Assembly: GCF_000520515.1 (NCBI RefSeq)
Contig: NZ_KI914726.1
Location: 15,180 to 54,005, forward strand
Length of the DNA: 38,826 nt
From: Arthrobacter sp. H20
GTDB lineage: Bacteria; Actinomycetota; Actinomycetes; Actinomycetales; Micrococcaceae
Direction of reading: 5' to 3'
Below are positions 1 to 38,826 of this stretch, piece by piece (the first letter of the stretch is position 1; every line of letters begins with the position of its first letter). The notes below the pieces were generated by a model, which was not told the DNA's origin, did no database searches, and saw only the letters and a program-made list of their open reading frames with translations. Made by a program: the position numbers and the translations under genes.

Positions 1-586
1 CCAGCCACTGGGACCGGCGGGTCTCGGCTTCGAAGAGCCGCATGTTCTCGATGGCTACCCCTGCCGCGGCCGCAAGCGCCACAGTAAGTTCCTCGTCGGA
101 CTCGCTGAAATCACCGCCGCCGTTTTTTTCGGTGAGGTACAGATTGCCGAAGACTGTGTCGCGCACCCTGATTGGTACGCCAAGAAATGACGTCATCTGT
201 GGATGACCCGCCGGGAAGCCAAACGCTGCCGGGTGTTGGCGTAGGTCCTTGAGGCGAAGCGGCCTTGGCTCCCTGATCAGCAAACCGAGCACCCCGTGCC
301 CCACCGGTAACGCCCCAATCTGCGCGGTCTGGTGCTCATCCAGTCCCACTGTGATGAAGTGGTTCAAGACGCCGTCCGGCCCGATGACGCCAAGAGCTGC
401 AAACTTCGCATCGACCAGCCGGCAGGACGCCGCCACTACCCGCTCAAGGACTGTCTGCAAACCCTGGTTCTCGGCCAGCGCCGCAAATCCGGCCAGAAGG
501 TGGTCTACGCCGCCGTGGACCATCGAGCTTATGGATTCAGTCCCCCCGTCGGGGCCAGCAACCCGGGTGGTTCGTTCGGCGCTCAT
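1..586 (-). CDS. DevS/DosT-like GAF-domain sensor kinase, N-terminal part
   Basis: Reading the minus strand from an ATG at 586 gives an open frame of about 195 residues that runs off the left edge. Residues about 40-190 read as a GAF domain: LERVVAASCRLVDAKFAALG, then a TSFLGVPIRVRDTVFGNLYL stretch and an ALAAAAGVAIENMRLFEAE helix. These are the usual landmarks of the first GAF domain of DevS/DosT-type oxygen and redox sensor kinases, which normally go on to a second GAF, a HisKA_3 and an ATPase domain, all outside this window. A GGAG ribosome site 7 nt before the ATG supports the start. A GAF-only protein or a diguanylate cyclase with GAF domains cannot be excluded. Its position beside a DevR-like box fits the sensor of the regulon described here. 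Confidence 0.8.
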   Translation of the reverse strand, partial: MSAERTTRVAGPDGGTESISSMVHGGVDHLLAGFAALAENQGLQTVLERVVAASCRLVDAKFAALGVIGPDGVLNHFITVGLDEHQTAQIGALPVGHGVLGLLIREPRPLRLKDLRQHPAAFGFPAGHPQMTSFLGVPIRVRDTVFGNLYLTEKNGGGDFSESDEELTVALAAAAGVAIENMRLFEAETRRSQWL

Positions 587-674
587 TGTGCGGCTCCAGT
601 GAGTTGAACCCCGAACCTTCAATCCGTCAACGTGCTGGATGTGAAGGCGCCTGCGTTAACTAACCCGGCGAATA

Positions 675-717
675 AGGTCTTCCGGCCCTAGCAGAGCGAG
701 GCGTCCAACCATACTGT
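675..717 (+). promoter_or_regulatory. DevR-like box and -10 element before the first PNPOx gene
   Basis: The 14-mer AGGTCTTCCGGCCC (675-688) is a variant of the element seen four more times in this window; its reverse complement GGGCCGGAAGACCT fits GGGACCAAAGNCCC best. After a 23-nt gap comes TACTGT (712-717), then 6 nt and the ATG at 724, so the mRNA is probably leaderless. The same geometry is found before 13623. The box lies between two divergent genes and could also act on the sensor gene, but no convincing -10 is seen on that side. Confidence 0.6.
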
Positions 718-723
718 CGGGCT

Positions 724-1176
724 ATGGACTCCGAGACTACACCCACATCCTTTCTGCCGGTCCACACCTGCTGGGAACTCCTGCGGGATTCGGCCTACGG
801 ACGCTTAGCCCTGTGCGTCGACGGACACCCGGAAATTTTTCCGATCAACGCTCAGGTGGACCACGGAACACTGGTCTTCCGAACTGCTGAGGGATCGAAG
901 CAGCGTGAAGCGGAGGGGGCATCGATAGCCTTCGAGGCCGACGGCGTGATGAATGACGGCTCTCAGGCCTGGAGCGTGGTGGTCAAAGGTCACGCATCAA
1001 CTATTCAACGCACGGCTGAGCTCATGTCAACCATCCACCTTCCGCTCCACCCTTGGGAGCCCGGACGCAAGGACCGATTCATGAGGATTGTTCCTACCAG
1101 CATCACTGGCCGAAGCTTCGATGTTGTACCGGGACCCCCTCCACAGCAGGGGGTCCCGGTAGCGAGCGACGAGTGA
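724..1176 (+). CDS. Pyridoxamine 5'-phosphate oxidase-fold (FMN-binding split barrel) protein
   Basis: A 150-residue protein with the layout of small actinobacterial PNPOx-like proteins: an N-terminal helix CWELLRDSAYGRLAL, a strand GHPEIFPINAQVDHGTLVFR, a GSK..A segment and SWSVVVKG-like strands, ending in the arginine-rich ITGRSFDVV. This split-barrel fold binds FMN or F420 in its relatives; the substrate here is unknown. Members of this family belong to the DosR dormancy regulon in mycobacteria, and the gene follows a DevR-like box. No ribosome site is visible and the -10 is only 6 nt from the ATG, so it is probably leaderless. Its 3' end overlaps the convergent stress-protein gene by 74 bp. 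A paralogue lies at 14066-14515. Confidence 0.85.
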   Translation: MDSETTPTSFLPVHTCWELLRDSAYGRLALCVDGHPEIFPINAQVDHGTLVFRTAEGSKQREAEGASIAFEADGVMNDGSQAWSVVVKGHASTIQRTAELMSTIHLPLHPWEPGRKDRFMRIVPTSITGRSFDVVPGPPPQQGVPVASDE

Positions 1177-2023
1177 CCACCATGGTGGGGCACGGCGGAG
1201 TCAGTAAAAGCGTGTGGGTCACTGAGCCGAGGAGTATTCCGGGTCTCGCCCCGCGACCGTGCCGGCCAATCACCAGCAGACTGGCGCTGGCGGCGTGAAA
1301 CGCCAGCGATTCATCGGGACTGCGCAGGGTATCGATCACTCGGGATACCGCCACGTCGGGATAGTCAGCCTGGAGGTCGGCGAGCGAACCGCCAAGCGTC
1401 GAGACCGCTAAGTCCTCACTGGCTGGCTGGTTGCTTGAAGATGTGACCACCGTCAAGGGCAGTTCTGACCTGTCGGCTTCGTCGACAGCCACCAGAAGCG
1501 CACTGAGGGACTCCGCCGAGCCGTCCACCCCCACAACAACGCCTCGGGCGGTGGAATGGGGACCAGCGCCCGCTTCCCTGGGGATGACGACCACCGGAGA
1601 GAAGCTGCCGAGGGCAACCTGCTGGCCAACCGAACCCAGGTACTCACCTGTTTGGCCGTCCACCCGATCAGCACCCACGACAATCAATGCCGCGTCGTCG
1701 GAAAAGCCCAACAGTGCGTCGACTATATCGCCGCAGTGAATGTTAGCTGTGACGTGGGCGCCGGGGTGGTCACTACACACTCGCCGGGACTCGTCATCCA
1801 TGGCTTGCCTGGCCTCAGCGAGGAGGCTTCCATACGGCTTCCCTCCTGCAGCCACTGGCGGCATCAGCGACGGATCGGGAAGCGCATGCAACAGGAGGAT
1901 CGGTTGGCCGGTGAGTTGGCTGCGCTCTGCGGCCCACCTCAGCAACAAGGGCCCGGTCACGTCATCTCGGAAAGCGACAACGATGGGTCGATCCGGAGTC
2001 AACAGAGAGGTCAGGGTTTCCAT
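1103..2023 (-). CDS. Universal stress protein, two Usp domains
   Basis: A 306-residue protein with tandem Usp domains. The first (about 12-150) begins RPIVVAFRDDVTGPLLLRWA and ends with GADRVDGQTGEYLGSVGQQVALGSFSPVVVIP. The second (about 160-285) begins GVVVGVDGSAESLSALLVAV and ends with VIGRHGRGARPGILLGSVTHTLL. The G-2x-G-9x-G-S ATP-binding signature is clear in the second domain; the first is degenerate. Such tandem proteins are typical of actinobacterial dormancy regulons and are thought to bind ATP and slow growth. Its start overlaps the alcohol dehydrogenase stop as TAATG, so it is translationally coupled and last in the 3533-1103 operon. About 20 residues after the second domain may be read-through into a terminator hairpin. 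Confidence 0.9.
   Translation of the reverse strand: METLTSLLTPDRPIVVAFRDDVTGPLLLRWAAERSQLTGQPILLLHALPDPSLMPPVAAGGKPYGSLLAEARQAMDDESRRVCSDHPGAHVTANIHCGDIVDALLGFSDDAALIVVGADRVDGQTGEYLGSVGQQVALGSFSPVVVIPREAGAGPHSTARGVVVGVDGSAESLSALLVAVDEADRSELPLTVVTSSSNQPASEDLAVSTLGGSLADLQADYPDVAVSRVIDTLRSPDESLAFHAASASLLVIGRHGRGARPGILLGSVTHTLLLTPPCPTMVVTRRSLPGPPAVEGVPVQHRSFGQ
1127..1161. terminator. Bidirectional hairpin inside two overlapping gene ends
   Basis: TACCGGGACCCCCT (1127-1140) and AGGGGGTCCCGGTA (1148-1161) are a perfect 14-bp inverted repeat with a 7-nt loop. It lies within the last codons of both convergent genes (stops at 1176 on plus and 1103 on minus). No T-tract is seen, so how well it terminates is uncertain. 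Confidence 0.65.
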
Positions 2024-3078
2024 TACAGTGGCGCCTTGTGGGAATCCGGCACGATGACAGCGCGTCCACGAAGGGTACCGGCACGCAGTCGCTCATACGC
2101 GGCGGGCGCCTCAGACAGCGGGAACTCCTCGACTTCAACGCTAATTTTTCCTGAGCGCGCCAACTCCACCACTTCCATCAACTCCGATCTGGACCCCCAG
2201 TAGGGGGCCCGGGCCTCGGCGTCCCAGGGCGTGGAAAAGAATCCGACGTCGACAGTGCCGACGCCGACGCCGACAATGGCGATGTCCCCACCAATACCCA
2301 CTACCCGTGAAGCGAAACTGGTCGTCACTGGGGCACCGACAAAGTCGAAGACGGCGGCGGCACCCTTGCCACCGGTCAGGTCGCGGATCTGCACTTCGGC
2401 GTCCTCCCCGGGAGGCAGCGCATGGTCCGCGCCGACGTCGAGGGCGAGAGCCAATTTTTGCTTTGACGTGTCGACGGCGACGATCGTCGTGGCGCTCAAT
2501 GCACGGAGGATCTGTACACCGACATGACCGAGACCGCCCACACCGATGACCACCGCCGTCGAGCCCGGCACCAATTTCGCCAGGCTCTGCTTGATGGCGT
2601 GATAGGGGGTCAACCCGGCGTCGGTCAGCGACACACTGGCAACCGGATCGAGGTCACCCAGTGGCACCAGATGACGGGGGTCATCAACAATGAGATACTC
2701 AGCCATCGCCCCAGGGGCCCCGAGTCCGGGAGGTTTGATCCCCTGCGTCGCGGCCACCTCACAGTAGTTTTCCCTGCCCTGGGCGCAGGTGTAACAGCGC
2801 CCACAACCCCAGGGCCCGTAAACCAGCATCGCGTCGCCAACCAGAAGCCCCGACACCCCCGCACCCCACGACTCGACGGTGCCAGCTCCCTCGTGCCCCA
2901 GAGTGAGGGGCAGCCCATAGATGTACTGATCCTCGGGGAGGTCCATGATGAACTGGTCCGAGTGACACGCTCCGGCCGCTGTGACACGCAGCAGGACCTC
3001 ACCTGGACCCGGCACGGGCACTGGTACGTCTACAAGTTCGGGTGCGGCACCAACAGTGCGGTACTGCAGTGCCCTCAC
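2023..3078 (-). CDS. Zinc-dependent NAD-linked alcohol dehydrogenase (MDR family)
   Basis: A 351-residue medium-chain dehydrogenase that interconverts alcohols and aldehydes or ketones. Catalytic zinc ligands are visible as Cys38 (CHSD) and His62-Glu63 (GHEGAG); four structural-zinc cysteines sit at 92, 95, 98 and 106. The Rossmann motif GVGGLG is at 179-184, and Asp203 at the end of the second strand suggests NAD rather than NADP. The length is normal for the family. The gene overlaps the upstream universal stress gene by 4 bp and the downstream one by 1 bp, so the three form one tightly coupled operon behind a DevR-like box. That context suggests a fermentative or redox-balancing role under low oxygen. 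The real substrate cannot be told from sequence. Confidence 0.92.
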   Translation of the reverse strand: MRALQYRTVGAAPELVDVPVPVPGPGEVLLRVTAAGACHSDQFIMDLPEDQYIYGLPLTLGHEGAGTVESWGAGVSGLLVGDAMLVYGPWGCGRCYTCAQGRENYCEVAATQGIKPPGLGAPGAMAEYLIVDDPRHLVPLGDLDPVASVSLTDAGLTPYHAIKQSLAKLVPGSTAVVIGVGGLGHVGVQILRALSATTIVAVDTSKQKLALALDVGADHALPPGEDAEVQIRDLTGGKGAAAVFDFVGAPVTTSFASRVVGIGGDIAIVGVGVGTVDVGFFSTPWDAEARAPYWGSRSELMEVVELARSGKISVEVEEFPLSEAPAAYERLRAGTLRGRAVIVPDSHKAPL

Positions 3079-3533
3079 GAATACTCCCCCGCCGGTTCCC
3101 CGGCCGGTCCCTCAACCACAAGGACTGGGCATTTGGCATGCGCTACGCAGGCGCCGCTGACTGACCCCATCAGCAGTCCCCGGAAACTCCCGTGTCCCCG
3201 TCGTCCCAGCACCAGCATGACCGCTCCCTCAGCGGCCTTGACCAGCCCCTTTGACGGGTGGGAAAAGACCACCAGCTTCTCCAGACCCTCAGGGGGGTCC
3301 TCGCCATAGGCCGCCTGCACTGCCGTATCCAGCCGCTTCTGGGTGATCTCGTCGAAGTTGTCGCTCCCGATCGGCACATACCCGGCGTATTCCGGTGGGT
3401 AGTCCCAGGTACTGATGGCCTGGATCACCGCTCCGAAGGGCGGCGCAACCTTCCGGGCGAACCGCAGTGCAGCAATTGATTGTTCGGAACCGTCAACACC
3501 CACAACGATCCGGGGCGAGTTGGATTCTTCCAT
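3075..3533 (-). CDS. Universal stress protein, single Usp domain
   Basis: A 152-residue Usp protein. It starts with the ATP-binding strand RIVVGVDGSEQSIAALRFA and ends with LGRRGHGSFRGLLMGSVS, the G-2x-G-9x-G-S nucleotide-binding signature, followed by CVAHAKCPVLVVE. The ATG at 3533 is supported by GGGAGG 6 nt upstream. It is the first gene of an operon with the alcohol dehydrogenase and a second Usp gene, about 75 bp downstream of a DevR-like box. The signature implies ATP binding; the partner or target is unknown. Confidence 0.92.
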   Translation of the reverse strand: MEESNSPRIVVGVDGSEQSIAALRFARKVAPPFGAVIQAISTWDYPPEYAGYVPIGSDNFDEITQKRLDTAVQAAYGEDPPEGLEKLVVFSHPSKGLVKAAEGAVMLVLGRRGHGSFRGLLMGSVSGACVAHAKCPVLVVEGPAGEPAGEYS

Positions 3534-3578
3534 GAGATGCCTCCCGAGTCAGTGCGGCAGGATTGCAGCAGCTACCCC

Positions 3579-3622
3579 AGTGTCGCCTGCCGGTGTGGTT
3601 TGGCGTTAGGGTCTTTGGACCC
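3579..3622 (-). promoter_or_regulatory. DevR-like box and -10 element before the Usp-Adh-Usp operon
   Basis: On the minus strand the box reads GGGTCCAAAGACCC (3622-3609). A 24-nt gap leads to GACACT (3584-3579) followed by GGG. The box overlaps the last codons of the upstream DUF1003 gene. The stretch after the -10, GGGGTAGCTGCTGCAATCCT, is nearly the same as that of the promoter at 7310-7353, so the two leaders share an origin or a function. Confidence 0.65.
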
Positions 3623-4112
3623 CTTCCGCGGCGCTTTGGACCCCGTTCGTCTCGGATGCCGTGTCCCGGCGTTCTTGGGTAACCGCTCGGTCAGTGGATT
3701 CGTTCGCCTCACTAGTGGCTACGGCCCTGAGCTCCTGCAGAATTTCCAGCTGTTGAGCATTGATGGCCATCAGCATCTCAATCTCTTCCTTCGACTTGAG
3801 ATTGGTTTCGAAGTCGTGCTGGGCCATGGCAGCAGAGATGGCGTCTTGTCTTTTCGCGGCAATGAGGAGAATGGCGCCCTGGAGCCCTGCCAGCATCGAG
3901 AGCAGAAGGTTCAGGAGGATGTACGGATACGGGTCCCAGGCTTCGGCGGCAAGAGCCCAGGTATTGATTCCAGCCCAGATCAGCATGAAGCCGATGAAGC
4001 CTCCCACGAAGGGCCAGCTTCCCATCCCATTCCGCAGGACATCGGCTGCGCGTTGGCCGGAGGTCAAGGAGGATTTGTGCTTCTCGTGCCAGGTTTTATG
4101 GTGAACGCTCAT
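3606..4112 (-). CDS. DUF1003 membrane protein
   Basis: A 168-residue protein of the DUF1003 family. It has an ADVLRNGMGSWPFVGGFIGFM segment leading into a first membrane helix (about 32-55), a WDPYPYILLNLLLSMLAG motif typical of the family, and a second helix (about 63-85). A soluble tail rich in charged residues follows (about 90-168), with a likely helix KSKEEIEMLMAINAQQLEILQELRA. Its function is not known. It overlaps the P-type ATPase stop by 4 bp, so the two are translationally coupled and may work together at the membrane. The last codons contain the DevR-like box of the next operon. Confidence 0.88.
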   Translation of the reverse strand: MSVHHKTWHEKHKSSLTSGQRAADVLRNGMGSWPFVGGFIGFMLIWAGINTWALAAEAWDPYPYILLNLLLSMLAGLQGAILLIAAKRQDAISAAMAQHDFETNLKSKEEIEMLMAINAQQLEILQELRAVATSEANESTDRAVTQERRDTASETNGVQSAAEGVQRP

Positions 4113-6586
4113 GACACAGACCCATGCTCAAGTGCGTCCGGGTTAAGACGCTGACGGTGGTACCGGAACAGTACTTCCACCGCGACGGCGCCAGCGAGCG
4201 CTACCACCGCGGAGGCGGCCAGGTGGTTCCACCCGGGCATTGTGAAGTCAAAGAAATCCCTGAGGGGTGGCACCACCAGCACGAACCCGAGGGCGGCCCA
4301 CATAGCGGCAATGATCAACACCCGCCAGCGGTTCAGCGGGCGGGATAGCACCACCAGTACCCACAGGGCGATGAGGGCCAGGACGAGAGCTGAAGCTGTC
4401 CGTTGCTCGGCGGTAGTGCTCGATCCCTCCCACAGCGAATAGGTGTTGATGGTGAGCACGGCGAGCGCGATGATGAGCCCGGCGGGCACGGCGAATGACA
4501 ATGAGCGTTTCAGGAATCCGCTTCGATAACGTCGAGCGTTGGGCATCAGCGCCAGGAAGAATGCGGGTATCCCGATGGTGATGCCATCAGTAGCCGACAA
4601 CTGGCGCGGCAGGAACGGAAAGTCCCAGAGCAGTGCGCCAAAGGTTATCGAAATGATCACCGCGTAGGCGGTTTTGGCCAGAAACAGCATGGAAACCCGC
4701 TCGATATTGGCGATCACCCGACGCCCCTCGGCCACGACGCCCGGAAGCCTGTCGAATTGCCCATCAAGCAGCACGAGCCTGGATACCGCCTTTGTCGCTG
4801 CCGCTGCCGAGTCCATGGCAATCCCGATATCCGCCTCCTTAAGCGCCAAAGCATCGTTAACTCCGTCACCGGTCATGGCCACCACATGCCCTCGTCGTTG
4901 CAGCGCCCGGACCATATCCTTCTTCTGGGCCGGTGTAACCCGACCAAATACCGTATGGCGGTCCATCACTTCAGCCATTTCTTCTTGATCGTCGGGGAGC
5001 TGGCGGGCGTCGAACCCGCCATCGGTTGTCACACCGACCTTCCTGGCTACTGCTGCAACGGTCCGCGGATCGTCCCCGGAAATAATCTTCACCTCCACGC
5101 CCTGTTCCTTGAAGTAGGACAGGGTCCGCGCTGCGTCGGGGCGGACCTTTTCCTGAAAAGTGAGCAGAACCGCTGGAGCGTGATCAGTCGGAAGCTCCAC
5201 TTCGACGTCGTCCCCGATGAGCAATGCGCCGGGGGCGTGTGCCAGAACCAGCGTGCGTAACCCAGAGGCGGCAAGAACGGCAGCCGTCTCAAGTGCCCGG
5301 CCGGCGTCGGGTTGCTTTGGGTCAAGGACCATCTCGGGGGCGCCCAGTAGCCACGTCCCGGCAGCCGGCGTGCCGTCGGAGAAGCTCACAGCGCTCCACT
5401 TCCTGGCGGAGGAAAACGGGACTGAGGAGAGCGGTCGAAGCGAACCTTCGTCGCGGAATTCCGCGGATAGGCAGCGCGCCGTGGCGTTGGCGTTCGGGTC
5501 AGCGCCAAACCAGCCGAGAGCCTGCTTCCATCCGGCCGGCGGGGTATTGCCCGTGTCATGGACCGCGTCGAACACGATCTTGCCTACGGTCAGTGTTCCG
5601 GTCTTGTCCAGGCACAGCATGTCCACCCGGGCGAGCCCCTCTACCGCGGCAAGCTCCTGGATGAGCACTTTTTGGCGTGCCAGCCGGACGGCGCCGACAG
5701 CAAAGGCAACGCTCGTCATCAGCACCAGGCCCAACGGAATCATGGCGATGACGCTCGCGACGGCGCCCACTGCTCCGATTCGCCAGGTTCCTGTTGTGAT
5801 GGCAACCTGCCACCCTCCCTGGCTTTGCATCTGTCCGTTGATGACAATGGCCATCACGGGCAGCAGTGCCAGGGTAATCCACCGCAGCACCTGATTGAGA
5901 CCCTGACGAATCTCAGAATGGACCAGTGAGAAGCGTTTGGCTTCCGCCGTCAGTTTGCTTGCGAAGGACTCAGCACCGACCCGGGTGACTACCGCCCTGC
6001 CTTGTCCGCTAACCACGCTGGAACCGGACAACACTTCGGCGCCGACGTCCTTCCCGACAGGTTCCGATTCCCCGGTGAGTAACGATTCATCGACTTCCAG
6101 GCCACTCGCCTGCACCACCGCCGCATCGGCGGTGACTTGATCTCCAGCGCGAAGCACCAACACATCATCTTTGACGACTTCCTGAACATCAATATCCTGA
6201 ACAACCCCGTCCCGGAGCACCCGGGATCGCGGAGCATTGAGGACAGCGAGTCGGTCAAGGGATTTCTTGGCCCTGTACTCCTGCACCACCCCGATTAACG
6301 CGTTCCCGACGGCGGCGAAGCCGAAGAGCGCATCCCGCCATTGACCGAGGATAAGAAGCAATACGAAGCTTCCGGCGACGATGGCGTTGAACAGGGTGAA
6401 AACGTTGGCCCTGAAGATCTCCCACAGGCTGCGGCTGGATTGATCGGGAGCATCGTTGGTCAAGCCGCCTTTGACGCGCACTGCCACGTCGGCGGCGGAG
6501 AGCCCGATCCGGTCGGGTCCATCAGCGGCGCGGATAGTCGTCTGCCCCGGCTCTCCTATCCCGCTCCCCGGGATGCGGGACGTCAA
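4109..6586 (-). CDS. CtpE-like P-type cation ATPase with altered M4 motif
   Basis: An 825-residue P-type ATPase. Visible motifs are TGES (171-174, actuator), DKTGTLT with the phosphorylated Asp327, GAPE (415-418) and TGDGVND (572-578). Membrane helices lie near 60-100, 232-300 and 630-815. From memory it matches mycobacterial CtpE, a calcium transporter, in order and in details such as SLWEIFRANVFTLFNAI and VAFAVGAVRLA. The M4 metal-binding motif, PEGL in CtpE and in calcium pumps, reads PLGL here (284-287), so the acidic ligand is missing and the transported ion is doubtful. The start is a TTG with a weak ribosome site and is uncertain by tens of codons. It lies in an operon with a zincin upstream and DUF1003 downstream. 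Confidence 0.88.
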   Translation of the reverse strand: MTSRIPGSGIGEPGQTTIRAADGPDRIGLSAADVAVRVKGGLTNDAPDQSSRSLWEIFRANVFTLFNAIVAGSFVLLLILGQWRDALFGFAAVGNALIGVVQEYRAKKSLDRLAVLNAPRSRVLRDGVVQDIDVQEVVKDDVLVLRAGDQVTADAAVVQASGLEVDESLLTGESEPVGKDVGAEVLSGSSVVSGQGRAVVTRVGAESFASKLTAEAKRFSLVHSEIRQGLNQVLRWITLALLPVMAIVINGQMQSQGGWQVAITTGTWRIGAVGAVASVIAMIPLGLVLMTSVAFAVGAVRLARQKVLIQELAAVEGLARVDMLCLDKTGTLTVGKIVFDAVHDTGNTPPAGWKQALGWFGADPNANATARCLSAEFRDEGSLRPLSSVPFSSARKWSAVSFSDGTPAAGTWLLGAPEMVLDPKQPDAGRALETAAVLAASGLRTLVLAHAPGALLIGDDVEVELPTDHAPAVLLTFQEKVRPDAARTLSYFKEQGVEVKIISGDDPRTVAAVARKVGVTTDGGFDARQLPDDQEEMAEVMDRHTVFGRVTPAQKKDMVRALQRRGHVVAMTGDGVNDALALKEADIGIAMDSAAAATKAVSRLVLLDGQFDRLPGVVAEGRRVIANIERVSMLFLAKTAYAVIISITFGALLWDFPFLPRQLSATDGITIGIPAFFLALMPNARRYRSGFLKRSLSFAVPAGLIIALAVLTINTYSLWEGSSTTAEQRTASALVLALIALWVLVVLSRPLNRWRVLIIAAMWAALGFVLVVPPLRDFFDFTMPGWNHLAASAVVALAGAVAVEVLFRYHRQRLNPDALEHGSVS

Positions 6587-6670
6587 TCGAGGCGGAGCTG
6601 CTGGCAGAAACGGTTATGCGCGGTCAATGGGAGCGGCCTCGCAGCGAGCGACACGCTATCCCCACTGGCA

Positions 6671-7264
6671 TCATCTCGCAGCACGGGAAATCTTCGGCAC
6701 GAACACATGAATTTGATTCCCATCATCCTTAACCAACGCATCCTGTGGCTGCCGGAGCAGGACGGCGACCTCGACGTAGTCGCCGGCCGAACCAGCAAAG
6801 TTCAGAGTCAGGAGAATGTAGGCGCTCAACAGATAGTCCTGCGGAACTGTGAGCTGCGCTGCGATGAGCACTATTCCCCAGATAATGGCTGGCGCGACGG
6901 TGACAGCCACTGCATTCTGGCGAGTGAGATAAGCGCGGTTGCCGGTGGTCAGAAACGGAAATCGAAAGGCGTAGGTGGGCTTCACTTTCGTCACCGCTTG
7001 CAGGACTACGCCGTGCGTTGCTTCGTGAATCGCCATGTAGGCGAGGCAAGCACCCAGCGTGATTGGGATAGTGAAGGCGGGAGTCCAGCTCGTTCCCAGA
7101 GGCAGTTCCAAGAGGAAAGCGGCTGCCACGGAGCCCAGAACAACCAGCGCAAAAATCAGTTGGATGGTGGTGGCTAACTTTCGGTCCTTCTTGAAATCGA
7201 CGCTACGATGCGTCCGATAGCTGGACGGCAATTCAGTAGTGTCCCGCAGCGGTGCAGACGTCAT
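6671..7264 (-). CDS. Membrane zincin-like protein (DUF3267 type)
   Basis: A 197-residue membrane protein with a HEATH zinc-protease motif (HExxH) inside AYMAIHEATHGVVLQAVTKV, following two hydrophobic helices. Two or three further helices follow, with a conserved-looking NFAGSAGDYVEVAVLLRQP segment that could supply the third ligand (Asp or Glu). DUF3267 proteins are thought to be integral-membrane metallopeptidases but their targets are unknown. The start at 7264 is chosen over longer options because GGGAAGG lies 7 nt upstream and a DevR-like promoter lies at 7310-7353. It is first in the unit with the P-type ATPase and DUF1003 gene. An ion-pump-associated protease role is only inference. 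Confidence 0.8.
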   Translation of the reverse strand: MTSAPLRDTTELPSSYRTHRSVDFKKDRKLATTIQLIFALVVLGSVAAAFLLELPLGTSWTPAFTIPITLGACLAYMAIHEATHGVVLQAVTKVKPTYAFRFPFLTTGNRAYLTRQNAVAVTVAPAIIWGIVLIAAQLTVPQDYLLSAYILLTLNFAGSAGDYVEVAVLLRQPQDALVKDDGNQIHVFVPKISRAAR

Positions 7265-7310
7265 GAAGTTGCCTTCCCAGTGAGCGCGACAGTATTGCAG
7301 CAGCCATCCC

Positions 7311-7353
7311 AGTCTCACCCGCGGTGCACCCAGGCGTAAGGGTCTTTGGTCCC
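7311..7353 (-). promoter_or_regulatory. DevR-like box and -10 element before the zincin-ATPase operon
   Basis: On the minus strand the box reads GGGACCAAAGACCC (7353-7340), the cleanest copy in the window. A 23-nt gap leads to GAGACT (7316-7311) followed by GGG. The start codon at 7264 is 75 bp from the box, the same distance as in the promoter at 3579-3622, and the leader GGGATGGCTGCTGCAATACT is shared with it. Confidence 0.68.
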
Positions 7354-7507
7354 GCGCCACCATAGGGTGTGCCGTGATGGACGAACATTGGAGGTGGGTG
7401 ACCTTGCGGAGTACCACGACTAAATCTTTGAGGGATGGCTCAATGGCTACGGTGCACGACCAGTACAGCCGGCCGGCACCGCGAGCTCCCAGGGCTTTCC
7501 TCTCAAG

Positions 7508-7542
7508 ATTGACCTGGATGATAGAATGATCAAATAGTCAAT
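7508..7542. promoter_or_regulatory. Possible operator before the ArsR-SulP operon
   Basis: ATTGAC (7508-7513) and GTCAAT (7537-7542) are inverted 6-bp arms 23 nt apart, with AT-rich sequence between them, 13 bp before the first ATG of the ArsR gene. Autoregulation by ArsR proteins at such sites is usual. This site is a guess from position and symmetry. Confidence 0.3.
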
Positions 7543-7554
7543 CAGTGGAGTGAA

Positions 7555-7956
7555 ATGCCAATGGACGTGCAACCCGAGACTTACAAGATGGCCGATTTTC
7601 GTGCGCCGCTTTATGAGGTGAAAGCGAATCTCTTTAAGGGGCTCGCCCACCCGGTGCGTATCCGCGTGCTGGAGTTACTCTCTGCCGCACCCGAGGTGTC
7701 GGTGTCTGACCTATTGTCAGCTACCGGATTGGAAGCCTCGCATCTGTCACAGCACCTGTCGGTGCTGCGCCGCTATCATCTGGTGAAATCGGAGCGGCGG
7801 GGTCTCCAACAGTTCTACATGCTTGCCAATCCTCTGGTTGCCGAACTGCTGGCGGTTGCCCGGGGGCTCCTCGAGGGCGTTCTCCATGCCACGAAGGAAG
7901 ACCTTGAGTATTCGGCGTCAGCCGGCCACTCGGTCGCTGGCGACGGCTCCAAGTGA
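7555..7956 (+). CDS. ArsR-family regulator without visible metal site
   Basis: A 133-residue winged-helix regulator. KANLFKGLAHPVRIRVLELL opens the ArsR fold, and SDLLSATGLEASHLSQHLSVLRR is the recognition helix region, followed by the wing VKSERRGLQQFYML. There are no cysteines, and the dimer helix ANPLVAELLAVARGLLEGVL lacks the D-x-H...H-x2-H zinc ligands seen in the regulator at 25228. It therefore probably does not sense metal. A GGAG site 4 nt before the ATG at 7555, or 10 nt before the ATG at 7561, leaves a two-codon doubt about the start. Its stop overlaps the SulP start as GTGA, so it probably controls that transporter and itself. Confidence 0.9.
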   Translation: MPMDVQPETYKMADFRAPLYEVKANLFKGLAHPVRIRVLELLSAAPEVSVSDLLSATGLEASHLSQHLSVLRRYHLVKSERRGLQQFYMLANPLVAELLAVARGLLEGVLHATKEDLEYSASAGHSVAGDGSK

Positions 7957-9641
7957 GAGCCCTCTCCACCCTACGGACCCTGCTACCCACCGTCCGGGAC
8001 TATTCCCAGGTACCGCGATCCTGGCGGGGCGACCTCATTGCAGGCCTCACCGTCGGAATCGTCGCGTTGCCGCTGGCCCTGGCATTCGGCGTCAGCTCGG
8101 GGGCAGGAGCGGCGAGTGGTCTCATCACCGCAGTCGTCGCGGGGCTGGTCGCGGCGGTCTTCGGTGGCTCCCACGTTCAGGTTTCAGGGCCCACCGGCGC
8201 GATGGTCGTGGTATTGGGGCCGGTCATAGCGGCGCATGGAATTGAAGCGCTGGCCCTCGTCACCGTTATGGCTGGTCTGATGGTGATCGCTGCTGGTGTG
8301 CTGAAGCTCGGGCAGGTCGTGTCCTTCTTGCCATGGCCCGTCATCGAGGGATTCACCCTGGGAATCGCCGTCATCATCTTCCTTCAGCAGGTGCCAGCCG
8401 CCATTGGCGAGGATGCTGGCCCCAGCAGCAACTCAGCGATCTCCGCCCTCCAGGCCATCGGCGCTTCCTCCCCCGCAGAATCCATGGCGGCGGTTGGCCT
8501 GGTCGCCCTTGTGGCCCTCATCATGATTGTTGCCCCACGAATCCATTCGAGGATTCCCGGCTCGATCGTCGGAATCGTCGTCGCCAGCGTGTTGGCTCAG
8601 GTGCTGGCTATGCCCGTTGCCAGAATCGGAGCACTGCCCGATTCCCTACCCGCCCCAGCAGCGCCGGGCTGGGATTGGGGATTGATCGTGGTGCTGGCCG
8701 CTCCCGCCGCAACCATCGCCATCCTGGCCGCGATCGAGTCACTGCTCTCCGCACGTGTGGCCGCCTCGATCTCAGATACCGGGTCCTACGATGCAGACAG
8801 GGAACTCTTTGGCCAGGGTCTTGCCTCAGTTGCCTCAGGATTCTTCGGCGGCATGCCCGCCACAGGCGCAATCGCCCGAACAGCCGTGAACATCCGATCA
8901 GGAGGGCGTACCAGGCTCGCGGCAATCACTCACGCTCTGGTCCTCCTCTTCGTGGTCTATCTGGCCACCGGCCCTGTCTCAGGAATCCCGCTGGCCGCGT
9001 TAGCTGGTGTCCTGATGGTTACCGCCGTGCGGATGGTCTCCTTTTCCACACTGCGCAGCGTGGTCGGTTCAACCCGCGGCGATACCGTGGTGCTCATCGT
9101 GACAGCAGTTGTCACCGTCTCGTTCGACCTGATCCAGGCGGTGGGCATCGGGGTGTTGGTGGCAGCCTTCTTCGCGCTACGGTCGCTGGTAAAGTCCGGC
9201 GGGGTCCACCGCGAAGAAATCTCCGGTCCGGCCCAGGATGGCGACTCGCGGATTGCCATCTACCGGATCGAGGGTGCACTTTTCTTCGCCGCCGCGGAAC
9301 GGGTGCTGGATCGGGTCAGCGACACCCGCAATGTTGAGGTGGTAATCATCAGAATGTCCCAGCTCCAGTCGCTGGACGCGACAGGGGCACGCGTCATCGC
9401 TGACCTGGTGAACACCCTTGAGCGCCGCGGAATCACAGTGCTGGTCAAGGGAGTCCAGGACCGTCACCTTCGTCTGATCACCAAAGTTGGGGTACTCCAA
9501 TCCCTGCGTCACCAAAAGCATCTCTTTACCGCTCTGGACGCCGCCGTCGAACATGCCCGAAGCCACGTCGTCCGAAACCGGGCCGCCCAACCCCTCCCAG
9601 AATCCGGACAGTATCCGGCTGCTTCACCGGAGATTGGGTGA
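7953..9641 (+). CDS. SulP-family anion transporter with STAS domain
   Basis: A 562-residue SulP protein starting with GTG that overlaps the ArsR stop. YSQVPRSWRGDLIAGLTVGIVALPLALAFG and VSGPTGAMVVVLGPVIA are typical of the SulP membrane core, which spans about residues 20-415 in many hydrophobic helices. A STAS domain follows at about 430-545 (IAIYRIEGALFFAAAERVLD, then SLDATGARVIADLV). The family carries sulfate, bicarbonate or other anions with protons or sodium; the ion is not predictable here. A SulP gene also lies near dormancy genes in mycobacteria, but no DevR-like box is seen before this operon. The Ser of the LDATG loop, which is phosphorylated in anti-anti-sigma STAS proteins, is absent. 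Confidence 0.92.
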   Translation: MRALSTLRTLLPTVRDYSQVPRSWRGDLIAGLTVGIVALPLALAFGVSSGAGAASGLITAVVAGLVAAVFGGSHVQVSGPTGAMVVVLGPVIAAHGIEALALVTVMAGLMVIAAGVLKLGQVVSFLPWPVIEGFTLGIAVIIFLQQVPAAIGEDAGPSSNSAISALQAIGASSPAESMAAVGLVALVALIMIVAPRIHSRIPGSIVGIVVASVLAQVLAMPVARIGALPDSLPAPAAPGWDWGLIVVLAAPAATIAILAAIESLLSARVAASISDTGSYDADRELFGQGLASVASGFFGGMPATGAIARTAVNIRSGGRTRLAAITHALVLLFVVYLATGPVSGIPLAALAGVLMVTAVRMVSFSTLRSVVGSTRGDTVVLIVTAVVTVSFDLIQAVGIGVLVAAFFALRSLVKSGGVHREEISGPAQDGDSRIAIYRIEGALFFAAAERVLDRVSDTRNVEVVIIRMSQLQSLDATGARVIADLVNTLERRGITVLVKGVQDRHLRLITKVGVLQSLRHQKHLFTALDAAVEHARSHVVRNRAAQPLPESGQYPAASPEIG

Positions 9642-9687
9642 AACAGGAAGGGGTATGACCCAGGTTCGACCGCCGCCGGGGCGATAC

Positions 9688-9730
9688 GGGACCAAAGCCC
9701 CTGTGAGCTTCCAGCCGATCAATGGATGCT
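9688..9730 (+). promoter_or_regulatory. DevR-like box and -10 element before a Usp pair
   Basis: The box GGGACCAAAGCCCC (9688-9701) is followed after 23 nt by GATGCT (9725-9730) and GGG. Predicted transcription begins near 9737, about 56 nt before the ATG at 9793. This argues that the longer open frame upstream of 9793 is not translated. Confidence 0.65.
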
Positions 9731-9792
9731 GGGTACCAAGGACCCGTGCGCAACTGCGCGCCAAGCCCCGCTCACAACGGACGGACAACTCA

Positions 9793-10266
9793 ATGAATGA
9801 CCACCCCAGCCCGGAAAAATTCATTGTCGTTGGAGTCGACGGTTCGCCGTCCTCGATCCTCGCGTTGCAGTGGGCCGCACGCCTCGTTCCCACGGTCGGC
9901 ACTACCATCAGAGCCGTGGCAGCGTGGCAGGTCCCATACACCTATTACGAGTTCCCAATTTCCGGCTGGGATCCGAAGAGCGTTGCCGAGACCATACTGT
10001 CGGAGTCACTTTCAAAGGCTTTCGTCGGCGATCCGCCCGCAACAGTCAGTGCCTTGACCCGTCAGGGGTCGCCGGCACGAGTGCTCCTGGACGAGAGTCA
10101 GGGCGCGCAGATGCTTATCGTCGGAAGCCGAGGACATGGCGGGTTCGCCGCACTGCTGCTCGGGTCTGTCAGCTCCGCTGTCGCCGAACATGCACAGTGT
10201 CCGGTGCTGATCGCCCACGGCGCGACGACCGACGAATCAGCAGCTGGAAAGCCCGGCACCTCATGA
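9793..10266 (+). CDS. Universal stress protein, single Usp domain
   Basis: A 157-residue Usp protein: FIVVGVDGSPSSILALQWAA at the N-terminus and IVGSRGHGGFAALLLGSVS, the G-2x-G-9x-G-S signature, near 113-131, then VAEHAQCPVLIAHG. The frame stays open well upstream (an ATG at 9655 is in frame), but the start at 9793 gives the normal Usp beginning and leaves the DevR-like promoter outside the gene. The ribosome site is weak. The stop overlaps the next Usp gene by 4 bp (ATGA). Confidence 0.9.
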   Translation: MNDHPSPEKFIVVGVDGSPSSILALQWAARLVPTVGTTIRAVAAWQVPYTYYEFPISGWDPKSVAETILSESLSKAFVGDPPATVSALTRQGSPARVLLDESQGAQMLIVGSRGHGGFAALLLGSVSSAVAEHAQCPVLIAHGATTDESAAGKPGTS

Positions 10267-11114
10267 AGGAAAGCATCGTCGTCGGATATGACGGCTCGGA
10301 TCAGTCACGGCTAGCTCTGCGCTGGGCGGCAGCACAGGCGGTGCTGGAGGAGCGCACGCTGCATGTAGTGCATGGGTGGATCTGGCCCCTGCTCACCCAT
10401 GATCTCGGGCCAGTAGAGGGCATCGCGGACAGCGGAATCAAGCATGCTGCCGAGGCTGTCCTTTCCGAAGGTGAAATTGAAGCGAATCGATTGGCTCCCG
10501 GGCTCGATGTGAAGACAAGCCTCATCTCTGGGGTCCCGTCGGAAGTCCTCGCCCGGACGTCACAGGATGCCCATCTGGTGACTGTCGGTAGCCGCGGACT
10601 GGGCGGATTCCTGGGTCTTCTCGTTGGTTCGGTCAGCCTGAAACTGGCAACTACCGCTCACTGTCCTGTGGCGGTCGTTCGCGCTAAGGAGGCCTCGACT
10701 GGGCCTGTGCTGATCGGGGTCGACGGGTCGCCAAAGAGTGAGACTGCACTGGACGATGCGATCGCGCTGGCGGCACTATGGCGGGCGCCACTGAAGATCA
10801 TGCACGTGCGGGATGATGTCCGCCTGTTTGGGCGCAATCACTCGTACCCGGGCTCGGACGTGTTGGCCATGCAGATTCTCTCCGCTGCTGTGCTCCGGGC
10901 ACGGGCCGCAGTGTCGGACCTCGAGATCGAACCGGCCCTGGTAACCGGCCACTCGGTACCTGGCACCATTCTCAACGCCGCCGCATCGGCGCGGATTGTG
11001 GTGGTCGGCGAAACCGGACAGGGGAAGTTCATTGGCGCTGTTGGCTCCACGGCGCAGGCCATTCTCCACCACGCCAAAGGAAACATTCTGATCTCCCGGC
11101 ATCCCGGGAACTAG
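10263..11114 (+). CDS. Universal stress protein, two Usp domains
   Basis: A 283-residue tandem Usp protein. The first domain (about 3-140) runs from SIVVGYDGSDQSRLALRWAA to VGSRGLGGFLGLLVGSVSLKL. The second (about 148-282) runs from GPVLIGVDGSPKSETALDDA to VVGETGQGKFIGAVGSTAQAIL. Both keep glycine-rich ATP-binding signatures, the second in a looser form. The ATG at 10263 overlaps the previous stop, so it is coupled to the single-domain Usp gene. It ends 3 bp before the convergent phosphoketolase stop. Confidence 0.9.
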   Translation: MKESIVVGYDGSDQSRLALRWAAAQAVLEERTLHVVHGWIWPLLTHDLGPVEGIADSGIKHAAEAVLSEGEIEANRLAPGLDVKTSLISGVPSEVLARTSQDAHLVTVGSRGLGGFLGLLVGSVSLKLATTAHCPVAVVRAKEASTGPVLIGVDGSPKSETALDDAIALAALWRAPLKIMHVRDDVRLFGRNHSYPGSDVLAMQILSAAVLRARAAVSDLEIEPALVTGHSVPGTILNAAASARIVVVGETGQGKFIGAVGSTAQAILHHAKGNILISRHPGN

Positions 11115-11117
11115 CAG

Positions 11118-13484
11118 TCAGGGCCTGGGCGTCCATTCCCAATCCCGAATCTCGGGCATATCCTCACCCTCGGTTCGGATGTACTGCCGATGCTCGATCA
11201 GTTTGTTCTTCAACTCCTCACGGAAGTGGGAGGAGATGTCCTTCAGGCGAGGGACCCTGTCAATCACGTCGATGGCCAGGTTGAAACGGTCGATCTGGTT
11301 CATCACACACATGTCGAACGGCGTCGTGGTGGTGCCTTCTTCCCTGTATCCGCGCACGTGGAAGTTGTCGTGATTCGTCTGACGGTAGGTCAACCGGTGG
11401 ATGAGCCAAGGATACCCGTGGTAGGCGAAGATCACTGGCTTGTCCGAGGTGAACAGCGAGTCAAACTCCGGTCCGGACAGACCGTGGGGGTGTGCAGTCT
11501 GGTCTTGCAGCCGCATCAGATCCACCACATTGACCACCCGGATCCGGAGGTCCGGGAAGTGGGTCTGTAGGATCTCGACCGCGGCCAGCGTTTCCATCGT
11601 CGGGACATCGCCGGCGCAGCCCATGACGACGTCGGGCTCCTCCTCTGCATCAGAGCTGGCCCAGTCCCAGATGCCAATTCCTTTGGTGCAGTGCTGGATT
11701 GCCGACTCCATATCGAGGTACTGCAGCTGAGGCTGCTTACCTGCAACGATGATGTTCACGTACTGGCGGCTGCGCAGGCAGTGGTCGGCCACCGACAGGA
11801 GCGTGTTCGCGTCGGGCGGGAGATACACGCGGACAACATCAGCTTTCTTATTGACCGCGTGGTCGATAAACCCTGGATCCTGGTGCGAGAACCCATTGTG
11901 GTCCTGTCTCCACACATGAGAGGTCAGCAAGTAGTTCAGGGAGGCCACCGGGCGGCGCCACGAAATGCTGTTAGCGGTGCTCAACCATTTGGCGTGCTGG
12001 TTGAACATCGAATCGACAACGTGGATGAACGCCTCGTAGCACGAGAAGAACCCGTGTCGACCGGAGAGTAGGTAGCCTTCGAGCCACCCCTGACACGTGT
12101 GCTCGGACAGGATCTCCATTACCCTTCCGTCGCGGGCCAGATGATCGTCTCCGGGAACGGTTTCGGCGTTCCATGCCCGGCCCGTAGCCTCGAGGATCGC
12201 ACCTAATCGGTTGGAGTTGTTCTCGTCTGGGGCAAAGACCCGGAAAGATTCCATGTTTGCGCTCATCACGTCCCGAAGCAGGGTACCGAGCACCGTCGTC
12301 GCCTCGACCGCGCCCGTCCCTGGGCTGGTGATCTGGACCGCGTAGCCCCGGAAATCCGGGATGTGCAGGTCCTGAAGCAAGATCCCTCCATTGGCGTGGG
12401 GGTTGGCGCTCATCCGTCGGGGACCGTCCGGGTGCAATCCGCTGATACTCGCGACCGGCGTGCCGTCGTCGTTGAACAGCTCCTCCGGACGGTAACTGCG
12501 CATCCACTTTTCGAGGATCACCCGGTGCTCGGTGTTCTCCCGCGCTTCGCTGAAGGGCACCTGATGCGCACGCCAGGTCCCTTCCACCTTCACCCCATCA
12601 ACTTCAACGGGGCCGGTCCACCCCTTGGGCGACCGGAGCACGATCATGGGCCATCGGGGGCGTTCAGCCTGGCCTTCGACGCGCGCCCGATACTGAATGT
12701 CCCGGATCTCGTCGAGGCAGGCATCGAGTACGCGGGCGAAGTCCTGGTGCATCTGATCCGGATCCGAGCCTTCAACATAGTGCGGGGCATGGCCGTATCC
12801 GCGCAGCAGATCGTCCAGCTCCTCGTGACTGATTCGTGCCAGGATGGTCGGATTGGCGATCTTGTAACCGTTGAGGTGAAGGATCGGCAGGACGGCACCA
12901 TCTCTGCGGGGGTCAACGAACTTGTTGGAATGCCAGCTTGCCGCGAGAGGTCCGGTCTCGGCCTCTCCATCGCCAATCACCGCTGCAACGGTGAGCTCAG
13001 GGTTGTCGAAAGCTGCGCCGTACGCATGGGACAGGGCGTAGCCAAGTTCCCCTCCTTCGTGGATGGAGCCAGGGGTTTCCGGAGCCACGTGGCTAGGGAT
13101 GCCCCCCGGGAAGGAGAACTGGTGGAACAGGCGACGCATACCGGTCACATCCAGTGAAACCTCCGGGTAGGTTTCACTGTAAGTGCCTTCGAGCCACGCT
13201 GCCGCGACTGGAGACGGCCCACCATGCCCCGGACCCATGATGTAAATCATGTCCAGATCACGCGCCATGATGGCCCTGTTCAAGTGTGCGTAGATGAAGT
13301 TCAGCCCAGGGGTAGTCCCCCAGTGGCCCAGCAGCCGGGGCTTGATATGTTCAGGCCTCAACGGTTCCCGAAGGAGGGGGTTATCCATCAGGTAGATCTG
13401 CCCGACTGAGAGATAATTGGCCGCCCGCCACCAGGCATGGATGGTGGAGAGTTGGGCAGGACTAAGTACCGGCTGCAAGCTCAT
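11118..13484 (-). CDS. xfp: Xylulose-5-phosphate/fructose-6-phosphate phosphoketolase
   Basis: About 788 residues, the full length of Xfp. The thiamine-diphosphate enzyme splits xylulose 5-phosphate (and often fructose 6-phosphate) with phosphate to acetyl phosphate and an aldose phosphate. Family landmarks are [40 protein letters not shown], the IMGPGHGGP segment, the cofactor-binding [13 protein letters not shown], and [13 protein letters not shown] chose the ATG at 13484; a GTG three codons upstream (13493) is the other option. The promoter seems to be the leftward half of the bidirectional box at 13545-13616. With acetate kinase it would give ATP without respiration, which fits the dormancy-type context; no acetate kinase gene is in this window. 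Confidence 0.95.
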
Positions 13485-13544
13485 GATCTCCACCCTGTTG
13501 CCTAGGGGCAGTGCGCTCCAGTGCCATAAGGCCCCAATCTGCCC

Positions 13545-13616
13545 AGTGGTCCGGAACGATGAGGGTCAGTTTCCGGACTAAAGGCCCTACCAGCGCCGAA
13601 TCAGCGAAGCTACAGT
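13545..13616. promoter_or_regulatory. Bidirectional DevR-like promoter
   Basis: The box CGGACTAAAGGCCC (13574-13587) has a -10-like hexamer at 23 nt on both sides: TACAGT (13611-13616, plus, followed by GGG) and ACCACT (13550-13545, minus, followed by GGG). The plus side reaches the ATG at 13623 after 6 nt, so that gene is probably leaderless. The minus side leads to the phosphoketolase. Confidence 0.65.
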
Positions 13617-13622
13617 GGGGAA

Positions 13623-13787
13623 ATGGAAACGCAACTCATTGATCCTGACCTGTATGTTGCGCTGGGGGTGGTGGCCGGTGGAGGCCTCGCCCTGGCCGCC
13701 GGCTTTGGTGCGCTGGGCGTAACGGTTGCCGCGGGCCTCGGCCTCGTCGCCGGCGCAGTAGTTCGGCTGGTTCAGGCGGGGCGGTGA
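13623..13787 (+). CDS. Small glycine/alanine-rich membrane protein
   Basis: A 54-residue open frame from an ATG six bases after a predicted -10. After METQLIDPDLYVALG it is almost wholly hydrophobic, rich in Gly, Ala and Val, with two possible membrane helices separated by GFGALG, and ends VRLVQAGR. No family is recognised. The promoter geometry matches that of the gene at 724, which argues that it is real. It is followed after 7 bp by another small membrane protein and then a PNPOx gene, probably in one operon. Confidence 0.65.
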   Translation: METQLIDPDLYVALGVVAGGGLALAAGFGALGVTVAAGLGLVAGAVVRLVQAGR

Positions 13788-13794
13788 TCCCCTG

Positions 13795-14019
13795 ATGAAA
13801 AGGTCAGGACCCAGGAGGTGGAAGGACCTGACGGTGAAGCAGCAGACTGCTGTGCTGGCGTTGGGGTCCGTGCAGTTATCGCTCGCAACCACGGCATGGG
13901 CCGATCTGGCCAACCGGCCGGAGGCACAGGTCAACGGGCGTACGAGCCTGTGGGCGGCTGCCATCGCCATCAACTTTCTTGGACCAATGCTGTACTTCCT
14001 CCGAGGAATCCGCCGCTAG
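13795..14019 (+). CDS. Small membrane protein resembling a PLDc_N-type domain
   Basis: A 74-residue protein with a basic start (MKRSGPRRWKDLTVKQQ), one hydrophobic helix (about 18-34), a loop DLANRPEAQVNGR and a second helix (about 50-69) ending in GPMLYFLRGIRR. Two helices with a short polar loop and a final YF-G-R pattern resemble the PLDc_N (phospholipase D nuclease N-terminal) domain, which also occurs alone in small actinobacterial proteins. The match is by eye only. There is no clear ribosome site; translation may be coupled to the small gene 7 bp upstream. Confidence 0.7.
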   Translation: MKRSGPRRWKDLTVKQQTAVLALGSVQLSLATTAWADLANRPEAQVNGRTSLWAAAIAINFLGPMLYFLRGIRR

Positions 14020-14065
14020 GGGCCTGGTAGCGCATCCAATCACTCACTAGAGAGAACAGGCACTA

Positions 14066-14515
14066 ATGACTACACCGTTTGATCAGGATGAATTCTGGGA
14101 TTCGCCGGGGCTGTTGCGCGCGTCCCAGCCCCTCAGCACCGACGAGTGCTGGGCACTGCTGGCAGGTCAGACAACTGGTCGCATCGGCTTCCTGCATGAG
14201 GGACTGGTCACCATCTTCCCGCTGAACTGCATCGTGCACGACCGCGGCGTGTATTTCCGCACCTCGGAGGAGGGCGTGATTGCCCGCAGCCAGCTGGAGC
14301 GGGCTGCGTTTCAGCTGGACCACCTGGACACGGGAACGCGCAGCGGGTGGACCATCCTGATCAACGGCGCGATCGAACGCGTCACCGATCCAGGACTTCT
14401 CACGACCCTGTGGGGCAGCCGCGCCGACGAACCCTGGGCTCCCGGACAGCGCAACGTGTTCTTCGGGATCAAACCCACCAGGATAAGCGGCCGACGGCTC
14501 GATTCAGTCCATTGA
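14066..14515 (+). CDS. Pyridoxamine 5'-phosphate oxidase-fold protein
   Basis: A 149-residue paralogue of the protein at 724-1176. It shows ECWALLAGQTTGRIGFLHEG, the strand VTIFPLNCIVHDRGVYFRT, SGWTILINGAIERV, and the C-terminal ISGRRL. The split-barrel fold suggests FMN or F420 binding; the substrate is unknown. AGAGAG lies about 14 nt before the ATG, far for a ribosome site. It is probably the last gene of the unit starting at the promoter near 13611. It ends 23 bp before the convergent dehydrogenase stop. Confidence 0.88.
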   Translation: MTTPFDQDEFWDSPGLLRASQPLSTDECWALLAGQTTGRIGFLHEGLVTIFPLNCIVHDRGVYFRTSEEGVIARSQLERAAFQLDHLDTGTRSGWTILINGAIERVTDPGLLTTLWGSRADEPWAPGQRNVFFGIKPTRISGRRLDSVH

Positions 14516-14528
14516 GGTCGGCCGGCGT

Positions 14529-14547
14529 CGACTGTCATCTACAGTCG
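14529..14547. terminator. Short hairpin between convergent genes
   Basis: CGACTGT (14529-14535) and ACAGTCG (14541-14547) pair around a 5-nt loop, overlapping the stop of the dehydrogenase gene. It is a modest hairpin without a T-tract. Confidence 0.35.
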
Positions 14548-17385
14548 GTTCGCCTGATCCAACAGTTGCGCCAGGTGGATACCCTTGCGGTCGCTCAGAT
14601 CCTCCAGCTGGGTGCGGCAGGAGTAACCATCGGCCAGCACGACGTCGTCGTCGCCCGCTCCGCGCACGGCGGGGAGGAGCTGCTGCTCGGCTACCGCCAC
14701 TGAGATGTCATAGTGGCCGCGCTCCACACCGAAGTTCCCGGCGAGACCGCAGCAGCCACCAAGTTTCTGCAGTGTGGCGCCGGCCTCTTCGAGGAGCGCT
14801 GCGTCGGGGCTCCAACCCATGACCGCATGGTGGTGGCAGTGCGGTTGCGCCACAACTGTGATCCCTTCAAGTGACGGCGGCGCGTAGCCGGGGGTCTTCC
14901 CAAGGAATTCAGCGAGGGTGTGCGTTGCGGCGGCCACCCGGCCGGCCGTCGCCTGCCCCAGCAGTTCGACGGCGTCCGAACGAAACACACCGGTGCAGGA
15001 CGGTTCCAGGCCGACGATCGGAATGCCCCGGTCCACCGAGGTGCCCAACACTTCGATGCTTGACCGCAGGATCTTCCGAGCCGAATCGAGCTGACCGGTG
15101 GAGATCCAGGTGAGACCGCAGCATACTGGAGTGTCGGGGATCAGCACCTCGTAGCCAGCAGCCTCCAGCACTCGTACCGCTGCCTGGCCCACTTCCGGCG
15201 AGAAGTTGTTCGTAAACGAATCGGCCCAGAGCAGCACCGGCGGGCGTCCGGTGTCCTCGGTGGTTGGACGGGAGTTGAACCAGGCGTGAAAAGTCTGCGG
15301 CGCGAACAAGGGAATGGAGCGCCGCTGGTCGATGCCGGCCAGCCGGAGCCCCAGCTGGCGTACACCGGGCAGCCGGAGCACCGCGTTCACTAGTCCCGGA
15401 GCAAATGACGTGAGCTTTGCCCAGCGCGGCAGCCAGCCCAGCGAGTAGTGCGAGGCCGGGCGGATCCTGCCCTTATGGCTCTGGTGCAACACCTCGGCCT
15501 TGTAGGCGGCCATGTCGATCCCGGTGGGGCAGTCGGAGGCGCAGCCTTTGCAGGAGAGACAAAGGTCCAGGGCCTCATGCACCTCGGGTGCACGCCAGTT
15601 CGGCCTGGTGCCCTTCGCCCCGCCGGTGACGGAGCCGTTGATCATTTCCTGCAGCACCCGGGCCCGGCCGCGGGTTGAATCTTTTTCCTCACGCGTCGCC
15701 AGGTAGGACGGGCACATCACCGAACTGTTGTCCGCGTGGGAGGCCCGGCACAGCCCTACCCCGGTGCAGCGGTGCACCGCCTGGCTGAAGTCGCCGTCGT
15801 CGTGCAGGTACCCAAAACCCAGCCCCGATCGCAGCCGGCCTGCTTCGGCGACCCGGACGTTCGCGTCCAGCGGTTCCGGGTTGACCAGGATGCCGGGGTT
15901 GAGGATGTTGTCCGGGTCGAGGATGCCCTTGACCTTGCCGAAGAGCGAGATCGCAGCGGGCGAGTACATGTAGGGCAGGAGTTCGCTACGGGCCCGGCCG
16001 TCCCCGTGCTCCCCGGAGAGCGAGCCACCGTAGCGAGCGACCAATTTCGCGGCGTCGATGAGGAACGCCCGGAACCCGGCGGTGCCGTCATGCCCCAAAG
16101 GGAAATCGAGGCGGATATGGACGCAGCCGTCGCCAAAGTGTCCGAACGGGAATCCGGTCAGGTGGTGAGTGAGCAGCAGTTCGTCGAATTCGCGGAGGTA
16201 ATCGCCCAGCCGTTCCGGTGGAACGGCTGCGTCTTCCCAACCGGAGTGGGCGGGCGCGCCCGCCGGGGACCGGCCCGCCAGACCACCGCCGTCCTCCCGG
16301 ATCCGCCACAGGGCGAGCGCTTCCCGTGGGTCGGTGATGATCAGCGCGTGCGTGGCTTCACCGATGGCACTGAGGCGGCCTGCGCGATCGGCGACGTCGA
16401 CGTCGTCGTCCCCGGAGATCTCCACGAACAGCCAGGCCGCACCACCAGGCAGTTCGGGGACCGCCTGCGGTCCCTTGCGGCTGCGGACCACCTCCACGAT
16501 GCGCGAGTCCAGGCCCTCGCAGGCGGTGGGGTGGAAGGGCAGGACGCTGGTGACCGCGTCGCCAGCGTCGCCGATGGTCTCGAATCCGAGCACCACAAGG
16601 GTCTTATAGGGCGCATCGGCGACCAGCCGAACTCCCGCTTCGAGCACGACGGCGAGGGTGCCTTCGCTGCCCACGAGCGCCCGCCGCAGATCGAAGCCAC
16701 GCTCCGGCAGCAGGTGTTCGAGGGAATAGCCCGAGACCTGACGACCGAACCGTCCGAGTTCGGTGCGGATGGTGCCGAGCTCTGCACCCACCAGCGAGCG
16801 CAGCGCGTCGGTTTGCGGCGACGACGGTGTGCCGTCCGCGCCGAGGTGAAGCCGGGTGCCGGAGCCGGTGACGACGTCGAGCTGGGTCACGTTGTCGGCG
16901 GTGCGGCCATAGGCGAGTGCCCTGGATCCGCAGGCGTTGTTACCGATCATCCCACCGACGGTGCAGCGAGTATGGGTGGACGGATCAGGCCCGAAGCGCA
17001 GTCCGTTCGCCAGGGCCACCTTCTGGAGGGTGGCGTGCACTGTGCCGGGTTCGACGACGGCGGTGCGGGACGCGGCATCGAACTCAAGGACCCTGTTCAG
17101 GTGACGGCTGAAGTCGATGATCACGCCGGATCCAATGGAGTTTCCTGCGAGGGAAGTACCGGCGCCGCGAGAGGTGAACGGGATTCCTCGCTCCCTGCAG
17201 ACCTCGAGGGTGGCGAGCACCTCGTCGAGATGCCTTGGGAAGACCACGGCTGTGGGCTGCACCCGGTACAGAGACGCGTCGCTGGAGTAGACGGCCCGGG
17301 AGGTTGCATCGGTCCTCGCGTCGGGAACGCCCCTGGCATGAAGTTCGGAGACCAGGGAGGTGGGTGCTGTGAGCGTCGTCGCCAT
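14539..17385 (-). CDS. FAD-binding and Fe-S-binding 2-hydroxyacid dehydrogenase (D-lactate/D-2-hydroxyglutarate type)
   Basis: About 948 residues, fusing a flavin part and a GlpC-like part. The FAD-binding PCMH domain shows FPRHLDEVLATLEVCRERGI and SRGAGTSLAGNSIG (about 50-105). The substrate domain has HLTGFPFGHFGDGCVHIRLD near 410. The ferredoxin part has CTGVGLC and CLSCKGCASDCPTG for two [4Fe-4S] clusters (about 530-625), followed by two CCG domains (CCGLTW near 755; LGGCCGLAGNFG near 890). It should oxidise a D-2-hydroxyacid and pass electrons to the respiratory chain at the membrane. I prefer the ATG at 17385; an ATG six codons upstream (17403) lies in the operator palindrome. The divergent GntR regulator and MFS gene suggest regulated uptake and oxidation of one substrate. 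Confidence 0.9.
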   Translation of the reverse strand: MATTLTAPTSLVSELHARGVPDARTDATSRAVYSSDASLYRVQPTAVVFPRHLDEVLATLEVCRERGIPFTSRGAGTSLAGNSIGSGVIIDFSRHLNRVLEFDAASRTAVVEPGTVHATLQKVALANGLRFGPDPSTHTRCTVGGMIGNNACGSRALAYGRTADNVTQLDVVTGSGTRLHLGADGTPSSPQTDALRSLVGAELGTIRTELGRFGRQVSGYSLEHLLPERGFDLRRALVGSEGTLAVVLEAGVRLVADAPYKTLVVLGFETIGDAGDAVTSVLPFHPTACEGLDSRIVEVVRSRKGPQAVPELPGGAAWLFVEISGDDDVDVADRAGRLSAIGEATHALIITDPREALALWRIREDGGGLAGRSPAGAPAHSGWEDAAVPPERLGDYLREFDELLLTHHLTGFPFGHFGDGCVHIRLDFPLGHDGTAGFRAFLIDAAKLVARYGGSLSGEHGDGRARSELLPYMYSPAAISLFGKVKGILDPDNILNPGILVNPEPLDANVRVAEAGRLRSGLGFGYLHDDGDFSQAVHRCTGVGLCRASHADNSSVMCPSYLATREEKDSTRGRARVLQEMINGSVTGGAKGTRPNWRAPEVHEALDLCLSCKGCASDCPTGIDMAAYKAEVLHQSHKGRIRPASHYSLGWLPRWAKLTSFAPGLVNAVLRLPGVRQLGLRLAGIDQRRSIPLFAPQTFHAWFNSRPTTEDTGRPPVLLWADSFTNNFSPEVGQAAVRVLEAAGYEVLIPDTPVCCGLTWISTGQLDSARKILRSSIEVLGTSVDRGIPIVGLEPSCTGVFRSDAVELLGQATAGRVAAATHTLAEFLGKTPGYAPPSLEGITVVAQPHCHHHAVMGWSPDAALLEEAGATLQKLGGCCGLAGNFGVERGHYDISVAVAEQQLLPAVRGAGDDDVVLADGYSCRTQLEDLSDRKGIHLAQLLDQANRL

Positions 17386-17403
17386 GAGTAACATGTTACT
17401 CAT
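17384..17403. promoter_or_regulatory. Perfect 20-bp palindromic operator
   Basis: ATGAGTAACATGTTACTCAT is its own reverse complement. It touches the preferred start codon of the dehydrogenase and lies 38 bp before the divergent GntR gene. It contains GT-N8-AC symmetry of the kind GntR-family proteins bind. It is the likely operator of the neighbouring regulator. Confidence 0.6.
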
Positions 17404-17441
17404 CGTGTCCAGTCCACTCGTCGCGCATTACCCTTGGAGTC

Positions 17442-18176
17442 ATGTCACCAGCCGACGACGCCCACTCACCCGACGCTCGGACGCCGTCCCTCACTGACCG
17501 GACCATTGAAGCCGTGCGTGAAAGTATCCGGAATGGCACCCTGGTGCCGGGTGAGCTGTACTCGGTGTACCGGCTGGCCGAGGAGCTGGGCGTCTCCCGC
17601 AGCCCGGTGCGCGATGCACTGCTGCGGCTGGCGGAAACCGGAATGGTGGCGTTCGAGCGCAATCGTGGGTTCCGGGTGATTCTTCCCGGAGCCAGAGAGT
17701 TGACCGAGATCTTCGCCGTCCGGCTGGCTCTGGAGGTTCCCGCAGCAGAGCGTGCGGCCGCCCGCGCCAGTGACTCTGATCGATCTGCTCTGCACGCCGA
17801 GCACTCGGCGATGCAGGCAGCGGTGCTCGCTGGGGACGAGGGTGCGTTCATGCTCCATGATCAGCGGCTGCATGGGTTGCTGCTGGAGCTCGCCGGCAAC
17901 GCGCGCTCTACCCGGATCATCCAGAATCTTCGCGACGCCACGCGACTGGTCGGTGCCTCGACGATCAAAAGGTCGAGGTCCCTTGACGAGGTGTATCGCG
18001 AGCACCGGCCAATCCTTGATGCGATTGACGACGGCGATCCGGTTGCCGCTGGCGCAGCGATGCGTCGCCATCTCGAATCTACCGGGAGGTTGCTGTTGCG
18101 GGAGGCATCAGGGGGTCAGGACGCATCATTGTGGGATGAGCTGATCACCCCGGCCTCTGGCGAGGGTAACCGGTGA
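17442..18176 (+). CDS. GntR-family regulator, FCD (FadR-type) domain
   Basis: A 244-residue protein. The winged helix is at about 15-85 (IRNGTLVPGELYSVYRLAEE, LGVSRSPVRDALLRLAETGM, then FERNRGFRVI). A helical FCD effector domain follows (about 92-225): FAVRLALEVPAAERAAAR, a metal-site-like HDQRLHGLLLELAGN and REHRPILDAIDDGDPVAA. FCD proteins bind small carboxylates through a metal held by Asp and His residues, which fits control of a hydroxyacid pathway. It is divergent from the FAD/Fe-S dehydrogenase and ends 4 bp before an MFS gene. An in-frame start close downstream is possible because GGAG lies only 2 nt from the ATG. Confidence 0.92.
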   Translation: MSPADDAHSPDARTPSLTDRTIEAVRESIRNGTLVPGELYSVYRLAEELGVSRSPVRDALLRLAETGMVAFERNRGFRVILPGARELTEIFAVRLALEVPAAERAAARASDSDRSALHAEHSAMQAAVLAGDEGAFMLHDQRLHGLLLELAGNARSTRIIQNLRDATRLVGASTIKRSRSLDEVYREHRPILDAIDDGDPVAAGAAMRRHLESTGRLLLREASGGQDASLWDELITPASGEGNR

Positions 18177-18180
18177 TCCA

Positions 18181-19356
18181 ATGACGCAAGGGGTAGAGCG
18201 CCGACCCCGTGGCGGGCTTGCCGCGATGTGTATTACCCAGACCACGAGCTGGGGGTTGTTGTATTACTCGTTGCCGGTGGCGGTGGTCCCGATTGAGGAA
18301 GACACCGGGTGGAGTGCTGCGGCGATCACCGCGGCGTTCTCTGCGGGCCTGATCGTGTCGGCGGTGGTCGGGATCTGGGTGGGTCGGCAGTTGGATCGAC
18401 GCGGACCACGACGTTTGATGGTGGCCGGCAGCCTGATCGGCGTCTCGGCATTGCTGCTGGTGGCGTCCGCTCCGAATCTACCGGTCTTTGTTGCTGGGTG
18501 GTTGGTTGCGGGGCTCGCTCAAGCTGCGGTTTTCTACCAGCCTGCGTTCGTGGTGCTCACCCGCTGGTATGGGCCAGCCCGGGTGCGTGCACTGACTACG
18601 CTGACGCTGGTGGCAGGGTTTGCGTCTCCCATCTATGCCCCCTTGACGGCACTGCTGATCGAGAGTGTTGGGTGGCGGACGGCCTACGTGGTGCTCGCGG
18701 GCGCTTTGGCTCTTGTGACCATCCCGCTCCACTGGTTCTTTCTCAACGCCCATTGGTCAGTGCCGTCACCACCCCAGACGCGGCGTTCAGTCACCCGTGA
18801 GGTCCGGGCGACGACTCGTAACCGCCGATTTATCATGCTGCAGGTGGCAGTCGCCGCGGCAACTCTGGCACTTTTCGCGGTGACCTTCAATCTGATTCCG
18901 CTCCTCCTGGAACGGAGGTTCGACTACCGGACCGCTGTCCTCGCGTTCAGTCTGATCGGGGTGGGCCAGGTGGTGGGCCGACTATTCTTCGCCGTCCTTC
19001 CCGGGCGCGCGAACCCGGTGCGCCGCGCGGTGCTCCTTCTGGCCGCTGGCGCTTCTTGCCTTTGGCTGCTGGGTTTGCTGCCCGGTCCGGTGCTTTTGCT
19101 CATCGGTGTGACGGTTCTGGCAGGCGCGGTCCGTGGCTCCGTGACCCTCCTTCAGGCAACAGCCGTTGCGGACCGGTGGGGAACGTCGAACTTCGGTGCC
19201 GTTCAGGGCGTGTTTGTTGCCCCTGTGACGGCGGTGGGCGCGCTGGCGCCGGCGGCAGGACCCCTTCTCGCCGGACTGCTGGGTGGCTATCCGGCGATGG
19301 CGCTGGCCATGGCGGCCGTGGCGACCCTTGGGGTGCTCGCCGCTGCGCGGTCCTAG
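18181..19356 (+). CDS. MFS transporter
   Basis: A 391-residue protein with about 12 hydrophobic helices. GRQLDRRGPRRLMVAGSLIG matches the conserved MFS loop between helices 2 and 3, and the central loop lies near 190-210 (PSPPQTRRSVTREVRATTRN). The start region TQTTSWGLLYYSLPVAVVPI is typical of the monocarboxylate-like branch. Being downstream of the GntR regulator and near the hydroxyacid dehydrogenase suggests uptake of the same acid. Only family and context support this. Confidence 0.88.
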   Translation: MTQGVERRPRGGLAAMCITQTTSWGLLYYSLPVAVVPIEEDTGWSAAAITAAFSAGLIVSAVVGIWVGRQLDRRGPRRLMVAGSLIGVSALLLVASAPNLPVFVAGWLVAGLAQAAVFYQPAFVVLTRWYGPARVRALTTLTLVAGFASPIYAPLTALLIESVGWRTAYVVLAGALALVTIPLHWFFLNAHWSVPSPPQTRRSVTREVRATTRNRRFIMLQVAVAAATLALFAVTFNLIPLLLERRFDYRTAVLAFSLIGVGQVVGRLFFAVLPGRANPVRRAVLLLAAGASCLWLLGLLPGPVLLLIGVTVLAGAVRGSVTLLQATAVADRWGTSNFGAVQGVFVAPVTAVGALAPAAGPLLAGLLGGYPAMALAMAAVATLGVLAAARS

Positions 19357-19479
19357 CCAGATTCTCGTGGTCCTGGACCTGCCGGTCGACGCGGCGCACT
19401 GGACAGGCAAACAACACACTGCTGACCGTATGATCAGTTCATCACTCGTGCTTTCAGGCCATGGCATTTTGGGGAATCA

Positions 19480-20685
19480 ATGCAAGGGACTAACCCATTG
19501 TTGGGATCATTCGGACACAAACGACGACGCTTTCTGATCGCGATAGTCCTGGCCGCTTCAGTTGTCGCGGGGATAGCAGGGTGCGGTCCCGCGAGCGCAG
19601 ACGCCCAAGCTGGCGAAGTCGTCCGGGTTATCGATGGCGACACTTTGGTAATCAACTTCAACAACGAAGATCAAACTGTCCGCTTGCTCAATGTAGATAC
19701 ACCAGAAACCAAGCACCCCGACAAGGCAGTTGAATGCCTCGGCCCCGAAGCGACAGCCTTCTTAGAGCTCACACTTCCTCCCGGCACGCCGGTGGGTCTG
19801 GATTTTGATGTCGAAAGGACCGACCAATACGATCGTGTGCTTGCAGCGGTGGTGTTGGAGAACGGCACGTTGGTCAACGCCGAGATTGCCCGCCAGGGAC
19901 TCGGCATGGCAGTCCTCTTCGAACCGAACAGCAAGTATTTCGACGTCGTCCGGGACGCACAGGCTGAGGCCACCACCAACGAAACTGGCCTTTATGATCC
20001 AGCAGCGGAATGTACCGTCCCGGCAGAAATTGAGCAGATGACCGCAGCGGTCACCGAAGCATTGGAGGGCCCCGTCGGCGAAACTGCGGCCGCCACAGCC
20101 GCAGCAGTTGGGGTCCTTGCGGCAGCGCTCGCGTCAGCAAAGACCCTGCTTGCCGCTCTGAAAGTGGGCGAAGAATCTGTTCGCTGGCTAGCGCACTCGA
20201 CAGCCGCTGGGGTCACGATGCTTGCAGGCCTGGCGTCCACAATCGATTCAGGACAATCGAGGCTTGATTCCATGGAGGTCAGGGCCGAGACGCTCAAGTC
20301 TGAGGAGGCGGACGCCAAGGCCGCCGCCGCAGCGAAAAAGGCTGAGGCGACTCGTGTGGCGGCGGAAAAGAAGGCGCAGGCCGAAGCCGCCACAGTCGCA
20401 GAGCAGGAACGCCAAGAAGCGCAGCTGCGGGTTGAGGCGGAACGGCTTGCTGCCGAGGCGGCGGCCGCAGCTGAGTCAGAAAGGCTGGCCGCGGCGGAGC
20501 GAGAGCGTCTCCGGGACCTTCCTGCACCCTATGTTCCACCGGCTCCACAGCCGTACGTGCCACCCGCACCCCTACCTGTGCCCCCGGTAGTTCAGCCCCC
20601 GCCGGCTGCACAGGAACCCTTCCCTGGCTACACCGGCCCCCGGTGCTATGCCCCGGGCGGGAAAACCTGGAAGCCCTGCCCCTAA
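19480..20685 (+). CDS. Secreted thermonuclease-like (SNase) lipoprotein with proline-rich tail
   Basis: A 401-residue protein. A basic start, hydrophobic segment and lipobox IAGC (cleavage before Cys near residue 29) predict a lipoprotein. The SNase domain (about 40-175) has VVRVIDGDTLVI, VRLLNVDTPETK and DQYDRVLAAVVLENGTLVNA. The catalytic pattern (Asp in DGDT, Arg in VRLLNVDTPE, Glu and Arg in the ERTDQYDR region) looks present. After it come an Ala-rich stretch, a charged Ala/Glu/Lys coiled coil (about 265-345), repeated YVPPAP units, and an end CYAPGGKTWKPC. It probably cleaves nucleic acid outside the cell, tethered to the envelope. The Ala/Pro-rich part looks low-complexity and may vary between strains. 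Confidence 0.88.
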   Translation: MQGTNPLLGSFGHKRRRFLIAIVLAASVVAGIAGCGPASADAQAGEVVRVIDGDTLVINFNNEDQTVRLLNVDTPETKHPDKAVECLGPEATAFLELTLPPGTPVGLDFDVERTDQYDRVLAAVVLENGTLVNAEIARQGLGMAVLFEPNSKYFDVVRDAQAEATTNETGLYDPAAECTVPAEIEQMTAAVTEALEGPVGETAAATAAAVGVLAAALASAKTLLAALKVGEESVRWLAHSTAAGVTMLAGLASTIDSGQSRLDSMEVRAETLKSEEADAKAAAAAKKAEATRVAAEKKAQAEAATVAEQERQEAQLRVEAERLAAEAAAAAESERLAAAERERLRDLPAPYVPPAPQPYVPPAPLPVPPVVQPPPAAQEPFPGYTGPRCYAPGGKTWKPCP

Positions 20686-20694
20686 CTGGTTAGG
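20681..20694. terminator. Small hairpin at two convergent gene ends
   Basis: CCTAAC (20681-20686) and GTTAGG (20689-20694) pair around TG and contain both stop codons. It is too weak to be sure it terminates. Confidence 0.25.
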
Positions 20695-21638
20695 TGATTC
20701 GGCAGCCGGTTTCCCGGCGCCCGACCACGGATTTCCAGCAGCTCCCGCGCATGGGCCTCCAACCGGCGGTCCTCTTCGGAATTGGGTATCCATCCCGGCA
20801 CCGCCACCGCCGTCCCGCTCGTATCACGCGCAACCATCACCGTCAGGCAGTAGGTGGTCAGATGCATCTCATCCTCGGTCGGCTTCCCGGACCGGACGTG
20901 CACGGCAATGTGCATGCCCTTGTTGCCGGTGTAGACCAGACGGGCCTCCACCTCCACCACATCCCCAATCAGCAGCGGTCGATAGAACCGCACACCGCCC
21001 GAAAACACCGCCACCGTGTCCTGGCCGCAGTATCGGGCGGAACAAACGTAGGCGGCTTCATCGATCCAGTTCATCACGGTGCCGCCGTGGACCTTGCCGC
21101 CCCAGTTCACATCTGTGGGTGCCGCGAGGAACCGCAGGATGACCCGCTCGGCGGTGCCCTCTTTGGTGTAGACCTGCCCGCGCATTGCCTCGACGATCTC
21201 CTCGCGAACAGCAATCCGGGCTTTGGCCGCGTCCCGCCGGCCAATTTCCTCAAGCGTCGCCGGCACATAGGGCGGCACCGGGACAGGCTTGCCGTCCTCC
21301 CCCACCGCCACGAAGATCACCAGGCACCGGCTGCGCATTGAGGCGTCGCTGCCTTTGACATCACCGGAGGAGACCACCGTCTGGATGTGCAGTGAGGACC
21401 GTCCGGTGTACACGATGGTCGCTTCCACCTCCACCATGTCCCCCACATTTACCGGGTCAGCAAAATGAATATTGCCGACATACGCGGTCACGCAGTAGGA
21501 CTTCGCCCACCCAACAGCAGCGGCATACGCTGCCTTGTCCACCCACTCCAGCACAGTGCCGGCGTCGACGGATCCGCTATGCCCAAGGTCAGTGGGTGCT
21601 GCCAGGAAGCGGAGGGTCACCGAGTTGGTCTGGTTCAT
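20682..21638 (-). CDS. Acyl-CoA thioesterase with two hotdog domains
   Basis: A 318-residue protein made of two related hotdog domains: SVTLRFLAAPTDLGHSGSVDAGTVLEWVDKAAYAAA and, in the second half, RVILRFLAAPTDVNWGGKVHGGTVMNWIDEAAYVCA in outline. The second keeps GGKVHGG...WIDEAA, the usual acyl-CoA hydrolase active-site region; the first has the Asp-bearing GSVDAGTVLEWVDKAA. These enzymes hydrolyse acyl-CoA to free acid and CoA. The start at 21638 is chosen because it begins directly before the first domain; a longer frame upstream adds 22 residues with no family match. The stop overlaps the convergent nuclease gene by 4 bp. Confidence 0.9.
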   Translation of the reverse strand: MNQTNSVTLRFLAAPTDLGHSGSVDAGTVLEWVDKAAYAAAVGWAKSYCVTAYVGNIHFADPVNVGDMVEVEATIVYTGRSSLHIQTVVSSGDVKGSDASMRSRCLVIFVAVGEDGKPVPVPPYVPATLEEIGRRDAAKARIAVREEIVEAMRGQVYTKEGTAERVILRFLAAPTDVNWGGKVHGGTVMNWIDEAAYVCSARYCGQDTVAVFSGGVRFYRPLLIGDVVEVEARLVYTGNKGMHIAVHVRSGKPTEDEMHLTTYCLTVMVARDTSGTAVAVPGWIPNSEEDRRLEAHARELLEIRGRAPGNRLPNHLTS

Positions 21639-21953
21639 GCAGCTAGTATCCCCCACAGCCCGCTGAGGTGCCGGCAATCTGTCGGTCGTCGGCTGACGCC
21701 GCATGGGACAGTTGTCGATTCATGCCTCAGGCCTGCGTCAGCTGTTTCGTCTGCGCTGCGTCGCCGTGGCCGTTTATCGCCAAACGTTGTCGGGGCGATA
21801 TTCTTGGCACACTACCCGCGCACCACCGAAGCCCCCGACGCCGTCGTCCGGGCGGAACGCGCGAATGAGCCAGCGGCGTCAGACCGGGTTCGACCGGGTT
21901 GGCGGCTGGCCGCACACAGCGCTGGTATACCCAGCGGCAGGAAGGGATTGACA
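21639..21953. other. Intergenic region before the GAPDH gene
   Basis: This 315-bp stretch has no gene I can support, although one frame is open through it. It holds a short direct repeat, GACCGGGTT twice near 21889-21908, and TATACC (21926-21931) about 22 bp before the GTG start, a possible -10. AAGGG 7 nt before the GTG is the ribosome site. Confidence 0.4.
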
Positions 21954-23435
21954 GTGCACCGCGACCCATCGGAATGCCTTGACACATGGATGAGCCGAGA
22001 GGCTCTGGCGGAGGGAATGATCCCGGTCATCGGGCGGCTGTACCGCGAGAACAACGTGGTGATCAGCATTCACGGCCGGAGCCTCATCAACAAGTCGGCG
22101 ATGAATATCCTCAAAGCTCACCGGTTTGCCCGCCGGATCAGCAAGGAGGAGCTGTTCCTCGAGGAAACCGCACCGCTGCTCCGCACCCTGGTGGATCTTG
22201 ACCTTGGCGCTGCGGCAATCGACATCGCCCGGCTCACCCAAAAGTTCAAGGCCGACGGCGACGGCGCCTCCCTGGAGGACTTCCTCCGAGGGGAACTGGC
22301 CGACGTCGTTGACAAGCGTGGCGCAGACGAGCGGACCAGCACCGACGTCGTTCTCTACGGATTTGGGCGCATCGGCCGCTTGGTGGCCCGCCTTCTCATC
22401 GAGAAGGCCGGCGGCGGCCACGGGCTGCGGCTGCGCGCCATAGTGGTCCGCAAGGGTGCCGACAATGATCTGATGAAGCGTGCCAGCCTGCTCCGGCGCG
22501 ACTCAGTACACGGCAGCTTCGAGGGCACCATCCGGATTGACGAAGAAGCCAACACGATCACCGCGAATGGCGTTCACATCCAGGTGATCTACTCGAACGA
22601 TCCATCGACTGTCGACTACACCGCCTACGGCATCAAGGATGCGCTGCTGGTGGACAACACCGGCCGCTGGCGCGACGCCGAGGGGCTATCGCAGCACCTG
22701 CAGAGCAAAGGTATCGCCCGTGTGCTCCTGACCGCGCCCGGCAAGGGTGCGCTGAAGAACATTGTGCATGGCATCAACCACAACACCATCTTGCCCACTG
22801 ACCAGATCGTCACAGCGGCGTCGTGCACCACCAACGCCATCACCCCTGTGCTAAAAGCCATCAACGATCGGTTCGGAGTGGTACACGGTCATGTGGAAAC
22901 GGTTCATTCGTTCACCAACGACCAAAATCTGATCGACAACTTCCACCAGGGTGACCGTCGCGGCCGGTCGGCTGCCCTGAACATGGTGATCACCGAGACA
23001 GGCGCTGCGAAAGCGGTCGCCAAGGCGCTGCCCGAGCTTGAGGGCAAACTGACGGGCAGTTCCATCCGCGTACCGACCCCCGATGTGTCCATCGCCATCC
23101 TCAACCTGACCCTGGCCAACGGCACCACCAAGGATGAGGTAAACACGTACCTCCGCGAAATCTCGCTGCACTCCGACCTGCGCAAACAGGTCGACTACAT
23201 TGACTCGCCCGACGTCGTCTCCACCGACTTTGTCGGCTCGCGCCGGGCGGGGATTGTTGATGGGCTCGCGACTATCGCCAACGGCACCAATCTGGTGCTT
23301 TACGTCTGGTACGACAACGAATTCGGGTACAGCTGCCAGGTGGTCCGGGTCATGGAGGAGATGGCAGGCGTGAATCCGCCGTCATTCCCCGCCAAGGAAC
23401 CCGTCGCGGCCGCCGTCCGGTCCTCGGCAAGCTAA
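21954..23435 (+). CDS. gap: Glyceraldehyde-3-phosphate dehydrogenase, long form
   Basis: A 493-residue GAPDH with an N-terminal extension of about 130 residues. The Rossmann motif GFGRIG is at 136-141, the catalytic Cys291 in SCTTNAITP, the partner His318 in ETVHSFT, and the C-terminal WYDNEFGYSCQVV motif is present. This long type occurs in actinobacteria and some proteobacteria beside the normal 335-residue enzyme and may serve gluconeogenesis or use NADP; the cofactor is not clear here. I chose the GTG at 21954 because AAGGG lies 7 nt before it. The frame is open for 163 more codons upstream, but these do not resemble a protein. It stands alone and ends near a strong inverted repeat. Confidence 0.92.
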   Translation: MHRDPSECLDTWMSREALAEGMIPVIGRLYRENNVVISIHGRSLINKSAMNILKAHRFARRISKEELFLEETAPLLRTLVDLDLGAAAIDIARLTQKFKADGDGASLEDFLRGELADVVDKRGADERTSTDVVLYGFGRIGRLVARLLIEKAGGGHGLRLRAIVVRKGADNDLMKRASLLRRDSVHGSFEGTIRIDEEANTITANGVHIQVIYSNDPSTVDYTAYGIKDALLVDNTGRWRDAEGLSQHLQSKGIARVLLTAPGKGALKNIVHGINHNTILPTDQIVTAASCTTNAITPVLKAINDRFGVVHGHVETVHSFTNDQNLIDNFHQGDRRGRSAALNMVITETGAAKAVAKALPELEGKLTGSSIRVPTPDVSIAILNLTLANGTTKDEVNTYLREISLHSDLRKQVDYIDSPDVVSTDFVGSRRAGIVDGLATIANGTNLVLYVWYDNEFGYSCQVVRVMEEMAGVNPPSFPAKEPVAAAVRSSAS

Positions 23436-23442
23436 CGCCACC

Positions 23443-23510
23443 CAGAATCGCCGGTTACCCAAAGGTTCGCCGCTTGGAAGCGGCGGTTCTGCGGGTAACC
23501 GGCGACTCTG
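23443..23510. terminator. Nested inverted repeat after GAPDH
   Basis: Outer arms 23443-23460 and 23493-23510 match at 17 of 18 positions; inner arms CGCCGCTT (23468-23475) and AAGCGGCG (23478-23485) pair around GG. It probably ends transcription from GAPDH and from the convergent DUF1508 gene. No T-tract follows, so it may instead be a small repeat element. Confidence 0.6.
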
Positions 23511-23525
23511 TGTGCACCGCAGCCA

Positions 23526-23738
23526 TCAAATTTCCCTTTCCAGGGACTCGTTTGAGCCCGAGCACACGTCGTTGATCAAGCCTGTCCCGGCGCATTCGCG
23601 CACGAAGGCGATACCCAGAGCCGCGCTGCGTTTGTCCACAAACGGACCCGAAACGGCCAGAAAAGTCCCGTCCGCCGCAAGCAGGCGAAACCGAATAGAT
23701 AGCTCCCCATCGGTGAATAGCTCAAAAGTACCCGCCAC
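23526..23738 (-). CDS. DUF1508 (YegP-like) small protein
   Basis: About 70 residues from a GTG at 23738 (a TTG at 23759 is the longer option). AGTFELFTDGELSIRFRLLA, then DGTFLAVSGPFVDKRSAALG, fits one DUF1508 repeat (FELY-D..G.YRFRL.A.NG..I..S..Y..K..A..GI). These small proteins are of unknown function. AGGAG lies just before the GTG. It is followed on the minus strand by the GAPDH inverted repeat. Upstream it faces the regulatory region of the MFS-ArsR pair. Confidence 0.7.
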   Translation of the reverse strand: MAGTFELFTDGELSIRFRLLAADGTFLAVSGPFVDKRSAALGIAFVRECAGTGLINDVCSGSNESLEREI

Positions 23739-23935
23739 TAAGCTCCTGTTCCTCTCCAACGTCCCGAGACCGCCGCCGCGTGAGCGGCGTCAATACTGCC
23801 ACCTGCCCTCAACTACCTCTCAATCCTGATGGCTGAGAACCGCGACCAACAGAGGCGAAAGTCATCGATATTCGCCTTTTCACATCGCCATCTGTAGCAT
23901 CCGACGCGGTTCCACGCCGGACCGGTATGCATTAG

Positions 23936-23967
23936 CATAATGAGTGCACACGTAAGCACGTATTATG
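23936..23967. promoter_or_regulatory. Imperfect palindromic operator before the MFS-ArsR operon
   Basis: CATAATGAGTGC (23936-23947) and GCACGTATTATG (23956-23967) are inverted arms matching at 10 of 12 positions, 8 nt apart. The AT-rich ends and place, 26 bp before the start at 23994, fit an ArsR/SmtB operator overlapping the promoter. Confidence 0.6.
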
Positions 23968-23993
23968 GGTGAAGTTGATTTCGAGGAGTCCCG

Positions 23994-25223
23994 TTGATTG
24001 AAGTCCTGGCCGTTCCGGCCTACCGAAAGCTCTTTGTGGCTCAAATTGTCGCCCTGCTGGGCACTGGTCTCTTGACGGTGGCCCTGGGGCTGTTGGCCTT
24101 TGAACTGGCCGAAGGGCAGGCCGGTGCAGTCCTGGGGACGGCGCTGACGATCAAGATGCTCGCCTATGTTTTCGTCGCCCCGTTAATGGCGGCATTGGTC
24201 GAGCGGCTGCCGAAGAAGGCAGTGCTGGTTGGCGCTGACCTGGTCCGGACTGGCATTGCACTGATGCTGCCGATGGTCGATCAGACGTGGCAGATCTATG
24301 TGCTGGTGTTTGTTCTGCAGAGCGCCTCGGCCACGTTCACGCCGGCGTTTCAGTCCCTGATCCCAGTGGTGCTCCCGGAGGAACGCCACTATACCCGGGC
24401 ACTCTCGCTCTCAAGGCTGGCCTACGATCTGGAATCCTTGGTCAGCCCGGCTCTTGCGGCGGCTCTGCTAGCAGTGGCCTCCTTCCACGAGCTGTTCCTG
24501 GGGACAGTTGCCGGGTTCCTTTTCTCGGCGGCCCTGGTAGTGACGACGCGCCTTCCTGCAACGCCTGCCACCCGGCAGGAAGGAACACTTTGGCACCGCA
24601 CCACCCTCGGCGCCCGGATCTTCGCCAGAACGCCGGAGCTGAAAGGGCTGATGGCATTGAACCTGACAGTCGCGGCGGCGACCGCCCTGGTGCTGGTAAA
24701 TACCGTCGTCTACGCCCGTGACCTGTTCGGCGGGGTAAACGCTGACGTCGCCATCGCCCTGGCCTGCTACGGCGCAGGCTCCATGCTCGTGGCGCTGACC
24801 GCGCCGTGGATCCTGGACCGGGTACCGGACCTCGCCTTCATGTGGGCCGGAGCCGCGCTGGTGTCATTCGGACTCGCCGGAACATTCGCGCTGCTGGCCG
24901 GACCGGGAACGTGGCCGATCCTGCTGGGGCTGTGGGTCGTGCTTGGTGCCGCTACGTCGATGATCAACACACCCTCGGCACGCCTGCTCCGCCGCGCGGC
25001 GTCGGACAGCACCCGATCCTTTATCTTCACTGCCCAGTTCTCCCTCTCACACGCCTGTTTCATCATCACCTACCCCATCGCTGGTTGGGTCGGCGCCACC
25101 GCGGGACAGCCCACGGCGGCAGCAGTACTGGCTGCAGTCGCTATGATCGGGACAGTAGCGGCGACCAAATTCTGGCCTGCGATGTTCAGGAACGGCCCCG
25201 CGCCACTGACAGTGAAAGGGTGA
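23994..25223 (+). CDS. MFS exporter in an ArsR-controlled operon
   Basis: A 409-residue transporter with about 12 helices starting with TTG, preceded by GAGGAG about 6-7 nt upstream. PAYRKLFVAQIVALLGTGLLTVALGLLAFEL is the usual first-helix pattern of MFS exporters of the drug/metal type, and VERLPKKAVLVGADLVRTGI is the loop between helices 2 and 3. It is followed after 4 bp by an ArsR regulator with a zinc/cobalt-type site and preceded by a palindromic operator, so it may export a metal or metal complex. The transported compound is inference from the regulator. Confidence 0.88.
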   Translation: MIEVLAVPAYRKLFVAQIVALLGTGLLTVALGLLAFELAEGQAGAVLGTALTIKMLAYVFVAPLMAALVERLPKKAVLVGADLVRTGIALMLPMVDQTWQIYVLVFVLQSASATFTPAFQSLIPVVLPEERHYTRALSLSRLAYDLESLVSPALAAALLAVASFHELFLGTVAGFLFSAALVVTTRLPATPATRQEGTLWHRTTLGARIFARTPELKGLMALNLTVAAATALVLVNTVVYARDLFGGVNADVAIALACYGAGSMLVALTAPWILDRVPDLAFMWAGAALVSFGLAGTFALLAGPGTWPILLGLWVVLGAATSMINTPSARLLRRAASDSTRSFIFTAQFSLSHACFIITYPIAGWVGATAGQPTAAAVLAAVAMIGTVAATKFWPAMFRNGPAPLTVKG

Positions 25224-25227
25224 GCCG

Positions 25228-25587
25228 ATGGAAAACGTCCAACCCGCCGACGGCTCGAGCCTTCACCACCCGGACACGCCTGACGCCCGTCGCCTGGACA
25301 CCGCCACGGCTACCTTTCGGATGCTCTCAGATCCCACCCGGCTGCACATTCTCTGGCTTCTGGCCCAGGACCCCTCCGACGTGGGCTCGCTGGTCGAACG
25401 CACTGGGGCCTCGCGGACTTCGGTCAGCCAGCACCTGGCCAAATTGCGCTTCAGCGGGCTCGTCACAACCCGTAAGAGCAGCCGCCATGTCGTTTACAGC
25501 ATCTCCGACGGACATCTGACCCGCCTGGTGATGGAAGGCCTGAACCACGCGGACCACAAGGTCACCGGCGAGCCCGCCCACGACTAA
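25228..25587 (+). CDS. ArsR/SmtB regulator with CzrA-type metal site
   Basis: A 119-residue regulator. FRMLSDPTRLHILWLLA starts the winged helix and TGASRTSVSQHLAKLRFSGL is the recognition region. The last helix has Asp94-x-His96, then His107-x2-His110. This is the spacing of the alpha-5 Zn(II)/Co(II) site of CzrA and SmtB. It should release DNA when metal is bound, switching on the MFS gene 4 bp upstream and itself. No cysteine site of the arsenic or cadmium type is present. Confidence 0.92.
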   Translation: MENVQPADGSSLHHPDTPDARRLDTATATFRMLSDPTRLHILWLLAQDPSDVGSLVERTGASRTSVSQHLAKLRFSGLVTTRKSSRHVVYSISDGHLTRLVMEGLNHADHKVTGEPAHD

Positions 25588-25657
25588 ATGGTTGGGCCGC
25601 AGCAGCGCGAGGTCCTCGGATGGGCTAACGGCGGTATTCCGTGCACGGCCGAGCCTC

Positions 25658-26764
25658 TCAGCCCGCCCTGTCCTTAGCCCGCGGGGCTCGGCCGCGGTGG
25701 ATGCCAATCTCATACGCGGTGACGGCGATGACGGTAACGGCGACCAGGGGAAGCACGAACCACAGCATCACGATGGTGAACCCGTCAGCGGCATCATGAT
25801 CTGTCGACGCGAGTACGAGATACAGCGTGTAGGCGATGTAGAGCACCACGAACAGCACGCCCTCCCACCGGGCAATGACAAACCCGGTGAAAGCGAGTGG
25901 CAGCAGGACGACGGCGGCGGCGAGCATGAGCGGCAAGTCAAGGGCGATCGCTGCCGCCGGAACGGGGATGCCCTCGCCGAAGATGATCGCGGGCAGGCCC
26001 AGCACCACTCCGATATTGAAGATGTTGCTGCCGACAATGTTGCCCACGGCCATGTCCCGCTCTCCGCGGCGCAGTGCGACGATCGAGGTTGCAAGCTCGG
26101 GCAACGAGGTTCCGATCGCAACGACGGTGAGCCCGACGATCAGGCTGCTGACACCAAGGCTGGTCGCGATGCTGACCGCGCCCTCGACCAGCAACTGCGC
26201 TCCGAGCACAAGCAGTCCAATACCGGCGAGCAGCAACAGAGCCGCGAGCCACAGGGGAACCGGTTTGCTGTTCAGGGGCATTGCGTCGGGCGGTGAGGTT
26301 GGCTGGGGGGCCTCGCGTCGACCAACAACGATACTCATGACCGTATGAAAGATAAGACCCGCGAGTAACAGCACGCCGTCGAGTACGCCGATTTGCCCAT
26401 CGAGGCTCACCACGACCAGCAAGAGCGACAACCCCACCATTACCGGAATATCGAATCGAACGAGCTGGCGTCTAATGATAAGCGGGCTGATGATTGCCGA
26501 GAGCCCCAGGATCAAAAGAACGTTGGCGATGTTACTGCCAACAACGTTGCCGAGCGCGAGGTCAGGCTCTCCCTCAGTGATCGCGCCAATCGTGACCGCG
26601 AGTTCGGGCGCCGAGGTCGCCGCCGAGACGACGACTAGGCCGATGACCAGTGGCGAGATACCCGCACGGACAGCAAGTGTCGAGGCACCGCGTACCAGCG
26701 CTTCACCGCCCGCAATGAGCAGAAGCAGGCCAGCGATAACCAATATGATGTTGAGAATGTCCAC
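25658..26764 (-). CDS. CaCA-family sodium/calcium-type antiporter (YrbG-like)
   Basis: A 368-residue protein with two inverted halves. The first alpha repeat reads SAATSAPELAVTIGAITEG, with GNVVGSNIANVLLILG close by. The second reads VVAIGTSLPELATSIVALRRG with GNIVGSNIFNIGVVLGLPA. These paired (S/T)-x-PE and GS-N motifs form the ion sites. The family swaps Na+ or H+ for Ca2+. In the first repeat the usual GTSAPE is ATSAPE. About 10 membrane helices fit the hydrophobic pattern. It stands alone, with no clear operon partners. Confidence 0.92.
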   Translation of the reverse strand: MDILNIILVIAGLLLLIAGGEALVRGASTLAVRAGISPLVIGLVVVSAATSAPELAVTIGAITEGEPDLALGNVVGSNIANVLLILGLSAIISPLIIRRQLVRFDIPVMVGLSLLLVVVSLDGQIGVLDGVLLLAGLIFHTVMSIVVGRREAPQPTSPPDAMPLNSKPVPLWLAALLLLAGIGLLVLGAQLLVEGAVSIATSLGVSSLIVGLTVVAIGTSLPELATSIVALRRGERDMAVGNIVGSNIFNIGVVLGLPAIIFGEGIPVPAAAIALDLPLMLAAAVVLLPLAFTGFVIARWEGVLFVVLYIAYTLYLVLASTDHDAADGFTIVMLWFVLPLVAVTVIAVTAYEIGIHRGRAPRAKDRAG

Positions 26765-26817
26765 GCTCCTAGCCTAAGGTGCGAGCGGCCCACGCCAAGC
26801 TAGGCCCGCCAACCTGC

Positions 26818-27474
26818 CCGTGAGGATCAGGATTGAACTGGACCTGGTGCAACTGCCCACCGTCGTCGGTCTATTCAGATGCCGAGGTTTATGACGCGCT
26901 TGACACTCTGGTCAGCGAAGGCGCCATCCGCAACTACGGCGTCAGCGTCGAACGCACCGATGAGGCACTCGCTGCGCTCAGGCACGGCACCATCGCCACC
27001 CTCCAGATCATTCTCAACGCCTTCAGCCTCAAGTCCTTGGACGAGGTACTCCCCGCGGCTCAGGCCGCTGGCGTCGGCATCATCGTGCGTGTCCCACTCG
27101 CTTCGGGCCTGCTCTCCGGCAAGTATTCCAAAGACACCACGTTTGCCGAGAACGACCACCGGAACCTTAACCGCTCCAGGGCGGCTTTCGACGTCGGCGA
27201 GACCTTCTCCGGCGTCGACTTCGCGACTGGCCTCACAGCCGTGCAGGCGTTTGAGGCGCTGGTTCCCGACGGCGTCGCCACAGCGCAGGCAGCAATCGCG
27301 TGGATCATTGCCCAGGACGGCGTCAGCAGCGTCATCCCCGGCACGCGCACCGTGGAGCAGGCCCGCACCAACGCCGCGGCGGCGGACACCGGTGATCTTG
27401 GCACAAGCCTGAATGGCGGCGTCCAGGACATCTACGACCGCCACTTCCGTGTTGCGATTCACCCACGCTGGTAA
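26818..27474 (+). pseudogene. Aldo/keto reductase remnant, 5'-truncated and frameshifted
   Basis: The last two thirds of an aldo/keto reductase (normally about 325 residues) are readable: CPPSSVYSDAEVYDALDTLV, IRNYGVSVERTDEALAAL, FSLKSLDEVLPAAQAAGVGI, SGLLSGKY and a C-terminal AIAWIIAQDGVSSVIPGTR. The TIM-barrel start with the catalytic Asp and Tyr is missing. Near 26832-26860 one frame reads IELDLVQL and the next frame goes on CPPSSVYSD; the expected VQLHCPPSS would need about 5 more bases, so a short deletion between CTGC repeats is likely. A 213-residue open frame from 26833 exists but would lack the active site. Confidence 0.8.
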
Positions 27475-27508
27475 TGAAACGATCGGCTAGCAGCAGGTTA
27501 ACGGCAAC

Positions 27509-27535
27509 GGCTCCCACCCTTCGAGGATGGGAGCC
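27509..27535. terminator. Hairpin terminator between convergent units
   Basis: GGCTCCCA (27509-27516) pairs with TGGGAGCC (27528-27535), with CCT/AGG paired further in around a TCG loop. It separates the reductase remnant from the OFA transporter unit. Confidence 0.75.
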
Positions 27536-27568
27536 ACTGCATTGTGCGGTGTTACAAAGTGCTGGTGT

Positions 27569-27673
27569 TTAGCCGCCGAACAGTGCCCATACACGGGTCA
27601 TCGTTTGGGCGATCCCGTAGGCCAACGGCAATACCACAAGGGCCCATACGAACGTGGTGCTTGCTGCCTTCAT
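27569..27673 (-). CDS. Small partner protein of an OFA-type MFS transporter
   Basis: A 34-residue open frame starting MKAASTTFVWALVVLPLAYG and ending with MTRVWALFGG. It is one membrane helix with a short polar end. The ATG at 27673 is one base after the transporter stop, and GGAGG 7 nt upstream lies within the last codons of that gene. Such small proteins next to OFA-family transporters are annotated as MFS transporter small subunits; the match is from memory. Co-translation suggests they work together. The size and position argue against chance. Confidence 0.75.
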   Translation of the reverse strand: MKAASTTFVWALVVLPLAYGIAQTMTRVWALFGG

Positions 27674-27674
27674 C

Positions 27675-29078
27675 TCATGCCTCCATAGCGGGTTCTTGAG
27701 TCGACGTCCCGGAGTCGGGCTTCGTCTTTGGTTCGTGGAACTTCGAGTTAACCGGCTTAACCATCAGGTTGGCAATGAAGCCGATGATCAGCAGCCCCAC
27801 CATGGTCAGCAGTGCTGGTTGGTAGGCAGCGGCCGTGAGCTCACCAGGTGTGCCCTGAGCGTCGAGAAAGCCATTGATGATCAGTGGTCCAGCGATGCCT
27901 GCGGCCGACCAGGCAGTCAGCAGCCGGCCGTGGATTGCGCCGACCTGGTACGTGCCGAAGAGGTCGCGCAGGTAGGCCGGTACAGTGGCAAATCCGCCGC
28001 CGTAGAAGGAGATGATAAAGAAGGCCAGGAACACGAAGAGAATAGTGGTGCCCGCTCCGGCGAGCGCCAGCGTGGTGTATAGAACGGCGCCGACACCCAG
28101 GTAGATCATGTAGATCCGCTTGCGGCCAATAATGTCCGATGTGGAGGACCAGATAAAGCGTCCGGCCATGTTGCCGATCGACAGCAGACCAACGAAACCA
28201 CCGGCAACTGCAACGGTAACCGCAGTCGAGCCGTCCGCTTCGCGGAAGAAGTCCTGAATCATCGGGGAGGCCTGCTCGAGGATGCCGATACCTGCTGTCA
28301 CGTTGCAGAAGAGCACGATCCAGACCAGCCAGAACTGCTTGGTCTTGATGGAGTTTTTGGCCGAGACGTTATCGGAGGTGACGAGGGGCTTCGACTTCAT
28401 CTGTGAGGGGTCGAAGCCAGCTGGCTTCCAGTCGGCTGCGGGGACCTTGATGGTGAACGCCCCGAACATCATGTAGACGAGGTAGATGGCCGCGAGGGTA
28501 AGAAACAGGAAACCTACTGAGTCGCCGCTGGCAACCCAACCATCGGCGCTAGAGTTCGGGTCATACATGCGCAGCAGTTGAGTGGAGAGAGGGCTGGCGA
28601 TCAGTGCGCCGCCGCCGAATCCCATGATGGCCATGCCAGTGGCCAGCCCTGGCCTGTCCGGGAACCACTTGATTAGGGTGGACACGGGCGAGATATAGCC
28701 GATGCCCAGGCCAATGCCACCGATAAAGCCGTAGCCCAGGTAGACAAGCCACAGCTGGTTGGTGAAGATTCCGAGCGAACCGATGAGGAAGCCGCTGGTC
28801 CAGAACAGGGCCGAGGTAAACATGGCCATACGGGGGCCATTCTTGTCCACCCAGGTACCCATCACGGCGGCCGAGAGTCCCAGCATCACGATGGCGATAG
28901 AGAAGATCACGCCGATCTGGGTCAGGCTCGCATCAAAATGCTCAACCAGTGCGTTCTTGTACACACTGGTTGCGTACGCCTGGCCAATACACAGGTGCAC
29001 CGCCAACGCTGCGGGTGGGATCAACCACCGGTTAAACCCTGGCGGGGCGATGCTGTGTTCTCGGGCAAGCCAACTCAT
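27675..29078 (-). CDS. OFA-family MFS transporter
   Basis: A 467-residue MFS protein. FNRWLIPPAALAVHLCIGQAYATSVYKNAL is the N-terminal pattern of oxalate/formate-type (OFA) transporters, with GTWVDKNGPRMAMFTSALFW between helices 2 and 3, GLGIGYISPVSTLIKWFPDRPGLATGMAIMGFGGGA in helix 4-5, and the motif IGRKRIYMIYLGVGAVLY in the second half. A ribosome site GAAGGAG lies 6 nt before the ATG. It may carry a carboxylate. No oxalate or formate enzyme is nearby, so the substrate is unknown. It is followed by a 34-residue partner gene. Confidence 0.9.
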   Translation of the reverse strand: MSWLAREHSIAPPGFNRWLIPPAALAVHLCIGQAYATSVYKNALVEHFDASLTQIGVIFSIAIVMLGLSAAVMGTWVDKNGPRMAMFTSALFWTSGFLIGSLGIFTNQLWLVYLGYGFIGGIGLGIGYISPVSTLIKWFPDRPGLATGMAIMGFGGGALIASPLSTQLLRMYDPNSSADGWVASGDSVGFLFLTLAAIYLVYMMFGAFTIKVPAADWKPAGFDPSQMKSKPLVTSDNVSAKNSIKTKQFWLVWIVLFCNVTAGIGILEQASPMIQDFFREADGSTAVTVAVAGGFVGLLSIGNMAGRFIWSSTSDIIGRKRIYMIYLGVGAVLYTTLALAGAGTTILFVFLAFFIISFYGGGFATVPAYLRDLFGTYQVGAIHGRLLTAWSAAGIAGPLIINGFLDAQGTPGELTAAAYQPALLTMVGLLIIGFIANLMVKPVNSKFHEPKTKPDSGTSTQEPAMEA

Positions 29079-29254
29079 CGATAACTCCTTCTTACTGGAC
29101 CACGGAGTGCAGTCAGGACTGCGGCCACTGATTTTCCGTGAAATCGTTCTATATTCAACTTCACCAAGGGTAGACGAAGATCACACTCGCCGCTGAACGG
29201 TCGTCCTGGCGCGACACGTGTCAGGACAACCGCACCCATTGACAACTGGAAGGA

Positions 29255-30046
29255 TCAAAGTCTGGGGGCGAGAGCTGCGTAGTATCCCGGAATCTGCTCC
29301 GGCTGGCCCTTTTCCTGCATTGCGACTGCGTCGATGGTGACGGCCCCGTCCTCCAGTACCTTCCAGGCACCGTCATCAAAGGCGGCTTGGCGTTCCCCTG
29401 ATCCAAAGTGCCCCGGCTTGGGCAGGCCGCCGATGGCCAGCTCCAGCGGTCTGGGAATCCGGCCGGGGCTGGCCCCGAGACGCGAGATGTAGTCAAGGGA
29501 GTTGCCACGGAAATTTGTTTCAACCAGGAATACCCGCCCCTGCTGCCCAACCAGAGATCTCAGGGTATTCGCCAGAGCAGCATGGGACGCCGGATCCACT
29601 ACGTGGAAAACCCCACGGACAAAGACGTTGCAGTCCCCCAGCTCGGCGGCCAGCAGGTCCCCCGCCGCCGCAGCGGTGCAGTCCACGGTGCGGAAGTCTA
29701 CGTTGGACAAGGCAGTTGATTCGGCCTCGGCGCGGGACGTAGCGCTCGCTGCGACATCCACGCCCAGCGCCCGCGGAAAATAGGCCGCCAGTAATCGGGT
29801 AAAGCTGCCGTTACCGCAACCGACGTCGATCACTGGAAGTGCCGGGTTCAGGGTGCGCTGCAGGGCCTCAAAATAACTGTTGAACTCTCTGTCGCTGCCA
29901 GCGTCCCACAGCACGTCGCCACCGGAACCGGTGTTTTGGATTCGATGCCAATAGTTTTCCCATGCCGCATGGCGATCTCTGGGCACCCCTGAGGAGAGCC
30001 TGATGATTGTTGGCAGGAGAAGATACTTCTTCAGGGGCGACGACAC
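29255..30046 (-). CDS. Class I SAM-dependent methyltransferase
   Basis: A 263-residue protein. Motif I is ALPVIDVGCGNGSFTRLLA (about 75-93), followed by RALGVDVAASATSRAEAE with the acidic residue at the end of strand 2, and VDFRTVDCT as motif II. CNVFVRGVFHVVD is the post-II part, and VFLVETNFRG motif III. The target is unknown. The start is a GTG at 30046, 9 bp after the GGDEF-EAL gene, with a poor ribosome site; it is probably translated by coupling. Confidence 0.85.
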   Translation of the reverse strand: MSSPLKKYLLLPTIIRLSSGVPRDRHAAWENYWHRIQNTGSGGDVLWDAGSDREFNSYFEALQRTLNPALPVIDVGCGNGSFTRLLAAYFPRALGVDVAASATSRAEAESTALSNVDFRTVDCTAAAAGDLLAAELGDCNVFVRGVFHVVDPASHAALANTLRSLVGQQGRVFLVETNFRGNSLDYISRLGASPGRIPRPLELAIGGLPKPGHFGSGERQAAFDDGAWKVLEDGAVTIDAVAMQEKGQPEQIPGYYAALAPRL

Positions 30047-30055
30047 CTGTCAAGA

Positions 30056-31636
30056 CTAAGCCCTGTGGTTCGTCGCCACGGTAGGGGAAACGTGTCGCGG
30101 ACTAGCGATGCCCCAGGTTAGGGGCCATGATCGAACCAACTCTGCCATCATGTCGGCCTCCATCGGTCGGCTGAAAAAGTAGCCCTGCCCATAGTTGCAG
30201 CCCATCCCCGTGAGAAGTCGGGCCTGGTCAGCGGTTTCGATTCCCTCCGCCACCGAAAGGAGGCCAGCCGCCTCGATGAGCTGAAGGATAGCCGCGACAA
30301 ACTTCAGCTGCCTTGGATCCTCCGCGATGTCCTCGATCAGAGAGCTGTCCATCTTCACCGCCTGGGCGGGAAGCTTCCTGAGGTAGCTGATTGATGAGTA
30401 ACCCGTACCGAAATCGTCGATCTCAACGCCGACGCCAAGCTCCCGCAGCCCGCGCAGACTCTCGGTGCTGGCCACCTGATCAGTCATCACTGAGGTTTCG
30501 GTGATCTCGACAATGAGGCGCTCGGCAGGAACCGAATGTTTGGCAAGCGCCCGATCAATGAACCCCACCAGACCGGGTGTCCTGCTTTCAGCAGCGGATA
30601 GATTAACCCGCACGGCGAAGTCTCGGCCCGTCAGAATGTCCTGCCAGCTGTTGAGTTGAGACGCGACGGCGTTGATCATCCACTCACCGATTTCCAGGAC
30701 CAGCCCGCTCTCCTCCGCGATGCCGATGAAAGCCTCCGGGTAGAGGAGACCGCGGTCTGGGTGCTGCCAGCGGACCAAAGCCTCAGCTCCCACAATCGTT
30801 GAGGTACCGAGAGAAATGACCGGCTGGTAGTGCACCCGCAGTTCCCCAGTTGCCACAGCACGTCGGAATTCCTCAAGCGTGGTGAACCGATCGTGGGTGG
30901 CCTGCAGCATGGCTGGGTGAAACACCTGGACATTCCCTCGGCCAAGGTTCTTGGCTACATACATTGCTGTATCCGCGTCGCGCATCATGTCTTCGCCGGA
31001 CTGGCCTACCTCGCCGCACCGCACACCGATACTGGCCAACGTGCGAATGCTGGTGCCGGAAATGATCATGTCCGGGCGCAGCGCCGCCAGCGCGCGATCA
31101 GCGATCTCACTCGCCACCTTGTCGGAGGTTTGGGGCAGCAGCACCGCGAACTCATCGCCGCCGAGCCTGGCCACGACGTCCGATTCTCTGACAGTTGAGT
31201 TCAGTCGGCGCCCAACTTCGATGAGGACGTCGTCCCCTGCAGAGTGCCCGAGGCTGTCGTTGACCGCCTTAAAGGCATCAAGGTCCAGAAGGATGAGCGC
31301 AGGCGACTGCTCTCCCCGTGCCGCGGCGAGCGTCTCGTCGTCAATCCGGCGACGGAGCAGGGTGCGGTTTGGCAGACCGGTGAGGCTGTCGTACATCGCC
31401 ATCCGCTCCAACTCGATCTGGGCAGCATGCAGGCTGGCTGTGCGGTCCTGCACCCGCTGCTCCAGCTCTTCGTAGATGACCTCGAGTTCCTCGGCCAACA
31501 GGTTGACGCCGCTGATGACCGCGTCGATCGAGTCACGCGCAGGCGAGATGTCCAGCCTCGCTGAGAGATCGCCCGAGGACAGACGGACAATTCCTTCAAC
31601 GAGGGCATCCATTCGCTGGTCCTGGAGATCGTCCAC
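30056..31636 (-). CDS. GGDEF-EAL cyclic-di-GMP enzyme
   Basis: A 526-residue soluble protein. An N-terminal helical part (about 1-70, VRLSSGDLSARLD, then VIYEELEQRVQDRTASLHA) resembles a HAMP-like and coiled-coil signal segment. The GGDEF domain (about 82-245) has YDSLTGLPNR and an intact GGDEF motif in ARLGGDEFAVLL. The EAL domain (about 255-505) has AEALVRW, ETSVM, DDFGTGYSSISYL and VAEGIET. Both active sites look complete, so it could make and break cyclic-di-GMP. No transmembrane helix is seen. It begins with GTG directly after the STAS-like gene stop, and a methyltransferase gene follows, so the three form an operon. Confidence 0.92.
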   Translation of the reverse strand: MDDLQDQRMDALVEGIVRLSSGDLSARLDISPARDSIDAVISGVNLLAEELEVIYEELEQRVQDRTASLHAAQIELERMAMYDSLTGLPNRTLLRRRIDDETLAAARGEQSPALILLDLDAFKAVNDSLGHSAGDDVLIEVGRRLNSTVRESDVVARLGGDEFAVLLPQTSDKVASEIADRALAALRPDMIISGTSIRTLASIGVRCGEVGQSGEDMMRDADTAMYVAKNLGRGNVQVFHPAMLQATHDRFTTLEEFRRAVATGELRVHYQPVISLGTSTIVGAEALVRWQHPDRGLLYPEAFIGIAEESGLVLEIGEWMINAVASQLNSWQDILTGRDFAVRVNLSAAESRTPGLVGFIDRALAKHSVPAERLIVEITETSVMTDQVASTESLRGLRELGVGVEIDDFGTGYSSISYLRKLPAQAVKMDSSLIEDIAEDPRQLKFVAAILQLIEAAGLLSVAEGIETADQARLLTGMGCNYGQGYFFSRPMEADMMAELVRSWPLTWGIASPRHVSPTVATNHRA

Positions 31637-32023
31637 CTACTCCTCCTTCAGCCAGTCGACTGCAGCCTGTTCGGAGGTGAAGAATCTGGTGGGGCAGGGA
31701 AGCGTGCTGATCCCCAGGATGAAATTCGCTATCACTTTATCTACCTGCGAGGAACCCAGCAGCGCAATACGTGACGCCGAGCACGGCAGGCCAAACACGG
31801 TCCGCGCCCCTCGGCTGACTGATTTGGTGGTCGCCATGTCGACCAGCATGGGATGGCTGGCCCCGGCAGACAGTTCGTTCACCCGCGCCATCGCGAGGCG
31901 AGCGTCATCTTCCACAATGGAGATGCCCCGCGCCCACCGCAGCCGCAGCCGCAGGACATTGTCGACGCCGAGCACCAGTGTTGCGTCGATCCCATCGACT
32001 TCGTCAGGGAGGTTCTCACCCAC
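31637..32023 (-). CDS. STAS/SpoIIAA-like small protein (DUF7793-like)
   Basis: A 128-residue protein beginning with GTG. The order of strands and helices, such as NVLRLRLRWARGISIVEDDARLAMARVNELS, PMLVDMATTKSVSRGARTVF and RIALLGSSQVDKVIANFIL, resembles the SpoIIAA/STAS fold of small actinobacterial proteins. The C-terminal FFTSEQAAVDWLKEE is typical of these proteins. The function is unknown; such proteins often act with signalling enzymes. Its stop touches the start of the GGDEF-EAL gene, so a regulatory link is likely. Confidence 0.7.
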   Translation of the reverse strand: MGENLPDEVDGIDATLVLGVDNVLRLRLRWARGISIVEDDARLAMARVNELSAGASHPMLVDMATTKSVSRGARTVFGLPCSASRIALLGSSQVDKVIANFILGISTLPCPTRFFTSEQAAVDWLKEE

Positions 32024-32158
32024 GGCCGATCACCACGTGGTTCCGCACACTCGCCAGCGCGGGGCGGCACGAACTACTAATGCGGCTGAGACCATGAGTA
32101 CAGCATAGGACCCCGGCGGGTTAGTCTCCCGCAAACCGCTCTGCCGGTATGGGACAGA

Positions 32159-32440
32159 TCATGATCTCTCCCGCGACTGGCTACACGCCTCGCGGGTCCA
32201 GCTAAGAACATCGCCCACGATATCCTCGTCGAACAGATTGATTGTTGGAACAAGCGGCGCGACGTCTCCTCCCAGCTATTGGGCAGGCCTCCACCCCCAC
32301 GCGAATCCGGGCCGATGCTGGATCTCTATCTCGTTCTTTGACACGTACACATCGGCGGGCCTGATCGACTCGATCGCCGAGAGTAGACCGTCGAAAATCG
32401 CTCTCGAGCGTAGGTCGGGCTTGCGGAGCAGTGGTTGAGT
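32159..32440 (-). pseudogene. Relic of a DUF5655-like protein gene
   Basis: Minus-strand reading gives RAIFDGLLSAIESIRPADVY, VSKNEIEIQHRPGFAWGWRP, then an in-frame TAG, then LGGDVAPLVPTI, NLFDEDIVGDVLSWTREAC and a stop at 32159. The order VSK..I..RR..FAW.W.P, then APLV, then WLREA-like resembles the C-terminal half of DUF5655 proteins. The TAG stands where a Tyr or similar is expected, and the middle looks shortened. The family match is by eye only. Confidence 0.4.
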
Positions 32441-32445
32441 GGGAT

Positions 32446-32622
32446 CTGCTCGGCAAGGGACCGGTCAGCGCCCCGACAGGTCGCCGACCGCAGCAGGCCA
32501 GTCGCCGATAGAGCGCACCCGATGGTCGTTGCCCTGGTATCGCGGAGATGCGAGTCGCCCAAACCAACCGCTGCCATCGCCGACGCGTATTGATGGACGA
32601 TCTCGTGCTCGAGATCCTCACT
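32446..32622 (-). pseudogene. Relic of a tyrosine recombinase-like N-terminal domain
   Basis: An open minus-strand stretch reads HEIVHQYASAMAAVGLGDSH, LRDTRATTIGCALSATGLLR and SATCRGADRSLAEQ. It recalls the SAM-like N-terminal domain of actinobacterial integrases (YA.AL.AVGL...H.RD.R, then ATC.DADR.LAEQ). No start codon or catalytic domain is present. The frame changes at about 32440 into the DUF5655-like relic. It could mark an old insertion. Low confidence. Confidence 0.3.
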
Positions 32623-32632
32623 TGCATTATCT

Positions 32633-32654
32633 ATGCATGAGTGTTTACATGTAT
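32633..32654. promoter_or_regulatory. Imperfect palindrome at the start of the ArsR gene
   Basis: ATGCATGAGTGTTTACATGTAT has outer symmetry (ATNCATG...CATGTAT) and lies in an AT-rich patch, directly before the GTG at 32657. It resembles an ArsR operator by place and composition. This favours the GTG as the start over the ATG at 32633. Confidence 0.4.
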
Positions 32655-32656
32655 AT

Positions 32657-32983
32657 GTGATCGATGATGTGCATCTGGAGAAAGTGGCCGAGCTGTTCAA
32701 AATGCTGGGGACCGCATCACGGCTCCGTATTCTCACGGAACTTGCCAATGAACCGAGTTCTGTGGGCTCACTCGCGGAGTCCACCCGCTTGTCCCAACCC
32801 CTTGTGTCCCAGCACCTTCGGGTCCTCCGGGGCATCAACCTGGTTACGGTCAGCAGGTCGGGCCGCGATGCGATCTACTCGCTCTCCGATGACCACGTAG
32901 CCCACGTCATCAACGACGCTATTTCGCACACTCAGGAACCGGCGACTGGCACAACAGCCGCCCATGGAAAGGAAAAGTCATGA
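32657..32983 (+). CDS. ArsR/SmtB regulator with alpha-5 metal site
   Basis: About 108 residues from a GTG at 32657; an ATG at 32633 would add eight residues but lies in a likely operator. FKMLGTASRLRILTELA and STRLSQPLVSQHLRVLRG are the winged helix. The last helix has Asp78-x-His80, then His91-x2-Glu94, close to the CzrA zinc site with Glu in place of the last His. The stop overlaps the start of the histidine-rich gene by 4 bp. This suggests it senses zinc or a similar metal and controls that protein. No ribosome site is seen; it may be leaderless. Confidence 0.88.
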   Translation: MIDDVHLEKVAELFKMLGTASRLRILTELANEPSSVGSLAESTRLSQPLVSQHLRVLRGINLVTVSRSGRDAIYSLSDDHVAHVINDAISHTQEPATGTTAAHGKEKS

Positions 32984-33279
32984 CCCAGGAAACTAAGGCC
33001 GAACACACCGTCCAGGACCACCACCACGGCGGAGCAGACTGCAGCCATGAAACCGTACAGCACGGCGACCACGTCGACTATCTGCACGACGGACACCGCC
33101 ACGCCGAGCACGAAGAGCACTACGACGAACACGATGAGCCAGCCGAACACGGGCCAACCGAACACCGCCATGGCGGTGCAGACTGCACCCACGAAACCGT
33201 CAAACACGGGGACCACAACGATTACATCCACGACGGACACCGCCACGCCGAGCACGAAGACCACTACGACGAACACTAG
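32980..33279 (+). CDS. Histidine-rich metal-binding protein with two repeats
   Basis: A 99-residue protein almost wholly of His, Asp, Glu and Gly, made of two copies of a 36-residue unit (HGGADCSHETVQHGDHVDYL, then HDGHRHAEHEEHYDEH). One Cys per unit is kept. Similar short His-rich proteins occur beside zinc regulators and transporters in actinobacteria; here it would bind or store zinc (or nickel or cobalt). It has no signal peptide, so it is probably cytosolic. It overlaps the ArsR stop by 4 bp and is followed by a hairpin. Confidence 0.88.
   Translation: MTQETKAEHTVQDHHHGGADCSHETVQHGDHVDYLHDGHRHAEHEEHYDEHDEPAEHGPTEHRHGGADCTHETVKHGDHNDYIHDGHRHAEHEDHYDEH
33025..33276 (+). repeat. Tandem 108-bp repeat inside the His-rich gene
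   Basis: Units 33025-33132 and 33169-33276 are each 108 bp and highly alike, sharing for example a long identical run around CACGACGGACACCGCCACGC. They are separated by 36 bp that encode DEPAEHGPTEHR. The pattern shows an internal duplication. Confidence 0.85.
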
Positions 33280-33293
33280 AAGCTAAACCTGCG

Positions 33294-33308
33294 GCCGGGC
33301 TACCCGGC
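33294..33308. terminator. Hairpin after the His-rich gene
   Basis: GCCGGG (33294-33299) and CCCGGC (33303-33308) pair around CTA, 15 bp after the stop. Confidence 0.5.
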
Positions 33309-33611
33309 GGACCCTGAGCGCTCGGGTGTTCAGGGTGATCAGCAGTATCCGCACAGCCTAACGCGGATTGTGCTCGGTCGAGGCTGGGTATCTGTTAGGC
33401 AGATTTCAGCCGGTCGACTGCTCGAAAGCTGTCTGGGCAGCCCGTCTTTCGACCGAGGGCGCTTCGACTTCCACGGTGGGGCCGCATTCCGGCACAGCAA
33501 GTGGCGGTGATGCCTTTCGGCGTCGCCGCACCAGCGTCGTACCATCCAGATTATTAGCGCAGCCAGCCCAGGCTCGGTAGATTCAGGCACGACAAACCGT
33601 ACCGCTTGCAG
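33309..33611. other. Intergenic region before the Zur-like box
   Basis: About 300 bp with no gene I can support. Short inverted pieces occur, such as CCCTGAGCGC...TTCAGGG near 33312-33336 and GGTCGA...TCGACC-like parts near 33380-33455. A minus-strand open frame here has no protein character. Confidence 0.35.
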
Positions 33612-33628
33612 ATGAGAACAATTCTCAT
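33612..33628. promoter_or_regulatory. Zur-like operator
   Basis: ATGAGAACAATTCTCAT is a perfect 7-bp inverted repeat around CAA. Its form and spacing resemble actinobacterial Zur boxes (of the type TGAAAATNATTTTCA). It stands 5 bp before the CobW-like gene, which is in turn followed by a cysteine-free L36 gene, the classic target set of Zur. Confidence 0.7.
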
Positions 33629-33633
33629 GTAAG

Positions 33634-34743
33634 TTGGATGCTGTGTCCATCACCATAGTTAGTTCCCTTGATGTTTTCTGCCGCCAAGACGCCTGTGAGA
33701 CTCTCGCAGCAGGTTCGCCCAACTCCACCGTGGTTTTTCATGATCTGCTGGAGGACGGCGTCGTGATCCGCCGAGTGTCCAAAAATGGTCACCTCGTGGA
33801 GCGCCACGAGAGCACGCTGGAACACGGGTGCTTGAGCTGCACGGTGCGTCTGGATGTGGTTCCCACTGTGGATCAGCTGCTGGCCCGCGGAGAGCAGAAC
33901 ATTATTCTGGGACTGCCGCCGGCTGTCTCTTCGGAAACAGTCGTCTTGGCTCTGCATAAGGGTCTGACGCGGGACTTCATCATTGATTCGTTGGTCCTGA
34001 CCTGCGCACCGGATACTGCAGAGGATCAGATCTGGGACCATCACACGCTCTTCGAATCCGGCTACACGCCCATGCCAAATGACGACCGAACTGCCGGTGA
34101 ATTTCTGATCAGCGAATTGTCCTTCAACGACACGGTTATGTTTTCTGACCCGGCATTGATCTCGGTGGATCCGATCGCCCGTTCCCGCGGTGTACAGCTG
34201 GTCCAGGAGCTGGCACCCCACGCCACCGTCGGGGAAAGTACCGGCCCCTTCCCCTTAGGCCACCACAATTATGGGCAGGCAGCGGGCCGCACCGCACCGG
34301 GGTCGGTCCGGGTACCTGAAGGTCCTTCGCCGCTGCCGTTTTCCACCGTGGTGCAGCGGGCGGAACGCCCGCTGCACCCGGAACGGTTCCGTCACGCATT
34401 GGGAGTCCTTGCGGAGGGCTGCTGCTGGCTGCGTGGACAGGCATGGATCGCGGGTGCGCCGGAATGCTGTATCGCTGTGAAGGGAATCGGGCCGCGGGTC
34501 TGGCTGGAAAACACCGGGGCCTGGCCCACGGATTCCCGTTCCGGAAATACGGCTAATGGAGGAACGGGCCGTCAATGGCAGCCGGTCTTCGGCGCCCGGG
34601 GAACGGTACTTGCGGCCACCGGCGAAGGAATCGACGCCACCGAGATTCAGCGGCTGCTTGCCTCCTGCGAACTCACTGACACCGAAATGATGGCGTCACA
34701 AGAAAGCTTCACAGACCCGTTCAACCTCAAATCAACCAACTAA
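33634..34743 (+). CDS. CobW/ZNG1-like protein lacking the P-loop
   Basis: A 369-residue protein starting at TTG (33634) or GTG (33643). It keeps marks of the CobW metallochaperone family: the STLEHGCLSCTVRLDVVP motif (GCxCC-like with Ser68 in place of the middle Cys), and the C-terminal domain with RPLHPERFRHALGVLAEGCCWLRGQAWIAG. The first strand SITIVSSLDVFCRQDACETL has no GxxxxGKT Walker A sequence, and no clear NKxD is seen, so GTP binding is probably lost. Similar degenerate proteins occur in actinobacterial Zur regulons, where they may help zinc delivery under starvation. A Zur-like box precedes it, and ribosomal L36 follows 21 bp later in the same operon. Confidence 0.8.
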   Translation: MDAVSITIVSSLDVFCRQDACETLAAGSPNSTVVFHDLLEDGVVIRRVSKNGHLVERHESTLEHGCLSCTVRLDVVPTVDQLLARGEQNIILGLPPAVSSETVVLALHKGLTRDFIIDSLVLTCAPDTAEDQIWDHHTLFESGYTPMPNDDRTAGEFLISELSFNDTVMFSDPALISVDPIARSRGVQLVQELAPHATVGESTGPFPLGHHNYGQAAGRTAPGSVRVPEGPSPLPFSTVVQRAERPLHPERFRHALGVLAEGCCWLRGQAWIAGAPECCIAVKGIGPRVWLENTGAWPTDSRSGNTANGGTGRQWQPVFGARGTVLAATGEGIDATEIQRLLASCELTDTEMMASQESFTDPFNLKSTN

Positions 34744-34764
34744 ACACCAGATCAGGAGACAACC

Positions 34765-34887
34765 ATGAAAGTACGTAACTCCCTGGCCGCACTCAAAAAG
34801 GTGCCAGGCGCTCAGATAGTCCGCCGTCGCGGGCGCACCTTCGTCATCAACAAGAAAAACCCGCGGATGAAAGCCCGCCAGGGCTAG
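34765..34887 (+). CDS. rpmJ: Ribosomal protein L36, cysteine-free (zinc-independent) paralogue
   Basis: A 40-residue protein: [40 protein letters not shown]. It aligns with L36 of the YkgO type, but has no cysteines, so it cannot hold zinc. Cells swap such copies for the zinc-binding L36 when zinc is scarce, freeing the metal. AGGAG lies 8 nt before the ATG. It shares an operon and the Zur-like box with the CobW-like gene upstream. Confidence 0.95.
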
Positions 34888-34912
34888 CAAAGTACAGCGA
34901 GTACGAGCAGAC

Positions 34913-34956
34913 ACTCCTGAAAGGGGGCAGGGATATCCCTGCCCCCTTTCAGGAGT
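34913..34956. terminator. Perfect 44-bp palindrome, bidirectional terminator
   Basis: 22-bp arms meet without a spacer: ACTCCTGAAAGGGGGCAGGG (34913-34932) then AT, followed by their exact reverse complement ending at 34956. It separates rpmJ from a convergent gene whose stop it contains. It could form a strong RNA hairpin or a DNA cruciform. Confidence 0.85.
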
Positions 34957-35386
34957 TGGAACGTATTGACGGTGGCTGTCCTAAACCGACAATGGCGGGG
35001 GTGAGCGATGCAGGAACATCATTGTCGGGGCGGTCGTGGCTCGACGGACCTCCCTCGGTGATCCACCGCTTGAGGGCTTCGCTGCGTTGAGGACCCTCGG
35101 TGCTTCCGAGCCAGACACTGCGTCCGGTATCTTTGCCGTTGCCTCCTCGGTGTGCGACCGCAGCCACCGCACCCAGCGAGCACGGCCCGAGGCAGTCAGC
35201 GCTGATGAAAACCGCGCCTGCAGAGTTCTTGACTGCGCTCTTGAGATCCTCGACGCTGTTCTCGTTCTCTGCCAGTCGGCGCAGGGCGGAACATCGCTGT
35301 CCCACACAGAGTGCAAGGATCGGACCTCCTGGATCAATTCTCGCGGCTTGTGGATCTGTTTTCAGTGGGTTTGCTTTCTTCTTCAT
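34949..35386 (-). CDS. Thioredoxin-like [2Fe-2S] ferredoxin-domain protein
   Basis: A 145-residue protein. Cys27 and Cys32 (LCVGQRC) and Cys65 and Cys69 (ADCLGPCSLGAVAAV) have the layout of the thioredoxin-like [2Fe-2S] ferredoxin fold. VFISADCLGPCSLGAVAAV is the typical second cysteine loop. The C-terminus is proline-rich and unstructured. No partner enzyme is identified. Its start overlaps the stop of the membrane-anchored methyltransferase-like gene by 4 bp, so they are co-translated. Confidence 0.75.
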   Translation of the reverse strand: MKKKANPLKTDPQAARIDPGGPILALCVGQRCSALRRLAENENSVEDLKSAVKNSAGAVFISADCLGPCSLGAVAAVAHRGGNGKDTGRSVWLGSTEGPQRSEALKRWITEGGPSSHDRPDNDVPASLTPAIVGLGQPPSIRSNS

Positions 35387-35940
35387 GGGGCTACCTTTCC
35401 GATGCCCACCAGGGTGGTGGCATCAATGTGGGTGACGTCGCGCTGGGTGAGGATTTCCTGGTAGCGGTGCTGAACCTCCACCACTTGGGCAGTGACCGCT
35501 GCCCAGTGGAGGCCTTCATATGCACCCCGTTCCCGGGCGACAGCAGTCAGGGCGGCGGAAAGATCCACTCCGCGCACGTACCCGTCCCTGCCGACAAGAC
35601 GTGCAGTGGACCGCGCGGAAGCCCCGATTCCGCAACAGTCATCAAAGACATGTTCGCCGGGCCCTGGCCGGGCAGAGGGCGCCGCGCCAAGGCTCGCTGG
35701 CCGCCACAGCACCTCGTCGAGTGCGCCGATGGCTTCCGCCGCCGTGAAACTCCATGCAGAGTCAGCTGGGGACACTTCCGCCGGGCCAATGCTTGAGAAC
35801 AGAAGGACAGTAAGCACTACCCCCGCGGCCAGAACCACACGCAATACAGCGGACTTCAAGAAACCGCGCCGACGCACCAAGATAGGAGGCTCCTCAGGTT
35901 CAAGAGGGGCCCTCTTGGCGAAAGGGGCGGCACTCACCAA
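35383..35940 (-). CDS. Membrane-anchored, internally deleted methyltransferase-like protein
   Basis: A 185-residue open frame with two parts. Residues 1-62 carry a basic stretch and one membrane helix (about 31-52). Residues about 63-150 read as the front of a SAM-dependent methyltransferase: WSFTAAEAIGALDEVLWRPA, the SAM loop GEHVFDDCCGIGASA and RGVDLSAALTAVARE. Residues about 152-185 (VVEVQHRYQEILTQRDVTHI, then DATTLVGIGKVAP) look like the end of a similar enzyme. About 150 residues that should lie between are gone, and the frame is kept. It is probably a fusion pseudogene or a new anchored SAM-binding fragment. Confidence 0.6.
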   Translation of the reverse strand: MVSAAPFAKRAPLEPEEPPILVRRRGFLKSAVLRVVLAAGVVLTVLLFSSIGPAEVSPADSAWSFTAAEAIGALDEVLWRPASLGAAPSARPGPGEHVFDDCCGIGASARSTARLVGRDGYVRGVDLSAALTAVARERGAYEGLHWAAVTAQVVEVQHRYQEILTQRDVTHIDATTLVGIGKVAP

Positions 35941-35964
35941 ACCGGACCTCGAACAATCATCATG

Positions 35965-36165
35965 GTGATAACTATAATCATTCGCAATAACTTTGCGAAT
36001 GAGGGGAGGGTCTGGCCGTGAATCCCTCCCGTGATGGGTAGTTCGTCCAATTGAGGGGATAAATGGCTACTATTCGCCACCCTTGACGCGCCCAGGTAGA
36101 ACATGAACCAAGCAGTGCGAGCAGCGAACAGCTTACGCCTGATCGCTAATAAGACTCATTCGCAA
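35965..36165. promoter_or_regulatory. Intergenic control region with CATTCGCAA repeats
   Basis: A near-palindrome TGATAACTATAATCA lies at 35966-35980. CATTCGCAA (35979-35987) and TTGCGAATG (35993-36001) form a perfect 9-bp inverted repeat around TAACT. The same CATTCGCAA recurs at 36157-36165, 13 bp before the aztD ATG. The region lies between two divergent genes. These are probably operators, perhaps for a Fur/Zur-type protein, though they differ from the box at 33612. Confidence 0.5.
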
Positions 36166-36178
36166 TTAGACTGGTGCC

Positions 36179-37534
36179 ATGTCCATTTCTAACCCGCCCT
36201 TAGCCCTGTCCGCGGCAGTCGCCGCAGCCCTCCTCCTGTCAGCTTGTTCCACCGACATCCCCGCCGAATCTGGAGACCCAGCGCCCTCAGCTGCGGGGTC
36301 GGCGTCAGCGGCTGCTTCAGATGAGCATCCAGCCGAGGAGGAGGGTCAGACGGAAGTCGCCGCTCTGGCCCCCCGCGCAGTCCTCACTTACGACGGTGGG
36401 GTGATGACCGTAGATACTGAATCGGGTGAGGGTGTTGCCACCGCCGAGATGGACGGCTTCCTGCGCGTGAGCAACGCCGGTGACGGCCGGCACGTCATGA
36501 TCAGTACTGGTGAAGGCTTCAGCCTGTTCGATACCGGTCTGATCGCTCAGTGGCATGGGGACCACAACCACTACTTTGTGAGCGAGCCAGCGCTCACCGA
36601 CGAAACAGTTGAAGCCCCGGAGCCGGGCCACGTAGTGGTCCACGAAGGCAAAACTGCGCTCTTCTCTGACGGTACCGGTGCGATTACTGTGATGGATTCC
36701 GAAGCAATCAGCGATGGTGAAATCAGCGAGGATGAGGTCCAGGAGCACTCGACAGAGACCGCCCACCACGGCGTCGCCGTACCGCTGAGCAGCGGGGAGC
36801 TTCTGCTGACGCAAGGTACCGCCGATGCCCGGGACACGGTGCAGGTACTGTCCCCCGAAGGAGACGTCATCGCCGAGACCACCGACTGCCCCGGCGTGCA
36901 CGGCGAGGCCGCAGCCGAACCAACAGCTGAAGGCGATGTTGTTGCACTTGGCTGCGAGAACGGGCCGGTGGTGTACCGGGACGGTGCGTTCCACAAGGTC
37001 GCCGTTGAAGAGGACTACCAGCGCTCCGGCAACCTCTTCGGGCACCACGCGTCGTCGATCATCCTCGGCGACTACAAAGTGGACGCCGACGCCGAGAAAG
37101 AACGCCCCACCCGCATCGGCCTGTTCGACACCCTCTCCGATTCGGTCACCACAGTGGACCTCGGGTCGGAGTACTGGTTCCGTTCTCTTGCCCGCGGCGC
37201 GGACGGTGAAGCTCTGGTCCTGACGTACGACGGGCAGCTCAACGTCCTCGACGAGGAAACCGGCGATGTGATCCACGAGATCGACGTCGTCGAACCGTGG
37301 GAAGAGCCCGAAGAATGGCAGTCACCTGGCCCGATCGTCAAGGTGGGTGCCGACGGATTCGCCTACGTGACCGACGCCGCTACCCAGCAACTCCACGTCA
37401 TCGACATCTCAGCCGGTACGATCCTTGACAGCTTCGACCTGCCTGAAACGCCCACCGAGCTCGCCGTCGTCACCGGTGACCCGGAAGCGCCCAGCGAGGA
37501 CGATCACGAAGACCACGAAGAACACGAGGACTAA
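36179..37534 (+). CDS. aztD: Zinc metallochaperone AztD, lipoprotein form
   Basis: A 451-residue protein. A signal segment ends in the lipobox LSAC (Cys near 23). A beta-propeller-like body follows with repeated strands (LTYDGGVMTVDTESGEGVAT, VSNAGDGRHVMIST). WHGDHNHYF and AHHGVAVPL, GHHASSI are histidine pairs that match zinc sites of AztD. The tail is rich in Asp, Glu and His (SEDDHEDHEEHED). AztD hands zinc to the AztC substrate-binding protein outside the cell. Here a broken AztC-like gene lies just downstream and no permease or ATPase is in view. The region upstream holds CATTCGCAA-type repeats that may be zinc-responsive. Confidence 0.9.
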   Translation: MSISNPPLALSAAVAAALLLSACSTDIPAESGDPAPSAAGSASAAASDEHPAEEEGQTEVAALAPRAVLTYDGGVMTVDTESGEGVATAEMDGFLRVSNAGDGRHVMISTGEGFSLFDTGLIAQWHGDHNHYFVSEPALTDETVEAPEPGHVVVHEGKTALFSDGTGAITVMDSEAISDGEISEDEVQEHSTETAHHGVAVPLSSGELLLTQGTADARDTVQVLSPEGDVIAETTDCPGVHGEAAAEPTAEGDVVALGCENGPVVYRDGAFHKVAVEEDYQRSGNLFGHHASSIILGDYKVDADAEKERPTRIGLFDTLSDSVTTVDLGSEYWFRSLARGADGEALVLTYDGQLNVLDEETGDVIHEIDVVEPWEEPEEWQSPGPIVKVGADGFAYVTDAATQQLHVIDISAGTILDSFDLPETPTELAVVTGDPEAPSEDDHEDHEEHED

Positions 37535-37596
37535 GAACTCCTCTCACGCATAGGATTCAGGCACACTGGCCGCTGCTGGTTAAGCAACACACTCGT

Positions 37597-37627
37597 CCGG
37601 CGGCCTCGGTTCACCCGAGACCGCCGG
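37597..37627. terminator. Hairpin terminator after aztD
   Basis: CCGGCGG (37597-37603) pairs with CCGCCGG (37621-37627), and CTCGG with CCGAG within it, around a short loop with one mismatch. It ends the aztD unit. Confidence 0.7.
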
Positions 37628-37647
37628 GTTCCGTTCTACCTATTACG

Positions 37648-37978
37648 ATGAGGATACCGATGACGGGCCGTACTGCGTCGCCCACTTGCACTGCCCGTTG
37701 TACTTGCTCTGACGCTTTCCGCGTGCGGTCCGACCGGCGGCAACGCGGGTGGCGACAACAGCGGAGCGTCCTTGGACGCGCTGGCGTCCTTCTACCCACT
37801 GCAGTTTGTAGCGCAAACGGTGGGAGGGTACGCCGTCGACGGAGGGTTCCGTGACCCCTCCAGGAGCGGAGCCGCACAATCTGGAGCTTTCCCCAGCGAT
37901 GGTCAGCGATCTGGCCGAGACCTCAGTAGTCGTATATGCGTCCGGATTCCAGCCCGCTGTTGACGCAGCAATCGAACA
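37648..37978 (+). pseudogene. Broken zinc-binding lipoprotein gene (ZnuA/AztC-like)
   Basis: Frame pieces join to give a zinc ABC substrate-binding protein start: RRPLALPVVLALTLSACG is a lipoprotein signal, LASFYPLQFVAQTVGGYAVD is the first conserved strand, and, in the next frame, PPGAEPHNLELSPAMVSDLA, TSVVVYASGFQPAVDAAIEQ. The signature PPGAEPHxLELSP has the metal-binding His. At least two frameshifts are needed: near 37680 (start region) and near 37845, where about 2 bases seem lost before GAGGGTTCC. The gene then runs into a TraG-like fragment, so the remaining two thirds are missing. Confidence 0.75.
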
Positions 37979-38414
37979 GGGCCGGGGCAAAGACTTGGCT
38001 TCGTTCTTCGAACGGGGCGTCAAGGCCACGGCGCAGCGGTTCGGTGTAGAGGATAGTCCGGGGATTGTCGTCGGATCGATTGTCTCCACCGGTGAGGCGT
38101 TCTACCGGTCGTGAGAAGATCTCAGCATCGACATTGGAGGACGGCGAACGGGTAAGTCCTCGGCCCGAATCATCCCGGCGATCCTGGATGCTCCCGGTGC
38201 GGCTATTTCAATCACAACCAAGCGTGACGTGGTTGAGGCCACCCGCGAAGTCCGCGCCGTGTCAGCTCCGGTGTGGGCCTTCGACCCTCAGAAAATTGCT
38301 CAGAAAGAACCCATCTGGTGGTGGAATCCACTCTCCTACGTGACCGACGAGGGCAAAGCCGTACGGTTCGCCCAGCATTACGCCTCGGGATCCCAAGGAT
38401 GTATCTCCCGATGA
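37979..38414 (+). pseudogene. TraG/VirD4-type conjugation coupling protein fragment
   Basis: In frame with the end of the broken lipoprotein gene, the reading goes on as GRGKDLASFFERGVKATAQR, an in-frame TGA at 38112, then EDLSIDIGGRRTGKSSARII, PAILDAPGAAISITTKRDVV, then FDPQKIAQKEPIWWWNPLSY and VTDEGKAVRFAQHYASGS. This matches the Walker A region and following strands of TraG/VirD4 coupling proteins (GPRTGKT, then NKRDV, then FDPQ, then WWWNPL). The TGA takes the place of a Trp codon. The fragment ends by 38414. Confidence 0.75.
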
Positions 38415-38826
38415 CCCATCACGGGTCCTCAACCAGATGATTAAGGTGTCCTGGAGCATAGCCTGCAGACGGAACCGTCCGCGCAGCTCGAACGTAGACG
38501 AAAGACTCGCAAGGCCTGTAAGGCCCGAGTTCCAGGAATGACTCCTACCCGAAGTTGGCCGCCACCTCTACCACCGTCCGAGACATCTCCCAGACCCCGA
38601 ATCAACTATCGGTACCGAGCTATCGCGGGCGGCAGTGGAGTCGTGATCCTGCATCCGATGGAGCTGCCCCAGGTTTGCTTGACTTCCTGGTTCCGGACGA
38701 AGGCTTAGGCACTGCCGAGCAGATTTTGTTGGTGACGGCCCAGGAGTGTGAACTGCACTCCGTGGCTAGGGGATGCAGCGCTATGCCGGTTCCGCAGGCG
38801 CGCTGCATCCCGTTCCCTCACTGCTG
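38415..38826. other. Unassigned right end
   Basis: About 410 bp without a gene I can name. On the plus strand one frame is open from about 38530 to the edge and includes AAPGLLDFLVPDEGLGTAEQ and ILLVTAQECELHSVARG, which look somewhat protein-like. It has no clear start or family. This may be more decayed conjugative-element DNA or the start of another gene. Confidence 0.3.

Follow-up and report, generated by a model that had tools for sequence, protein, structure and literature searches.

How can a pump of the CtpE type work once the acidic residue of its M4 ion site is gone? P6 ATPases, including CtpE, are described in a 2023 review as carrying the motif PEGL in TM4 (PMC10654040). The question is raised by a gene in a stretch of 38,826 nucleotides of Arthrobacter sp. 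H20 DNA (contig NZ_KI914726.1), referred to here as the window, base 1 of which is contig base 15180 (L266 numbering; Table 1). A sequence-only reading of this DNA had stated that the encoded ATPase carries PLGL as its M4 motif in place of the PEGL of CtpE and Ca2+ pumps, and that the motifs needed for ATP-driven cycling are retained. Both statements are borne out: the M4 acid is absent, and DKTGT, TGES and GDGVND are all intact in the translation, placing the protein in the P-type ATPase superfamily.

Table 1. Features of the pump locus and its flanks; positions are those of the window unless given in L266 numbering.
Feature	Position	Strand	Remark
N-terminal (GAF) part of DevS-like kinase	1..622	-	runs past the left edge of the window; L266 15022-15801
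DevR-like regulator	L266 13260-13940		left of the window
Universal stress protein	3075..3533	-	same island
DUF1003 protein	3606..4112	-	ATG overlaps pump stop (ATGA)
Candidate DevR/OsdR-like palindrome, second	3609..3622	.	75 bp before universal stress gene 3075-3533; overlaps 3' end of DUF1003 gene
P6/CtpE-like P-type ATPase, PLGL form	4109..6586	-	825 aa, listed TTG start
Ile671, M6	4574..4576	-	SERCA Asp800 position
Asp667, M6	4586..4588	-	aligned with SERCA Asn796 and LMCA1 Asn716; proposed relocated carboxylate
Lys638, M5	4673..4675	-	close to invariant; opposite the Ser that precedes SERCA Asn768; proposed as built-in counter-ion
Asp327	5606..5608	-	Asp of DKTGT
M4 motif P284-L285-G286-L287	5726..5737	-	codons CCG TTG GGC CTG; PEGL in CtpE
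Codon of L285 (TTG)	5732-5734	-	
TGES, residues 171-174	6065..6076	-	A-domain phosphatase motif
DUF3267 putative zincin peptidase	6671..7264	-	probable first operon gene; ATG 7264
Candidate DevR/OsdR-like palindrome GGGTCTTTGGTCCC	7340..7353	.	75 bp before zincin-pump-DUF1003 operon
Candidate DevR/OsdR-like palindrome, third	9688..9701	.	91 bp before universal stress gene (ATG 9793)

A sequencing error or a motif lying elsewhere, the two ways in which that reading had allowed it might be wrong, are ruled out as causes of PLGL by relatives and alignments. An error at these codons is excluded because a 99% identical protein from a second genome and 72 further distinct rows also have Leu. The motif is not misplaced, because it lies in M4 before DKTGT and aligns with PEGL/PEAL in P2A pumps and in LMCA1, with L285 opposite the M4 Glu (SERCA Glu309, LMCA1 Glu292, themselves counterparts according to PMC11977196). 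The suggestion that the PLGL form makes up a group also holds, as at least 74 distinct relatives, the query included, share this recurring motif.

It is a second position that alters the picture. The positions of SERCA Glu309 and Asn796 both belong to site II in Ca2+ pumps of known structure. The latter is occupied in the pump by Asp667, the M5-M6 register being given by an ungapped alignment to SERCA and, identically, by hhalign against P2A pumps; its LMCA1 counterpart, Asn716, is described as the primary Ca2+-coordinating side chain (PMC11977196). The notion of an ion site without an acid thus stands for M4 and fails at M6, where Asp is found at 667 in all 73 readable PLGL rows (one further row, L113, has a gap there). 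Because of this Asp, the earlier proposals of a different ion or another purpose are weakened.

The relation between the two positions was followed in rows that form part of the matches listed, and the counts hold for these sampled rows. Seven duplicates and L001, identical to the query, were left out, as were L113 and, for its masked bases at 638, L286, wherever the missing letter was needed. This is a narrow sample: the rows come from the phylum of the window, except for three from Burkholderia, Monoglobus and Enterococcus plasmids and four (L053-L056) from uncultured bacteria of unknown phylum. Among 221 distinct rows of the first set, M6-Asp occurred in none of the 112 with an acidic M4 residue and in 99 of the 108 readable rows with a non-acidic one. 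In a held-out set of 68 rows whose motifs had not been seen beforehand, 67 were read (L263 lacks a single reading frame of the pump), and M6-Asp was found in 0 of 49 acidic and 8 of 18 non-acidic rows, the latter including the sole Ile and the sole Lys row. For the sample of 288 rows, this amounts to 0/161 with an acidic M4, 77/77 where M4 carries Leu, Ala, Ile or Lys (readable rows), and 30/49 with Gln; the 19 Gln rows without M6-Asp therefore indicate that the M4 acid can be lost without replacement in M6. Of 286 complete rows, all but the one PKGL row, which has Glu, carry I, L or V at residue 671. The loss of the M4 acid, the gain of M6-Asp, their mutual exclusion and the near-constancy of Lys638 are thus features of the aligned sequences.

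No alignment column in the scan follows M4 acidity as closely as 667 (0.92), and columns 445 and 92 also separate the classes strongly (0.81 and 0.79). The latter values, and the origin of nearly all Leu rows in one order, would fit the view that the pattern reflects shared ancestry only, L285 and D667 occurring together in one group and being functionally unrelated. Parsimony on the 288-row tree, in counts that ignore tree uncertainty, gives eight gains of M6-Asp, every one in a lineage with non-acid M4; seven further lineages acquire it on a background of Gln, Ile or Lys in M4, which, together with the absence of M6-Asp from every acidic-M4 row, argues against ancestry alone. Six of the eight gains fall outside the largest non-acid clade, where non-acid lineages make up 18.0% of branch length, and random placement by branch length would give these six with P of about 3e-5. 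An independent-pair test (treekit) on the 221 rows runs in the same direction and is not significant (median p 0.125). All trees are from FastTree or quick searches. FastTree nests 17 PEGL rows within the non-acid group, as a quick subset tree does with 10 of them, and the 288-row tree has two returns to acid, of 23 and 18 rows, which are treated as unreliable. No reversal from L/D to E/S is claimed, because an AU test on a 68-row subset did not reject a single clade of all 40 non-acid rows (p 0.737), the tree holding them together having a log-likelihood 14.4 higher; this single clade is in turn consistent with shared ancestry, which as a sole explanation is nevertheless disfavoured and barely credible.

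The family to which the pump belongs bears on how this exchange is to be understood. According to the same review, the TM6 Asp of Ca2+ efflux pumps is replaced by Ile in P6 ATPases, and their N-domain ATP site lacks the conserved Lys (PMC10654040). Where the N-x-x-x-D motif of M6 has its Asp, the pump has Ile671, and where a P2A relative has KGAP it has LGAPE; it shares these characters and the P-type motifs with CtpE and the P6 group (family 23). PEGL rows among the matches listed are 31-59% identical to it and were put with the PLGL rows into one tree, which includes neither a named CtpE nor P-type ATPases of other families. Among named rows of Mycobacteriales in the sample, the nearest is from Tsukamurella (L265, 44.7% identity). 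Unlike CtpE, which has VPEGL and sits in a Ca2+-regulated operon, the pump has PLGL, Asp at M6 667 and DevR-type neighbours. With the P2A Ca2+ pumps (SERCA, LMCA1, SPCA1) it has in common the fold and, by alignment, the site-II register, but the P2A set of M4 Glu and M6 Asn/Asp ligands is replaced by L285, D667 and I671; M5 Glu771 and M6 Asp800 are missing, Asp takes the place of Asn796, and Lys638 is present in M5. An AlphaFold model (mean pLDDT 77) compared with SPCA1, SERCA, MgtA and LMCA1 gives VIA-align Z scores of about 28-32; cation pumps rank on top, yet this ranking is weak evidence, because a flippase and a polyamine pump also reach Z 28.

The reading preferred here is that the protein likely works as a P-type ATPase of the CtpE group (P6), that its single site-II carboxylate has shifted from M4 into M6, and that its operon is probably switched on by DevR/DevS. 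The carboxylate would have passed from the M4 Glu of PEGL (SERCA Glu309) to Asp667 (SERCA Asn796), one cation would be held at the place of site II between M4 backbone carbonyls and Asp667, and the role of the M4 Glu in gating and proton exchange would have fallen to Asp667; that residues 285, 638 and 667 are in contact is suggested by the way they align with solved pumps. As to the ion, Ca2+ or another divalent is a first guess, made tentatively at a little under even odds, and H+ or another monovalent comes second, as the less probable candidate. Literature searches, within the accessible text of the sources, found neither data on transport, ATPase activity or expression of any PLGL pump nor a paper on M4 loss or carboxylate relocation in P6 pumps.

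P3A proton pumps have no acid in M4 either, which invites the idea of the PLGL form as a proton or other monovalent pump of that kind, with a basic M5 residue that salt-bridges and expels the proton. The acid in M6 and base in M5 are shared with AHA2 and Pma1, Asp667 and Lys638 recalling the M6 Asp and M5 Arg that P3A pumps use (PMC10654040), and the pocket is net-neutral. The P3A model TIGR01647 is the best NCBIfam match by score, although at 289.4 bits the pump lies far below the curated cut-off of 615.5 bits and is not a P3A member by that measure; its alignment to the P3A pump 5ksd stops before M6. Moreover, Asp667 aligns with SERCA Asn796 and not with Asp800, and the pocket is net-neutral in PEGL relatives as well, while CtpE, with VPEGL, took up 45Ca2+ in cells (PMC5615198). 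A P3A-like pump is, on these grounds, considered unlikely. P4 flippases have a hydrophobic residue in their M4 motif. For an M5 lysine, a role in P4A flippases is described (PMC10654040), and the PLGL form resembles P4 pumps in outline, which would suit a protein which cycles but moves no ion, having become flippase-like or regulatory upon loss of the M4 acid. A path for a hydrophobic substrate would have no need of the M6 Asp seen in every readable Leu, Ala, Ile and Lys row, and cation pumps head the structure ranking, for what that weak evidence is worth; such a protein is highly improbable.

Returning to the proposed relocated carboxylate, Lys638 may be its partner. This lysine is missing in two rows, which have Gly there and Arg at 667, and the PKGL row has Asp667 as well as Glu671. 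Adding up the charges at 285, 638, 667 and 671 gives zero for 267 of 286 rows and +1 for the other 19, all of them with Gln, for which a scan of columns found none with acids in more than 6 of the 19. It is conceivable, though doubtful, that CtpE-type (P6) pumps follow a rule of charge balance, in which the acid and base of one ion pair hop among M4, M5 and M6 with their sum at zero (E-K-x, L-K-D, D-G-R, K-K-D-E) and Gln serves as a stepping stone, the PLGL branch including a DevR-controlled dormancy pump. From a net-neutral pocket it would then follow either that protonation is coupled to transport or that something other than simple Ca2+ is carried.

The surroundings of the gene bear on when the pump may be made. 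It shares an island with DevR/DevS (DosR-type) genes that lie at the left edge of the window: the regulator, of receiver and LuxR type, has DevR as its best solved match (3c3w, E 4.5e-62), and the best match of the GAF histidine kinase piece is 2vzw (E 1.9e-47, named 'probable histidine kinase response regulator'), followed by DevS chains (E 1.7e-43 to 2.3e-42), in agreement with a DevR/DevS (DosR/DosS) two-component system. A devR gene is found in 21/74 PLGL loci vs 2/112 acidic-M4 loci. The published OsdR consensus has the core GGGNC-N4-GNCCC (PMC5069765), and matches to it are not in excess in the window (3 vs 2.7 expected) or in 72 PLGL loci (46 vs 55 expected), with 48 vs 101 expected in 112 acidic-M4 loci; a Mycobacterium tuberculosis-like DevR pattern gave 4 matches vs 3.4 expected. 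A stricter form (Y-T-T or A-A-R centre), shaped on the sites of the window, has 22 matches in 73 PLGL loci vs 1.0 expected and 0 in 147 others, five of the 22 being in the window locus and a near-identical strain and several others in near-identical pairs. The narrowest form, shaped likewise on the window's own sites, is found 3 times in the window vs 0.03 expected. From neighbours and sites such as these, the zincin-pump-DUF1003 operon would probably be switched on by the DevR/DevS (DosR-type) hypoxia/dormancy system. Within it, the ATG of the zincin gene is preferred to the listed GTG at 7417 as the presumed start, and DUF1003 and the pump are probably translationally coupled, because the DUF1003 start overlaps the pump stop. 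That PLGL is generally linked to DUF1003 and the zincin, a link which the sequence-only reading had entertained, is ruled out, the association being local: DUF1003 lies within 1.5 kb in 4/74 PLGL loci, and the zincin is present in 2/74, the window and the near-identical strain.

PEGL, then, is not universal among close relatives of P6 pumps, and a lost M4 acid has been replaced repeatedly at one defined M6 position while the M5 lysine stays close to invariant. Since the swap recurs among relatives, the pump probably works, its ion site having been rearranged, and one branch of CtpE-like pumps is connected to genes of hypoxia/dormancy regulation. The 2023 review asks how the direction of Ca2+ transport comes to be reversed in P6 pumps (PMC10654040), and three residues to mutate, together with natural variants to compare, are now at hand. 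If the charge-balance rule were true, the P6 family would offer a natural experiment in the rewiring of an ion site by P-type pumps.

The reverse-strand open reading frame at 4109-6586 of the window encodes a P-type ATPase of 825 residues. The sequence-only reading had placed a PLGL motif in its M4 segment; the motif is found at residues 284-287, with each codon as named there. The claimed absence of the M4 acid is borne out as well, as L285 takes the column of the PEGL/PEAL Glu when aligned with P2A pumps and the Listeria Ca2+ pump. A second genome, whose named record is Arthrobacter sp. H5, encodes a 99% identical protein. Overlapping samples of genomes were searched at the levels of genus (38), family (395), order (396), class (296) and phylum (396). 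In the genus (E 1e-3) all 38 genomes gave matches, with a close relative (53-100% identity) in 8 and other P-type ATPases making up the remaining matches. Matches were found in 184/395 family genomes (E 1e-150), 108/396 order genomes and 124/296 class genomes (both E 1e-120), and 134/396 phylum genomes (E 1e-100). Among 221 distinct rows read from part of these matches, query included, the M4 residue is Leu in 74, Gln in 33, Ala in 2, Glu in 108 and Asp in 4. Leu rows with an organism name come from Arthrobacter, Pseudarthrobacter, Leucobacter and one Micrococcaceae bacterium, and the remainder from genomes of the window's genus, family or order. The PLGL pump is a real, conserved variant that falls within the P6 group or near it.

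Judged by sequence, M6 of the PLGL pump carries an acid that matches the one missing from M4. In the 221 rows, Asp occupies position 667 in 73/73 readable Leu rows, 2/2 Ala rows and 24/33 Gln rows, and in none of the 112 acidic-M4 (Glu or Asp) rows. When columns over residues 40-814 were scanned, leaving out 285 and gappy columns, 667 showed the largest frequency difference between acidic and non-acidic M4 (0.92), followed by 445 (0.81) and 92 (0.79). The pattern was first spotted by eye and was therefore tested on 68 loci with unseen motifs, 60 drawn from the genome surveys above and 8 plasmid-borne, of which 67 were readable. Asp667 was absent from all 49 held-out acidic rows and present in 8 of 18 non-acidic ones (6/16 Gln, a single Ile and a single Lys). 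Pooling both sets gives 0/161 for acidic M4 versus 107/126 for non-acidic M4, the latter comprising 77/77 for Leu, Ala, Ile and Lys together and 30/49 for Gln.

To trace the ancestry of this exchange, the four site columns were removed and FastTree was run on the 288 rows. Parsimony on the resulting tree gives eight gains of Asp667, each in a lineage with non-acidic M4. Beyond the largest non-acid clade, non-acid lineages hold 18.0% of branch length and account for all six gains found there, an outcome with a chance of about 3e-5; the 221-row counterpart gave four of four (P 8e-4). An independent-pair test with treekit on the 221 rows pointed in the same direction without significance (median p 0.125), with on average 3.9 pairs agreeing, 0 opposing and 3.1 without difference. 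Gln looks like a stepping stone, from Gln without Asp667 to Gln with it, and then to Leu or Ala with it. We make no claim about reversal to an acidic M4.

M5-M6 of the PLGL pump align to SERCA without gaps (see the table). An hhalign comparison of these rows with seven P2A-type pumps returned the same M5-M6 register, and an LMCA1 alignment has a one-residue gap in M5 and agrees in M6. In LMCA1, Ca2+ is described as bound between M4 and M6, the equivalent of SERCA site II, with Asn716 as its primary side-chain ligand and Glu292, the counterpart of SERCA Glu309, being flexible and possibly taking up a proton (PMC11977196). Both acid-trading positions, 285 and 667, thus belong to site II. An AlphaFold model of the PLGL pump from 19 rows (mean pLDDT 77, pTM 0.63) has the common P-type fold, with SPCA1, SERCA, MgtA and LMCA1 among the first of the best 50 entries (Z 27-32). 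Its block-mean pLDDT is 60 at 281-290 (M4), 82 at 631-640 (M5), and 83 and 72 over 661-680 (M6).

Ion-site residues of the PLGL pump and DevR-like palindromes in the window
Feature	Location	Counterpart or distance
Lys638	M5	opposite the Ser preceding SERCA Asn768
Thr639	M5	opposite SERCA Asn768
Ala642	M5	opposite SERCA Glu771
Asp667	M6	opposite SERCA Asn796
Thr670	M6	opposite SERCA Thr799
Ile671	M6	opposite SERCA Asp800
GGGTCTTTGGTCCC palindrome		75 bp before zincin ATG at 7264
Sister palindrome		75 bp before universal stress gene starting at 3533
Third palindrome		91 bp before universal stress gene at 9793

Lys638, presumably the counterpart of H,K-ATPase Lys791, is found in 285 of 288 rows, the exceptions being one masked row and two Gly rows. 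The latter (loci L290 and L291) share 67% identity, carry Asp in M4 and are the sole rows with Arg667, which suggests a shift of the basic residue from M5 to M6. A P6-like pump on an Enterococcus gilvus plasmid (L262, 2986-5292) has PKGL in M4 together with Asp667 and Glu671, a four-charge pocket. When charges at positions 285, 638, 667 and 671 are added up, 267 of the 286 complete rows come to zero and the remaining 19, all Gln, to +1, with no other sums; this is a regularity to test and not a statistic, because 671 was added after the Enterococcus row and the rows are related. Those 19 PQGL rows (e.g., loci L203, L245, L261 and L283) have neither the M4 acid nor Asp667, and a scan of their transmembrane segments found no convincing compensating acid, the four positions summing to +1.

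With its catalytic motifs intact and its ion site conserved, the PLGL pump is taken to be a probable active cation pump. PEGL in TM4 is described as a feature of CtpE and other P6 pumps, the TM6 Asp as replaced by Ile in CtpE, and a basic TM5 residue as the supposed built-in counter-ion of several further families (PMC10654040). The PLGL pump retains the Ile, likewise misses the N-domain Lys and has the basic M5 residue, but PEGL is absent. H+ or a monovalent ion would also suit its neutral pocket of one carboxylate and one lysine. Our first guess by analogy is nevertheless Ca2+, because M. smegmatis CtpE took up 45Ca2+ in cells, uptake being restored in the mutant by the M. tuberculosis orthologue (PMC5615198).

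Other pump genes were met in the searches. In the window's own genome (G000:C55:22505-22830, within locus L267), two adjoining fragments, 71% identical to pump residues 64-116 and 52% to 7-64, each carry a stop; they lie next to P2A-type ATPase sequence and seem to be what is left of a second P6 pump gene. In a same-genus genome a PLGL pump reads as two pieces (G025:C5:76820-79197, part in L013), the N-terminal one containing a stop. On a Burkholderia contaminans plasmid (L258, 4980-8753), a PEGL P6 pump lies downstream of an RND efflux operon and upstream of an LssY-domain gene; its single annotated CDS has 1257 residues and the match stops about 500 residues short of its end, which suggests a C-terminal extension.

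The end of the pump gene and the start of DUF1003 overlap in ATGA, and upstream on the same strand is the gene for the DUF3267 zincin. The statistics of DevR-like palindromes on the window are mixed; a weaker one (13574-13587) lies 80 bp before a phosphoketolase gene. The response regulator at or beyond the left edge has DevR as its best solved match (E 4.5e-62). The GAF kinase piece at that edge best matches 2vzw, a "probable histidine kinase response regulator" (E 1.9e-47), with DevS at E 1.7e-43 to 2.3e-42; this DevS-like gene (L266, 13971-15801) reads in two frames, with a masked-base run near their junction. Counted over the loci behind the 221 rows, devR occurs at 21/74 PLGL, 2/112 acidic-M4 and 0/35 other loci, and a universal stress or PNPOx gene within 1.5 kb at 32/74, 3/112 and 0/35, counts that are descriptive because the loci cover stretches of unequal length and the rows share ancestry. 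The two acidic-M4 loci that carry devR show that the association is not confined to PLGL, and its absence from the 35 Gln/Ala loci that it does not track Asp667 as such. Streptomyces OsdR sites are described at, e.g., -81, -99, -100 and -102, preceding osdR itself and genes for a nitroreductase, a universal stress protein and pyruvate phosphate dikinase (PMC5069765). From its sequence, the island around the PLGL pump may be one dormancy regulon.
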